Assembly: GCA_027319095.1 (NCBI GenBank)
Contig: DAHVNW010000010.1
Coordinates: 1-51,382 of the forward strand
DNA from: a bacterium
GTDB lineage: Bacteria; SZUA-79; Acidulodesulfobacterales; Acidulodesulfobacteraceae
Reading direction: 5' to 3'
Length of the DNA: 51,382 bases
This document shows positions 1 through 51,382 of this stretch, one piece after another. Every line of letters begins with the position of its first letter. Positions within the stretch are counted from its first letter, which is position 1. The position numbers were made by a program, and so were the translations under genes. The notes beneath the pieces are model-generated. The model ran no database searches. It saw only the letters and a list, made by a program, of their open reading frames with translations, and was not told the DNA's origin.

Positions 1-115
1 GCTATTACTTATTTTGCGCGAAGAGCGTAGGCAATTATGATATAAAATCTAATTTTTCCAATTATATAATAACCTTAATTATTTTAATAAAATAAATAAA
101 TCCGGAGCCGCAAGC

Positions 116-1249
116 ATGGCCTTGCACCTTAAAAAAGAAAAAATCAACAAGGCGTTTTTCTTATTAAGCATAATCATTATAATAGTCCTTGCCTTACTTT
201 TGCTTAGAAAAAATTTTGCAGTATATTTTAAAAAGGTTCCTTTTTCGTTAAAATTAGTTAGAATAATCGGGGCTAAGTACGGGCTTAAGGGGCCGGCAGG
301 CGTCGCTTTCGGCAGAAGAAACGACATTTACGTGGTAGATTCGGGAAATTCGAGAATAATTAAATTCAATATCAAGGGGAAATACTTAGGACAGTGGGGA
401 ATAGAAGGAAAGGCCGCTGGAGAGTTCATGGTCCCCCTTTTTGCGGCGGCGCACGGAAACCCGGAAAGAATTTACGCGGTAGATTCGGGAAATTCGAGAA
501 TACAGGTTTTTAACCGGAAAGGAAATTTTATTTCCGAATTCGGAATTTCTAAAAACCCCCGTAGAACTTTAATTCAGCCTACATTTATCGGTTTCTCCGA
601 TAATAAGATTTATGTCGCGAATTCAAGCGCGGACGATTTAATGATTTATTCTAAAAACGGCATTTTTTACGAGAGAAAAGGAAATTCGGTTATACGCAAT
701 AATGCAGGCGCCGGCGCAGGGGCCGCGGCGGGAGGCAAAACGACGGGTGGCGGCGCGGCCGGGGGCGGCCAGGGAAATAATAACGGAAATAACGGCAAAC
801 ACAGTCCGAAGCGGAAAAAGACCTCGAATTCCCGCGTTCTTTCTTCGGTAAAGTTTAAGAAACCGGTAAGCATAGCATTCTCTAAAAAATATATTTATAT
901 TTCGGACTACAGCCTGTCCAAAATACTTGTTTTCAACAGGCAGTTCGATTATATCGGCTCCATCGGTACGCCTGGAGAAGAAGGCTATCAGCTTTATCAT
1001 CCTGTAGGAATAGTTTACAAAAACGGGCGTCTTTACGTCGCAAATTACGGCAGAAGCATACTAACCGTTTTTAAGCTGGATAACGGTTATAACGTCGTTA
1101 AAAGCTATAATTTCGGCATTCCGGGCTTAGGCGGCAAAGATTTTAACCACGAGTCCAATATTTCCGTTTCCTTAAACGGCAGATATATCGCGGTGGCGGA
1201 CACGGATAACGACAGGGTAGCGCTATACCGGATACAGGGCGCAAAATAA
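116..1249 (+). CDS. Membrane-anchored NHL-repeat protein
   Basis: A 377-residue protein with one hydrophobic segment near the N-terminus (about residues 14-34, Ile/Leu-rich) followed by NHL-type beta-propeller repeats. The recurring signature is xIYVVDSGNSRIxxFN followed by a Gly-rich turn, seen at about residues 63-95 and 111-140, with further copies at about 245-370. Such propellers usually bind proteins or ligands and are not enzymes, so a periplasmic scaffold role is inference. Residues about 197-222 form an Ala/Gly-rich low-complexity tract encoded by unusually GC-rich DNA (about 703-780) that interrupts the propeller. The ATG start follows GGAG at 103-106. The geranylgeranyl-reductase-like gene follows after 19 nt. 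No specific function can be assigned. Confidence 0.8.
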   Translation: MALHLKKEKINKAFFLLSIIIIIVLALLLLRKNFAVYFKKVPFSLKLVRIIGAKYGLKGPAGVAFGRRNDIYVVDSGNSRIIKFNIKGKYLGQWGIEGKAAGEFMVPLFAAAHGNPERIYAVDSGNSRIQVFNRKGNFISEFGISKNPRRTLIQPTFIGFSDNKIYVANSSADDLMIYSKNGIFYERKGNSVIRNNAGAGAGAAAGGKTTGGGAAGGGQGNNNGNNGKHSPKRKKTSNSRVLSSVKFKKPVSIAFSKKYIYISDYSLSKILVFNRQFDYIGSIGTPGEEGYQLYHPVGIVYKNGRLYVANYGRSILTVFKLDNGYNVVKSYNFGIPGLGGKDFNHESNISVSLNGRYIAVADTDNDRVALYRIQGAK

Positions 1250-1268
1250 AAGTTCGAACAAATTAAAG

Positions 1269-2342
1269 ATGAAAACCGAAGTCGCTATTATAGGCGCCGG
1301 TCCGGCAGGCTCTGCGGCGGCCATAGCTCTTTCAAAAAAAGGGATTTCGAATGTTTTAATAGACAAAAGGCGCAAGATTGGAATCCCCGTCCAGTGCGCC
1401 GAATTCGTCCCTTTAAATATAAATTCTTACGTGGACTTAAACGCCGTTCCATCCTTGATAAGCCAGGAAATCGGCTTTATGGATGTCGATGCCGGTAAAG
1501 TTATTCGCAGGGTGGACGGCAAAGGTTATATCTTAAACAGGGATATTTTCGATTCGGAGCTTGCCTCCGTCGCGGTAGGTAAAGGCTCCAGGTTATTAAG
1601 CGGCGCCAGGGCGTATAAAATTAATCCGGTGAAAAATTCAGTAGAAATATTAAATGTCGAAGAAAAAATTCCGGACGAAATTTATTACGATTATTTAATA
1701 ATTGCGGCAGGACCCAAGCCTTATCTCGATATTCCGCAAAACAAAACTTTTATTTATGCGGCGCAGGTAAAAACCGAACTTTTAAAAGCGCTCGATTCCG
1801 TAATATGCTATTTTAGGGCGTATATTCCATACGGTTACGGATGGCTGTTTCCAAAAGGCAGGTTGGCAAATGTAGGCATCGGCATCGAAAAATCTGGTTC
1901 TTATAACGGCGGCTTTTCGCTGTCCGGTTCTTTAAGCCGTTTTATCGAAGAGTTAAGGGCAGGAGGACTGATTGGAACAAAAATAATCGAAAAGACGTCG
2001 GGTTTAGTTCCAGTGTCGGGATTAAACGAAATAACGGCCGGAAATATTGCCTTGTGCGGCGATTCGGCCGGCCTTACGCATCCTATCACGGGAGCCGGCA
2101 TATTGAGCGCAGTTATTTCGGGGGAGTTAGCCGGAGATTATGCGGCGGAAAGCGTTAAAAAATCAAAAAATTTATTATCGGAATACAAGGAAGAAATAGA
2201 ATCCATTTTTAAAAAACCTTTTCTTACGGCTTTGAAAAAAAGAGCCGAATTATATCCGAAAATGTTAGACGATGCCGGCATCGCAGAAAATATAAGCCGC
2301 TTATGGCCGTCGTTCGACGAATATTATAAAGTAAAATCATAG
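1269..2342 (+). CDS. Geranylgeranyl reductase family FAD-dependent oxidoreductase
   Basis: A 357-residue flavoprotein. The N-terminus carries the Rossmann dinucleotide-binding motif GAGPAGSAAA (about residues 9-18), followed by the acidic end of beta-2 and DKRRKIG. The second FAD-binding motif LCGDSAGLTHPITGAG lies at about residues 258-273 and is characteristic of the geranylgeranyl reductase/digeranylgeranylglycerophospholipid reductase branch of the PHBH fold. Members saturate isoprenoid chains of lipids or quinones. The substrate here is unknown; a menaquinone side chain or polyprenol is plausible because a polyprenyl diphosphate synthase lies 2 kb downstream. Length is normal for the family. 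No strong Shine-Dalgarno sequence is seen. Confidence 0.85.
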   Translation: MKTEVAIIGAGPAGSAAAIALSKKGISNVLIDKRRKIGIPVQCAEFVPLNINSYVDLNAVPSLISQEIGFMDVDAGKVIRRVDGKGYILNRDIFDSELASVAVGKGSRLLSGARAYKINPVKNSVEILNVEEKIPDEIYYDYLIIAAGPKPYLDIPQNKTFIYAAQVKTELLKALDSVICYFRAYIPYGYGWLFPKGRLANVGIGIEKSGSYNGGFSLSGSLSRFIEELRAGGLIGTKIIEKTSGLVPVSGLNEITAGNIALCGDSAGLTHPITGAGILSAVISGELAGDYAAESVKKSKNLLSEYKEEIESIFKKPFLTALKKRAELYPKMLDDAGIAENISRLWPSFDEYYKVKS

Positions 2343-2429
2343 CCCCCTCCGATTGTCTTATAGCCGAAAATATAGTAAAATAATATATATAAAAAATAAA
2401 AATATTATATTATTATGCGGTTTTAACTT

Positions 2430-2942
2430 ATGGCTATGCAGCTTAAAGACTGGGTCGACACCTCGCTTAAAGGCGGAAAGAAAGCGTTAAAAGTCGGAAT
2501 ATTTTCCGACGGAGAAAGTTTTTTCTTTAAAGAAAAAGTCGGAATTTATCTGGATACGCAGTGGACCAGCCTTTACGACCTCGGCCCTTCGAGGATAGAC
2601 CGGCCAAAAGATATATTTAAAACGGCATATAAATTAGGAAAGGCTTTGGAAGAAGGCAAGCTTGAGTTTGGAATTGCTTTATTGGCGGAGAACTGCGCCG
2701 CCGTTACGGTTATCCTCAATAAATTTAAAAACGTCAGGGCAGTTTTTGCTTCGGACGAAGAATATATTGCGGATGCAAGGAGAAAATTTGACGCCAATGC
2801 AATAGTCGTGAAAAATAAAGGCGTTACCATAGACACTAAAAACAGCGAAAAAGAAATTTCTATATTCCTCGGGACTCGTTTCGAGGAAGAAAGCCGGCAT
2901 ATATTCGATTTTATATCCAAAACAGAAAACATTAATGTTTAA
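2430..2942 (+). CDS. Degenerate RpiB/LacAB-fold protein upstream of radA
   Basis: A 170-residue protein that lines up along its length with ribose-5-phosphate isomerase B. Residues 20-30 (KVGIFSDGES) match the RpiB opening strand and SDHAG loop. GKLEFGIALLAENCAAVTVI (about 77-96) matches the RpiB segment holding the catalytic CGTGxG loop, and NKFKNVRAVFASDEEYIADA (97-116) plus DANAIVV match the following conserved region. Alignment is gap-free across the catalytic loop, but Cys is Ala86 and the Gly/Thr loop reads ENCAA; the active-site His of SDHAG is Gly28. Isomerase activity is therefore not expected. The stop overlaps the radA start by 8 nt, implying translational coupling. The true role is unknown. 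The match is from memory of the family, not from a search. Confidence 0.65.
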   Translation: MAMQLKDWVDTSLKGGKKALKVGIFSDGESFFFKEKVGIYLDTQWTSLYDLGPSRIDRPKDIFKTAYKLGKALEEGKLEFGIALLAENCAAVTVILNKFKNVRAVFASDEEYIADARRKFDANAIVVKNKGVTIDTKNSEKEISIFLGTRFEEESRHIFDFISKTENINV

Positions 2943-4305
2943 ATGTAAAAATTGCGGGGCATCTTCGTTAAAATGGGTAGGAAAATGCCCCGAATGCAAC
3001 AGTTATAACGCTATGGAAGAGGTATTTGCCGTAGAGGCAGAGCATGCGGCTAAAGTCGTAAAATTTAAAAAAACCCACGTTTCTCCACCTGTTCTTTCCA
3101 CCGTTGCTTTAGACGTTCAAAATTACAACCTGCAAAACCGCATCGTAACGGGAATAAAGGAATTTGACGTATCCGTGGGTTCTGGACTCGTCCCCGGCCA
3201 GAGCATTCTTATAGGAGGCGAACCTGGAATAGGCAAATCGACGCTCATGCTTCAGGTCGCCGGAAAAATAGCGGCTAAAGGGATAAAAACCCTTTATATC
3301 TCCGCCGAAGAATCCTTAAACCAGCTTATTTTAAGGGCTAAAAGGCTTAAAATAGAATCGGAAGCGCTTTTTTTACAGGCGTTAAACGATGTTAACGAGG
3401 TTTTGTATTCCGTTCTTAACGGAGATTACGGTTTTATCATAATAGATTCCATTCAAAGGATAACCGTTTCCGACTCCGTTTCGGCTTACGGCAGCATTAA
3501 CGGATTAAGGGAAATAGCCCATGAAATTACCTCTTCCTGCCTTAAGAAAAATTGCGGGGTATTTCTCGTATGCCATGTTACTAAAGACGGCAGTTTTGCA
3601 GGCCCTAAAACTTTAGAGCACATGGTCGATACCGTTTTATATTTCGATTCGAGCAAAAAAGACTCTTACCGGATTTTAAGGTGCTATAAAAACAGGTTCG
3701 GCTCCACGGACGAGATAGGCATTTATGAAATGTCCGAAAACGGTCTTAAGGGGGTTAAAAATCCTTCGGCATATTTTACTTCGGAACGGCAGGCCGGTTC
3801 CCCGGGTTCTGTCATTACTCCGTGTTTGGAGGGGACAAGGGCAATGCTCGTGGAGATTCAGGCGCTTGTAGTTCCGTCCTATATGCCCGTTCCTAAAAGA
3901 GTAGCTCTCGGCATAGACGGCGGAAGAGTTTCCATCGTATCCGCCGTTTTGGAGAAAAAAGAAGGAATAAAGCTTTCTTCTAAGGAAATTTACGTTAAAA
4001 TATTCGGCGGGATAAGCATACAAGAGCCTTCCGTGGATTTGCCGCTTGCCCTTTCGATAGCGTCGAGCTATATGGAAAAACCGCTTATGCCAAATTTTAT
4101 TGCATTCGGAGAGGTCGGGCTTACGGGAGAAATAAGAGGCGTAGCCAATCCCGAAGCGAGAATAAAAGAAGCGCTGAATTTGGGTTTCGGGAACGTTCTG
4201 CTTCCCCTGTCCAACTTTAACGAAGTTAAAGACTTAAAGGGTTTTTCAGGGGTAAACTTTCATCCCGTTTCAAAATTAAAAAAAATTATTGAATATTTAA
4301 TCTAA
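2935..4305 (+). CDS. radA: DNA repair protein RadA (Sms)
   Basis: At 456 residues this is a full-length RadA, the RecA-like hexameric helicase that promotes branch migration in recombination repair. A four-cysteine zinc finger sits at C4/C7/C18/C21. Walker A GEPGIGKST is at 95-103, and the RadA-specific KNRFG motif is at 252-256. The C-terminal third is the Lon-protease-like P domain, with DLPLALSIAS and a GEVGLTGEIR segment typical of RadA. The start overlaps the end of the RpiB-like gene by 8 nt, so the two are probably cotranscribed and coupled. No residue appears missing. Confidence 0.95.
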   Translation: MFKCKNCGASSLKWVGKCPECNSYNAMEEVFAVEAEHAAKVVKFKKTHVSPPVLSTVALDVQNYNLQNRIVTGIKEFDVSVGSGLVPGQSILIGGEPGIGKSTLMLQVAGKIAAKGIKTLYISAEESLNQLILRAKRLKIESEALFLQALNDVNEVLYSVLNGDYGFIIIDSIQRITVSDSVSAYGSINGLREIAHEITSSCLKKNCGVFLVCHVTKDGSFAGPKTLEHMVDTVLYFDSSKKDSYRILRCYKNRFGSTDEIGIYEMSENGLKGVKNPSAYFTSERQAGSPGSVITPCLEGTRAMLVEIQALVVPSYMPVPKRVALGIDGGRVSIVSAVLEKKEGIKLSSKEIYVKIFGGISIQEPSVDLPLALSIASSYMEKPLMPNFIAFGEVGLTGEIRGVANPEARIKEALNLGFGNVLLPLSNFNEVKDLKGFSGVNFHPVSKLKKIIEYLI

Positions 4306-4383
4306 CTAAAATAAAATAAATGGCTGGCATGATTGCGTTAGGTTTTTTTATTGTAAAATTAAATTTTCAAAAGAGATTGGAAT

Positions 4384-5352
4384 TTGCGGAACATATCGTT
4401 TGATTATATAGAAGACGAACTCAAAAAGGTAGAGGAGCAGTTCGAAGTTCACCTTATTACGGAAACTCCCTTAATACATAAGGTTGCAAAATACGTGATT
4501 TCGAGCGGCGGGAAGAGGATACGCCCCATACTGCTCATAGTATCGTCTAAAATATGCGGCTATAAAGGAGAAGAACATATTCCTTTAGCCGCCGTCATAG
4601 AATTTATTCACACGGCGACCTTGCTTCACGACGACGTCGTGGACAATGCTCCGCTTAGAAGGGGAAAGTCTTCCGCTAACGTAATCTTTGGAAACGAGGC
4701 TTCGGTGCTCGTAGGGGATTATTTATTCGCTAAATCCTTTAAAATTTTATCTGGTTTTAAAGACGGAGATATTATAAAGGCGTATTCAGATGCAACTACG
4801 CTTATGGCTGAAGGAGAAGTCAAAGAATTAGTTAAGACCGCGGACGTAAAGACTATCGAAAAGGATTACCTCGATATAATTATTAAAAAAACGGCTGTCC
4901 TTTTTGCCTGCGCTTCCAAAATAGGCGCCATAATTGCAGGCAATAAAGAGGATTACGCCATGCGTCTTTACGAATACGGTTTGAACATAGGAATTGCATT
5001 CCAGCTTATGGACGACGCCTTAGATTATATTTCCGGCGAGGAATTCGGCAAGTTTATAGGAAACGATTTGAAAGAAGGCAAACTTACCCTTCCCCTTATA
5101 CATGCGCTAGAAATGGCTGACGAAAAAGAAAAAGATATTATTTCTAAAATAATTTATAAGAAAAAGCTTGCGGCTAAAGACCTCAGTACCGTCCTAACGC
5201 TCGTCGAGGGTTACGGCTCTATAGAACATACCGTTTTAAAGGCGAAAGAGGCGGTCGAAAAAGCAAAAAAAAATTTGGATATTTTTCCTGATTCCATATA
5301 TAAGAGAGGTTTGTTCGATATAGCAAATTATATAATAGAAAGGAAACTATAG
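4384..5352 (+). CDS. Polyprenyl diphosphate synthase (IspB/HepT-like)
   Basis: A 322-residue trans-isoprenyl diphosphate synthase that condenses isopentenyl diphosphate units onto an allylic primer. Both aspartate-rich motifs are present: DDVVD (first, 83-87) and DDALD (second, 210-214), with GGKRIRP at the substrate-binding N-terminal region. Length and lack of a bulky residue cluster before the first motif favour a medium/long chain product such as the octaprenyl or heptaprenyl tail of menaquinone; chain length cannot be fixed from sequence alone. The best start is TTG at 4384, placed 7-8 nt after an AGAG-GG purine stretch. lysA begins 3 nt after the stop. Confidence 0.9.
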   Translation: MRNISFDYIEDELKKVEEQFEVHLITETPLIHKVAKYVISSGGKRIRPILLIVSSKICGYKGEEHIPLAAVIEFIHTATLLHDDVVDNAPLRRGKSSANVIFGNEASVLVGDYLFAKSFKILSGFKDGDIIKAYSDATTLMAEGEVKELVKTADVKTIEKDYLDIIIKKTAVLFACASKIGAIIAGNKEDYAMRLYEYGLNIGIAFQLMDDALDYISGEEFGKFIGNDLKEGKLTLPLIHALEMADEKEKDIISKIIYKKKLAAKDLSTVLTLVEGYGSIEHTVLKAKEAVEKAKKNLDIFPDSIYKRGLFDIANYIIERKL

Positions 5353-5355
5353 GCA

Positions 5356-6612
5356 ATGAACGATTTTATTTTTAAAGACAACGAGCTGTACTGCGAAGAC
5401 GTTCCGGTTAAAAACATCGCCTCCGAAGCAGGAACGCCTTTTTATCTTTATTCGCTTGCAACGCTAAGAAGGCATTTTAAAGTTTTTGACGAAAGTTCCA
5501 AAGTTTTGAATTCTTTAGTTTGCTACAGCGTAAAAGCCAATTCGAATATTGCCGTTTTAAATTTTTTATTTAAAATGGGGTGGGGGGCGGATATCGTTTC
5601 CGGGGGAGAACTTTTCAGGGCGATTAAGGCTGGCGTGGACGTAAATAAAGTCGTATATTCCGGAGTCGGAAAAACCGAAGGCGAAATAGAATTTGCCATT
5701 AAGTCTAATATACTTATGTTTAACGTCGAATCCATCCCGGAGGTTTTTCTTATCGATAAAGTTGCGGGCAGGCTCGGCAAAAAAGCAAAAATTTCTTTCA
5801 GGATAAATCCAAACGTAGATCCCAAAACCCATCCTTATATTTCTACCGGACTTAAAAAAAATAAGTTCGGGATAAACATAAAACATGCCATTCCCGCCTA
5901 TGAAACCGCCGCAGGATTATCCAGCATAGATATCGCCGGACTGGACTGCCATATCGGCTCCCAGTTGACGGAAATATCCCCGTTTAACGATGCCGTTGCA
6001 ATAGTAAAAGAACTTTTGGATAAAATTATGTCGAAAGGGTTTAATATCAGGTACTTAGACCTTGGAGGCGGACTGGGAATTACATACGAAAACGAAATGC
6101 CGCCGCATCCCTCGACCTATATGAATTCTATAAAAAATATATTAAAGGATTATGGAGGAACGGTCATATTCGAACCCGGAAGATTAATCGCCGGAAACGC
6201 CGGCATATTTATTACTAAAATAATATATAATAAAGATACCGGCAGCAAAAATTTTATTATAGTCGACGGCGGAATGAACGATTTAATAAGACCGGCGCTC
6301 TACGAGGCCTATCATGAAATCGTCCCGGTTATTAAAAGGGTCGGACCGAGAATAAAGGCCGATATCGTCGGTCCAATCTGCGAATCCGCCGATTTTTTGG
6401 GAAAAGACAGGGTTTTAAGTCCCGTCTCCGAAGGCGATTTACTTGCGGTATTCAGCGCGGGAGCTTACGGTTTTTCCATGTCTTCCAATTACAATTCGAG
6501 GCCGAGGTCGGCCGAAGTGCTTGTCGATAAAGATAAATTTCATATAATAAGACAGCGTGAAACTTACGAAGATTTAATAGGAAAAGAAACCGTGCCTGAC
6601 CATAACATTTAA
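5356..6612 (+). CDS. lysA: Diaminopimelate decarboxylase
   Basis: A 418-residue PLP-dependent enzyme of fold type III that decarboxylates meso-diaminopimelate to L-lysine. The Schiff-base lysine is K60 in CYSVKANSN. The phosphate-binding GGGLG motif, HIGSQL, EPGR and CESAD (the cysteine donated across the dimer) are all visible in the expected order. It lies 3 nt after the polyprenyl synthase gene and 15 nt before dapA, forming a lysA-dapA-dapB lysine/peptidoglycan operon. Length is normal. Confidence 0.96.
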   Translation: MNDFIFKDNELYCEDVPVKNIASEAGTPFYLYSLATLRRHFKVFDESSKVLNSLVCYSVKANSNIAVLNFLFKMGWGADIVSGGELFRAIKAGVDVNKVVYSGVGKTEGEIEFAIKSNILMFNVESIPEVFLIDKVAGRLGKKAKISFRINPNVDPKTHPYISTGLKKNKFGINIKHAIPAYETAAGLSSIDIAGLDCHIGSQLTEISPFNDAVAIVKELLDKIMSKGFNIRYLDLGGGLGITYENEMPPHPSTYMNSIKNILKDYGGTVIFEPGRLIAGNAGIFITKIIYNKDTGSKNFIIVDGGMNDLIRPALYEAYHEIVPVIKRVGPRIKADIVGPICESADFLGKDRVLSPVSEGDLLAVFSAGAYGFSMSSNYNSRPRSAEVLVDKDKFHIIRQRETYEDLIGKETVPDHNI

Positions 6613-6627
6613 TTTGAGAGGTGCAGC

Positions 6628-7503
6628 ATGTTTAAGGGAGTATTTACGGCAATAGTTACGCCTTTTAACGGCGGCAAAATAGACGAAAAAGCGCTTCGGA
6701 AGCTGATAGAATTTCAAATAGAAAAAGGCGTTTCGGGAATCGTAGCCTGCGGAAGTACCGGTGAATCCGCGACCCTGTCTTTCGAGGAGCATATCGACGT
6801 TATTAGAATGGCGGTCGAAGCCGCGTCCGGCAAAATCAAAGTTATTGCAGGGACAGGTTCCAATAATACGGCGGAAGCCGTCCATCTTGTCAAAGAGGCA
6901 GAGAAGTTTAAAATAGACGGACATCTTCAAATTACCCCTTATTATAATAAGCCGACGCAGGAGGGGCTTTTTATGCACTTTAAAACAATTGCGGAATGCT
7001 GTTCCAAGCCGGTAATTCTTTACAACGTGCCGTCGAGGACCGCCGTCAATATTCTTCCCGACACGGTTTCGAGGCTGGCGGAAATAGATAATATCGCGGG
7101 AATAAAAGAAGCCGGCGGCTCTTTAGAACAAGCCGCCCAGATTTTAAGAAAAGTTCCAGAAAAATTCTGCATGTTGTCAGGAGACGATGCGCTTACCCTT
7201 CCGGTAATAGCCATAGGAGGAACCGGCGTTATCTCTACGGTTTCTAACATTGCGCCGGCCGATATGTCCCTGATGGCCGATTATGCTTTAAAGGGCGACT
7301 TTAAACAGGCCAGAAAGCTTAATTTTAAGCTTCTGCCGTTAATTCAGGCAATGTTCATAGAAACAAATCCTATTCCGGTAAAAAAAGCTTTAAACTTAAT
7401 GGGATTCATAGAAAACGAAATCAGGCTTCCGCTGTCGGAAGCGTCAGGCGGCGCCATATTTAAAATAAAAGCGGCATTAAAAGACTACGGAATATTACAG
7501 TAA
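6628..7503 (+). CDS. dapA: 4-hydroxy-tetrahydrodipicolinate synthase
   Basis: A 291-residue TIM-barrel aldolase that condenses pyruvate with aspartate semialdehyde. The Schiff-base lysine is K160 (GIKEA), the catalytic tyrosine is Y132 (YNVPSRT), and the STGES phosphate/substrate loop is near residue 44. The C-terminal IETNPIPVKKAL motif is typical. A GAGAGG-like Shine-Dalgarno precedes the ATG. It sits in the middle of the lysA-dapA-dapB run, 15 nt after lysA. Confidence 0.97.
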   Translation: MFKGVFTAIVTPFNGGKIDEKALRKLIEFQIEKGVSGIVACGSTGESATLSFEEHIDVIRMAVEAASGKIKVIAGTGSNNTAEAVHLVKEAEKFKIDGHLQITPYYNKPTQEGLFMHFKTIAECCSKPVILYNVPSRTAVNILPDTVSRLAEIDNIAGIKEAGGSLEQAAQILRKVPEKFCMLSGDDALTLPVIAIGGTGVISTVSNIAPADMSLMADYALKGDFKQARKLNFKLLPLIQAMFIETNPIPVKKALNLMGFIENEIRLPLSEASGGAIFKIKAALKDYGILQ

Positions 7504-7531
7504 CGGTAAAAATACTGTGGAATTAAATATC

Positions 7532-8359
7532 ATGGAAAAAAAGGGCATAATAGTATGCGGATGCAAAGGCAGGATGGGAAGCGCGGTAAGAACCATCCTG
7601 GAAGATTACGATAATTTATATTTTATCGGGGGCGTCGATTCAAATTATTCCGGAACAGAAGCGGCGCAAGCGGAAACGGAAGCGGAAAAGAATACGCATA
7701 GAAAATTTTTATCGTTAAAAGAAGCGCTTCATTCGACCGCCGGAATTAAAAATAAGGCGATAATAGACTTTACGTCTAAAGGAGCTTCTTTAATACACGC
7801 GGAAGAAGCCGTCCTGTATAACGTTCCGATAGTAATAGGCTCTACCGGGTTTTCGGAAAACGATTTAACGGTGATAAAAGGGTACGGCAGGCATATTCCG
7901 ATAGTATTGTCTGGAAATATGAGCCTCGGGATTAACGTTTTGCTTAACATCGTTTATGAAGCCTCCAAATATCTGGGTTCGAGCTACGACTGCGAAATAA
8001 TAGAAATGCACCACAACAAGAAAAAAGACTCCCCGAGCGGAACGGCTAAAATGCTTGCCGGAGCCGTAGCAAGACAAAAGAATATAGATATCGGCGAAAA
8101 GGCAGTTTATGGAAGGTGCGGAGACGTCGGGGAAAGGGAAAAAGACGAGATAGGCATATTATCGGTGAGGGCGGGAGACATAATCGGCGAACATAAAGTA
8201 ATATTTGCAGGAAACGAAGAAGTTATAGAAATTTCGCATAAAGCCGTATCAAGAAATAATTTTGCAAGGGGGGCTATAAAGGCCGCCGTATGGCTGAGCG
8301 GAAAAAATAATGGATATTACGACATGAGGGACGTTCTTGGGTTAAACAAATATGAATGA
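7532..8359 (+). CDS. dapB: 4-hydroxy-tetrahydrodipicolinate reductase
   Basis: An NAD(P)H-dependent reductase of the lysine/diaminopimelate pathway. The dinucleotide-binding motif [10 protein letters not shown] is at the N-terminus, and the signature [15 protein letters not shown] covers the substrate-binding catalytic region. A GTG at 7517 would add five residues, but the ATG at 7532 has GGAA 9 nt upstream and gives the family's usual short lead, so it is preferred. An Ala/Glu/Thr-rich loop (about residues 37-54) after the second strand is longer than usual. The 3' end overlaps pyrG by 8 nt. Confidence 0.95.
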
Positions 8360-10109
8360 TATGAATAAAACGAAGTATATTTTTATTACCGGAGGGGTCG
8401 TTTCGAGTCTGGGAAAAGGCATAGCGGCTTCTTCTATCGGCGCTCTTTTGGAAGCAAGGGGGCTTAATATTACGATGCAGAAGCTGGACCCTTATATCAA
8501 TGTGGATCCGGGGACAATGAATCCTTTTCAGCACGGAGAAGTTTTCGTTACCGACGACGGCGCCGAAACCGATTTGGACCTCGGCCATTACGAAAGGTTT
8601 ACGTCGCTTTCGCTTACAAAGAAAAACAATTTAACCAGCGGACAGGTTTACGATGCGGTAATTAATAACGAAAGAAAAGGAACTTACCTCGGAAAAACTG
8701 TACAGGTGATACCGCATATAACCGACGAGATAAAAAAAAGAGTCATAGAAGCGTCCGAGGGCAAAGATGTCGCCATAATCGAAATAGGCGGTACGGTAGG
8801 AGACATAGAAAGCCTTCCGTTTCTCGAAGCTATCAGGCAGTTTAAATTGGACAAGGGCAAAGATAACGTCCTTTACGTTCATTTGACTTTAGTTCCGTTT
8901 ATAAAAGCCGCCGACGAACTTAAAACAAAGCCGACGCAACATTCCGTGAAGGAGCTAAGAGCCATAGGCATAGAGCCTTCAATAATAATTTGCAGGGCAG
9001 ACAGGGTCCTGCCGCAGGACATAAGGGAAAAAATAGCCCTTTTCTGCAACGTGGAAGCCGATGCGGTCATTACGGCAAAAGACGAGGAAAGCATTTACGA
9101 CGTCCCGATTTCTTTACACCTCGAAAGATTAGATTCTAAAATAATAGAATATTTGAATATTTGGGCTAAGTCTCCCGATTTAAACGAATGGATAAATATT
9201 TCCGGCAAGCTGAAAACGTTGAAAAACTTAGTTACCATAGCCGTCGTCGGAAAATACGTGAACCTTAAAGAATCGTATAAAAGCCTTAACGAAAGCCTTA
9301 TTCACGGAGGCCTTGCCAACGACGTGAACGTCAATATAAAATACGTCAATTCGGAAGATTTCGAAGGGGATAATTGGAGAGAACGCCTTAAGGAATTAGA
9401 AGGCTGTTCCGGTCTTTTGGTTCCCGGAGGTTTCGGTTCCAGAGGAATTAACGGAATGTTGAGAGCTATTCATTACGCAAGGACAAATAATATTCCTTAT
9501 TTTGGAATATGTCTCGGAATGCAGCTTATGACTGTCGAATATGCAAGAAACGTGCTTGGACTTAAAGACGCCAATTCGTACGAATTCGACGAAATTACCC
9601 CGGATCCCGTAATCAGCATAATGGAAGAACAGAAAGGCATAGGAAATATGGGCGGAACTATGAGGCTCGGAGCTTATCCGTGCATAATTCCCAAAAATAC
9701 GCTGGCGTATAATATTTACTTTAAAAATAATAAAAAATATGCCGGCGACAAAAAAAACTGCGTTAAAATTCAATCCGACGGAAATATTTCCATAAGCGAA
9801 AGACACAGGCACAGGTTTGAATTTAACAATAAATACAGGGAAATATATAAAGCGTCAGGCTTTGTGTTTTCCGGAATATCCCCCGACGGCAACCTTATAG
9901 AAATTTGCGAATTAAAAAACCATCCGTGGTATATAGGATGCCAATTCCATCCGGAATTTAAATCTTCGCCTTTATATCCCCATCCTTTATTTAAAGAATT
10001 TATTACGGCTTCGGTTAAATATCTTAACGGATTGTTAGGGTTAGATGCCAAAAAATCAAAGACCAGGAATAATCATAAAAATAAAAAAAGGAATATTGCG
10101 CCGATATAA
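8352..10109 (+). CDS. pyrG: CTP synthase
   Basis: A 585-residue enzyme converting UTP to CTP using glutamine. The N-terminal synthetase domain opens with [14 protein letters not shown] and contains the [21 protein letters not shown] type active-site region. The C-terminal class I glutamine amidotransferase domain has the nucleophile C387 in GICLGMQ and the His533/Glu535 pair in FHPEF. A basic Lys/Arg/Asn tail of about 20 residues extends the C-terminus. The start codon overlaps the dapB stop region by 8 nt, so translation is probably coupled. Confidence 0.97.
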
Positions 10110-10176
10110 TGTTTAAGCTGCAATGTCCAAGGCGTAACGTTAAGCGCAAGTCCGACGCGCGCCGTCTTTATAAATT

Positions 10177-11025
10177 ATGGAAAATTTGAAAACAAACTGT
10201 TTCGAAAAGGAAGATTTAGCGGCGTTATTAAATTTTAAATTTAATAACGATTTTCCTTTTGTTATTGCCGGACCATGCGTTATCGAAGATATTAAAACGA
10301 TGGATAATATAGCGGGGATATTAAAAGATTATTCCGAAGAGCTTGAATTTAACCTTATATTTAAAGCGTCGTACGATAAGGCGAACAGGACCTCCGTTAA
10401 TTCCTTCAGAGGACCTGGCATAGACAAAGGTTTGGAAATATTAGGCGGAATCAAGGCTAAATACGGTATTCCGATACTAAGCGACGTCCACCGCGCCTGT
10501 GAAATAGAAAAAGCCAAAGCCGTTTTGGATATAATTCAAATACCGGCTTTTTTATCGCGGCAAACCGATATATTATTGGAATCCGCAAAAACGGGGAAAG
10601 TCGTGAACGTTAAAAAAGGGCAGTTTCTTGCTCCATGGGACGCTAAATTTATCGTAGAAAAAATAAAAGCGGCAGGGAACGGCAAAATAATCCTTACGGA
10701 AAGGGGCGTAAGCTTCGGCTATAATAACCTCGTGGTCGATTTCAGGTCTTTGCCGGTTATGAAAGAAACGGGCGCGCTCGTAGTTTTCGATGCCACCCAC
10801 AGCGTCCAGCTTCCGGGCGGTTCCGGAGCGGTTTCTTCCGGGAACAGGGAATACGTTATGCCACTTGCAAGAGCCGCTGCCGCCGTAGGCACGGACGGCT
10901 TGTTTTTCGAAGTGCATACCGACCCCGGTAAGGCATTAAGCGATTCGGCAAACTCGGTTTATTTAAGCTCTTTTAAAGATAATTTAAAAAATATTTTTGA
11001 AATATCGAAATATAGTAAAAAATAA
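10177..11025 (+). CDS. kdsA: 3-deoxy-8-phosphooctulonate synthase (metal-dependent type)
   Basis: A 282-residue TIM-barrel enzyme that condenses phosphoenolpyruvate with arabinose 5-phosphate to give Kdo-8-phosphate, the first step in making the inner LPS sugar. Visible motifs are AGPCVIED, FKASYDKANRTS, FRGPG, and DATHSVQLPGG. Cys34 in AGPC occupies the metal-ligand position of the class II, metal-dependent enzymes (as in Aquifex), where Escherichia coli has Asn; this is family knowledge. It opens the kdsA-kdsD-kdsC-lpt block, 67 nt after pyrG. No clear Shine-Dalgarno is seen. Confidence 0.96.
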   Translation: MENLKTNCFEKEDLAALLNFKFNNDFPFVIAGPCVIEDIKTMDNIAGILKDYSEELEFNLIFKASYDKANRTSVNSFRGPGIDKGLEILGGIKAKYGIPILSDVHRACEIEKAKAVLDIIQIPAFLSRQTDILLESAKTGKVVNVKKGQFLAPWDAKFIVEKIKAAGNGKIILTERGVSFGYNNLVVDFRSLPVMKETGALVVFDATHSVQLPGGSGAVSSGNREYVMPLARAAAAVGTDGLFFEVHTDPGKALSDSANSVYLSSFKDNLKNIFEISKYSKK

Positions 11026-11055
11026 TATGCGAAATAAAATAATAAAATAACAAAA

Positions 11056-12045
11056 ATGACGAAAAAGCATAATATATTAGAAACCGCGGAAAATGTTTTG
11101 AAAATAGAAGCCGATTCTATATCTGCCCTGATATCGCGGCTCGACGAAAATTTTAAAGAAATGGTCGTTTATCTATCAGGGATTAAGGGAAAAACAATAT
11201 TGACGGGAATAGGAAAGTCCGGCATTATCGCAAGAAAGATATCTTCGACCCTTGCAAGCACCGGCACGCCTTCTTTTTTTATGCATCCGGCAGAAGCGTC
11301 GCATGGAGACCTCGGCGTAATTTCTGCCGACGATGCGGTAATCGTGCTTTCCAACAGCGGAAATACTAAAGAAATAATTTCTATCCTGCCTTCCGTAAAA
11401 CTTATGGGCGCCAAAATTATCGGATTTTCGGGAAACAAAAACTCGAGGCTTTACGAACTTTCGGATTATTTTTTCGACGTATCGGTGGATAAGGAAGCTT
11501 GCCCTTTCAATATTGCCCCTACCGCAAGCACCACTGCCCAGCTTGCAATAGGCGACGCGCTTGCCGTTTCCCTTCTTAAGGAGAGGAATTTTTTGGAAGA
11601 GGACTTTGCAAGGCTTCATCCCGGCGGCTCTATAGGCAAGAAGTTTTTGAAGGTTGCGGATATTATGCATAAAAACGAAGAAATTCCGCTTGTAAAGGAC
11701 TCTGCCTTACTAAAAGACGCAATTATAGAAATGAATTCCAAAAGATTGGGTCTTACCGGAGTTATAGACGATAATATGCTCCTTTGCGGCATCATCGTGG
11801 ACGGGGATTTGAGAAGAGCGCTTATATATTCCGGCTCCGGCTCCGGAAGCATTATAGACAAACCGGTCAGGGACATTATGACGAAAAATCCAAAAATTAT
11901 ATTTAAAGACGCTCTTGCGGTAAATGCTTTGCAAAGAATGGAGGAATTAAAAATCACTTCGCTTTTTGCGGTGGAATCCGAAGACAGCAAAATACCGGCA
12001 GGCGTTATACACATTCACGACATAGTGAAAGCCGGAATAATTTAA
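11056..12045 (+). CDS. kdsD: Arabinose-5-phosphate isomerase (SIS + two CBS domains)
   Basis: A 329-residue sugar isomerase converting ribulose 5-phosphate to arabinose 5-phosphate, which feeds KdsA. An SIS domain (about 35-180) contains GIGKSGIIARK and HPAEASHGDLG, and is followed by two CBS domains (about 205-260 and 270-325) ending in IHDIVKAGI. This domain order and the placement between kdsA and kdsC identify it as KdsD rather than GutQ. It lies 30 nt after kdsA and 21 nt before kdsC. Confidence 0.95.
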   Translation: MTKKHNILETAENVLKIEADSISALISRLDENFKEMVVYLSGIKGKTILTGIGKSGIIARKISSTLASTGTPSFFMHPAEASHGDLGVISADDAVIVLSNSGNTKEIISILPSVKLMGAKIIGFSGNKNSRLYELSDYFFDVSVDKEACPFNIAPTASTTAQLAIGDALAVSLLKERNFLEEDFARLHPGGSIGKKFLKVADIMHKNEEIPLVKDSALLKDAIIEMNSKRLGLTGVIDDNMLLCGIIVDGDLRRALIYSGSGSGSIIDKPVRDIMTKNPKIIFKDALAVNALQRMEELKITSLFAVESEDSKIPAGVIHIHDIVKAGII

Positions 12046-12066
12046 TAAATTATTGATTGATGCGAT

Positions 12067-12588
12067 ATGAATTTATCTAAAGAACTTAATTTTAAAGATA
12101 TAGAAATTTTAGTTTTCGACGTAGATGGAGTTTTAACGGACGGAAAAATATACTTGTCCGAAAGCGGGGTCGAAACAAAGGCTTTTTTTGCGCATGACGG
12201 AGCGGGAATAAAATTGGCTAAAAAATTAGGCCTCAAAACCGGCATGATTTCGGCAAGAAAAAGCATCGCCGCCGCCTTCAGGGCGCGGGAATTGGACGTA
12301 GATTTTTATATAGAAGGGTGTAAAGATAAATATAATACCTTAAAACCGGTTTTGGAAAAATATAATTTGAATTTTAAAAATTTATTTTATATGGGGGACG
12401 ATATAGTAGATATGCAGCTTTTAAAATCTGCCGGCGTTTCGGCGACGGTGCCAAATTCTCCTGAATATATCAGGACTTGTGCGGATATTATAACCGATAA
12501 ACCGGCGGGGTGCGGCGCTGTAAGGGAGGTTTGCGATATAATTCTCGAAAAAAAAGGTTTGCTTTTAAATTTTTTGAACGAGATGTAG
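12067..12588 (+). CDS. kdsC: 3-deoxy-8-phosphooctulonate phosphatase
   Basis: A 173-residue HAD-superfamily phosphatase that removes the phosphate from Kdo-8-phosphate. The nucleophile and general acid are D18 and D20 in FDVDGVLTDG, and the metal-binding motif GDDIVDM appears in the C-terminal half. The cap-less small size and tetrameric KdsC-type organisation fit the C0 HAD subfamily. lptC begins 3 nt after its stop, as in the classic kdsDC-lptCAB order. Confidence 0.95.
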   Translation: MNLSKELNFKDIEILVFDVDGVLTDGKIYLSESGVETKAFFAHDGAGIKLAKKLGLKTGMISARKSIAAAFRARELDVDFYIEGCKDKYNTLKPVLEKYNLNFKNLFYMGDDIVDMQLLKSAGVSATVPNSPEYIRTCADIITDKPAGCGAVREVCDIILEKKGLLLNFLNEM

Positions 12589-12591
12589 ATT

Positions 12592-13173
12592 ATGCGATTA
12601 GACCGTAAAATTTTAAGGAAAACGGCGCTGATACTATCGCTGGGCTTTATTTTAGCGCTCGGATTTTCTTTGTTTCTACATTATCTGCACAATGCGAAAG
12701 GATTGATTGACTTTAAAATATCTAAAGGTTATATAAGCCTTAGAAAAGTCGATTATAAATTTTTTAAGAAAGGAGCGCTTGCTTACGAAATATTTGCTAA
12801 AAGTTTAGACTACCGCTCCAAAAAAAAGAACATTATTAAATTAAATATCGTTAAGGCTTATATTTACGGGAAAAATAAAAAACCCGAATTTGTTATAAGG
12901 GGAAAAACAGGCAGGTTGAATTCCTTTTCCAAAAACGTAATAGTTTCAGGCGGCGTCACGATAAAAACCCGGAAGGGAACATTTATGAAAACTTCTATAA
13001 TCGATTATTTTGCCAAAAATAATAAAATCGTCGCGCCGGATTATATGGTTATTAAAGGAGAAAATTATTCGGTTTCCGGAAGCGGCCTTATTTATTATAT
13101 TAAGAAAAGAATTTTCGTTTTGCAAAAAAACGTTCATTTTTTATCGAATAATTCGGACGGGGTGATTAAATGA
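12592..13173 (+). CDS. lptC: LPS export protein LptC
   Basis: A 193-residue bitopic inner-membrane protein. One transmembrane helix (about residues 10-28) anchors a periplasmic beta-jellyroll that passes LPS from LptB2FG to LptA. Sequence conservation in this family is low; the call rests on length, the single N-terminal membrane segment, the beta-rich repeats with TGRLNSF and IDYFAKNNKI segments, and the position between kdsC and lptA. The stop overlaps the lptA start by 4 nt. Confidence 0.85.
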   Translation: MRLDRKILRKTALILSLGFILALGFSLFLHYLHNAKGLIDFKISKGYISLRKVDYKFFKKGALAYEIFAKSLDYRSKKKNIIKLNIVKAYIYGKNKKPEFVIRGKTGRLNSFSKNVIVSGGVTIKTRKGTFMKTSIIDYFAKNNKIVAPDYMVIKGENYSVSGSGLIYYIKKRIFVLQKNVHFLSNNSDGVIK

Positions 13174-13736
13174 AATATTTTTTGTCTATTTTATCATTAT
13201 TTTTATGTTTGTTTTTTGCATTCCAAAACAGCGGTTATTGTATTCAAAAAATTCAAAAAGCAGGGTCTAAAACCAATATAAAATCCGATTCCTTAGTAGT
13301 CGATAACAAAACCAGGACTGCCGTTTTTACCGGTCATGTGGTTGCCGTTAAAGGAAGGCTTAAAATTTTATCCTCCGTTTTAAACGTGGTTTATTCAAAA
13401 AAAAATAAGATAAAAATGCTCATAGCGACCGGGAACGTTCATATCGTAAAAGGAAAAGACAATATAACCGGCGGGAAGGCGGTTTATTACGACAAGAAAA
13501 AAATTGCGGTAATAACAAAAAATCCAATTGCATATGAAGGGAAAAACAGAATTGCCGGCAGGAAAATAATCATTAATTTTAAAACCGGCATTTCTACCGT
13601 TATAGGCGGCAAAAAAAGGGTTAACGCCGTAGTTTATTCCAATAGGTCCTTAAGCGTGCAGAAGCCGAAAGTTATACCTCTAAAACCAAGCGGCAAGGCA
13701 AGGCAAAACGATAAGGCGGCAACGCAAACAAGATAA
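13170..13736 (+). CDS. lptA: LPS transport periplasmic protein LptA (OstA-like)
   Basis: A 188-residue secreted protein with a hydrophobic signal peptide (about residues 1-24). The mature part is the OstA-like beta-jellyroll: NIKSDSLVVDNKTRTAVFTG is the signature opening and later segments ATGNVHIVKG and KAVYYDKKKI repeat the fold. LptA forms the periplasmic bridge that carries LPS to the outer membrane. The C-terminal 40 residues are Lys/Arg-rich and probably disordered. ATGA overlap with lptC and a 5-nt gap to lptB indicate one operon. Confidence 0.9.
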   Translation: MKYFLSILSLFLCLFFAFQNSGYCIQKIQKAGSKTNIKSDSLVVDNKTRTAVFTGHVVAVKGRLKILSSVLNVVYSKKNKIKMLIATGNVHIVKGKDNITGGKAVYYDKKKIAVITKNPIAYEGKNRIAGRKIIINFKTGISTVIGGKKRVNAVVYSNRSLSVQKPKVIPLKPSGKARQNDKAATQTR

Positions 13737-13741
13737 TTAAG

Positions 13742-14464
13742 ATGATAAAAGCCTTAAATTTAATTAAACGATTCAAAAAAAGAGCCGCGGTGAACGGCGT
13801 ATCGCTTGAAATCAAACCTGGCGAAATTACCGGCCTTTTGGGCCCTAACGGGGCGGGCAAGACTACCACGTTCAATATGATTTCCGGCATGTTAAAGCCT
13901 GACGAAGGTTCCATATTTATGGACGAAACCGAGATTACGAGACTGCCCATGTATAAAAGGGCAAGGCTCGGCATAGGCTATCTTTCTCAGGAAACGTCAG
14001 TTTTTAGGAAGCTTACCGCAGAACAAAATCTTACCGCTATTTTCGAACTATTGAAAATATCACAAAAAGAAAGAAATCAAAGGTTAGACGAATTAATAGC
14101 AAGGTTCGGACTAGAAAAGGTAAGAAAATCGCCCGTTATGAGTTTGTCGGGAGGGGAAAGAAGAAGGGTCGAGGTGGCAAGGTCGTTGATTCTTTCTCCA
14201 AAATTCATATTGTTAGACGAGCCTTTTTCCGGAATAGATCCGATAGCCGTCGAAGATATGCAGGATATTCTTATCGGTTTAAAAAACGATAATATAGGAA
14301 TTTTAATAACCGACCATAACGTCAGGGAAGCTTTAAGGATATGCGGCAGCGCTTATATAATTAACGACGGCAAGATTATAGAAAAAGGCTCCCCTTCCGA
14401 TATAATTTCGAGTACCGTCGTTAAGAGATTTTTTCTCGGCGAAAAGTTTAATTTGGGTATATAA
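13742..14464 (+). CDS. lptB: LPS export ABC transporter ATPase LptB
   Basis: A 240-residue ABC ATPase powering LPS extraction from the inner membrane. Walker A GPNGAGKTT is at 34-42, the signature LSGGE at 135-139, followed by Walker B LLDEPFSG. The LptB-specific stretch GIGYLSQETSVFRKLT (about residues 77-92) follows the Walker A region. Its membrane partners lptF and lptG are in the same window at 23404-25645, not adjacent. Confidence 0.97.
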   Translation: MIKALNLIKRFKKRAAVNGVSLEIKPGEITGLLGPNGAGKTTTFNMISGMLKPDEGSIFMDETEITRLPMYKRARLGIGYLSQETSVFRKLTAEQNLTAIFELLKISQKERNQRLDELIARFGLEKVRKSPVMSLSGGERRRVEVARSLILSPKFILLDEPFSGIDPIAVEDMQDILIGLKNDNIGILITDHNVREALRICGSAYIINDGKIIEKGSPSDIISSTVVKRFFLGEKFNLGI

Positions 14465-14537
14465 TAATTATATATATTGTATATATATTATATGTTTTAT
14501 ATTGCTATATTTAATTTAGGCCTATTGGAGTTTTTTT

Positions 14538-16019
14538 ATGAGCGGTATGGAATTAAGACAAAATTTGAAGTTGTCGCAGCAATTGGTGATGACTCCGCGC
14601 CTTCAGCTTGCCATAAAAATGCTGGCTTTAAACAATATGGAGCTTTCCGATGTTATAAAACAGGAAATATTGGAAAATCCAATATTAGACGCCGAAGATA
14701 TTAAAGATGCAAAGGCGGAAGAATATATCGAAAACGAAAGTTCTAAATCCCAGTCGGAAGAAATTACGGTTGACGGCAAAGTAGCGGATTATGAAGAAAA
14801 TTTTAAAGATATCGCGCAATATGTGGTCAATTATAACGAGCAGTTCATCGATTTGTCGAACGGAGGCGGTTATTTCGACGGAACCGATAAGAATTATTTA
14901 GAATATAAAATAGAAAAAAGTTTTTACAGCGGCACCACGCTTTACGAAAATTTAATGGAGCAGGTGAGAACCGGCGATTTTTCCGGCGAAGAAATTTTAC
15001 TTGCCGAATATATAACCGGCAATCTCGACTCAAAGGGGTTCCTTTCCGTTTCCAAGAAAGACCTGGAAGATTTTGCGATTAGCGTATTAAAGCCGGATAA
15101 TGCCGAAGCGCTTGTAGAAAAGACGCTTTATAAGATAAACAGGCTCGACCCTGTCGGCGCCGCTTCGGAAAATATAATTTCTAGCTTAGAGGTTCAGGCG
15201 GATTTTTATTTTAAAAAAGATTATTTATTGAAAGATATAATAAAAAATTATTTAAAAGAAGTGGCAAACAAAAATTATCAAAAAATATGCAGGGCTACAA
15301 AAAACGGGATGGACGAAGTTTTAAATTCCATCGAAAATTTAAAGAAGTTAAATCCTAATCCGGCGGCAAACTTTAGCAAGGACGAACCGCGCTATATAGT
15401 TCCCGACCTGTTTTTAAAAAAAGAGTCGGGGCGGTATATAGTTATAATGGAAGACAATTCTATTCCCGGAATCAAAATAAATTCATATTATAAAAAAATT
15501 CTAAACGGAGAAATTTCCGTGTCGCAAGAAATGAAAAATTATGCCGAAGAAAGGTTTAAGTCGGCTTTATGGCTTATGAAGAGCATAGATGCCAGAAAAG
15601 AAACTATTTTAAATATAGCGCAAAAAATAGTCGATAAACAAGCCGACTATTTCGACAAAGGAAGCGGAAATTTAAAACCTTTAATCTTAAAAGATATAGC
15701 CGATGAACTAAGCATCCATGAATCCACGGTATCCCGCGCGACCGCAAACAAATATTTAAGCACTCATGCGGGCGTGTTCGAGCTTAAGGATTTTTTTACC
15801 GGCGCTTCTTACGGGGAATCTTCTTCTGAAAACGTAATGAACAGGATAAAAGCTATTATAAATTCGGAAAATACTTCAGGCAGTATATTTAAGGACAACG
15901 AGATAGCCGAAATATTAAAAAAACAGGGGATAAGCATAGCTCGCAGGACGGTTGCCAAATATAGGGAAATTATGAACATACCGTCTTCGAGCATCAGAAA
16001 TAAAAATAAAATTAACTAA
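14538..16019 (+). CDS. rpoN: RNA polymerase sigma-54 factor
   Basis: A 493-residue sigma-54. Region I is the Gln/Leu-rich activator-interacting N-terminus (LKLSQQLVMTPRLQLAIKML), then an acidic region II, the core-binding domain, the helix-turn-helix (DIADELSIHESTVSRAT) and the RpoN box ARRTVAKYR at about 468-476, which contacts the -24 element. TGGAG at 14526-14530 is a good Shine-Dalgarno for this ATG. The order lptB-rpoN-hpf is the widespread one. A matching -24/-12 promoter and an activator (ntrX) occur in this window. Confidence 0.97.
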   Translation: MSGMELRQNLKLSQQLVMTPRLQLAIKMLALNNMELSDVIKQEILENPILDAEDIKDAKAEEYIENESSKSQSEEITVDGKVADYEENFKDIAQYVVNYNEQFIDLSNGGGYFDGTDKNYLEYKIEKSFYSGTTLYENLMEQVRTGDFSGEEILLAEYITGNLDSKGFLSVSKKDLEDFAISVLKPDNAEALVEKTLYKINRLDPVGAASENIISSLEVQADFYFKKDYLLKDIIKNYLKEVANKNYQKICRATKNGMDEVLNSIENLKKLNPNPAANFSKDEPRYIVPDLFLKKESGRYIVIMEDNSIPGIKINSYYKKILNGEISVSQEMKNYAEERFKSALWLMKSIDARKETILNIAQKIVDKQADYFDKGSGNLKPLILKDIADELSIHESTVSRATANKYLSTHAGVFELKDFFTGASYGESSSENVMNRIKAIINSENTSGSIFKDNEIAEILKKQGISIARRTVAKYREIMNIPSSSIRNKNKIN

Positions 16020-16032
16020 AAGGAGCAAGCAG

Positions 16033-16557
16033 ATGAACATCTCGGTTACTTTTAAGCATATCGATTCCAGCGATGCCATAAGAAGTTATGCGGAATCAAA
16101 AATTCAAAAACTTAAAAAATATTTAAATAACATTATGGAAGCGCACGTTATTCTTAGTATGGAACGCGTAGACCATAAAGAATCTGGCGTTGCCCAGATT
16201 AAATTAACGGCAAAAGATTTTACGGTTAACGCGGAAGAAAAATCCGCCGATATATACAGCGCCATAGATCTTTTATTGGAAAAAGTCGAAGCGCAGATAA
16301 AAAAGCATAAAGAAAAGATTAGAAAGAAGGAATCCGGCGAAGAAGATATTTTGGCATACGAGACCGCAGCCGATTTTTCCGGAATAGAGATAAAAGACGA
16401 TTACGAAAGGCAGCCTTTGAGCATCAAAGAAGCGGCGCAAAAATTAGATAAAAGAAACAAGAATTTTATAATTTTTAAAAATAGGGAATCTTCTAAAATA
16501 TCTTTTATTTTTAGGGAAAAAGACGGCGGACTTTCGTTGGTCGTTCCGGAATTATAA
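16033..16557 (+). CDS. hpf: Long-form ribosome hibernation promoting factor
   Basis: A 174-residue protein of the YfiA/HPF family. The N-terminal domain (about 1-100, MNISVTFKHIDSSDAIRSYA) binds the 30S decoding region. The C-terminal domain (about 120-172) has the conserved FIIFKNRESSKISFIFREK dimerisation signature that defines the long form, able to form 100S ribosome dimers alone. An AAAGGAGC Shine-Dalgarno lies just upstream. It directly follows rpoN by 13 nt. Confidence 0.95.
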   Translation: MNISVTFKHIDSSDAIRSYAESKIQKLKKYLNNIMEAHVILSMERVDHKESGVAQIKLTAKDFTVNAEEKSADIYSAIDLLLEKVEAQIKKHKEKIRKKESGEEDILAYETAADFSGIEIKDDYERQPLSIKEAAQKLDKRNKNFIIFKNRESSKISFIFREKDGGLSLVVPEL

Positions 16558-16586
16558 ATAAATAATATAAAAAATCCATGCCCGGT

Positions 16587-16615
16587 TTGACTTTTTATCG
16601 ATAATAAACTATTAT
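16587..16615 (+). promoter_or_regulatory. Sigma-70-type promoter of metK
   Basis: TTGACT at 16587-16592 and TATTAT at 16610-16615, separated by exactly 17 bp, match the housekeeping consensus at five of six positions each. Transcription would start near 16622, leaving a leader of about 70 nt before metK. This gives metK-ahcY its own promoter, independent of rpoN-hpf. Confidence 0.7.
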
Positions 16616-16692
16616 TGCTTAAACAGAATCAATAAAAATAATTTATTGAAAAAATGATTTATCGGGCGGATAAATAAGGAGACCAGATAATT

Positions 16693-17886
16693 ATGAACGG
16701 TAAGAAATCAAGTTTTATTTTCACGTCGGAATCCGTTACCGAAGGGCATCCGGATAAAATATGCGACAAAATATCCGATTCTATTCTCGACGCATTTATT
16801 GCGCAGGATAAAAATTCCAAGGTTGCTTTAGAAACCATGGTTACTACCGGACTTGTCGCTATTGCGGGCGAGGTTGCTTCAAACGGGTCGGTAAACTATC
16901 AGGACATTATAAGGAACGCGATTAAAGAAATAGGCTACGACGATTCTTCCATCGGCTTCGATTATAAAAGCTGCGGAATAATCACTGCCGTAGGAAAGCA
17001 GTCTTCCGATATAAGAATGGGCGTAGAAAGGGAAAAAGACGAAGATCAGGGCGCGGGAGACCAGGGGCTTATGTTCGGATATGCCAGCGCGGAGACTGAA
17101 GATTTTATGCCTGCTCCGATTTATTACGCCCATAAGTTGACCAAAAGACTTGCCGACGTGAGAAGAACCGGAGTCTTAGATTTTATAAGGCCCGACGGCA
17201 AATCGCAGGTTTCCGTCAGATATGTAAACGGCGAACCCGATAAAATAGATTCTATAGTTTTATCTACCCAGCATGCCGAATCCGTTTCTCAGGAAAAGCT
17301 AAAAGATGCCGTAATTTCCGAAGTTATAAATAAAGCCATACCTTCGGAACTGATGGATAAAAATACAAAATTTTTTATAAACCCGACAGGGCGTTTCGTC
17401 ATAGGCGGCCCAAACGGCGATACCGGCCTTACGGGAAGAAAAATTATTGTTGATACTTACGGCGGAATGGGAAGGCACGGCGGCGGCGCTTTTTCCGGTA
17501 AAGACCCTTCCAAGGTCGATAGAAGCGGTTCCTATATGGCAAGATTTATCGCGAAGAACATAGTGGGAAGCGGCATTGCAAAAAAATGCGAAGTTCAGAT
17601 AGCATATGCCATAGGCGTTGCCGAACCGGTTTCCGTAATGGCTAATACTTTCGGTACAGGAATTTATCACGACGAAGTAATTTCTGCCGCAGTCTGTAGA
17701 GTTTTTAGTTTAAAACCGTATAATATAGTTAAGACGCTCAATCTTTTAAGGCCGATATATGCAAAAACATCCAACTACGGTCATTTTGGAAGATTCGACG
17801 AAGATTTTGTATGGGAAAAGTTAATCAAGATAGAAGAAATTAAGAATGAAGCGTCAAGCCTGAGCAAGGCTAAAGAATTTGTATAA
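16693..17886 (+). CDS. metK: S-adenosylmethionine synthetase
   Basis: A 397-residue enzyme forming SAM from methionine and ATP. The N-terminal signature SVTEGHPDKICDKISD, the GAGDQGLMFGYA hexapeptide region, and the phosphate-loop GGAFSGKDPSKVDRSGSY are all present in order. An AAGGAG Shine-Dalgarno lies upstream. SAM feeds methylations whose by-product is recycled by the next gene, ahcY, 70 nt downstream; decarboxylated SAM would also be needed by speE at 45148. Confidence 0.97.
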   Translation: MNGKKSSFIFTSESVTEGHPDKICDKISDSILDAFIAQDKNSKVALETMVTTGLVAIAGEVASNGSVNYQDIIRNAIKEIGYDDSSIGFDYKSCGIITAVGKQSSDIRMGVEREKDEDQGAGDQGLMFGYASAETEDFMPAPIYYAHKLTKRLADVRRTGVLDFIRPDGKSQVSVRYVNGEPDKIDSIVLSTQHAESVSQEKLKDAVISEVINKAIPSELMDKNTKFFINPTGRFVIGGPNGDTGLTGRKIIVDTYGGMGRHGGGAFSGKDPSKVDRSGSYMARFIAKNIVGSGIAKKCEVQIAYAIGVAEPVSVMANTFGTGIYHDEVISAAVCRVFSLKPYNIVKTLNLLRPIYAKTSNYGHFGRFDEDFVWEKLIKIEEIKNEASSLSKAKEFV

Positions 17887-17956
17887 TTTGCGCAGGGTTT
17901 TAAGTAAAGCCGTATTTTAATAAATTTTAATAATTAATTTTTATGGAGGGGACGGA

Positions 17957-19207
17957 ATGTCCGACGTGAAAGACGTTAGACTTGCAAAACACGGTAAAGA
18001 AAGAATTTTGTGGGCTGAGCGGGATATGCCCGTTTTAGGATTAATAAAACAGCAGTTTGCGGACAATAAACCTTTTAAAGGTCTTAAGATGGGATTGTGC
18101 CTCCATGTTACGGCGGAAACGGCTAACCTTGCAAGAACTTTAAAAGAAGGCGGTGCAAAAGTTTATTTATGCGCTTCAAATCCTCTTTCTACCCAGGATG
18201 ACGTAGCCGCTTCTTTGGCGGAAGACTTCGGAATCGACGTTTATGCGATAAAAGGCGAAGATTCGGATACTTATTATAAGCATATCGAAAGCGTTTTAGG
18301 TTTCGAACCCAATATAACGTTAGACGACGGCGCAGACCTTATATCGACTATACATAAAAAGCATAAAAAATTAATAAAAAAAATCAAAGCGTCCATGGAA
18401 GAAACAACTACGGGAGTAATCAGGCTGCGTTCCATGGAATCTGCCGGAGAACTTAAAATTCCGGTTATAGCCGTTAACGACGCCGACGCGAAACACCTTT
18501 TCGATAACAGGTACGGCACGGGTCAGTCCACCATAGACGGCATAATCAGGGCCACCGATATGCTCCTCGCCGGCAAGAATTTCGTCGTGGCGGGTTATGG
18601 CTGGTGCGGCAAGGGGCTTGCCTTGAGGGCGAGAGGAATAGGCTCTAACGTTATAGTTACGGAAATCGACCCTATTAAGGCCCTGGAAGCCGTAATGGAC
18701 GGATTCAGAGTCATGAAGGGAACGGATGCGGCAAAGATAGGCGATGTTTTTTGCACCGTCACCGGAGATATCAACGTTATAGACGCGGAACATTTCGAAA
18801 ATATGAAAGACGGCGCGATTGTTTCGAATTCCGGCCATTTTGACGTCGAAATAAATATAAAAAAGCTTAAAAAAATGGCAAAAAAAATAAAAACCGTCAA
18901 GGATTTCGTCGAGGAATACACGCTTAAAAACGGCAAAAGAATATATATTCTTGCGGAAGGCAGGCTTATTAATCTGGCAAGCGCGCATGGGCATCCGGCA
19001 AGCGTTATGGATATGAGTTTTTCGGTGCAGGCTCTTTCGGCGGAATTTGCGGTTCTTGGAAAGGCTATGCTGCCGGGCGTTTACAACGTTCCTAAAGAGA
19101 TTGACGGACGGATTGCTTCATTAAAGCTTAAATCCATGGGAATAGAGATAGATAGGCTTACCGAAGAACAGATAAGCTATTTAAAATCCTGGCAGGAGGG
19201 AACTTAA
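17957..19207 (+). CDS. ahcY: Adenosylhomocysteinase
   Basis: A 416-residue NAD-dependent hydrolase splitting S-adenosylhomocysteine into homocysteine and adenosine. [13 protein letters not shown] near residue 49 is the substrate-binding signature and [10 protein letters not shown] at about 213-222 is the NAD-binding Rossmann motif. [12 protein letters not shown] near the C-terminus is typical. The protein is of the shorter type and ends in SWQEGT, without the eukaryotic/proteobacterial YRY-type C-terminal tail. GGAGGGGACGG precedes the ATG as a strong Shine-Dalgarno. Confidence 0.96.
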
Positions 19208-19231
19208 GGAATTAAGTAAACCCCAAAATTG

Positions 19232-19270
19232 CCGCTGGCGCTGGATTCCAGCCTATGCGGGGATGATGTC
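19232..19270. repeat. Hairpin / degenerate dispersed repeat between convergent genes
   Basis: In the 76-nt gap between ahcY and coaX a perfect 13-nt palindrome (GCTGGATTCCAGC, 19240-19252) is nested in an outer CCGC/GCGG pair (19232-19235 with 19257-19260). The run CTGGATTCCAGCCTATGCGG followed by GGATGA resembles the widespread ctggattccCGcctNcGCGGGaatgac palindromic repeat of many bacteria. It may act as a transcription terminator for both genes, although no U-tract follows. The family assignment is from memory. Confidence 0.4.
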
Positions 19271-19283
19271 TCAGGGATAAAAA

Positions 19284-20060
19284 TTAAGAATTGTTCAAAT
19301 CGTAAAGGTATTTAATTCCCTTAAGCGTGCAATATTCGTCGAGAGTTTTTTCTGCATTTACGGATATTTCGCCAAAGACGAGGCCCGAATGTCCGCCCGT
19401 AAAAATTACGTTTAAACTATCGTTTCCGCAAATATTGTAATAATTGCAAATATTGTCGATGAATCCCTTTATTAAAAACAAAGTTCCGTTATATATTCCC
19501 GATTGTATAGCGGATTCGGTATTTGTTCCGATTAATGTTTTCGGTTTGCCGATTTTAACTAACGGAAGTTTTTCGGTTGAATCGTAAAGACTTTTTACTA
19601 AAGTATTTAAGCCGGGACAAATAATTCCTCCGAGGAAATCTCCTCTTTTATCGACTGCGTCTATCGTCAAAGCCGTTCCCAAATCGGCTATTATAATAAA
19701 TTTTTTATTTGTAAAACGGGCGTAAGAAGCGTTTGCGATTCTGTCTGAACCTAGTTTCTCGCGGTTTTCGATGCATATTTTTATATTTAGTTCTATATCT
19801 GGAGAAATAAAAAAAGGTTTTAATTTTATATTTTTAGTAAAGAATTCTTCATAAACAGGTTCTGCGGAAGGAACCACCGAAGAAATGGAAATCGCATGAA
19901 CGTCTTTTAATACGACATTTTTAGAGAAGAATTTCTTTAAATCGGAAGTAGAAGAAATTTTTGCCGTATCTGTTTTAAAGGCATTGATTATATCATAGTT
20001 TTCCCCGTGAAATAATCCGAAGGACGATGAAGAATTTCCTATGTCGCACGCTAATAGCAT
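19284..20060 (-). CDS. coaX: Type III pantothenate kinase
   Basis: A 258-residue ASKHA-fold kinase catalysing the first step of coenzyme A synthesis. The N-terminal phosphate motif LLACDIGNSSS holds the catalytic Asp6, and GTALTIDAV, GGIICPG and FTGGHSG are the other nucleotide-binding motifs of CoaX. It is the last gene of a minus-strand run: 6 nt downstream of birA. Confidence 0.94.
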   Translation of the reverse strand: MLLACDIGNSSSSFGLFHGENYDIINAFKTDTAKISSTSDLKKFFSKNVVLKDVHAISISSVVPSAEPVYEEFFTKNIKLKPFFISPDIELNIKICIENREKLGSDRIANASYARFTNKKFIIIADLGTALTIDAVDKRGDFLGGIICPGLNTLVKSLYDSTEKLPLVKIGKPKTLIGTNTESAIQSGIYNGTLFLIKGFIDNICNYYNICGNDSLNVIFTGGHSGLVFGEISVNAEKTLDEYCTLKGIKYLYDLNNS

Positions 20061-20066
20061 ATTTTT

Positions 20067-20921
20067 TTAAAAATATATTTCTCCGGAGACGATCCTCTCC
20101 AATTCGTTTTCGCCTGTTTTTAAAAGAAGCGCTCCCTTTGAATCGATACCGACGACCTGCCCTTCCACCTTTTTGTCTTTAACATTTATTGCTATGGTTT
20201 TTCCCATCATGCCGAAGTATTTTTGATAGTGTTCCAGAACGGTAGGCAGGCCCGTAGATAAAAACATTTCGTAGTATTTATCGAATTTGTTAAGAATAGC
20301 TGCGATTAATAAATTTCGGTCTATAATGCCGGCCTGGGCATTTGCTTTTTTCGATTCTATTAAAAGAGAAGTTGCGATATTTTTTATACCGTCATCCAAG
20401 TCTTTTTCCAGGATATTGACGTTCATGCCGATTCCGACGATTATGTATTCTATCGTCATATTTTGAGTGCCCATTTCCGTCAATATTCCCGAAACTTTTT
20501 TAGAATCTATGAGGATATCGTTCGGCCATTTAATTTGTGGCGTCAAAGATGAGGTTTCCGCTATTGCGTCGGCTGCGGATACGGCGGTTAAAATGGTCAT
20601 CCCCTGAGCGTTCTCGGGGGTAAATTTTGGCCTTAATATTATGGACATATAAATATTGCATGCGCAGGGCGATGTCCAAAACTTTCCGTTCCTGCCCCTT
20701 CCTTTTTCCTGAAAATCCGATATCACCACGCTCCCGTTTTTTACGCCCTTAACCGCTAATTCTCTTGCGAGGGTATTGGTAGAATCGACCTTTTGTTCGT
20801 AATATAAGTTTTTTCCGATAAATGAGCCTTTAAGCCGTTTTTTTATCTCGAATATGTCTATGTAATTTAATTGTATGGTTTGCTGCTCGTCTATGTTATG
20901 GGGCGAAATAATTTCTTCCAT
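20067..20921 (-). CDS. birA: Biotin--protein ligase without DNA-binding domain
   Basis: A 284-residue ligase that activates biotin as biotinyl-AMP and attaches it to carboxylase carrier proteins. Conserved VDSTNTLAREL, the biotinyl-AMP loop GRGRNGKFWTSP, and KWPNDILI are present, followed by the small C-terminal domain. The N-terminus is too short for the winged-helix repressor domain of Escherichia coli BirA, so it is a monofunctional ligase. The birA-coaX order is common; nadC lies 118 nt upstream. Confidence 0.93.
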   Translation of the reverse strand: MEEIISPHNIDEQQTIQLNYIDIFEIKKRLKGSFIGKNLYYEQKVDSTNTLARELAVKGVKNGSVVISDFQEKGRGRNGKFWTSPCACNIYMSIILRPKFTPENAQGMTILTAVSAADAIAETSSLTPQIKWPNDILIDSKKVSGILTEMGTQNMTIEYIIVGIGMNVNILEKDLDDGIKNIATSLLIESKKANAQAGIIDRNLLIAAILNKFDKYYEMFLSTGLPTVLEHYQKYFGMMGKTIAINVKDKKVEGQVVGIDSKGALLLKTGENELERIVSGEIYF

Positions 20922-21039
20922 TTTATAGCCTCTTAAAATTTGTTATTTTTTATATTTTATACTATTTCCGTAGAAAATTTAAGCAAAATATTTAGCTAAA
21001 AATTCCGCCTTAAGCAAAAGAAGAAAAAGGCTGTTTTTT

Positions 21040-21888
21040 TTAAAGGAAATTTAACGAAAAATCTGCCGGGACTACGGAATTGGTAAGAGAACCCATAGAA
21101 ATATAATCAACGCCGGTTTCGGATGCTATTTTTCTCAGCTTTTCGACGGTTATATTGCCGGAGGCTTCGGTAAGAGCTTTTTTGCCGATTATTTTAACGG
21201 CTTCTTTCATATAGCCTATTTCCATATTGTCGAGCATAATAATATCGGCTTTTGCCTTCACCGCTTCGGCGACTTCTTTTAAATTAGACGTTTCTATTTC
21301 TATTTTAAAATTCAAACCGGAATAGTATCTCCTTACGGCGTTTAACGCTTGTTTGATGCCGCCCGCGAGTTTAACATGATTGTCTTTTATCAGTATTCCC
21401 GACGAAAGGTCGAATCTGTGGTTTTCTCCTCCGCCTGTTTTCACAGCATATTTTTGGAGCAGCCTGATACCCGGTATAGTTTTTCTGGTATCTAAAATTT
21501 TTGTCTTAAGCCCCTTAAGCTCTTTAGACGCGATATTAGAAGCGGTAGCAATACCAGACATATGCTGAAGAAAATTAAGGGCGGTCCTTTCCCCATAAAG
21601 AATATCGCTTGCCTTTGCTTCCAATAGCAGTATCCTTTTGGATTCGGCGGCTTTTTCTCCCTCGCGTATCAAAAAATCAATTTTATAGCCGTTTTTTGAG
21701 ATTATTTCGAACACCGTAGAAAATACTTTCAATCCGCATAAGACCGATTCTTTTTTTGCCGTAACTTCGCATCGTATTACGGGGTTTTTCTTAAAAGTAA
21801 CGGCATCGGTCGTAATATCTCCGCCTTTAACGTCTTCGCTAAGGGAGGAATATATAAGCGGTTTTATTTGAGATTCTAAAATGCGCAT
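21040..21888 (-). CDS. nadC: Nicotinate-nucleotide pyrophosphorylase (carboxylating)
   Basis: A 282-residue quinolinate phosphoribosyltransferase of NAD synthesis. The diagnostic segment LDTRKTIPGIR followed by QKYAVKTGGGENHR and then LIKDNH, plus LDNMEIGYMKEAV, is present. Length is normal. The gene follows the pseudo-receiver gene by 4 nt, so its transcription probably depends on that gene's promoter. No nadA or nadB is in the window. Confidence 0.96.
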   Translation of the reverse strand: MRILESQIKPLIYSSLSEDVKGGDITTDAVTFKKNPVIRCEVTAKKESVLCGLKVFSTVFEIISKNGYKIDFLIREGEKAAESKRILLLEAKASDILYGERTALNFLQHMSGIATASNIASKELKGLKTKILDTRKTIPGIRLLQKYAVKTGGGENHRFDLSSGILIKDNHVKLAGGIKQALNAVRRYYSGLNFKIEIETSNLKEVAEAVKAKADIIMLDNMEIGYMKEAVKIIGKKALTEASGNITVEKLRKIASETGVDYISMGSLTNSVVPADFSLNFL

Positions 21889-21892
21889 ATTT

Positions 21893-23152
21893 TTATTGCC
21901 GCTTAATTTTTTCTATTTCTTCTTTGACGAGTTTTTCTATAATCTCCGGTATAATATTTTTTATCGTTTCGATGATTTGAGGCTTAATTTCCTCGAAGGT
22001 TTTTTCTACGGATTCTTTTAGAAAGTTGTCTAATTTAACTAAGTTTTGTTCGTCTAAAATTTTCAAATTTAATTCTCCTTTAGATTTTTCGGCGTTAATA
22101 GTTTCCGAAAAGGTTTCGTTAAAAGCAAAATTTTCCATGTGTTTCACCGTTACCGGCGCTGCCGTTTCTAACGCGGACAGGACGGTTTCCTCTTTTTCCA
22201 AGTTTTTATCCAAATTATCTTGTTCTATATATTCTTTCGAAGCAGGACCGGCTGCCGCTTCTTTCTCTTTGTTATCGAAAGTCCAAATTTCCGCCGGTTC
22301 TTTTTCGCCGGACATGGAAGTTTCCGCATATTCCTGCGACGTTTCGGAAATTTCGACATATTCCGCTTCGGACGGTTCTTGCTGTTCTTTAGTTTCCATA
22401 TGTTTAAACTGTTCAAACGGTTCAGGGGGTCCATTGGGTTGCGGCAGTTCCGCCTGCCCCGGTAATTCCGTCCCGCCGGCTTGCCCGGCTTGTTCGCTCT
22501 GTACGGTTTGTTCCGGTTGTTCCGTTTCCTTGCCGGGTTTCGAAGATTTATTAATGTTTTGAAATTCTTTAAAAATTGCGTCGTCTTTAAATAGGTTTTC
22601 GAAAGCCTGGCTTAATTCCGAAGATTCCATTACTGCCTGTTCTTTCGGATTTTCGTATTCGGCATTTACAGTATTTTTGTCGTTTGCGTTTTTAACTTCG
22701 AACACGGATATATCGAATACCTCTTCTTCGGCATCTTCCGTTTTATAAGGTTTTTCCAATGGAGCTGCGGCCGGATTGCCGGCGTTCAGGGCTTTTCTTA
22801 TTTTTGCGATAAAAGCGTCTTTGTCGAACGGCCTGTATATGAATCCGTCGGCTTTTAATTTTATCAGCGTTTCCCTTTCGTTATCAGATAAATCGGAAGG
22901 AACCAATAAAATAAGGGGAATGTCGGAAAATTTAGGATTAGCTTTGATTTCCGCAATGCTTTTTTTTAAATCGATGTCTATTGTGTTGTAGCTTAAGACT
23001 ATTATATCCGGTTTAAGAGTTTCCGCCATTTTAAATAAAGACGACGGTTCGTTTGCGAGATTCAAATTAAAATCGGAACTGTTATAAAATATTGCGGAAA
23101 CAGCCCTTTGCATCGACCCGCTTTCGTCGATAAAAATTAAATTATACGACAT
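21893..23152 (-). CDS. Pseudo-receiver protein with acidic linker and PopZ-like C-terminus
   Basis: A 419-residue protein with three parts. Residues 1-120 fold like a response-regulator receiver: the FIDES strand, PDIIVL, IPLILLVPSD and the FIYRPFD region are in place. The phospho-acceptor aspartate is Ser54, the switch Thr is Val, and the usual Lys is Arg, so phosphorylation is not expected. Residues about 120-365 are a Glu/Gln/Pro-rich, probably disordered linker. The last 45 residues (from about 373) are amphipathic helices with IIETIKNIIPEIIEKLVKEE, resembling the C-terminal self-assembly domain of PopZ (DUF2497) and the tails of receiver proteins in Geobacter/Myxococcus-like bacteria. 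A polar or polymer-forming scaffold is plausible but unproven. GGGAGGCGG is a strong Shine-Dalgarno. Confidence 0.65.
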   Translation of the reverse strand: MSYNLIFIDESGSMQRAVSAIFYNSSDFNLNLANEPSSLFKMAETLKPDIIVLSYNTIDIDLKKSIAEIKANPKFSDIPLILLVPSDLSDNERETLIKLKADGFIYRPFDKDAFIAKIRKALNAGNPAAAPLEKPYKTEDAEEEVFDISVFEVKNANDKNTVNAEYENPKEQAVMESSELSQAFENLFKDDAIFKEFQNINKSSKPGKETEQPEQTVQSEQAGQAGGTELPGQAELPQPNGPPEPFEQFKHMETKEQQEPSEAEYVEISETSQEYAETSMSGEKEPAEIWTFDNKEKEAAAGPASKEYIEQDNLDKNLEKEETVLSALETAAPVTVKHMENFAFNETFSETINAEKSKGELNLKILDEQNLVKLDNFLKESVEKTFEEIKPQIIETIKNIIPEIIEKLVKEEIEKIKRQ

Positions 23153-23194
23153 AATTAACCGCCTCCCAACGCTTTAAAATATTTAAAATTTTTG

Positions 23195-23317
23195 ATATAC
23201 TATCCTTAATTCCATAATAGAAACTATATGATATATATTTTAAAACTATACAAAGCATCGACGAGCTTCGCTAATCCATAAAACAAAATTTTAATGCAGG
23301 ATTAAGGTATTATATAT
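23195..23317. repeat. MITE-like inverted-repeat element A, upstream of lptF
   Basis: The ends 23195-23213 and 23299-23317 are imperfect inverted repeats (core CCTTAATtCC / GGATTAAGG). The right half (23271-23312) is also about 88 percent identical, in inverted orientation, to 25648-25688 downstream of lptG. There is no coding capacity. It lies in the 251-nt divergent gap between the pseudo-receiver gene and lptF. Confidence 0.55.
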
Positions 23318-23403
23318 TTATCGTCTTATTTTTAATTTTATGATTTTAATTTTAATATTTTTAAATAATATAGTCAATAAATTTAAAGAAATTTAAAAAA
23401 ATT

Positions 23404-24492
23404 ATGTCCGTCATAGATAAGTATATATTTAAACAGATGGTTTTTCCTTTTGTTTTCGGACTCCTGATATTTACTTTCAGCGTTACCGTTAACCGTATTC
23501 TTTTGCTTACCCAGATGGTCCTGAATAAAGGAATTAGCATTTCGGCGGTTTTGAAGCTTGCAAGCCTTACCATACCGGATTTTATGATAATAACCCTGCC
23601 GGTATCATTTTTGCTCGCTTTATTGACGGTTTTTGGAAAAATGACCCAGGACAACGAAATTATGGCGCTCAGGGCCTCGGGAATCAGCATAATCAAACTT
23701 ACTAAACCCGTGATTGTTTTTGCTCTCATACCGCTCTTGTTTTCTATTTTTTTTTCTTTTTATTTAGCCCCGAGATTTAATTTTTTTTTCAGGGTGCTTG
23801 CCGTTAAAGAAGTTAAAAAGGCTGCTCTTTCGGCATTAAAAAAAAACTCTTTTACTAATAAATTCGGAAATCTGAAGATTTTCGTTAAAGACGTAAATAC
23901 TAAGAAATCTACTTTAAAAGGCATTTTTATTTTGAACAAGGTGAAAAACACCCCCGAAACGTTAATTGCTAAAAGCGGAAATATACGGTATAACCAAAAA
24001 CTTAATACCCTGTCTTTTTATTTAAAAAAAGGTATTATACAAAACCAAAATCCAGGCTCCGAAAATTTTTGGATGCTTAATTTCAATACTTATAAAATAA
24101 ATATAAAATTAAAAGGGATTTCTATTCCCGGCAAAAAAAGTTCCGTTCATTTCCTTACTTTTTCCGAGTTGGCGCAAAAGTATCTAACCGAAAAAATTTC
24201 AAGGTTAAAAGGCGTTTATCTTTCTTATCTTTATAAAAAGATAGCTATTCCCGCCGCAACATTGCTGTTTATCTTTATCGGGATGCCCTTAGGCATGCTG
24301 TCGGAGAAAAGGAGCCTGTTTATGGCAATTTTCTATACAATAATATTCGTCGTTATATATTATATTCTTTTTACGTCTGGATTTTATACCGCCGTCAGCG
24401 GCGAATTAAATCCGTTTATTGGAGTATGGGGGGCGGATATTTTTCTTGCCGTCTCCGGATTAGTGCTTTATTTAAAAGCTTTTTTAAAATAG
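23404..24492 (+). CDS. lptF: LPS export permease LptF (YjgP/YjgQ family)
   Basis: A 362-residue permease with six predicted membrane segments: two or three in the first 120 residues, a periplasmic beta-jellyroll domain (about 125-255), and three in the last 100. FLLALLTVFGKMTQDNEIMALRASG is the family's cytoplasmic coupling-helix signature that contacts LptB. LptF and LptG form the membrane part of the LPS extractor with LptB (13742). Assignment of F versus G between the two paralogues rests mainly on gene order. Confidence 0.9.
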   Translation: MSVIDKYIFKQMVFPFVFGLLIFTFSVTVNRILLLTQMVLNKGISISAVLKLASLTIPDFMIITLPVSFLLALLTVFGKMTQDNEIMALRASGISIIKLTKPVIVFALIPLLFSIFFSFYLAPRFNFFFRVLAVKEVKKAALSALKKNSFTNKFGNLKIFVKDVNTKKSTLKGIFILNKVKNTPETLIAKSGNIRYNQKLNTLSFYLKKGIIQNQNPGSENFWMLNFNTYKINIKLKGISIPGKKSSVHFLTFSELAQKYLTEKISRLKGVYLSYLYKKIAIPAATLLFIFIGMPLGMLSEKRSLFMAIFYTIIFVVIYYILFTSGFYTAVSGELNPFIGVWGADIFLAVSGLVLYLKAFLK

Positions 24493-24544
24493 GGAGCCGG
24501 ATTTAACCGGGTTTCCCCGCAACGGCGTTATTGAAGGAGAAAAA

Positions 24545-25645
24545 ATGAAAATACTGCAAAAATATCTTATATCGGAATTTTTTAAATACTTTGCCATAAC
24601 GATTGTCAGCTTAATATTTTTTTATATTACGGTAGATTTTATTTCGAACATAGGCGCATTTACAAAACATTCCCCGGAGTTTCAATATATTATTATCTAT
24701 TATTTTTATAAATTGCCGGAAATAACATACAGGGTTCTTCCGCTGTCCATTCTCTTATCCGCATTGCTTTCCATTTCTTTTTTTAATAAAAATAACGAAA
24801 TAACCGCCGTTAAATCATCCGGTTTAAGCATGCTTAAATTTTTTGCGCCTTTAATAGCCGTAGGGGCGTTAATGTCAATTTTTGCGTTTACTCTCTCTAA
24901 TTTCGTCGCCGTGCGTTCAAACGTTTTAAGAAGGACGGTTATGCAAAAGTATATTAATAAAAATAAATCTTACACCGCCGGTTCGGTTTATAATTATATG
25001 ACTAAAAACGTATTCATCCATTATAAAAAAAGCATAGTGACGGCAGAAGTTATGAATCCAAAATCTAAAAAGATAAAGCATGTCAACGTCTATGTTTTCG
25101 GCGGCAATTTTACCCTCGCAAAGAGATATATAGCAGAAGCCGGTCGTTTCGGCAGAAAAGGTTTAATGTTGGCAGGCGTACAGGAAGACACTTTTAATGC
25201 AAAAACCGCTAAAGAAGGATTTACCCAGAAATATTTCAAAACGTTTATAATTCCGATATACTTGAACCTGAGTTTTTTCAAGTCTTACACTTTAAGGCCG
25301 GAGTTTTTATCCATAATAAGCCTGTATAAAATGATAGGGGTTGCCGAAAAGTCCGAATCGGGACTAAGTTACGTTCTTACCAGTTATTATTCTAAATTAT
25401 CTTTTCCGGTTATAAACTTAATTCTTGTATTAATAGGAATATCGGTAGGTCTTATGCTTGGGGAAAAAGGAAATTCTCCCGTTTCCATAGGCATAAGCAT
25501 AGTATTTGCTTTTACATGGTGGGTCGTAAATTCCATAGCTATTTCGCTTGGAGAGTCCGCCCAGTTAAACCCCTTGCTTGCCGCGTTTATGGCGGACATA
25601 ATATTTTTATCTTTTGCCTTATATCTTATACTCGATATAGACTGA
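24545..25645 (+). CDS. lptG: LPS export permease LptG (YjgP/YjgQ family)
   Basis: A 366-residue paralogue of the preceding gene with the same layout: N-terminal membrane segments, the coupling region SFFNKNNEITAVKSSG (about residues 78-93), a periplasmic jellyroll (about 130-255) and a C-terminal membrane bundle including GISVGLMLGEKG and FTWWVVNSIAISLGE. GAAGGAG lies just upstream of the ATG. It starts 52 nt after lptF. Confidence 0.9.
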   Translation: MKILQKYLISEFFKYFAITIVSLIFFYITVDFISNIGAFTKHSPEFQYIIIYYFYKLPEITYRVLPLSILLSALLSISFFNKNNEITAVKSSGLSMLKFFAPLIAVGALMSIFAFTLSNFVAVRSNVLRRTVMQKYINKNKSYTAGSVYNYMTKNVFIHYKKSIVTAEVMNPKSKKIKHVNVYVFGGNFTLAKRYIAEAGRFGRKGLMLAGVQEDTFNAKTAKEGFTQKYFKTFIIPIYLNLSFFKSYTLRPEFLSIISLYKMIGVAEKSESGLSYVLTSYYSKLSFPVINLILVLIGISVGLMLGEKGNSPVSIGISIVFAFTWWVVNSIAISLGESAQLNPLLAAFMADIIFLSFALYLILDID

Positions 25646-25740
25646 AATAATACCTTAATCCCGCAGTAGAATTTTATTTATGGATTAGTCTTAAAATATA
25701 TAGTACAGCTTAAATTGCAGGATTCAGGCAATATAATAAC
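25646..25740. repeat. MITE-like inverted-repeat element B, downstream of lptG
   Basis: The ends carry an imperfect inverted repeat: ACCTTAATCCCGCA on the left (about 25652-25665) and TGCAGGATTCAGGC on the right (about 25716-25730). The left 41 nt (25648-25688) match the reverse complement of element A's right half. The element fills most of the gap between convergent lptG and the metallo-hydrolase gene and could also terminate transcription from both sides. Confidence 0.55.
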
Positions 25741-25750
25741 GCCGGGAAAA

Positions 25751-26530
25751 TCATAATTCAAAACTTAACCCGTCGTAAGAAGGAATGAAGGCTTGTTTTG
25801 ATTTGCACGAACAGATTTCTGCTATTTCGTCGTAATCGACGTTATGCCCCATATGCGTAAAATATGTTCTTGCCGGTTTTATTTTTTCCGAAGCGGCGAC
25901 GGCTTGCTCTATGCTTAAATGCGTCCCGTGGGTATCGAACCTGAGAGCGTCTATCATGAGCGCATTTACGCCCTTAAGCAAATCGAACGACGGTTCCGGT
26001 ATCGAAGAAACGTCGGTAATGTAAGCAAAGTCATTTATCCGGTAACCGTATATTAAATTTTTACCGTGAAAAACGGGAACGGGAGTGATTGTTACTTGAG
26101 GTTGTATTTCAAAAGAATTTTTGATGGTATTGGCGATAAGATATGGCTTGCTTGATTCGGTTTTTTCTTTAAATATATAATCGAACTTATTTTTAATAAA
26201 TTCTATCGACTGTTCGGAACCGTAAACCGGTATGAATTTATTATCTTTCTTTTTTATGTAATTAAACATTCTCAAGTCGTCTATTCCGAAAATGTGGTCG
26301 GCATGGGTATGGGTATAAAGAACGGCATCTATATTTTTTAGGTTAAATTTGAGAGCCTGGGTTCTTAAATCGGGAGACGTGTCTATGAGAATGTCGAAAT
26401 TATTAACCGATATAAGTATAGACGGCCTTAATCTTTTATTTTTGAGGTTCGAGGAGGTGCAGACGCTGCATTTGCATCCTATTAAGGGAACGCCGGTGGA
26501 AGTTCCGCATCCTAGTACTAATATTTTCAT
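25751..26530 (-). CDS. Metallo-beta-lactamase-fold hydrolase, PhnP-like
   Basis: A 259-residue MBL-fold enzyme. The N-terminal GCGTSTGVPLIGCKCSVC followed by KNKRLRPSILI is typical of the PhnP/phosphoribosyl cyclic phosphodiesterase branch, including the cysteine-rich structural zinc region. The dinuclear metal site is THTHADH (HxHxDH), with further ligands in PVFHGKN, YITDVS and FTHMGH. The substrate is unknown; cyclic nucleotide phosphodiesters are likely from the family. It is a single gene, divergent from ntrY. Confidence 0.88.
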   Translation of the reverse strand: MKILVLGCGTSTGVPLIGCKCSVCTSSNLKNKRLRPSILISVNNFDILIDTSPDLRTQALKFNLKNIDAVLYTHTHADHIFGIDDLRMFNYIKKKDNKFIPVYGSEQSIEFIKNKFDYIFKEKTESSKPYLIANTIKNSFEIQPQVTITPVPVFHGKNLIYGYRINDFAYITDVSSIPEPSFDLLKGVNALMIDALRFDTHGTHLSIEQAVAASEKIKPARTYFTHMGHNVDYDEIAEICSCKSKQAFIPSYDGLSFEL

Positions 26531-26591
26531 ATATTTTTATGATACAATAAAATTTGATTTAAATAAAGCGCGTTGATTAAAACCCTCGCCT

Positions 26592-26705
26592 ATGCCCACA
26601 AAAGGCATGCTTTTGTATCGTAAAGGGAGGGGAATTGCGCAGGATAAATCTCTTATAAAAAAAGGAGAGAGAATAAGGCTGCAGGTTTATAAATTCGAAA
26701 AATGA
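26592..26705 (+). CDS. Possible 37-residue small protein coupled to ntrY
   Basis: An open frame of 37 codons begins at ATG 26592 (MPTKGMLLYRKGRG...) and ends in a TGA that overlaps the ntrY ATG as ATGA. The peptide is basic with no membrane segment. No Shine-Dalgarno precedes the first ATG; a second in-frame ATG at 26607 follows AAAGGC. The overlap would explain how ntrY, which lacks a near Shine-Dalgarno, is translated. It could equally be a chance frame or the remnant of a longer gene. No family is recognised. Confidence 0.3.
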   Translation: MPTKGMLLYRKGRGIAQDKSLIKKGERIRLQVYKFEK

Positions 26706-28744
26706 AGAAGAAAAATAGCGAAAAAAACATCCGAAAAGATCAAGTAAAAGTAAAGATTAAAAGGGAAATTATCTTTGCTGCGGTAGTTTTTCTGCTCGTC
26801 GTTTTTTCGACTTTCGAAGAACTCAGGATGATTACGTTTTCCAACGTTTCCGTGACGTCGAAAATTATCGTCTATGCTTATATCAATATAACTATAGTAT
26901 TGTTTCTTTTTATGTCGTTCTTAGTTTTAAGGAACGTTATAAAATTAGTCGTAGAAAGAAAGAAAGGGGTAATAGGCGCAAAACTTAGAGCAAAGTTAGT
27001 GGGGCTTTTTGTAATAGTAAGCGTGGTGCCGTCGGTTTTTATGTTCGTAGTCATTATCGCTACCGGTTTTGCAGCGAATATTATAAACAAATGGTATTCG
27101 CTCAGGTTTGAAAAAGCCATGAATTATATGAAGGCAATCCTAAGGAAGCACAGCGGGGTCATTAAGAACGCAAGGGATGCCGGCGTCAATCGTAAAATTG
27201 AATGGCTCGAACATTTTTACAGGGAATATTCGCAGATAAGGTTTATAAAAAATCCTATGGAGACTACATATCTGATATTATTTTCTATTTTTACTCTCAT
27301 AGTCCTGTTTATATCTTCATGGGTGGGTTTCTATATCTCTAAAAAATTAACCAAACCGATTATAGACTTAGTTGAAGGCACAAAAAAAGTCGCTTCGGGA
27401 AATCTAGATATTAAAGTCGAAAAAGAATCCGACGATGAAATCGGAATGTTGATAAATTCCTTTAATTCCATGACATCCGACCTTAAAGACAACAAGGGAG
27501 AAATTGAAAAGGCAAACGCCGGTTTAAAAAAAGTCAACGAGGAAATAGAAAGAAGAAGAAAGTTTATGGAGATAATCTTAAAAAACATCCATGCCGGCGT
27601 AATAGGCATAGATGCGACGGGCAGGGTCAGGAGCCTTAATAAAGCGGCGGAAGATATGTTTGGAATATTGAATAAAGACGCGCTTGGAAAAAATTATAAA
27701 GAAGTTTTCGATAAGGACATATTTACCGATATTAGAGGCATTATAAGAGATTTAGCCAAAAACGAAAAAGATACCTTAACGAAAGAGCTAAAATTAAGCA
27801 TAGGGGGAAATTTAAAAGTATATATCGTAAACCTTACCGTATTAAAAGACGAATCCTTGAATTATATAGGCTTCATTATAGTATTAAACGATACTACCGA
27901 TATGATGAAAGCGCAAAGGGTTGCCGCCTGGGAAGAAGTTGCAAAAAGGATGTCGCACGAAATAAAAAATCCGCTGACCCCGATACGTCTTTCCGCCGAA
28001 AGGCTAAAAAGGAAATATGGAGGAAAAGTTTTTTCCGAAGACGGAGTTTTCAGCGATTCAATCGATACGATAATTAAAGAGGTCGACGATTTAAAAAATA
28101 TCGTCGATGAATTTTCGCTTTATGCAAGGCTGCCTAAAGCCAATTTTGAATTGACCGATATAAACGTCTTGATAGACGAAGTTACGGCCCTTTATAAAAA
28201 TGCGCATAGAAATATAGGATTCAAAGCTAAACTTATGGAAAATCCGCCCAAAGTTTTCATTGACCGGAGACAGATGAAAAGGGCTTTTATGAATCTCATG
28301 GAAAATGCGGTTTACAGCGTAACCTTAAAATCTATCGGGGAAATGGGAACGGGAGGAAAAGATGCGGCCGATAATAAATATAAAGGCGAAATAACAATAA
28401 CCGTAAAAACGGAAACGGCGTCCGGCAAAATTTCCAAAAATATCGATATCGAAAATATTGGGAACGCCGAAAATAATAAAAATAAGATAAATGAGAAAAA
28501 TACTGTAAAGACGAACGGCAATCCGGCGGAAAGCCTGATAATAGTTTTTTCGGATAACGGAACCGGAATAGACGACGCAACGATGCAAAATATGTACGAA
28601 CCTTATTTTTCGACGAAACAGGGCGGTACCGGACTGGGTCTTGCAATTACTAAAAATATAATGATGGAGAATAATGCTTCTATTGCCGCTAAAAATAACG
28701 AAAACGGCGGGGCAGATTTCATAATAGAATTAAAAGCTGCATAA
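26702..28744 (+). CDS. ntrY: Sensor histidine kinase NtrY
   Basis: A 680-residue membrane kinase. Three N-terminal membrane helices (about 23-40, 55-77, 97-122) include the NtrY hallmark FLVLRNVIKLVVERKKGVIG, then a short extracytoplasmic segment (about 75 residues, smaller than usual), a fourth helix (about 187-210), HAMP, PAS, HisKA with H419 in SHEIKNPLTPIRLSAERL, and HATPase. In the ATPase domain the N box (N535) and G1 Asp (D618) are about 80 residues apart, because of a low-complexity Asn/Lys/Glu insertion around 580-605. GLGLAITKNI is intact. ntrX follows by 15 nt. Role: nitrogen and/or envelope/redox sensing. Confidence 0.92.
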   Translation: MKKKNSEKNIRKDQVKVKIKREIIFAAVVFLLVVFSTFEELRMITFSNVSVTSKIIVYAYINITIVLFLFMSFLVLRNVIKLVVERKKGVIGAKLRAKLVGLFVIVSVVPSVFMFVVIIATGFAANIINKWYSLRFEKAMNYMKAILRKHSGVIKNARDAGVNRKIEWLEHFYREYSQIRFIKNPMETTYLILFSIFTLIVLFISSWVGFYISKKLTKPIIDLVEGTKKVASGNLDIKVEKESDDEIGMLINSFNSMTSDLKDNKGEIEKANAGLKKVNEEIERRRKFMEIILKNIHAGVIGIDATGRVRSLNKAAEDMFGILNKDALGKNYKEVFDKDIFTDIRGIIRDLAKNEKDTLTKELKLSIGGNLKVYIVNLTVLKDESLNYIGFIIVLNDTTDMMKAQRVAAWEEVAKRMSHEIKNPLTPIRLSAERLKRKYGGKVFSEDGVFSDSIDTIIKEVDDLKNIVDEFSLYARLPKANFELTDINVLIDEVTALYKNAHRNIGFKAKLMENPPKVFIDRRQMKRAFMNLMENAVYSVTLKSIGEMGTGGKDAADNKYKGEITITVKTETASGKISKNIDIENIGNAENNKNKINEKNTVKTNGNPAESLIIVFSDNGTGIDDATMQNMYEPYFSTKQGGTGLGLAITKNIMMENNASIAAKNNENGGADFIIELKAA

Positions 28745-28759
28745 CGGAGTCCGAATTAA

Positions 28760-30133
28760 ATGAAAACAGTGCTTATTATAGACGACGAAGAAAACATTAG
28801 AAATTCCCTGTCCGGCATACTTAAGGACGAAGGTTATGCCGCTATTTCGGAAAGCAACGCCGAAGCCGGGTTTAAAGCGTTCGCCGAAAAATCTCCAAAT
28901 GCGGTTTTGCTCGACGTCTGGCTGCCTGACGGGGACGGGGCCGATATTTTAGCAAAAATGATTAACATTAATAAAAATATTCCGGTTATTATGATTTCCG
29001 GCCATTCCAATATAGATACCGCCATAAAGACCATTAAGATAGGGGCATATGATTTTATCGAAAAACCGCTATCCTTGGACAGGCTGCTCATAACCGTAGA
29101 AAACGCCATAAAATTTAACAGCCTGAGCGAAAAGAAAACTATTTTAGCCGAAAGTCAGCCGGGGGGTTTTGAATTTATCGGCGAAGCCGAAAAAATTAAG
29201 ATATTAAAAGAAAAAATAGCAAAAGCCGCGCCCTCTTCGGCTCCGGTCCTTATCACCGGAGAAAACGGCACCGGCAAGGAGATTGCGGCAAGGGCGGTTC
29301 ATTTAAACAGTATAAGGAAAGACGAGCCGTTTATAGCAATAAACTGCGCCGCTATTCCCGAAGAGCTTATAGAAAGCGAAATTTTCGGCTACGAAAAGGG
29401 TGCGTTTACTGGAGCAAATGCAAGAAAAAAAGGAAAATTCGAACTTGCGGACGGAGGAACTATTTTGCTCGACGAAATAGGCGATATGAGCTTAAGGATG
29501 CAGTCTAAAATACTTAGGGTTTTGCAGGAAAATAAATTTCATAGGGTGGGAGGCGAAAGCGAAGTAGAGGCCGACGTGCGGGTCATAGCCGCTACCAATA
29601 AAAATCTCGAAGCCGAAATAGCGGCAGGCAGATTTAGAAACGATTTATTTTTCAGGCTTAACGTTATTCCGCTTTGCGTTCCGCCTTTAAGGGAGCGAAG
29701 GGAAGATATTTCTTTATTGGCCGATTATTTTACTAAGATTTTCGGCGGCAATTCCCGCAGGTTAGAAATAGATAAACCCGCCATGAATATATTAAAAAAT
29801 TACGATTGGCCTGGAAACGTCAGGGAGTTAAAGAACATTATCGAAAGATTTTCTATATTGAACGCTAACGGCAAAATAACCGCAAAGGATGTTTTAAGCG
29901 AATTAAAAATAGGCATAGAAACTCCTAATGCCGCAAATGCCGGGCATGCCGAAAATTACGGACAATATATGTTGCCAGATTCTTTTAAAGAGGCAAAAGA
30001 AAATTTCGAAAAAGCTTATTTAATACGCAAACTAAGCGAAAACGACAACAATATAACGAAAACGGCAAGAATTCTTGGGATGAGCCGCCGCAACCTGCAA
30101 AAAAGAATTAACTGCTTAAATATTAATCAATAA
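28760..30133 (+). CDS. ntrX: Sigma-54-dependent response regulator NtrX
   Basis: A 457-residue activator. The receiver domain (1-120) has the acidic pair D8/D9 and phospho-acceptor D52 in VLLDVWLPDGDG. The AAA+ domain has Walker A GENGTGKE, the sigma-54-contacting GAFTGA loop, and FRNDLFFRLNVIPL. A Fis-type helix-turn-helix ends the protein (NITKTARILGMSRRNLQKRI). It would bind upstream of -24/-12 promoters such as the one 157 nt downstream of its own stop. Confidence 0.95.
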   Translation: MKTVLIIDDEENIRNSLSGILKDEGYAAISESNAEAGFKAFAEKSPNAVLLDVWLPDGDGADILAKMININKNIPVIMISGHSNIDTAIKTIKIGAYDFIEKPLSLDRLLITVENAIKFNSLSEKKTILAESQPGGFEFIGEAEKIKILKEKIAKAAPSSAPVLITGENGTGKEIAARAVHLNSIRKDEPFIAINCAAIPEELIESEIFGYEKGAFTGANARKKGKFELADGGTILLDEIGDMSLRMQSKILRVLQENKFHRVGGESEVEADVRVIAATNKNLEAEIAAGRFRNDLFFRLNVIPLCVPPLRERREDISLLADYFTKIFGGNSRRLEIDKPAMNILKNYDWPGNVRELKNIIERFSILNANGKITAKDVLSELKIGIETPNAANAGHAENYGQYMLPDSFKEAKENFEKAYLIRKLSENDNNITKTARILGMSRRNLQKRINCLNINQ

Positions 30134-30246
30134 AATTTTTATATTTAAAACTGCCTAAATTTATAGCATAAATATTCCCGCTTTTTTTATTTCTTAGATA
30201 TTTTAAATAACCCCGATTTATTCTTTCTTTTATTTATTCTCGTGCT

Positions 30247-30281
30247 CCCGGCTTAGTTTCCGGGTTAATTGCAATCGCAAT
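30247..30281. promoter_or_regulatory. Inverted repeats just upstream of the sigma-54 promoter
   Basis: Two short palindromes lie side by side: CCCGG/CCGGG (30247-30251 and 30260-30264, 8-nt loop) and ATTGC-AATC-GCAAT (30268-30281). They end 9 nt before the -24 element. They could be activator or repressor sites or a weak terminator for ntrX. Enhancers for NtrC-type activators usually lie further upstream, so the role is open. Confidence 0.35.
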
Positions 30282-30289
30282 AAAATAAC

Positions 30290-30305
30290 TGGCATAACTT
30301 TTGCT
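30290..30305 (+). promoter_or_regulatory. Sigma-54 (-24/-12) promoter for porin-glnB-amtB
   Basis: TGGCATAACTTTTGCT matches the consensus TGGCACGRNNNTTGCW with the invariant GG and GC at the correct 10-bp spacing and only the CG of the first block altered. Transcription would start near 30317, about 90 nt before the porin start. It is directly downstream of ntrYX, and rpoN is also in the window, so control of the ammonium module by nitrogen status fits. Confidence 0.8.
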
Positions 30306-30407
30306 TTATTTTTGATTACGTTAGAATCGATATGCAAATCTGCATATAAAAATCGATAACGGTATATATATAAAAGGTAAAAACTTAATCTCAAAATAGG
30401 AGAGCGT

Positions 30408-31829
30408 ATGAAAATTAAAAAAACATTTTCGGCAATTATGTTTATGTTATTTGCGGTTTTTTTAAGCTTGGCTTTTTTTGCCGTTCAAAAAACGGCATAT
30501 GCGGCAACTTCCAAAACAGGCATTAAGGCAATCGAGACAAAATTAGACAAAGCCCTTTCGGAAATTAAGGCAATAAAAAAAGAAAATAAAACGAATAGCG
30601 CGGCAAACTATTTTTCTAATATTCAGCTGTTAGGAACCCTTGCAGCTTCTTATACTTATAACTTTGTAAAACCGGAAACGGTAAACACGCCGTCCTCTTT
30701 CGAAGGCAACGGAAATTACGGCGATAACTGGCAGCCGGACGGATTTGCGGTAAATAACGCCGACATAACCATAAGGCGTTCGCCCGGCACTTCTTAAGAC
30801 CCTTACGGCGTAGGTTTTCATATATCTTTGGATTTTGGACAGAATATACAGTTTTATAAAGCGTATTACGGAAATACGTCGTATTTTACCGCCCCATTCG
30901 AGGACAGGACTCCTTACGACATAAGAAAAGCATATGTCAATATAAACCTGCCCGTAGGAAGCGGGTTAGATATCCACGTAGGAAAGGAGCAGTCGCTCCT
31001 CGGTTTTGAAGCATTCAACCCGATAAGGAACTGGAACGATACCTATTCGCTATTGGATGCCGTCGAGCCGTCGACGCTTGCCGGGGTTTTCTTTACATAT
31101 AACTTTATTCCGCAGCTGACTTCGACATTAGGAATAGCAAATACTATTAACTCTGCAGTTCCTATAGACAATCTTCCGGTCGCGGAGCTTAACGAAAGCT
31201 ATGCCGCGACAAGCATGCTTACGTTTAACGGGGGATTCGTTTACGGGGAAAACAGCTATCTGGCGGGAAACGGAACGGGCGGCAGCACAGGCGGACAGCT
31301 TTACGAAGACAACCTTAATAAAAGCTTTTACGGGTATATAAATGCAGAGTTAAGTCCGGCGCCCGATTGGTCTTTCGTTTTGGATTACGAGCTGGGCTTA
31401 GGCGGCGGATTTAATAACTCGGTATTAAGCGACAACGGGATAACCGCAGGTTCGTATTCGGGATATCCTGCCTTAGTCAGGACTTCGAACTCTACCTACG
31501 GCAAGTCCCGTTTTTACGGCATAGCCGGTTATATTCACCACCAGCATAATTACGGTTTCGGACAGGTAGCCGAAACGTTAAGGGAAGTAGCCGCATACGA
31601 CCAGAACGGCATGTGGGAGGCTACGAGCACGCCTGGAGTAAGCGATAATTATATAGATTCTACTTTGACGCTTGCATATACTCCGGCTGCCAAAAACTTT
31701 AAAAACGTGCAGTTCAGGTTCGAGTTCGAACATCAGGGGGCTAACCACGAAGTTTATTTAGATTCTAACGGTTCGGCGACCCGTTCGCAGCAAAATACAG
31801 TCAATTTTATGGTCCTGTATAGTTTTTAA
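30408..31829 (+). pseudogene. BBP2/OmpL-like outer-membrane porin interrupted by an in-frame TAA
   Basis: Reading one frame from 30408 to 31829 gives a complete porin of about 473 codons except for TAA at 30795-30797 (codon 130). Before it are a signal peptide ending near AYAA (about residues 1-34), a short coiled-coil helix (about 40-65), and the first barrel strands. After it the barrel continues without frame change (DPYGVGFHIS, then YVNINLPVGSGLDIHVGKEQ) and ends in the C-terminal VLYSF aromatic signature. The middle matches the BBP2 (OmpL-like) porin pattern. A single GAA-to-TAA change would explain the stop. Restart downstream would lack a signal peptide. It may be a true mutation, a sequencing error or a readthrough site. 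It may carry ammonium or small solutes, given glnB-amtB downstream. Confidence 0.8.
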
Positions 31830-32189
<360 letters not shown>

Positions 32190-32243
32190 AGCAGGATTTA
32201 TTAATTTTAAAAAATTTTAAGATTAAGGAGGAAAAGTTTTATT

Positions 32244-33599
32244 ATGAAAATAAGGAAGCTAAATTTTAAAATTCCCATAGGCCTTTTATGGTCTTCTATT
32301 ATAGGAAGCATGGGATTACTTTTGTTTTCCTGGGTTAGTCCGGTTTTTGCCGCAGCGGCTAAAATTCCGGCGTTTAACAGCGGAAATATCGCATGGGTTT
32401 TGGCGTCGTCCGCACTGGTTTTGATAATGACCCCGGGACTCGGATTTTATTACGGCGGTATGGTAAGAAGAAAGAACGTCCTGAATACCATATCTCTTAG
32501 TTTTATTACAATATGCACCGTAAGCGTTATATGGATTTTATGGGGATATTCCATCGCCTTCGGACCGGACGCTTTTCACGGAGTCATAGGCAGCCTTAAA
32601 TATATAGGATTAGTTGCGATGCAAGAGACCCAGCATTCTAGGTATGACGGCACCATACCGTCTTATATTTACGTGATGTTTCAGCTTATGTTCGCGATTA
32701 TTACCGTCGCCCTGGTAAGCGGTTCGCTTGTGGAAAGGATAAAGTTTTCCTCATGGGTGATATTTACGATAGTTTGGCTTACCGTCGTTTATGCTCCGGT
32801 TGCTCAGGCGGTATGGGGGATCGGAGGATTGTTTCAAAAAATGGGCGCATTGGATTTTGCTGGAGGAACGGTCGTTCATATAAATTCCGGCGTCGCGGGC
32901 CTAGCGGGAGCAATCGTGCTTGGAAAAAGAAAAGGCTATATGAAAGAAAACATAGTTCAGCCTAACCAGTTAGGTTATACTATTCTTGGAGGCGCTCTCT
33001 TATGGTTCGGGTGGTTCGGGTTTAATGCCGGAAGCGCACTGGAAGCAAACCCTCTTGCCACCTCCGCTTTTTTAGTAACCAATACCGCCACGGCTGCCGC
33101 CGCTATCGGCTGGATGATTGCGGAGTGGATCAGAAGCGGAAAACCGACGACGCTCGGTATGGTTTCAGGCGCGGTTGCCGGACTTGTCGCCATTACTCCG
33201 GCGTCCGGTTTCGTTAATCCGATAGCTTCAATTATCATAGGTTTCGTAGCCGGAGTAATATGCTATTCCATGGTTGTTTTCGTTAAGCCGAAATTCGGCT
33301 ACGACGATGCGTTAGATGCTTTTAACGTTCATGCCACCGGAGGAGCATGGGGTGCGCTTGCTACCGGTTTATTTGCCGACCCTTTAATTAATTCGGCGGG
33401 AAGAGGTTTGTTTTACGGCAATCCGGGACAGATGTGGGTTCAGCTGTTGACGGTAGTTTCAGTTGCGGTTTATTCTTTTACTATGAGTTTTATAATATTC
33501 AAGGTAATAGATAAAGTAATGGGCCTGCGCGTCGATAAAGAAACCGAATCGATAGGTCTCGACATAACCCAGCACGATGAAGCGGGGTATAATTTCTAA
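32244..33599 (+). CDS. amtB: Ammonium transporter
   Basis: A 451-residue Amt/Rh-family channel with a cleavable-type hydrophobic N-terminus followed by eleven expected membrane helices. ALVLIMTPGLGFYYGGMVRRKN opens the first conserved helix. The twin pore histidines lie in VVHINSGVAGL and FNVHATGGAWGA, and the family signature DFAGGTVVHINSG is intact. AAGGAGG precedes the ATG. It is controlled with glnB, 54 nt upstream, probably from the sigma-54 promoter at 30290. Confidence 0.97.
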   Translation: MKIRKLNFKIPIGLLWSSIIGSMGLLLFSWVSPVFAAAAKIPAFNSGNIAWVLASSALVLIMTPGLGFYYGGMVRRKNVLNTISLSFITICTVSVIWILWGYSIAFGPDAFHGVIGSLKYIGLVAMQETQHSRYDGTIPSYIYVMFQLMFAIITVALVSGSLVERIKFSSWVIFTIVWLTVVYAPVAQAVWGIGGLFQKMGALDFAGGTVVHINSGVAGLAGAIVLGKRKGYMKENIVQPNQLGYTILGGALLWFGWFGFNAGSALEANPLATSAFLVTNTATAAAAIGWMIAEWIRSGKPTTLGMVSGAVAGLVAITPASGFVNPIASIIIGFVAGVICYSMVVFVKPKFGYDDALDAFNVHATGGAWGALATGLFADPLINSAGRGLFYGNPGQMWVQLLTVVSVAVYSFTMSFIIFKVIDKVMGLRVDKETESIGLDITQHDEAGYNF

Positions 33600-33632
33600 A
33601 ACGGCTAAGCAGAAAACAAAATAGGGGCAACA

Positions 33633-33665
33633 AAATGGGGGCGGATTTTAAATCCGTCCCCATTT
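33633..33665. terminator. Bidirectional terminator between amtB and the DUF1015 gene
   Basis: A 16-bp stem (33633-33648 with 33650-33665, centre 33649) made of AATGGGGGCGGATTT and its near-perfect complement, with one G-U pair in the plus-strand RNA. The flanking A/T bases give a short U-rich tail in both directions. It spans the minus-strand stop codon of the DUF1015 gene, and fits two convergent genes. Confidence 0.75.
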
Positions 33666-34968
33666 AGGCGTCTTTCTTCAACGAATTAATAACCAATCCG
33701 GTGATAATTTTCGGATAGAAATATGTAGATTTTTGAGGCATTCTCAGGTTTAAGGATGCGATTTTTATTACGTCCTCGATTTTAGCCGGATTCATAAAAA
33801 AAACGGCTTCCAATTCTCCGTTTTTTACTTTTTCGACAGCCTTTTTCGCATCCTTTTCGTATGATAGGTATGTTTGCAGGTCTATTTCCTCCTGAGAGAT
33901 ATTCAAAGCCTTTTTTAATATGTATTCCTGGAGAATAGAAACATCCAGCCGGTTTAGCGGGCTGTCGTCGTTATCGCCGGCTTTATTAATTTTCGCGATA
34001 AATGAAAGAATATATCCCCTGCCCGAACTGTGCGCAAATCCAAACGATACGGTATTCTCTCCGGCCTTTTTATTTTCGTTAACCAGGTTATCCAAAGCCG
34101 TTTCTTTATAGTCGAAATTTTCTTTTATCGTATCTAAGAAACCTTCGGCAGCGATGCTTTTTCCTTTTATGCCTCTGTGTGTCGGCAAAATAACTAATCC
34201 TTCCTGATTGGAAGGGGCAAAATACATAAGGCAGGAACCAGCATCTATCGCCTCCCCCATACCTTTTTCCCTGACGTAATTCCTGTAATTCAAGCAGGTC
34301 TCGAATCTATGGTGTCCGTCAGCTATATAAATGGATTTGTCACCCATTTTGTCTTGTATATTTTTTATAACCCCTGCGTCCGTAATACGGTATAAAATAT
34401 TTTTTATGACGTTTTCGTCCGTGAAATCAAAAAGTTTTTCGGCAACCTTAACCGCTTGTTTTAAAATATTTAAAACTTCCGAATTTTTATCTTCGAATAC
34501 CGAAAATATAGGGCTAAAGTTTGCGTTAGTCGCTTCCATAAGCTTAAATCTGTCTTCCTTGGGCTTGGACAGCGTTGTCTCGTGCCCGTAAATCGAATCG
34601 TTTTCTTTCGTTTCGGGGAGCAAAAAAAGCGCGATAAATCCAGTTCTTTCATATGAAATGCCGTCTATATCGAAGGTTTGCGAGTAAACGTAAATCGAAT
34701 CTTTATTTTCTCTTTTTAATATGCCTTTTTTTATCCATTCTTTAAATAAATTTGCCGCCGTTAAATATTTATCTTCTTTTACGTTTCCGTTTCCGTTTTC
34801 TTTTCCGTATTCCAATCTGATTATGTTATAACCCGACCTTAGGTAAAGGTCATCCTGGAGTTCTTTGCCGATAACGTCGTAAGGCGGGGCGGTAAGGTTT
34901 TTAATGCCTCCCGCGGCGCCTTCGTCGTAAATATAAGGTTTAAAAGGCAGAATGGCAGTCTTTTTCAT
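33664..34968 (-). CDS. DUF1015 family protein (SerK-like)
   Basis: A 434-residue DUF1015 protein. The N-terminal PFKPYIYDEGAAGG, LTAPPYDVIG and SGYNIIRLEYGK, and the central IYIADGHHRFETCLNYRN are family signatures. An archaeal relative is a free-serine kinase (SerK), but most bacterial members are uncharacterised, so activity is not assigned. It is last in a minus-strand run, 33 nt after ccsA. Confidence 0.88.
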   Translation of the reverse strand: MKKTAILPFKPYIYDEGAAGGIKNLTAPPYDVIGKELQDDLYLRSGYNIIRLEYGKENGNGNVKEDKYLTAANLFKEWIKKGILKRENKDSIYVYSQTFDIDGISYERTGFIALFLLPETKENDSIYGHETTLSKPKEDRFKLMEATNANFSPIFSVFEDKNSEVLNILKQAVKVAEKLFDFTDENVIKNILYRITDAGVIKNIQDKMGDKSIYIADGHHRFETCLNYRNYVREKGMGEAIDAGSCLMYFAPSNQEGLVILPTHRGIKGKSIAAEGFLDTIKENFDYKETALDNLVNENKKAGENTVSFGFAHSSGRGYILSFIAKINKAGDNDDSPLNRLDVSILQEYILKKALNISQEEIDLQTYLSYEKDAKKAVEKVKNGELEAVFFMNPAKIEDVIKIASLNLRMPQKSTYFYPKIITGLVINSLKKDA

Positions 34969-35001
34969 GTTTTATTTTATTATTTAGAGATTTCGTTATA
35001 A

Positions 35002-35940
35002 TTATAAGATTGGATTAGAACCGGGCGTAGCGTAAGAATGCAAGCCTGGAATAATTAAATCGACGCCTAGATAACAGAATATTACTACGGCAAATCCGAT
35101 AACCGCAATCCACGCCATTTTTTTCCCGCCCCATCCTTTAGTTAATCTTGCGTGAATAAACAACATATAGGTAAGCCAGGTAATAAGCGACCATGTTTCT
35201 TTGGGATCCCAGCTCCAGTATCCGCCCCACGCGCTGTCCGCCCAAGCCGCTCCGATAGCTATTCCTGCCGTTAAAAAAACCACGCCGAATACTATTACTT
35301 TATAAATGGCTTCTTCGATAATCTTTGGCGGAGGCAGAAGGCTTAAAAATTTACTCTGTTTTTTAATTTTAATTTGTTGTCCGCCGCCGTTTTGAGCAGG
35401 CTGCGTTAATGCCGGCTTGCTTTCCTTTCCGCTTTTAATTAAATAGAGTATTCCGAGTCCGAATGAAGCCGCAAATGCGCCGTACGAAAGGAACAGCGCT
35501 ATAATATGATAAAGCAGCCAATAGCTTTGAAGCGCAGGAATAGTCGGCTCTATCGCGCTCACGGCCATAGGGGAGAAAGAAGCGAAAACTAAGGCAAGCA
35601 ACGCTACGAATGTTATTATGAACCCCAAAGCATCGAAATCGTAAAAAATCCTTAAAAGAATAAAACCGAATATAATTACGTAGGCGAAAAACACTAAAGA
35701 GTCGTAAAGATCGACTAAGGGCGGCGTATCGATGCCTATTTTATAGGCATAAATCCATCTTATAATAAACGCAAAGGTTTGTATTATAAATGAGGTAATT
35801 AAAAATCCAAAGGATATTTTAGAAATTGCTTTATTTCCTATAAACAAAAAAACCAGGTAACCCATAAAGGACAATGCGACGAAAATTAAAGATATCGTAA
35901 AATATAGCGAGCCGTCTAATACCGAAACGTTTGGAGTCAT
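35002..35940 (-). CDS. ccsA: Cytochrome c biogenesis protein CcsA/ResC
   Basis: A 312-residue multi-pass membrane protein of system II cytochrome c maturation. The haem-handling WWD domain is near the C-terminus (WGGYWSWDPKETWSLITWL), flanked by membrane helices with conserved histidines. It works with ResB as a haem exporter and synthetase on the outer face of the inner membrane. A loop between helices (about residues 169-200) carries a Lys/Gln/Gly-rich insertion. It starts 9 nt after resB. Confidence 0.93.
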   Translation of the reverse strand: MTPNVSVLDGSLYFTISLIFVALSFMGYLVFLFIGNKAISKISFGFLITSFIIQTFAFIIRWIYAYKIGIDTPPLVDLYDSLVFFAYVIIFGFILLRIFYDFDALGFIITFVALLALVFASFSPMAVSAIEPTIPALQSYWLLYHIIALFLSYGAFAASFGLGILYLIKSGKESKPALTQPAQNGGGQQIKIKKQSKFLSLLPPPKIIEEAIYKVIVFGVVFLTAGIAIGAAWADSAWGGYWSWDPKETWSLITWLTYMLFIHARLTKGWGGKKMAWIAVIGFAVVIFCYLGVDLIIPGLHSYATPGSNPIL

Positions 35941-35949
35941 AATTAATAA

Positions 35950-37338
35950 TTAACCTCCTAATTCTTTTTTAATATCTGCAATATTTTTATTAAATCTCTT
36001 ATAAAACGATTCGAATTTCTTTTTTGGAACCGAAATTATTTCTATAATAGTTTTTTTTCCGCCTTCGGCTTCAGTTAATCTGACCCATGTTTGAGCCTGG
36101 TTAAAGAAAAAAGCAAAAAACATGGAAACGATTAATATTATGCACCCTATCCATACTAAAGACACGTATTTATTTTTAGAAATTTCCATACCGCTGTAAT
36201 AATATGTTTTTACCTGCGCTATTCCCGTATATAAAAAAACCATGTGTTTATATTTGGCAAAAATCATCGGTTCCTTTAAGTTTTTATCCGGCAAAATATG
36301 AAAACGCACCTTTTTGACGGCATTTTTTTTATCGTTTTTTATTATATTTAAATAGAAAGGGAGCCGCCCTTTTTTAGGATGCTTATAAGGAATAAAGCTA
36401 AAGCTTATGCCGCCCACGCCTGCCGGATACGATTTCCCGATTGCCGCATTTATGTATTTTCTATACGCTGGATTTTTTAAATTAAGAGACAAAATACGCA
36501 CTATAACTTTAGTAGGCTTATAATGTCCGTAACTTGCCTGGTATATTGTAATGCCGTCGTAAGTTACAGGATGGTTGACTTCCATATTTTTTGTTAAGAC
36601 CGTTACGTGATTTTTAATTATGCTGATTGTGCTAATATAAGCTTTAGGGATGCGGTCGGGATAATATTTTGTCTGGTATTTGTCGAGCCTTATGACGAAA
36701 GGCAGTTTTACCGGCTTTTGATTTTTAAGCAGGTAAGAAACGTTAGTTTTTTCCCCGACTTTTATGTTGGTATAAGACCTGAAGCCGTATTTGAAATTCA
36801 GCAGGACGCCTACGATAATTATTATTACGCTTAAATGGGCTATGAAAGGCGAAAACCTGAAAACGGAATTTTTAGAATAATATAATTCCGTGCTTCCCCC
36901 GTTATCGCCTTGTTTTTTTACAAAGGGTTTTCCGAACTTTAAATTTAAATTTTTTTTAATTTCTTCCGCAGTTTTTTTAGATTCTAAGGTTTCAAATACG
37001 CCTTTCGGGGTTTTTTTATCCAATGTCTCTTTAAAAGATGGAAAAGGTCCGAAAACCGCTTTCAGCGTTTGCGGAAAAATATTTGCCGATGCAAAGACTA
37101 AATTTACTATAAGAAGCGCCGCCAACCCTATAAAATACCATGAATCGTAAATATTTAAAAACCCGAGCCGATAAAGTATATGATACGCAGCCGGTCCGAA
37201 TATTTTTTTATACTGATTTATCGTATTCCCTTGATTTATGAAAGTTCCTATCATAGCGATTGCCGCGATTGCTATAAAAAGAAATATGGCGAGCTTGACG
37301 GAGGAAAAAAAATTATTTAATTTCGAAAACATTTTCAT
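35950..37338 (-). CDS. resB: Cytochrome c biogenesis protein ResB
   Basis: A 462-residue ResB/Ccs1 protein: N-terminal membrane segments (LNNFFSSVKLAIFLFIAIAAIAMIGTFI is the typical opening), a large periplasmic domain (about 190-385), and a last membrane helix (about 390-412). It is the system II partner of CcsA. The annotated ATG abuts a TATAAT box with no Shine-Dalgarno between. The third codon is also ATG (37332-37330) and sits at the predicted +1, so the true start may be there on a leaderless message. Confidence 0.92.
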   Translation of the reverse strand: MKMFSKLNNFFSSVKLAIFLFIAIAAIAMIGTFINQGNTINQYKKIFGPAAYHILYRLGFLNIYDSWYFIGLAALLIVNLVFASANIFPQTLKAVFGPFPSFKETLDKKTPKGVFETLESKKTAEEIKKNLNLKFGKPFVKKQGDNGGSTELYYSKNSVFRFSPFIAHLSVIIIIVGVLLNFKYGFRSYTNIKVGEKTNVSYLLKNQKPVKLPFVIRLDKYQTKYYPDRIPKAYISTISIIKNHVTVLTKNMEVNHPVTYDGITIYQASYGHYKPTKVIVRILSLNLKNPAYRKYINAAIGKSYPAGVGGISFSFIPYKHPKKGRLPFYLNIIKNDKKNAVKKVRFHILPDKNLKEPMIFAKYKHMVFLYTGIAQVKTYYYSGMEISKNKYVSLVWIGCIILIVSMFFAFFFNQAQTWVRLTEAEGGKKTIIEIISVPKKKFESFYKRFNKNIADIKKELGG

Positions 37339-37367
37339 ATTATATTGAATTGCCGGAAAATTGTAAA
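37339..37367 (-). promoter_or_regulatory. Promoter of resB, possibly leaderless
   Basis: On the minus strand TTTACA (37367-37362) and a perfect TATAAT (37344-37339) are separated by 17 bp. The -10 box directly touches the resB ATG. The expected start of transcription (about 37332) coincides with the A of the third-codon ATG. Confidence 0.6.
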
Positions 37368-37427
37368 GCCAAAAAATTTAGGATTAGGTAAGTTTTAGAT
37401 TAATTTCTAATTAATTTCTGATTAATC

Positions 37428-37456
37428 TTGACAAAATCTAAAAATATTGATTAAAT
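37428..37456 (+). promoter_or_regulatory. Promoter of hrcA-grpE-dnaK-dnaJ
   Basis: A consensus TTGACA (37428-37433) with TTAAAT (37451-37456) at 17-bp spacing. The CIRCE operator begins 5 nt after the -10 and would cover the transcription start, as in HrcA-repressed promoters. Confidence 0.7.
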
Positions 37457-37461
37457 AATAT

Positions 37462-37488
37462 TTAGCACTCAGAATGTTTAAGTGCTAA
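37462..37488. promoter_or_regulatory. CIRCE operator (HrcA-binding site)
   Basis: TTAGCACTC (37462-37470), a 9-nt spacer, and AAGTGCTAA (37480-37488) match the CIRCE consensus TTAGCACTC-N9-GAGTGCTAA with one mismatch. It lies 66 nt upstream of hrcA itself, so the repressor would control its own operon and the DnaK chaperone genes. Confidence 0.95.
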
Positions 37489-37554
37489 TTAAAATTTAAG
37501 ACGAATCGATAAAGTAAGCGGATATTTAGCCTGTCATGTTCGTTTAAGGCATTT

Positions 37555-38646
37555 ATGGAAGAAAAGTGCGAAAAAAACAACAACGGTTTAACGCGCGGCA
37601 AAGCGGGCAGTTGCTGCGGCAGTTTAAGCGAAAGGAGCAGGGAAGTCCTGTTGGGCATAATAGAAGGATACTTCGGAACCGCTAATCCGGTAGGCTCAAA
37701 ATTTATCGCGGAAAATTATAATTTGAATTTAAGCTCCGCTTCTATTAGAAATATAATGGCATCTTTGGAAGAAGAAGGGTATATTTACCAACCGCACTTT
37801 TCGGCGGGAAGGGTACCTACCGCAAAGGGATACAAGTTTTATATAGAAAGCTTGATGAAAGCCGAAAAAATAACTAAGGAACAAAAAGAAAATATTAAAA
37901 AAAAGTTTAACGCCGAAAATAGAAATTTAAGCATTATATTAAATCAGGCTTCCATTTCGCTTTCCGATTTGTCGCATTATGCAGGAGTGGTTCTTGCTCC
38001 CGATACTTCCGGCGCCTGCCTTCTGCATATCGAGTTCATAAGGATAAAAACGAACAATATTCTTGCTATTATAGTATTTAAAAACGGCATTACCGAAAAT
38101 AAATCGTTTTATATTGCAAAAGATATTAAGCAAAACGAACTTATCAGGTATTCCAATAAACTTAATTTTATTATAGAAAATAAGAAATGCGATTTAGACG
38201 GATTAAAAGAAATCATAACCGAAGAAATGCACAGCGATAAGGAAAATTTTTATACGATATTAAATAATACGATATTTTATTCCCCGGACGGGGCCGGCGG
38301 CAATTACGATAACTGCCTGTACGTGGGTCCTGAAGGCGGTTTATTGGAAGAGCCGGAATTTTCGAATAACGAACAGATAAAATTTCTTATTAAAACCATT
38401 TCCGATAAAAAGACTATAATAAAACTGCTCGGACATACCAAAAACAGCAAAACGAAGCAGTTTTTTATAGGTTCTGATACGGAGTGGTCGGAAATATCCG
38501 GTTTATCCCTCATAACCGCTCCGTATTTCAGCGAAAATAATATGCTAAAAGGGTCTATCGGTATTATAGGCCCGTTAAGAATGAACTATTCCCACGTAAT
38601 ATCCATAATAGATTTTATGGCCGAATTTCTTGGAGAAATTATATGA
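37555..38646 (+). CDS. hrcA: Heat-inducible transcription repressor HrcA
   Basis: A 363-residue repressor that binds CIRCE. The N-terminal winged helix includes GNPVGSK-like ANPVGSKFIAENYNLNLSSA and IRNIMASLEEEGYIYQPHFSAGRVPT, the family signature. The remainder is the GAF-like and dimerisation part ending in MNYSHVISIIDFMAEFLGEI. The first 25 residues, rich in Asn, Gly and Cys, extend beyond the usual start. It heads the operon below the CIRCE site. Confidence 0.95.
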   Translation: MEEKCEKNNNGLTRGKAGSCCGSLSERSREVLLGIIEGYFGTANPVGSKFIAENYNLNLSSASIRNIMASLEEEGYIYQPHFSAGRVPTAKGYKFYIESLMKAEKITKEQKENIKKKFNAENRNLSIILNQASISLSDLSHYAGVVLAPDTSGACLLHIEFIRIKTNNILAIIVFKNGITENKSFYIAKDIKQNELIRYSNKLNFIIENKKCDLDGLKEIITEEMHSDKENFYTILNNTIFYSPDGAGGNYDNCLYVGPEGGLLEEPEFSNNEQIKFLIKTISDKKTIIKLLGHTKNSKTKQFFIGSDTEWSEISGLSLITAPYFSENNMLKGSIGIIGPLRMNYSHVISIIDFMAEFLGEII

Positions 38647-38686
38647 ATATAATGAATATGAAATTAAACTCTGGGAGAAAAAACAG

Positions 38687-39376
38687 ATGCATGTAAACGA
38701 AAAAAACTTTAAAAACGAAAAAGTAAACGCAGGCGGCGAAGAAACGGACGTAGAAAACGAATTTGGAAAAAAAATGGAAGAGCCTGAAGCGGAAGAACGG
38801 TTGACGGAAGATTCGATAGCCGTAGAAACCGATATAGACATCGACGAGATTCCAAACCCGGAAAATATCGACGAAGCCGGCAAGACCCTTAATTATTTAA
38901 AAAATGCCCTAAAAAGGTTAAAAAAAGAATGCGAAGATTCAAATTCAAATTATCTTAAAAGTTTAGCCGATTTTGAAAATTTCAGGAAAAGGATGAACAG
39001 GGAAAAAGAAGAGTCCTTAAAGTTCTCCAACGAAAGGCTTTTGAAAGATATGCTTCCTGCAATCGACTATTTGGATCTTGCGATAGGACATTCGGCATAT
39101 TATCTCGGACAGGATTCTTCGGGCAACCTTAAGTCTTTCATAGACGGCGTAAAGTTAGCCTACGACGAATTTATAAAGATTTTAAAAAACCACGGAGTCG
39201 AAATTATAGAAACATCCGGGAAAAATTTCGACCCTAATTTTCACGAAGCTGTAGAAATACTTGAAGATTCAGGCGAGCCTGACGGAAAAATAATAGCCGA
39301 AAAAAGAAAAGGGTATGTTTTTAAAGAAAGGCTGTTAAGACCGGCCATGGTTTCGATTGCAAAAAATAAAAATTAG
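38687..39376 (+). CDS. grpE: Nucleotide exchange factor GrpE
   Basis: The DnaK exchange factor. The ATG at 38687 (229 residues) is preferred over an upstream in-frame ATG at 38630 that overlaps hrcA, because GGGAG lies about 10 nt before it. The first 65 residues are highly acidic and likely disordered. A long coiled coil (about 70-120) leads to NFRKRMNREKEE, and the beta domain has the signature GKNFDPNFHEAVE and the C-terminal LLRPAMVSIAK. Confidence 0.93.
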   Translation: MHVNEKNFKNEKVNAGGEETDVENEFGKKMEEPEAEERLTEDSIAVETDIDIDEIPNPENIDEAGKTLNYLKNALKRLKKECEDSNSNYLKSLADFENFRKRMNREKEESLKFSNERLLKDMLPAIDYLDLAIGHSAYYLGQDSSGNLKSFIDGVKLAYDEFIKILKNHGVEIIETSGKNFDPNFHEAVEILEDSGEPDGKIIAEKRKGYVFKERLLRPAMVSIAKNKN

Positions 39377-39483
39377 GATGCAAAATTCCATTTTTATTTA
39401 TTTACATATAAGATATAATTATAATAATTAATAAAAAATAATCAAAAAATAAAATTCACATATGTTTTAAGGAGAAGTTAATC

Positions 39484-41445
39484 ATGGGAAAAGTAATAGG
39501 AATCGATTTAGGAACCACAAACTCCTGCGTTGCGGTTATGGAGGGCAAAGAGCCCGTCGTAATAGCAAACTCGGAAGGCGCAAGGACGACGCCGTCCGTA
39601 GTATCTTTTGCCGACAACGGCGAGAGGCTTGTCGGGCAGGCGGCTAAAAGACAGGCTGTAACAAATCCCGAAAACACAGTTTATGCCGTAAAAAGACTTA
39701 TCGGCAGAAAGTATGATTCGCCGGAAGTGCAGGCATTTAAAAAAGTATGTCCATATAAAATCGTTCCCAGCGAAAACGGGGACGCATGGGTCGAAATAAA
39801 AGGCAGAAAATATTCGCCGGCGGAAATCTCGTCTATAATATTGATAAAAATGAAAAAGACGGCAGAAGATTATCTGGGCGAACCGGTTACCGAAGCGGTA
39901 ATTACCGTTCCGGCATATTTTAACGATTCGCAGAGGCAGGCTACGAAGGACGCCGGCAAGATAGCGGGTCTCGATGTTTTAAGAATTATCAACGAGCCTA
40001 CGGCATCTTCGCTTGCATACGGTCTCGACAAAAAGAAGGAAGAAAAAATAGCGGTTTACGATCTCGGCGGCGGAACTTTCGATATTTCCATCCTCGAACT
40101 TGGCGAAGGCGTATTCGAGGTAAAATCGACCAACGGCGATACTTTTCTGGGCGGCGAAGATTTCGACCAAAAAATAATCGACTATATTGCCGACGAATTC
40201 AAAAAAGATTATACGATAGATTTAAGAAAAGACAAGATGGCCCTTCAAAGGTTAAAAGAAGCCGCAGAAAAGGCAAAAATAGAACTTTCGTCTTCCCTGG
40301 AAACCGACGTTAATCTCCCGTTTATAACGGCGGATGCAAGCGGCCCTAAACATTTAAATATGAAGTTATCCAGGGCGAAGCTTGAACAGCTTACCGGAGG
40401 ATTAATAGAAAAGTCCATGGGGCCGGTTAAAACGGCATTAGGAGATGCTTCCCTTTCGACATCTCAGATAGACGAAGTCGTTCTTGTCGGCGGACAGACC
40501 AGGATGCCCAGGGTTCAGCAAGCCGTTAAGGATTTTTTTGGGAAAGAACCCCATAAAGGCGTTAACCCCGACGAAGTAGTCGCGGTCGGCGCGGCAATTC
40601 AGGGAGCCGTTCTTAAAGGCGATGTAAAAGACGTATTGCTTCTCGACGTTTCTCCTCTTTCTCTTGGCATCGAAACGCTCGGAGGAGTCAGTACGAAATT
40701 AATAGAAAAAAATACTACTATCCCGACAAGAAAAAGCCAGATATTTTCTACGGCGGCCGATAACCAGCCGGCGGTTACGATAAACGTTCTTCAGGGAGAA
40801 AGGGAAATGGCTTCCGACAACAAGAGTCTTGGAAGATTCGAACTTACCGGAATACCGCCGTCGCCGAGGGGCGTTCCTCAAATCGAGGTCACGTTCGATA
40901 TAGACGCCAACGGAATAGTCCATGTTTCGGCTAAAGACTTAGGAACCGGCAAGGAACAGTCTATTAGAATTACGGCTTCCAGCGGATTATCCAAAGAAGA
41001 AATAGATAAAATGATTAAAGAAGCGGAACTTCACAAAGACGAAGATTTCAAAAGAAAAGAGCTGATAGAGGTAAGGAACCATTTAGACGGATTAATTTAT
41101 TCGGTTGAAAAAACGCTAAAAGAGTCGGAAGGTAAAATAGAATCTTCCGATAAAATGGCTGCCGAGGAAAAAATTGCCGAGGCCAAAAAAGCCGTCGAAG
41201 GAGATGACGCGGAAGCCATAAAGCGCATAACCGAAGAATTAGAAAAATTATCACATGCTATAGCCGAATCTATTTACAAGAAAACGGCGGCGGAGGGCGC
41301 GGGCGCAGGTTCCGGCGGCGCCGGTGCCGGCGGTTCCGCGGAGGCAGGCGCCGGATACGGGTATGACGAAGGACAGGGCAAATCTGCCGACGAAAACGTC
41401 GTAGAAGCGGAATACGAAGAAGTGAAAGATAAAAAGAACGAATAA
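39484..41445 (+). CDS. dnaK: Chaperone DnaK (Hsp70)
   Basis: A 653-residue Hsp70. The nucleotide-binding domain opens with [13 protein letters not shown] and has [14 protein letters not shown] and the VGGQTRMP motif; the linker [16 protein letters not shown] leads to the substrate-binding domain. The C-terminal tail holds a Gly/Ala-rich tract (about 602-626) before the acidic ending [17 protein letters not shown] precedes the ATG. It lies 107 nt after grpE and 48 nt before dnaJ. Confidence 0.98.
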
Positions 41446-41493
41446 GCGTTTAACATTTCAATTTAACATTTTAAATCAACTAATTATTTTATA

Positions 41494-42594
41494 ATGGCGT
41501 CTAAAAGAGATTATTATGAAATTCTGGGCTTGGAACGGGATGCAAGCTCGGATGAAATAAAAAAAGCTTACAGGAAACTTGCCCTGAAGCATCATCCCGA
41601 TAAAAATCAGGGAAACGGGGAAGCGGAAGAAAAGTTTAAAGAAATAAACGAAGCATACAGCGTTTTATGCGACGATGAAAAAAGAGCCGCGTACGACAGG
41701 TTCGGCCATGAAGGGCTGGGGGCTTTTGCCTCCGGTACGGGAGGAGGCGGATTCGGGTTCGGCGATATATTCGGCGAATTTTTTGGAGACATTTTTTCTC
41801 AATCCGGCAAGAAAAACAGGCGTAGAAAAGGCGAAGATTTAAGGTACGGAGTCAGAATACAGTTTGAGGAATCTATATCAGGGGTATCTAAGCAAATAAA
41901 ATTCAATAGATACGAAATATGTTCGTCCTGCGACGGAACCGGCGCGAAAAAGGGTACGAAAAAAATTACATGCTCCGTTTGCAGAGGAACCGGGGAAATC
42001 AGACAACAGCAAGGTTTTTTTTCCATTTCCAGGACGTGCTATAAGTGTAACGGGGAAGGTGAAATAATCGAACATCCCTGTCCAGCCTGCAAAGGAGAGG
42101 GCAGGGTTATAAAAGAACGCAAGCTCGATATAAAAATACCGGCCGGTATAGAAGACGGCAACAGGCTTAAAGTATCCGGAGAAGGTTCTTCCGGGTTTTT
42201 CGGCGGTCCAAACGGCGATCTTTACGTCGATATAAGCGTCGAAACCCATTCGATATTTAAAAGAGATGGAAGCGATATTTTCGTTTCTATTCCGATAAGT
42301 TTTTCACAGGCGGCTTTAGGGTGCGAATTAGAAGTGCCCACGGTTGACGGAAAATCTGTTATAAAAATATTGTCGGGCACGCAAAGCGGAACGCAATTGA
42401 CGCTTAAAGGAAAAGGGGCGCCGAGGATTAACGGCGGACCTAAGGGCAACGAATATATCAGCGTTATCGTCGAAACGCCGACAAATTTAACTTCGAAGCA
42501 AAAAAAGCTTTTTGAAGAACTTGCCGCCGAAAATAAAGAAGAAAGCCATCCTTTAAAAAAATCTTTTATGGATAAAATTAAATCTTTTATATAA
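41494..42594 (+). CDS. dnaJ: Chaperone DnaJ (Hsp40)
   Basis: A 366-residue type I J-protein. The J domain has HHPDKN (HPD near residue 33), followed by a Gly/Phe-rich segment (about 75-105), four CxxCxGxG zinc repeats ([32 protein letters not shown]), and the two client-binding beta domains. It stimulates DnaK ATPase. It ends the hrcA-grpE-dnaK-dnaJ operon; its stop sits in a short ATAAT repeat. Confidence 0.97.
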
Positions 42595-42612
42595 TATAAT
42601 ATAATATAAATT

Positions 42613-42942
42613 TTATTCGCTTATAAAACGAATATCCCTAACGGATATTTTTTTATCTAAAAGAAGATTGCCGTCGTTTGCGGAAGAAAAAAATTCGTTG
42701 ATTTTTTTTACGAATTCTTCTTTAATAAAACCAAGTTCGAAAATTAAAACCGAATTTTCCACGCTAACCGTTAAAACATTGTTATATAAGGTTTTGGGCC
42801 TGGTTTTTTTACTTATTTCCTTTCCGCATATCGATTCCCAGTTTTCGTATAATATTAAAACGCAATAATCGGAGCGGCTCAGACTTTTTTTTAGCGCGGA
42901 TAAAAGTATATCCTTTAAATTTAATTGTTGATTTAATTTCAT
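42613..42942 (-). CDS. DUF721/DciA-like protein
   Basis: A 109-residue protein with the DUF721 pattern: a central Trp (YENWESICGKEISKKTRP), then LYNNVLTVSVENSVLIFELGFIKEEFVKKIN. DciA, in the same family, helps load the replicative helicase DnaB in bacteria that lack DnaC. Short length and low conservation limit certainty about that role here. It is convergent with dnaJ (18-nt gap) and divergent from the zinc-ribbon gene. Confidence 0.7.
   Translation of the reverse strand: MKLNQQLNLKDILLSALKKSLSRSDYCVLILYENWESICGKEISKKTRPKTLYNNVLTVSVENSVLIFELGFIKEEFVKKINEFFSSANDGNLLLDKKISVRDIRFISE
42631..42654 (+). terminator. Rho-independent terminator of dnaJ
   Basis: AATATCC, a 5-nt loop CTAAC, and GGATATT form a perfect 7-bp stem overlapping a run of seven T (42648-42654), 36 nt past the dnaJ stop. 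The element lies inside the 3' end of the convergent DUF721 gene. The stem is AT-rich, so strength is uncertain. Confidence 0.5.
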
Positions 42943-43036
42943 TATTATAATATTATTGCTTATAATGTAAAAGTTTACAATAAATTTATTTAAATTATTA
43001 AATTAATTTAGATGAAAATTTAAACAAAAACCGAAT

Positions 43037-43603
43037 ATGGATATCAATTGCCCTTACTGCGAAACGCATTACGAGTTAGTCGATTCTCTTATTCCCGAAG
43101 GAACCGTTAAGCTGAAATGCAGGGTTTGTTCGAACGTTTTTTATTTAGATAAAGATAACGGCAAAGTTTCTAAGTTAGAGGATAAGGTTAAAACTGTTGC
43201 CGGGACCGATGCCGCAGAAATTAACATTCCGGCTACGCCCAAGCCACGGCTTAAATCTTCAATGCCGCCGCCTAAAGAATCGTCCGAAAATCCAGCCGTA
43301 GATGATTTTATGCAGTCTATAATGTCGGAAATTAACCGTTCCGTCGCCGAAGAAACCGGTGAAGAAACAGGTCAAACCGCAGACGGCGGCGCAAACGGAT
43401 TATACTCAAAAAACGGCGAAGGCTCGAAAGCCGCCGGCGTTTCCGCATCCAAATTCAATTCCAATTTATTATTTCAAATCGCGGTTCTAACAATTTTAGT
43501 TTTACTGTTTCTAATCGCCGCAACCGGAGCGCTTATTCATTACAATATAATATATATACCGTTCTTTCCTAAAGCCTTATCTGATTTTTTATCGTCTGTC
43601 TAA
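43037..43603 (+). CDS. Zinc-ribbon (MJ0042-type) membrane protein
   Basis: A 188-residue protein. The first 38 residues form an MJ0042-type zinc ribbon with CPYC and CRVC pairs and the typical VKLKCRVCSNVFYL strand. A Pro/Glu-rich linker (about 60-135) leads to one membrane helix (about 145-170) and a short tail. Such proteins are common in delta-proteobacterial lineages and often unstudied. Its stop codon overlaps that of the convergent histidine kinase by 4 nt. Confidence 0.75.
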   Translation: MDINCPYCETHYELVDSLIPEGTVKLKCRVCSNVFYLDKDNGKVSKLEDKVKTVAGTDAAEINIPATPKPRLKSSMPPPKESSENPAVDDFMQSIMSEINRSVAEETGEETGQTADGGANGLYSKNGEGSKAAGVSASKFNSNLLFQIAVLTILVLLFLIAATGALIHYNIIYIPFFPKALSDFLSSV

Positions 43604-44649
43604 ATAGGGATATAAACGGATGCGGTCGTGCCGCGGTTTTTTACCGACGATATGTCTATAAAGCCTCCGTGTTCGTGTATTATTTTCTGGCTCAGGGCGA
43701 GGCCGAGGCCGCTTCCTTTTTCTTTTGTCGTGAAAAACGGAACGAATATATTTTTCATATCGCTTTTACTTATTCCGCAACCGTTGTCTATAAAATCTAT
43801 TTTTATAAATTTAGGATTATTTCTGGTGTAATCTAATTTAGTAATAATCTTTATTATATTGCCTTTAGGCTTTTTTTCGGCGTAGATAGAATTTTTTATC
43901 AAATTTAAGAAAACTTGAATCAATGCGTTTTCCGAGCCGTATATTCCGGGGAGGCTCGGATCGAATTCTTTTATAATTTCTATATTTTTGGACGAAAATT
44001 CTGCCTGTTCCATAATTATTATTTCATTTATTATTTTATTGACGTTTACCGCCGCCGATTTAATTTTATGTTTCCTGGATAACGATAAAAGGTCTTCTAT
44101 GAGATTATTAATTCTCGAAGATTCTTTTATTATAATTTCAAGAAAATTATTAAGGTCTGGCTCGTTAAATTTTCTTTTTAAATAAGCCGCGGAAGCCTTA
44201 ATCCCTCCAAGGGGATTTCTTATTTCATGCGACATTTCCGCAATAAATCGCGACAGGTCATCGATTCTTTCTTCGTTTTTAATATTGTGATCCATTTCTT
44301 TGAATCTGGTAATGTCTTTTAAGGAGACTAAAATATAAAATGTGTTTTCTTCGATAATTTTAGATATTTCCAGTATTACGTATCTTGTCCGGTTTCTATT
44401 TCGAAATTCGTATTCGAATTCTATAAACCCTTCGTCCGTCTGCATAACGTTTTTTACTTTCTCTTCGATGTAGGCGCCGTTATCGAAGAAGCGGCTCAGC
44501 CGGATATTATTTAAGAACCTGTCTGAATATCCTGTTAGTTCCTGTGCTTGCAGGTTTAAAAATCTCAAGACGAGATTTTCGTCGAATATAATTACGGAAT
44601 AGTTCAAATTATTGAGAATTAAATTGCTTATGTCGGTTTCGATGTTCAT
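43600..44649 (-). CDS. NtrB-like cytosolic PAS histidine kinase
   Basis: A 349-residue kinase with no membrane segment. An N-terminal PAS domain (about 10-120, SVIIFDENLVLRFLNLQAQELTGYS) is followed by HisKA with EMSHEIRNPLGGIKASAAYL and a HATPase domain (NLIKNSIYA, DNGCGIS, GSGLGLALSQKI). The NPLGGI sequence and overall layout resemble NtrB (GlnL), which pairs with NtrC and PII. No NtrC gene lies beside it; PII is at 31851. The start is at a predicted transcription start, so the mRNA may be leaderless. Confidence 0.85.
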   Translation of the reverse strand: MNIETDISNLILNNLNYSVIIFDENLVLRFLNLQAQELTGYSDRFLNNIRLSRFFDNGAYIEEKVKNVMQTDEGFIEFEYEFRNRNRTRYVILEISKIIEENTFYILVSLKDITRFKEMDHNIKNEERIDDLSRFIAEMSHEIRNPLGGIKASAAYLKRKFNEPDLNNFLEIIIKESSRINNLIEDLLSLSRKHKIKSAAVNVNKIINEIIIMEQAEFSSKNIEIIKEFDPSLPGIYGSENALIQVFLNLIKNSIYAEKKPKGNIIKIITKLDYTRNNPKFIKIDFIDNGCGISKSDMKNIFVPFFTTKEKGSGLGLALSQKIIHEHGGFIDISSVKNRGTTASVYIPI

Positions 44650-44655
44650 TTTGCT

Positions 44656-44664
44656 ATTATACCA
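44656..44664 (-). promoter_or_regulatory. Extended -10 promoter of the NtrB-like kinase
   Basis: On the minus strand TGG-TATAAT (44664-44656) is a perfect extended -10 element. The expected +1, 7 nt past the last T, is 44649, the A of the start codon. No Shine-Dalgarno exists, so a leaderless message is predicted. Confidence 0.55.
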
Positions 44665-44673
44665 AATTTTTTA

Positions 44674-44702
44674 TTGTTTAAATTTTATAAATTATTTATA
44701 AT
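44674..44702 (+). promoter_or_regulatory. Promoter of the HIT/polyamine genes
   Basis: TTGTTT (44674-44679) and a perfect TATAAT (44697-44702) at 17-bp spacing. The ATG at 44711 is 9 nt from the last T of the -10, with no Shine-Dalgarno, so the transcript is leaderless or nearly so. It is back-to-back with the kinase promoter. Confidence 0.6.
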
Positions 44703-44710
44703 ACAAAATT

Positions 44711-45067
44711 ATGATTTTAAAAGAGGACTGTATTTTTTGCAAAATCGCAAATAAAAAGATACCGGCGGATATAATAGACGAAACGGATAATTTTGTCGTC
44801 ATAAAGGATATTAATCCCGTAGCGCCGATGCATCTTTTAATAATTTCAAAAATACATTACGACAGCGTTCTGGATACAGGCGGCGAAGACGGAATAAACT
44901 GCGGAAAGGAGTTATTTGGGATACTCGGTACGCTTGCCGAAAAGTTTAACGTTGCAGACAAAGGGTTCAGGACGGTTATTAATACTAAAGAAGACGGCGG
45001 GCAGACCGTGAATCATCTCCACATACATTTTATGGCGGGCAGATGGTTCGGCTGGCCTCCGGGCTAA
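44711..45067 (+). CDS. HIT family nucleotide hydrolase (HinT-like)
   Basis: A 118-residue histidine-triad protein. CIFCKIANKKIPADII is the HinT opening and HLHIHFMAG the catalytic triad near residue 100. HinT-type enzymes hydrolyse adenosine phosphoramidates. The substrate here is not known. It stands 80 nt before speE and may share its promoter. Confidence 0.92.
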   Translation: MILKEDCIFCKIANKKIPADIIDETDNFVVIKDINPVAPMHLLIISKIHYDSVLDTGGEDGINCGKELFGILGTLAEKFNVADKGFRTVINTKEDGGQTVNHLHIHFMAGRWFGWPPG

Positions 45068-45147
45068 ACGACGATATCGGATGAAAAAAATAAATGATAG
45101 CACGATAAAGCAATTGTTAAAAAACAGGGGGAAATAAAAAAAAATTA

Positions 45148-46011
45148 ATGGAAACTTGGTTTTTCGAAAATCAGACGGGCAATTTCGGAATAAAAATAAG
45201 GGTTGAATCCGTATTATTTCACGAATATTCGGATTATCAGGAAATAACGGTTTACGATACTTTAGAATTTGGAAAGATGCTTGTTTTAGACAAAGCCGTA
45301 ATGTTTGCGCAGAAAAATGAGTTTGTTTATCATGAAATGCTTGGTCTTGTGCCTCTGTTTTCCCACAAAAAACCGGAGAGGATTCTTATAATAGGCGGAG
45401 GCGACGGCGGCGTCGTCAGAGAGTGCTTGAAAAATCCTTTCGTTAAACATATCGATCTTGTGGAGATAGACAAAAAAGTAATAGACGTTTCTAAAAAGTT
45501 TTTCCCGGAAGTTGCCTGCAAACTTGAAGACGGCAGAGTGCGTGTTTTAGGGGAAGACGGCATAGAATTCGTAAAAAGAATTAATGCCCGCGGAAGGGAA
45601 GAAGAAAAATACGACGTAATCCTCGTGGATTCGACCGATCCCGTCGGTCCGGCGGAAGGACTGTTCAGGCGCGATTTTTACGAAGCGGCGGCCGGGTCAT
45701 TGAAAGACGACGGAATTTTTACCGCTCAGACCGAATCTCCATTTTTTAATCAAAATTTAATAAAAGACGTGGGCAGAATTATAAAAGAAATATATGCAAA
45801 ATCGTCTTTTTACTGCGCGTCTATCCCCGTTTATCCCAGCGGTTTATGGAGTTTTACGGCAGGCTCTAAAAAATACGTTCCGAAAGTTATCAACGAAAGT
45901 TATAAGAATTTCGATTTCGGACGGCTTGAAACGGATTTAAAATATTACTCGCCCGAAATCCATTCTACTTCGTTTATTTTACCGAATTTTATAAAGGAGA
46001 TGCTGAAATAA
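45148..46011 (+). CDS. speE: Spermidine synthase (aminopropyltransferase)
   Basis: A 287-residue enzyme that transfers aminopropyl from decarboxylated SAM to putrescine. The SAM-fold motif ILIIGGGDGGVVRECLK, the second acidic motif DLVEIDKKV, and the catalytic VDSTDPVGPAEGLF loop are intact. GGGGG lies before the ATG. It heads speE-speB-pdaD; the decarboxylase speD, needed for its donor substrate, is not in the window. Confidence 0.95.
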   Translation: METWFFENQTGNFGIKIRVESVLFHEYSDYQEITVYDTLEFGKMLVLDKAVMFAQKNEFVYHEMLGLVPLFSHKKPERILIIGGGDGGVVRECLKNPFVKHIDLVEIDKKVIDVSKKFFPEVACKLEDGRVRVLGEDGIEFVKRINARGREEEKYDVILVDSTDPVGPAEGLFRRDFYEAAAGSLKDDGIFTAQTESPFFNQNLIKDVGRIIKEIYAKSSFYCASIPVYPSGLWSFTAGSKKYVPKVINESYKNFDFGRLETDLKYYSPEIHSTSFILPNFIKEMLK

Positions 46012-46020
46012 TAAAATTAT

Positions 46021-46956
46021 ATGATAGAAACAAATTTATCTAAAACGTCTTCATTTTTTAGCTCATCCGATTCTTACGAAAAATCAGATTTAATTCTACT
46101 GGGCATTCCTATGGATTATACGGCAAGCAATATTCCCGGTTCGAGATTTGCCCCTAAAAGAATAAGGGAATTGTCTCATACGCTCGAGAACTACAGTTCT
46201 TTTTTCGACGATCATATAGACGAAAAATTTTACGATGCCGGCGACATAGTTATGCCGTGGGGAAATACGGTTAAAAGTATAAAATTTATAGAGGAAACCG
46301 CTGAGGATATTCTTAACGACGGCAAAAAAATCGTGAGTATAGGCGGAGATCATTTAATTACTTATCCCATAGTTAAAAAGTATGCGGCTAAATATAAAGA
46401 TTTGGTCGTTTTGCAATTTGATGCTCATATGGATTTAAGGGAAGAGTGGAATAACGAAAAATATTCTCATGCTACAGTCTTAAAGCTCGTTTACGATATT
46501 ATAAAAAAGGGAAATTTGTATCAATTCGGCATACGCTCCGGTTCTAAAGAGGAGTTCGATTTTGCAAAAAAACATTGCCGTATTTATAAAAACGACGTTT
46601 ACGAACCGCTGAAAAAGGTTGCGGGCTCGCTGAGCGGGAAGGACGCATACCTTACTATAGACATCGACGTTCTAGACCCTGCTTTTGCGCCTGGAACCGG
46701 ATATATAGAGGCTGGAGGAATATCGTCGAAAGAACTTTTTGATGCGGTATCGCTTCTATTGTCGGAAGCCGGCGTAAATATTGTAGGAGCCGACGTGGTG
46801 GAAGTTTGTCCGCCTACGGACAACTCCGACAGGACATCCGCTATTGCGGCTAAACTTATAAGAGAAATAATTATAGGAATGAGTAAGAACGTTTGCAAAA
46901 ATAAAATAAATTTAAATTTAAAAAACAAAGAAAACGGAGGGAATAACAGTGTTTGA
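46021..46956 (+). CDS. speB: Agmatinase
   Basis: A 311-residue ureohydrolase converting agmatine to putrescine and urea. The dinuclear manganese ligands are in GGDHLITYP, DAHMDLR and DIDVLDPAFAPGTG. The C-terminal Lys/Asn-rich tail overlaps the next gene by 8 nt. Its substrate is supplied by pdaD and its product goes to speE, so the three genes form one pathway. Confidence 0.94.
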   Translation: MIETNLSKTSSFFSSSDSYEKSDLILLGIPMDYTASNIPGSRFAPKRIRELSHTLENYSSFFDDHIDEKFYDAGDIVMPWGNTVKSIKFIEETAEDILNDGKKIVSIGGDHLITYPIVKKYAAKYKDLVVLQFDAHMDLREEWNNEKYSHATVLKLVYDIIKKGNLYQFGIRSGSKEEFDFAKKHCRIYKNDVYEPLKKVAGSLSGKDAYLTIDIDVLDPAFAPGTGYIEAGGISSKELFDAVSLLLSEAGVNIVGADVVEVCPPTDNSDRTSAIAAKLIREIIIGMSKNVCKNKINLNLKNKENGGNNSV

Positions 46957-47422
46957 AACGCCCGATATATATACTCTGGTTGCTGGAACGTCAGAGGGAA
47001 CTTCAAAATTGGGGGCATTCGACAATGCCATTTTAAAAGCGGGGGTAGGCAATACCAATTTGATAAAATTAAGTTCGATATTGCCGCCAAAAGCGGTTTT
47101 TAAACAAAAAATAGTTTATCCGAGAGGGGTGCTCGTTCCTATAGCATACGGTTCTATCTCGAGCGATAAAAAAGGAGAAATTATAGCGGCGGCCGTTGCC
47201 ATCGCTATATCGGTTGAAGAAGGGTTCGGCGTTATAATGGAGCATTCAGGCGCAACTTCGGCAAAAAATGCGGAAGAAACGGTAATAAGAATGGCGGAAG
47301 ATGCAATGAAGCACAGAAATATCGAAATTAAAGAAATAATATCTAAAAGTTCCGAGCACACCGTAGAAAATTTCGGGTGTGCGTTTGCCGCAGTTCCTAT
47401 GTGGTATTCCAATCTATTATAA
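46949..47422 (+). CDS. pdaD: Pyruvoyl-dependent arginine decarboxylase
   Basis: A 157-residue self-cleaving decarboxylase making agmatine from arginine. Cleavage should fall between S42 and S43 in IKLSSILPP, turning S43 into the pyruvoyl group; downstream GFGVIMEHSG is also conserved. This archaeal-type enzyme is used by some bacteria in place of the PLP-dependent SpeA. GTG at 46949 is the start, with GGAGGG just upstream. It overlaps speB by 8 nt. Confidence 0.95.
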   Translation: MFETPDIYTLVAGTSEGTSKLGAFDNAILKAGVGNTNLIKLSSILPPKAVFKQKIVYPRGVLVPIAYGSISSDKKGEIIAAAVAIAISVEEGFGVIMEHSGATSAKNAEETVIRMAEDAMKHRNIEIKEIISKSSEHTVENFGCAFAAVPMWYSNLL

Positions 47423-47451
47423 TTTAATATATAATATAATATAAAAACTTT

Positions 47452-48468
47452 GTGAATAAGACCTTTGTAATATCGACATCTTTGGGCTTAATATTTGTCG
47501 TAATTTTAGTCATTTTAGTAGGCCCTAAAAACATATTGCAGATGGTTGACCATCTGAATTATATCGATTTTTTGATATTATTTTTTCTTTCTTATCTTGC
47601 GCTTTTTTTATCTGCGCTTTCATTTAACAATGCTTTAAACGTATATGACGCCAAAATAGGTTTAAAAGACCTTTTAAACATTAAACTGATAGGATACAGC
47701 GCAAATTATATAGCCCCGTCCGGCATATTCGCCGGTTTTATCGGGGGCGACGCCATAATGGCTTTGATTCTTAAAAAAAGAACGGCGCTTGAGTTCAAAC
47801 GAGGTTTTTCTGCGGGTCTTGCCGCCAAGGTTATAGAATTTGCGATTTTTCTTCTTTTTATTTATCTTGGGCTCATACTTGGATTCAGATATTTTTATCT
47901 TCCGCCGGAAATATGGTATTTATTGTTGATTGCGGCGATATTCGTCGGAGTCGTTACGATAGTTTTTTTAATCAATCCTATTATAGACAACAGGTTTTTT
48001 ACAAAAATTTTAAGATACCTAACGAGGTTTAAAGTTCTCAACAGAGCGATTTTTAAAATCCTGAAGCATATAAACAGCTTCGAAAAGGAGCTTCATCTCT
48101 TTTACGTTAAAGGTAAAAAATATCTTTTTTTAAGTTTGTTTTTAAGTTTAATCCAAACCGTCGTTCTCGTATTTCAGATATGGCTTTTAGTCCATTATCT
48201 TGGAATAAATATGGGATTTTCTAAAACGTTTTTAGTATTCTCGGTATCTATGCTTGTTTTTGCGCTGCCGCTGGCGCCGGGTTCCGCAGGGACTTACGAA
48301 CTTTCGCAGGTAGGTCTTTTCGACGTACTTGGACTCGGTTCGGATGTGGGGCTTGCTTTCAGTTTAGTAATGAGGGCAATCAATCTGCTTATGGTTGCAA
48401 TTTCTTTTTTTCTTGTTCCGCATTACGGTTTTCATTTTTTTAAAAGACGAGATGAGGAAGGAATTTGA
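47452..48468 (+). CDS. Lysylphosphatidylglycerol-synthase-type TM protein (UPF0104/AglD-like)
   Basis: A 338-residue multi-pass membrane protein of the LPG_synthase_TM family. About eight hydrophobic segments and the conserved GYSANYIAPSGIFAGFIGGD, plus ALPLAPGSAGTYELSQVGLF near the C-terminus, are family marks. Members are often coupled to polyprenol-sugar glycosyltransferases. GTG is the start. Its TGA stop overlaps the TTG start of the next glycosyltransferase by 4 nt. Confidence 0.85.
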   Translation: MNKTFVISTSLGLIFVVILVILVGPKNILQMVDHLNYIDFLILFFLSYLALFLSALSFNNALNVYDAKIGLKDLLNIKLIGYSANYIAPSGIFAGFIGGDAIMALILKKRTALEFKRGFSAGLAAKVIEFAIFLLFIYLGLILGFRYFYLPPEIWYLLLIAAIFVGVVTIVFLINPIIDNRFFTKILRYLTRFKVLNRAIFKILKHINSFEKELHLFYVKGKKYLFLSLFLSLIQTVVLVFQIWLLVHYLGINMGFSKTFLVFSVSMLVFALPLAPGSAGTYELSQVGLFDVLGLGSDVGLAFSLVMRAINLLMVAISFFLVPHYGFHFFKRRDEEGI

Positions 48469-49532
48469 AAATAATATATTCTCTCTGCAGTTGGGGGCTT
48501 GGACATGCGACGAGAGGACTTCCGGTAATAAGACGGCTCGTGAACGACGGGCATGAGGTTGTCGTTTATACTTCCGGCAGGAGCCTCGAACTGCTTAAAT
48601 CCGAACTGGGGGGCGGCGCACGTTATATTGCCTCCGTTCCTTATCCTTCGCCGTATTCGGATAAAATAGGATTTGCTTTCAGATTTCTTAAAACAGCCCC
48701 TAAAATTATGGCGGTTATTAAAGAAGAGGAGAAAGCTCTTGCCAAAATAGCGCAGGAAAATAAGATAGACCTTATAATTTCCGATTCGAGATTCGGTTCT
48801 CACTGTAAGTTCGCGCCTTCTTACCTGCTGTTTCACCAGTTGAGGTTTATTGCCCCTTTAAGACTTACTCCAGCCGAGATGATTACGGAATATTATAACC
48901 ATTATTTACAGGATAAATTCGAAAAAATAATAGTTCCGGACTATGCCGATAATTCGCTTTCAGGAGATTTATCTCATAATTTAAGATATTTTAAGAAAGA
49001 TAAAGTCGAATATATAGGAATTTTGTCCGATTTTGAAAAAATCGAAACGGATAACGACATAGATTATCTTTTTTCGATTTCGGGACCGGAGCCGACGCGG
49101 ACCATCCTTGAAGAAAAACTTTTTTCCCAGATTCATCTGCTTAAAGGAAATATCGCCGTATCGTTAGGAAAGCCGGGCAAATTTACGAAAGAAACTATAA
49201 AAAATGCCGTCGTATATTCTTTTCTTGAAAAGAAAAGGCGGGATGAGCTTATGAACAGGGCAAAAATGGTTGTTTCTAGATCCGGCTATACTACTATAAT
49301 GGATGTAGCGGAAATAGAAAAAAAAGCTTTTTTCATTCCGACGCCCGGACAGACCGAGCAAATTTACCTTGCAAATCATTTAGAAAAGGCGGGTTTATTT
49401 CATTCCGTAAAGCAAAAAAAACTTAGTATTGACATAGACACCAGAGAGGCTTTAAAATATAAAGGTTTTACGCCGCCATGGAAAACGGCGGAAAGCGTGG
49501 AAAGATTTCTTAAGGCAATCGGCGTTAATTGA
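48465..49532 (+). CDS. MJ1255-family glycosyltransferase (GT-B fold)
   Basis: A 355-residue protein. The N-terminus MKIIYSLCSWGLGHATRGLP and the C-terminal half VSRSGYTTIMDVAEIEKKAF followed by PTPGQTEQIYLANHL match the MJ1255/VC2487-type GT-B family related to MurG. Sugar and acceptor are unknown. TTG start. It is translationally coupled to the upstream membrane protein by a 4-nt overlap. This is an uncharacterised part of a glycoconjugate pathway. Confidence 0.85.
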   Translation: MKIIYSLCSWGLGHATRGLPVIRRLVNDGHEVVVYTSGRSLELLKSELGGGARYIASVPYPSPYSDKIGFAFRFLKTAPKIMAVIKEEEKALAKIAQENKIDLIISDSRFGSHCKFAPSYLLFHQLRFIAPLRLTPAEMITEYYNHYLQDKFEKIIVPDYADNSLSGDLSHNLRYFKKDKVEYIGILSDFEKIETDNDIDYLFSISGPEPTRTILEEKLFSQIHLLKGNIAVSLGKPGKFTKETIKNAVVYSFLEKKRRDELMNRAKMVVSRSGYTTIMDVAEIEKKAFFIPTPGQTEQIYLANHLEKAGLFHSVKQKKLSIDIDTREALKYKGFTPPWKTAESVERFLKAIGVN

Positions 49533-49574
49533 CCGGTTATTTTTAATTATTTCATTATTTTTTAATTTCATTAA

Positions 49575-50312
49575 ATGGTTTCTATAATAATACCTGCGCA
49601 CGAAGAAGAAAAATACATAGGGGTTTCGATCGAAAGGCTTTTAAGCCAGAGCGGAACCGTTTTTATTAAAAAAGAAGAGAAACCCGAATTAAAAGATCCC
49701 GGGGCAGACGGCGCCGGAAAAGTTCTTTGCGAACTTACGATAGTCGTTACACATGGAAAAGACGATACGGAAGGGGTTGTATCCAAATATGCCGGAGCAG
49801 GCGTTAATCTTATATCCGGAAATTTCAGCGGAGTATCGGAGGCGAGAAATATCGGGGCGTCGGTTTCGAGAGGGGACGTTTTTTTATTTCTGGACGCCGA
49901 TACTCTTTTAAACGACGGTTTTATAAAGAGACTCGACGATTTTAAAAACGAGCCCGGCTTTATCGGGACGTCTAAACTTTTGCCCGATATTAATACGGTT
50001 AAGGCGCGGCTTTTTATGTTCTGCAACAATATAGCGCATATAATTACCAAGACCTCTATGGCTTTAATATTCTGCCATAAGGACGTTTATAAAAAGGTCG
50101 GAGGTTTCGACGAGATGATGCAGGCGGGAGAAGACCTGAAATTTATAAGCATAGCGGTAAAAAGTAAATTCGGAAAATTTAAATACCTTGGCGACATCAG
50201 CGCCGTTACGTCTATGAGAAGGTTTGAGATAAACGGATATTTAAAAACCGCGATCGAATGGATAGGCGGATATTTCTTCGAACCGCCGGAAAACTACGAC
50301 GTGGTGAGATAA
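49575..50312 (+). CDS. Family 2 glycosyltransferase with a loop insertion
   Basis: A 245-residue GT-A enzyme. It starts with VSIIIPAHEEEKYIG, and LFLDADTLL is the metal-binding DxD region. GEDLKFI provides the catalytic acidic motif. Between the first helix and second strand it carries about 20 extra charged residues (around 36-55, KKEEKPELKDPG). The family usually transfers sugars from nucleotide donors to lipid or protein acceptors. The next gene follows 2 nt after the stop. Confidence 0.85.
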   Translation: MVSIIIPAHEEEKYIGVSIERLLSQSGTVFIKKEEKPELKDPGADGAGKVLCELTIVVTHGKDDTEGVVSKYAGAGVNLISGNFSGVSEARNIGASVSRGDVFLFLDADTLLNDGFIKRLDDFKNEPGFIGTSKLLPDINTVKARLFMFCNNIAHIITKTSMALIFCHKDVYKKVGGFDEMMQAGEDLKFISIAVKSKFGKFKYLGDISAVTSMRRFEINGYLKTAIEWIGGYFFEPPENYDVVR

Positions 50313-50314
50313 GC

Positions 50315-51205
50315 ATGAAAGTATTAGTAGCGATACCGACTTATAATGAAAAAGACAATATAAGGCGGATGATAGATTCGGTTTTAAGCATTAACGAAAC
50401 AATAAAAAAAGCAAACCACTCGGTAAACCTTTTGATAATCGACGATAATTCGCCGGACGGCACCGGTCGAATCGTTAAGGAATATCAAAGTTTGCAAAAA
50501 CAAGGATATTTACGAATTAAAGATAATGAAAGCAAATATACGGAAGACGCCGAAACTGTAAGAGATAGAGAAATTGCAAAAGATATCGAAGCCGCCGCGG
50601 AAGATACGGAAAGCGGAGCGGCCGAAAGGGACAGTATCGGAAATAATACGGGGAAATCGGTCTTTTTGATAGAAAGAGAAAAGAAACTCGGACTTGGGAC
50701 GGCATATGCGGCGGCGTTTAGTTTTGCAATAAATAAAGGTTACGATTACGTGCTGACTATGGATTGCGATTTTTCGCATAATCCGGAAGAAATTGCCGGA
50801 TTTATCGGCCTTATGGAATCGGAGAAATGCGGAATGATAGTGGGTTCGCGTTATTCAGGCGGAATACGCATAATTAACTGGAGCATGAAAAGGCTTTTAA
50901 TTTCTTATTTCGCAAATATTTATGCGAAGTTAATTACGGGTATCGAAATAACCGATTTAACCGGCGGTTTCAATATGTATGACGTCCGCTGCCTGAAAAA
51001 TATAAATTTGGGCGGCATCAGTTCAAGAGGTTACGCCTTTCAGATAGAGATGAAATACAGGATGGTCAAGGAAAGCGGGTGCAGTTTTAAAGAATATCCG
51101 ATAATATTTTACGAAAGAACGTCCGGCAAATCCAAAATTTCTAACGGTATTATTTTGGAAGCTTTCTTTGGAGTCATAAAACTCAGGCTCAGGCTTTTTA
51201 AATAA
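50315..51205 (+). CDS. Polyprenol-phosphate mannosyltransferase-like (Dpm1-type) glycosyltransferase
   Basis: A Dpm1-like family 2 enzyme. Conserved VAIPTYNEKDNI, IIDDNSPDGTG, KLGLGTAYAAAFSFA, TMDCDFSHNPEEI, GSRYSGG, TDLTGGFNMY and ERTSGKSKIS define the dolichol/polyprenol-phosphate-mannose synthase group. The ATG at 50315 is chosen over an upstream ATG at 50258 because it gives the family N-terminus and follows GGTGAG. Residues about 67-115 are an acidic insertion absent from typical members. No C-terminal membrane domain exists, so lipid contact may need a partner. Confidence 0.9.
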   Translation: MKVLVAIPTYNEKDNIRRMIDSVLSINETIKKANHSVNLLIIDDNSPDGTGRIVKEYQSLQKQGYLRIKDNESKYTEDAETVRDREIAKDIEAAAEDTESGAAERDSIGNNTGKSVFLIEREKKLGLGTAYAAAFSFAINKGYDYVLTMDCDFSHNPEEIAGFIGLMESEKCGMIVGSRYSGGIRIINWSMKRLLISYFANIYAKLITGIEITDLTGGFNMYDVRCLKNINLGGISSRGYAFQIEMKYRMVKESGCSFKEYPIIFYERTSGKSKISNGIILEAFFGVIKLRLRLFK

Positions 51206-51234
51206 TTTGAATATTTTTTATTTTTTTTTAAATA

Positions 51235-51259
51235 ATACTTGACTAATTTAGTCAAGTAT
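51235..51259. promoter_or_regulatory. IscR type-1-like operator
   Basis: A perfect 12-bp inverted repeat about one central base: ATACTTGACTAA, T, TTAGTCAAGTAT. Every position fits the 25-nt IscR type-1 consensus ATASYYGACTRWWWYAGTCRRSTAT. It overlaps the promoter below, so an Rrf2/IscR-type repressor could block RNA polymerase. The regulated gene would lie beyond the window. Confidence 0.75.
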
Positions 51260-51267
51260 GTTTTAAT
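51239..51267 (+). promoter_or_regulatory. Sigma-70-type promoter under the IscR-like operator
   Basis: TTGACT (51239-51244) and TTTAAT (51262-51267), each five of six matches, at 17-bp spacing. The -35 box sits within the left arm of the operator. Transcription would start near 51274 and run into the tandem repeat. Confidence 0.65.
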
Positions 51268-51275
51268 CTATATAT

Positions 51276-51382
51276 AATATAATATAATACAATATAATAT
51301 AATACAATATAATATAATACAATATAATATAATACAATATAATATAATACAATATAATATAATACAATATAATATAATACAA
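51276..51382. repeat. 15-bp AT-rich tandem repeat running off the window
   Basis: Seven perfect copies of AATATAATATAATAC (C at 51290, 51305, 51320, 51335, 51350, 51365 and 51380) and the first two bases of an eighth. Each unit is three 5-mers, AATAT twice and AATAC once, so the array probably arose from a pentanucleotide. The copy number is unknown because the sequence ends inside it. Confidence 0.95.

Follow-up and report, generated by a model that had tools for sequence, protein, structure and literature searches.

Two decayed inverted elements around lptFG in an Acidulodesulfobacterales bin: probable MITE copies of IS1380 origin

The window, by which we mean the whole stretch of 51,382 nucleotides analysed here, corresponds to contig C11 in a bin of 1.78 Mb and 168 contigs with an estimated completeness of 97%; the host family is one of acid-mine bacteria, and, judged by lptF, the nearest named genomes are metagenome bins and Candidatus Acididesulfobacter diazotrophicus AP1. 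Two adjacent genes of the window encode permeases of the LptF/LptG family, and they are bracketed by two short elements, of which A lies between the divergent genes, 96 nt ahead of the lptF start codon, and B begins after 7 nt past the lptG stop codon. The features are listed below, with bit scores of R1, a sequence-only model of the element ends built from 25 copies, three of which (A right, B left and B right ends) come from the window itself.

21893-23152, minus strand: divergent neighbour gene, weak match to a response-regulator receiver
23204-23307, plus strand: element A, putative IS1380-type MITE copy, 104 bp, ends CCTTAATTCC..GGATTAAGG
23204-23223, minus strand: left terminal repeat of A, decayed (R1 8.3 bits at 23203-23230, E 0.23, at the expected place)
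23246-23270, no strand: about 25 nt of A without counterpart in B, a gap in the middle of the alignment
23288-23307, plus strand: right terminal repeat of A (R1 32.4 bits; blast matches throughout the host family)
23404-24492, plus strand: lptF homologue (PF03739, E 5.5e-70; TIGR04407, 205 bits, under the cut-off of 230)
24545-25645, plus strand: lptG homologue (PF03739, E 1.3e-59; TIGR04408, 201 bits, under the cut-off of 240)
25648-25652, no strand: left copy of the putative target duplication of B, TAATA (4 of 5 positions match the right copy)
25653-25728, minus strand: element B, putative second MITE copy of 76 bp in the orientation opposite to A (R1 31.0 and 20.5 bits at its ends)
25653-25672, minus strand: left terminal repeat of B (R1 31.0 bits)
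25709-25728, plus strand: right terminal repeat of B, decayed (R1 20.5 bits)
25729-25733, no strand: right copy of the putative target duplication of B, CAATA (4 of 5 positions match the left copy)
25751-26530, minus strand: convergent neighbour gene, MBL-fold (profile match)

The product of this last gene has NF038231 (GPMC system MBL fold metallohydrolase) as its top match, with 299.7 bits, under the cut-off of 360.

The inverted match between the two flanks, to which the original prediction had drawn attention, was recovered by a repeat search and by blastn at 23271-23313 and 25647-25688, with 88% identity over 42-43 nt. Global alignment of A with the reverse complement of B extended it to 61 identical columns out of 76 aligned, indicating end-to-end homology, and the score of 87.5 lay far from that of 1000 dinucleotide shuffles (37.8 +/- 5.5, maximum 59.7). 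A 19-nt end pattern occurred three times in the window, where shuffles gave an expectation of 0.02. Both elements fall within the size range of MITEs (about 30-300 bp, no transposase), no ORF of at least 80 aa was found inside either of them, and each carries terminal inverted repeats of its own, as had been predicted, those of A being weak at the left end. The flanks of A read ACTAT (23199-23203) and TATTA (23308-23312), so that a clear duplication is absent, and they have diverged from those of relatives.

Further copies in the genome, the search for which the original prediction had proposed, do exist. At E<=0.015 the own genome holds 18 ends, arranged as five inverted pairs (B included), A, and seven singles, which makes the elements multicopy there. 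A blast search of element A against 61 genomes showed the 45 nt of its right end to recur in the host genus and family, and the end CCTTAATCCTGCAATAGAAA was present in all 30 host-family genomes searched (R1, E<=1), for the most part in inverted pairs with a spacing of 76-240 bp. Numbers per family genome ranged from 2 (G018) to 145 (G016), with 28 in the own genome, counts that at E<=1, with 150 candidates scored per genome, take in chance matches at the weak end. Across 20 stretches of G016 there were 14 cases of neighbouring ends less than 300 bp apart, and every one of these pairs faced outward (-,+). The sizes of the paired elements cluster near 80 and 164 bp, most of them lying between 76 and 240 bp. 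All 31 elements in the 20-kb loci were intergenic and none lay mostly within an ORF of at least 100 aa; such ORFs cover 81% of these loci, and random placement would have put about 26 elements mostly inside them.

Target duplications, likewise named in the original prediction as a point to be checked, were evident for the family as a whole. Among 50 paired elements 30 were flanked by an exact duplication of 5 bp (2000 shuffles: mean 1.69, maximum 7), and 39 showed at most one mismatch over the five flanking bases (shuffle mean 8.19, maximum 18). The duplicated target is AT-rich, the signal was lost on a shift of the frame, and no peak comparable to that at 5 was seen in the same 50 elements at widths of 3, 4, 6, 7 or 8. 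The 50 elements are non-redundant pairs of up to 700 bp, outward only and with a summed score >42, weaker or single ends being excluded; they do not equal 50 independent events, as L108/L109 and L130/L134 look like one insertion in two genomes each.

Candidate parents of these elements are found in the same family. Of 30 family genomes, 9 encode IS1380 transposases (PF13701), and the six transposases that were tested all scored above the cut-off of NF033539 (NCBIfam IS1380). The copies at L190, L194, L197, L198, L204 and L208 have ends on both sides that follow the design of the MITE ends; the comparison of ends covered the insertion sequences of the six tested proteins and two broken copies. 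Ends at L190, L197 and L204 read CCTTAA(A/C)TCACCGTTAGAAA, with L208 similar, that at L198 reads CTTTAATCTTGCAATAGAA, that at L194 CTTTAATCCTTCCATAGA, and those at L188 and L189 CCC(T/A)AATCCCGATTTAGAA, while L191 is flanked by TTGCCGATAGAAA-type ends. Duplications of five or six bases were seen by eye around L188, L194, L197, L198 and L204, and none was seen around L189. The CACCG-type ends of L197 and L204 match MITEs of the CACCG type. For the TGCA-type ends of A and B the nearest are those of L198, with 16-17 of 19 positions (2-3 differences), and of the internally deleted L195; an intact insertion sequence with exactly TGCA-type ends was not found in the host family.

Deletion intermediates are represented by L132, L138, L195 and an element on contig C99 of the own genome. 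L132 (406 bp) retains the start of the transposase, 81% identical to that of L191 over 37 aa, and the own-genome element (L011, G000:C99, 923-1564) measures 642 bp, has CACCG-type ends and a TAATA duplication on both sides, and contains a 54-aa piece of a broken IS1380 transposase, 81% identical to that of L190. Otherwise the own bin, with its estimated completeness of 97%, yielded one degenerate IS1380 fragment with five stops; neither PF13701 nor NF033539 revealed an intact IS1380 transposase there, and a Pfam scan of two short ORF remnants gave no family.

Relatives' lptFG loci were compared with regard to the presence of both elements. The 300 nt upstream of lptF contained no end-like sequence in 13 oriented loci of the genus (best scores -11.4 to 6.0; own locus 36.1), and none was seen within 200 nt past lptG in 12 loci (best -10.3 to 6.0; own locus 36.2). 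In the alignment to L218 a gap spans element A, with conserved blocks on either side, and the alignment improved on removal of A in 12 of 13 relatives. Removal of B improved it in just 7 of 12, which does not discriminate, so the absence of B from relatives rests on the missing end motif. Judged from these sequences, the lptFG locus of the examined genus relatives lacks both A and B. In the first search, which covered the lptF loci L089-L115, an end match was seen only in the own locus and in L108 and L109, which belong to genus g2. At these two (L108 1148-1312, L109 2791-2955), in Acididesulfobacter relatives, a MITE appears to have inserted independently upstream of lptF, with a spacing to the gene that differs from that of A; in L108 an end-like site also follows lptG.

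Taken together, A and B are very probably decayed MITEs that stem from insertion sequences of the IS1380 family and owe their past transposition to an IS1380-type transposase acting in trans; that they point in opposite directions is then incidental. The original prediction had regarded them as a small non-autonomous mobile element, and this is borne out by the multicopy family, the terminal repeats, the 5-bp duplications, the absence from relatives' loci and the matching IS1380 ends. The transposase would recognise ends of roughly 20 bp, CCTTAATCC-N4-ATAGAAA, and insertion would duplicate an AT-rich target of 5 bp; that A and B themselves were moved in this manner we infer. Several points speak against it, namely the weak left end of A, the absence of a clear duplication at A, the duplication of B with only 4 of 5 positions, and the lack of an intact insertion sequence with the exact ends. 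Since the bin yielded no intact IS1380 transposase, both elements are presumably immobile now, and the claim is therefore limited to past mobility, a cognate intact transposase not being demanded of a fossil copy. Where they sit, A ahead of lptF and B directly behind the lptG stop codon, they are probably harmless.

The original prediction had further proposed that recombination between the inverted copies could flip lptFG relative to its promoters. Such an invertible switch would agree with the inverted orientation and the 88% similarity over about 42 nt, but the longest exact run shared by A and B in inverted orientation is 15 nt, which is shorter than RecA recombination needs, and the order upstream gene (-), lptF (+), lptG (+), downstream gene (-) was the same in all 15 relatives for which both neighbouring genes could be identified (out of 27 in-family lptF loci, the remainder lacking one neighbour or running off a contig end). 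Moreover, the conserved block adjoining lptF separates A from that gene and would travel with an inversion; A being located upstream of this block, lptFG keeps its own upstream region. We consider a switch very improbable and a rare inversion of lptFG unlikely, and this part of the prediction was not upheld. Doubtful, too, is the retention of A and B as regulatory or RNA-processing elements, with A acting as promoter or terminator and B as a 3' hairpin that protects or terminates the lptG mRNA. The stretch of about 25 nt specific to A does carry a terminator-like hairpin (23271-23250, read on the minus strand), and each element can be folded end to end; however, the folding z-scores of both are weak (-1.0 to -2.0), no terminator-like site was found at B, promoter-like sites around A somewhat outnumber those in shuffles (7 versus 3.1 +/- 1.8), an Rfam search of 22900-26100 gave no match at E<=1, and the elements have decayed and are missing from relatives within the genus. 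The promoter-like and terminator-like signals at A are weak and provide no evidence of function.

Chance similarity of AT-rich intergenic DNA was the reading that the original prediction would have favoured if no other copies existed. Although the regions of A and B are both very AT-rich, it can practically be dismissed, as it is already refuted by the shuffle controls for the 19-nt pattern and the global alignment and is at odds with the multicopy ends throughout the family and the target duplications. The palindromic and intergenic nature of the elements would also suit REP-type repeats that owe their spread to an IS200/IS605-like (RAYT) enzyme and not to a DDE transposase. REP/RAYT elements are not known to have target duplications, whereas a duplication of 5 bp, separated terminal repeats and IS1380 elements with the same kind of ends are present here, and we regard this origin as highly improbable.

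Compared with known systems, the elements share with the IS1380 family (NF033539 / PF13701) the end design CYYWAATC-N6-TAGAAA and the AT-rich duplication of 5-6 bp, as seen in the IS1380 copies of the host family; they differ in the absence of a transposase and in their size of 76-104 bp, and no intact IS1380 with exactly the ends of A and B was found. The Correia elements of Neisseria are of the IS630 type. Like A and B, these and other MITEs are short, multicopy, intergenic and non-autonomous and have terminal repeats (PMC10969869), but the target duplication of Correia elements is most often TA (PMC9330008) and that of the host-family elements 5 bp, so that A and B do not qualify as Correia elements. 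TIMEs and MITEPye1 are likewise MITEs paired with an identified transposase family via their terminal repeats; their parents are Tn3 and IS1182, whereas that of A and B would be IS1380 (PMC4133298, PMC11578231).

Palindromes of the form ATTCCC-N8-GGGAAT are present in the cores of many MITEs (L119, L168, L175, L179, L185 and other 164-bp elements), and in 786 kb of the 20-kb loci 18 of them lay within paired elements and 15 outside; this palindrome resembles the neisserial dRS3. Upstream of a match at contig position 13810 in L036 (G000:C98), back-to-back TTGCCGATAGAAA-type ends form a palindrome of roughly 40 nt, which may represent a minimal MITE belonging to a different IS1380 lineage. Beside the IS1380 copy of L191 a second MITE-like unit (2877-3050) was observed, in which CCCAAATCCCGATTTAG ends enclose a GTCATTGCGAGCGCAGC palindrome. 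A broader reading, which we hold tentatively and with slightly more doubt than confidence, is that in the host family several IS1380 lineages (TGCA, CACCG, CTTCC, CCCGATTT and TTGCCG end types) each spawned MITEs whose cores took up unrelated palindromes, for instance ATTCCC-N8-GGGAAT, on repeated occasions, giving mosaic mobile palindromes that would be Neisseria-like while belonging to a different transposase family.

A word search of the Acidulodesulfobacterales paper (PMC6776010) found no mention of transposons or repeats, and the literature searched, of which the coverage was partial, contained no description of IS1380-derived MITEs. A and B are ordinary in kind, and the novelty lies mainly in the MITE family linked to IS1380, the family of ISEcp1. 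For the lptFG locus a false lead is removed, inasmuch as a switch does not follow from the presence of inverted copies. For the relatives of Candidatus Acididesulfobacter, the IS1380-linked MITE family would explain many palindromic repeats that have so far been left unannotated.

Follow-up and report, generated by a model that had tools for sequence, protein, structure and literature searches.

Point nonsense alleles of bacterial porin genes, in which likewise one premature stop interrupts a gene that is otherwise intact and shows no decay yet, are the closest described counterparts of the locus reported here; nothing essential differs between them, the present case coming from a single draft assembly and lying in a nitrogen-regulated operon. 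The porin concerned belongs to the BBP2/OmpL-like family (PF07642), whose domain it matches over the whole length including the barrel end, with an interruption at codon 130. Its surroundings resemble the sigma-54/NtrC-controlled glnK-amtB operon, having likewise an NtrB/NtrC-like pair upstream, a sigma-54 site and glnK and amt in tandem, but differ from it in that a porin gene comes first, an arrangement kept throughout the genus and in genera close to it. The Acidulodesulfobacterales (SZUA-79), in which we would place this uncultured organism, have been described from acid mine drainage, with amt expression in step with that of the nitrogenase genes (PMC6776010); a porin is unmentioned in the main text of that paper.

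The draft genome measures 1.78 Mb in 168 contigs, with 1.5% contamination, and the window (the whole stretch of DNA that was analysed, 51,382 nucleotides) lies on its contig C11. The porin frame (30408-31829, + strand) comprises 473 codons and translates as 129 residues, a TAA, 343 further residues and a terminal TAA at 31827-31829; it is given with its neighbours in Table 1. Read through the one TAA, the BBP2 profile spans the stop as a single domain (profile positions 2-339 of 339, with '1 TAA' inside) at 80.2 bits against a curated cut-off of 26.2, and by this whole-domain score the frame was assigned to the family. The part after the stop also matches BBP2 when taken alone (E 1.6e-17). The original prediction had described a porin-like frame open on both sides of a TAA at 30795-30797 (S129, stop 130, D131), with an intact signal peptide before it and an intact barrel end after it; translation confirmed the numbering and coordinates, both ends were seen in their parts of the frame, and the whole-length BBP2 match bears out the porin on either side.

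Table 1. Features of the porin-glnK-amt region and the regulatory genes upstream of it.
Feature	Coordinates	Strand	Basis or remarks
NtrB/NtrY-like sensor histidine kinase (HAMP-PAS-HisKA-HATPase)	26702..28744	+	Pfam; family orthologues
NtrC-like sigma-54 response regulator	28760..30133	+	Pfam Response_reg, Sigma54_activat, HTH_8
Sigma-54 (-24/-12) promoter-like element TGGCATAACTTTTGCT	30290..30305	+	Perfect match; conserved in relatives
5' part of porin gene	30408..30797	+	Signal peptide, predicted helix/coiled coil, first two beta strands; 129 aa to premature TAA
Premature TAA, codon 130	30795..30797	+	Serine (TCN) in all genus orthologues
3' part of porin gene	30798..31829	+	Intact BBP2 barrel, terminal YSF
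PII protein GlnK	31851..32189	+	Pfam P-II; synteny; own strong ribosome-binding site AAAGGAGGTGAAAA
Ammonium transporter Amt, intact	32244..33599	+	Pfam Ammonium_transp; orthologues

Judged from the sequence, the long frame after the stop is no chance event, because its 343 codons are open, its barrel end is intact and homology runs along its whole length. No second stop or frameshift was found elsewhere in the whole frame (30408-31829), although its sense codons offer 190 single-base routes to a stop. A mechanical list of open reading frames splits the region into two, of 129 and 333 aa; no usable restart was seen in the sequence after the stop, a TTG at 30828 being without a ribosome-binding site and the first in-frame ATG (31215) lying far inside the barrel. 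Comparison of the porin with solved structures by sequence found no relative, and an AlphaFold model of low confidence (pLDDT 53), which served for the strand pattern only, placed residue 130 in the turn after the second strand.

Orthologous porins, 12 copies in all, were found in 11 further genomes of this genus, each as a single open frame of 472-508 aa, and a search of relatives showed the part after the stop to be 80-85% identical to these genus orthologues. Codon 130 encodes serine in all 12 intact copies (six with TCA, the others with TCC or TCT; the codon of the second copy in genome G003 was read through locus L037), and the stop most likely arose by one C>A change in a TCA codon at 30796. 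This comparison of relatives upheld one half of what had been proposed, namely that a single base change accounts for the stop, while the ancestral codons named with it (GAA, CAA or AAA, for Glu, Gln or Lys) were ruled out by the serine TCN codons of the alignment. Serine also prevails at residue 130 outside the genus; since L014 has Asn there and L016 has Phe, the site is not a critical one. No relative had a stop at codon 130, either among the genus orthologues or in a profile search of the family, and in that search the window copy was the sole one with a stop among the BBP2 porin copies listed for 30 family genomes.

Other porin copies were also inspected. A paralogue elsewhere in the same genome (G000:C135), 45% identical, is intact. 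In G013, a second member of the genus whose genome is 65% complete, a diverged BBP2 paralogue (G013:C52) carries an in-frame TAG (L029:1731-1733) at a tryptophan conserved in other copies, with the frame open on either side; two interrupted porins in nearly sixty are too few to call the porins of this group loss-prone. Genome G003 holds two diverged porin-glnK-amt regions, L005 (C71) and L037 (C49), the second of which closely resembles that of G009 (L006) and may be contamination or a second strain. A suspected porin loss in G012 was not supported, as amt there sits at a contig end and nothing follows it.

Even when one mismatch was allowed, the window showed no sigma-54 match other than the promoter-like element upstream of the porin. 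As chance alone would give about 0.5 matches of that quality per window, what counts for the element is where it stands and that it is conserved: relatives have it, with 0-1 mismatch, upstream of the orthologous porin. The porin is followed by glnK throughout the genus and in several near genera, and porin-glnK-amt is predicted to be a sigma-54-controlled operon; the element and the conserved gene order agree with the earlier placing of the porin in a nitrogen-regulated operon. That the ammonium operon starts with a BBP2 porin seems to be a lasting trait of the group. No internal stop occurred among the Amt matches listed for the family, and where three relatives seemed to have a TAA inside the histidine kinase gene, the stop proved to lie upstream of the start codon.

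Selection on the porin was estimated on a tree of 14 orthologues with a codon model that gave the branch of the window copy a separate omega. Over the 340 codons after the stop, omega was 0.082 on this branch compared to 0.095 elsewhere (2dlnL 0.36), and over the whole gene it was 0.102 compared to 0.110; selection was not relaxed after the stop. A whole-gene likelihood profile with the branch omega fixed (lnL -9096.73 at 0.10, -9097.88 at 0.14 and -9099.04 at 0.16) gave a 95% upper limit of about 0.155 for the window branch, which, supposing that the stop brought constraint to an end, leaves room for an unconstrained part of about 6% of the branch at the most. Counted simply, the private substitutions of the window copy (10 nonsynonymous, 11 synonymous) would suggest a slight loosening of selection; the counts are small, however, and the suggestion is not supported by the likelihood model. 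Since omega is unrelaxed and the gene has acquired no further lesion, the stop is either very recent or not real.

From these sequence comparisons we consider that the TAA is probably a point nonsense allele of very recent date, in which codon 130 of the porin gene of a predicted sigma-54-controlled operon went from TCA to TAA. There is a smaller though still considerable chance that it is a one-base consensus error or a strain-mixture artefact and that the organism itself has an undamaged gene. Purifying selection that has lasted until now fits such an error equally well: the rest of the porin looks fully functional, with an omega no higher than that of intact orthologues, and no other member of the genus has a stop in the orthologous gene. 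The stop was moreover seen in one consensus contig of a fragmented assembly, whose contig number and contamination favour an error, and each species is represented by one genome. Against an error, no internal stop was found in 33 matches in the same genome (16 ABC-transporter and 17 response-regulator matches), and inspection of the sequence showed no homopolymer or repeat at the changed base, 30796. The weights given here to the real allele, which we favour, and to the error, which we take seriously as second, are a judgement and not a computation. The original prediction of a fresh null mutation or an assembly error gains support from the finding that selection elsewhere in the gene is unrelaxed; the phase of strain variation offered beside it does not fit, as there is no repeat tract at the site and a single substitution is no phase switch.

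Programmed readthrough, or a natural ochre suppressor, that yields some full-length porin is very improbable. The downstream frame is open and constrained, and with Asn and Phe found at residue 130 outside the genus the porin would probably accept whichever amino acid was inserted; however, no relative has a stop at this codon, release factors RF1 and RF2 are both present, none of the 38 tRNAs of an incomplete set has a UUA anticodon, and TAA terminates 34 of the 48 genes in the window. Readthrough, which had been raised as an explanation, is thereby disfavoured, and on the same grounds of release factors, tRNAs and stop usage a recoded TAA was rejected, in keeping with the earlier view that recoding was unlikely. 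To our knowledge, UAA followed by G is not a leaky context. Slighter still is the prospect that readthrough of the ochre codon when nitrogen is limiting gives two products, a short exported coiled-coil stub and the full porin. The sole recoding event seen in the genome is the +1 frameshift of prfB, which keeps its classical programmed site GGAGGATGCTTTGA (CTT TGA; L132 about 350-470, G000:C102); an apparent TAG in prfB was an artefact of reading past this ordinary site. An old established pseudogene or a true split into two genes, as the two listed reading frames might suggest, is scarcely credible, given that selection is unrelaxed (the codon-branch model speaks against an old pseudogene), that the downstream frame has neither a ribosome-binding site nor a signal peptide and that no family copy is split at the same place.

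If the very recent nonsense allele is real, translation would stop in the turn that follows the second strand of a barrel of roughly 16. Because the modelled strand pattern puts residue 130 in that turn, the 129-residue product should be unable to form a barrel, and only an exported stub of about 100 residues would be left, presumably to be degraded. GlnK and Amt would keep their own ribosome-binding sites. Rho is present in the genome, so polarity on glnK-amt is possible: Rho-dependent termination over about 1 kb (about 1,040 bases) of untranslated message may lower their expression, and no terminator-like site was found on the + strand between the stop and glnK. The intact paralogue may partly cover the loss of the porin.

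Neither an allele nor an error would change the general view, the stop being an ordinary one. An error would call for the porin gene to be annotated as intact. A real allele would mean that a porin with a conserved place as first gene of the nitrogen operon can disappear in nature, at least briefly, and polarity on glnK-amt could then be tested with it.
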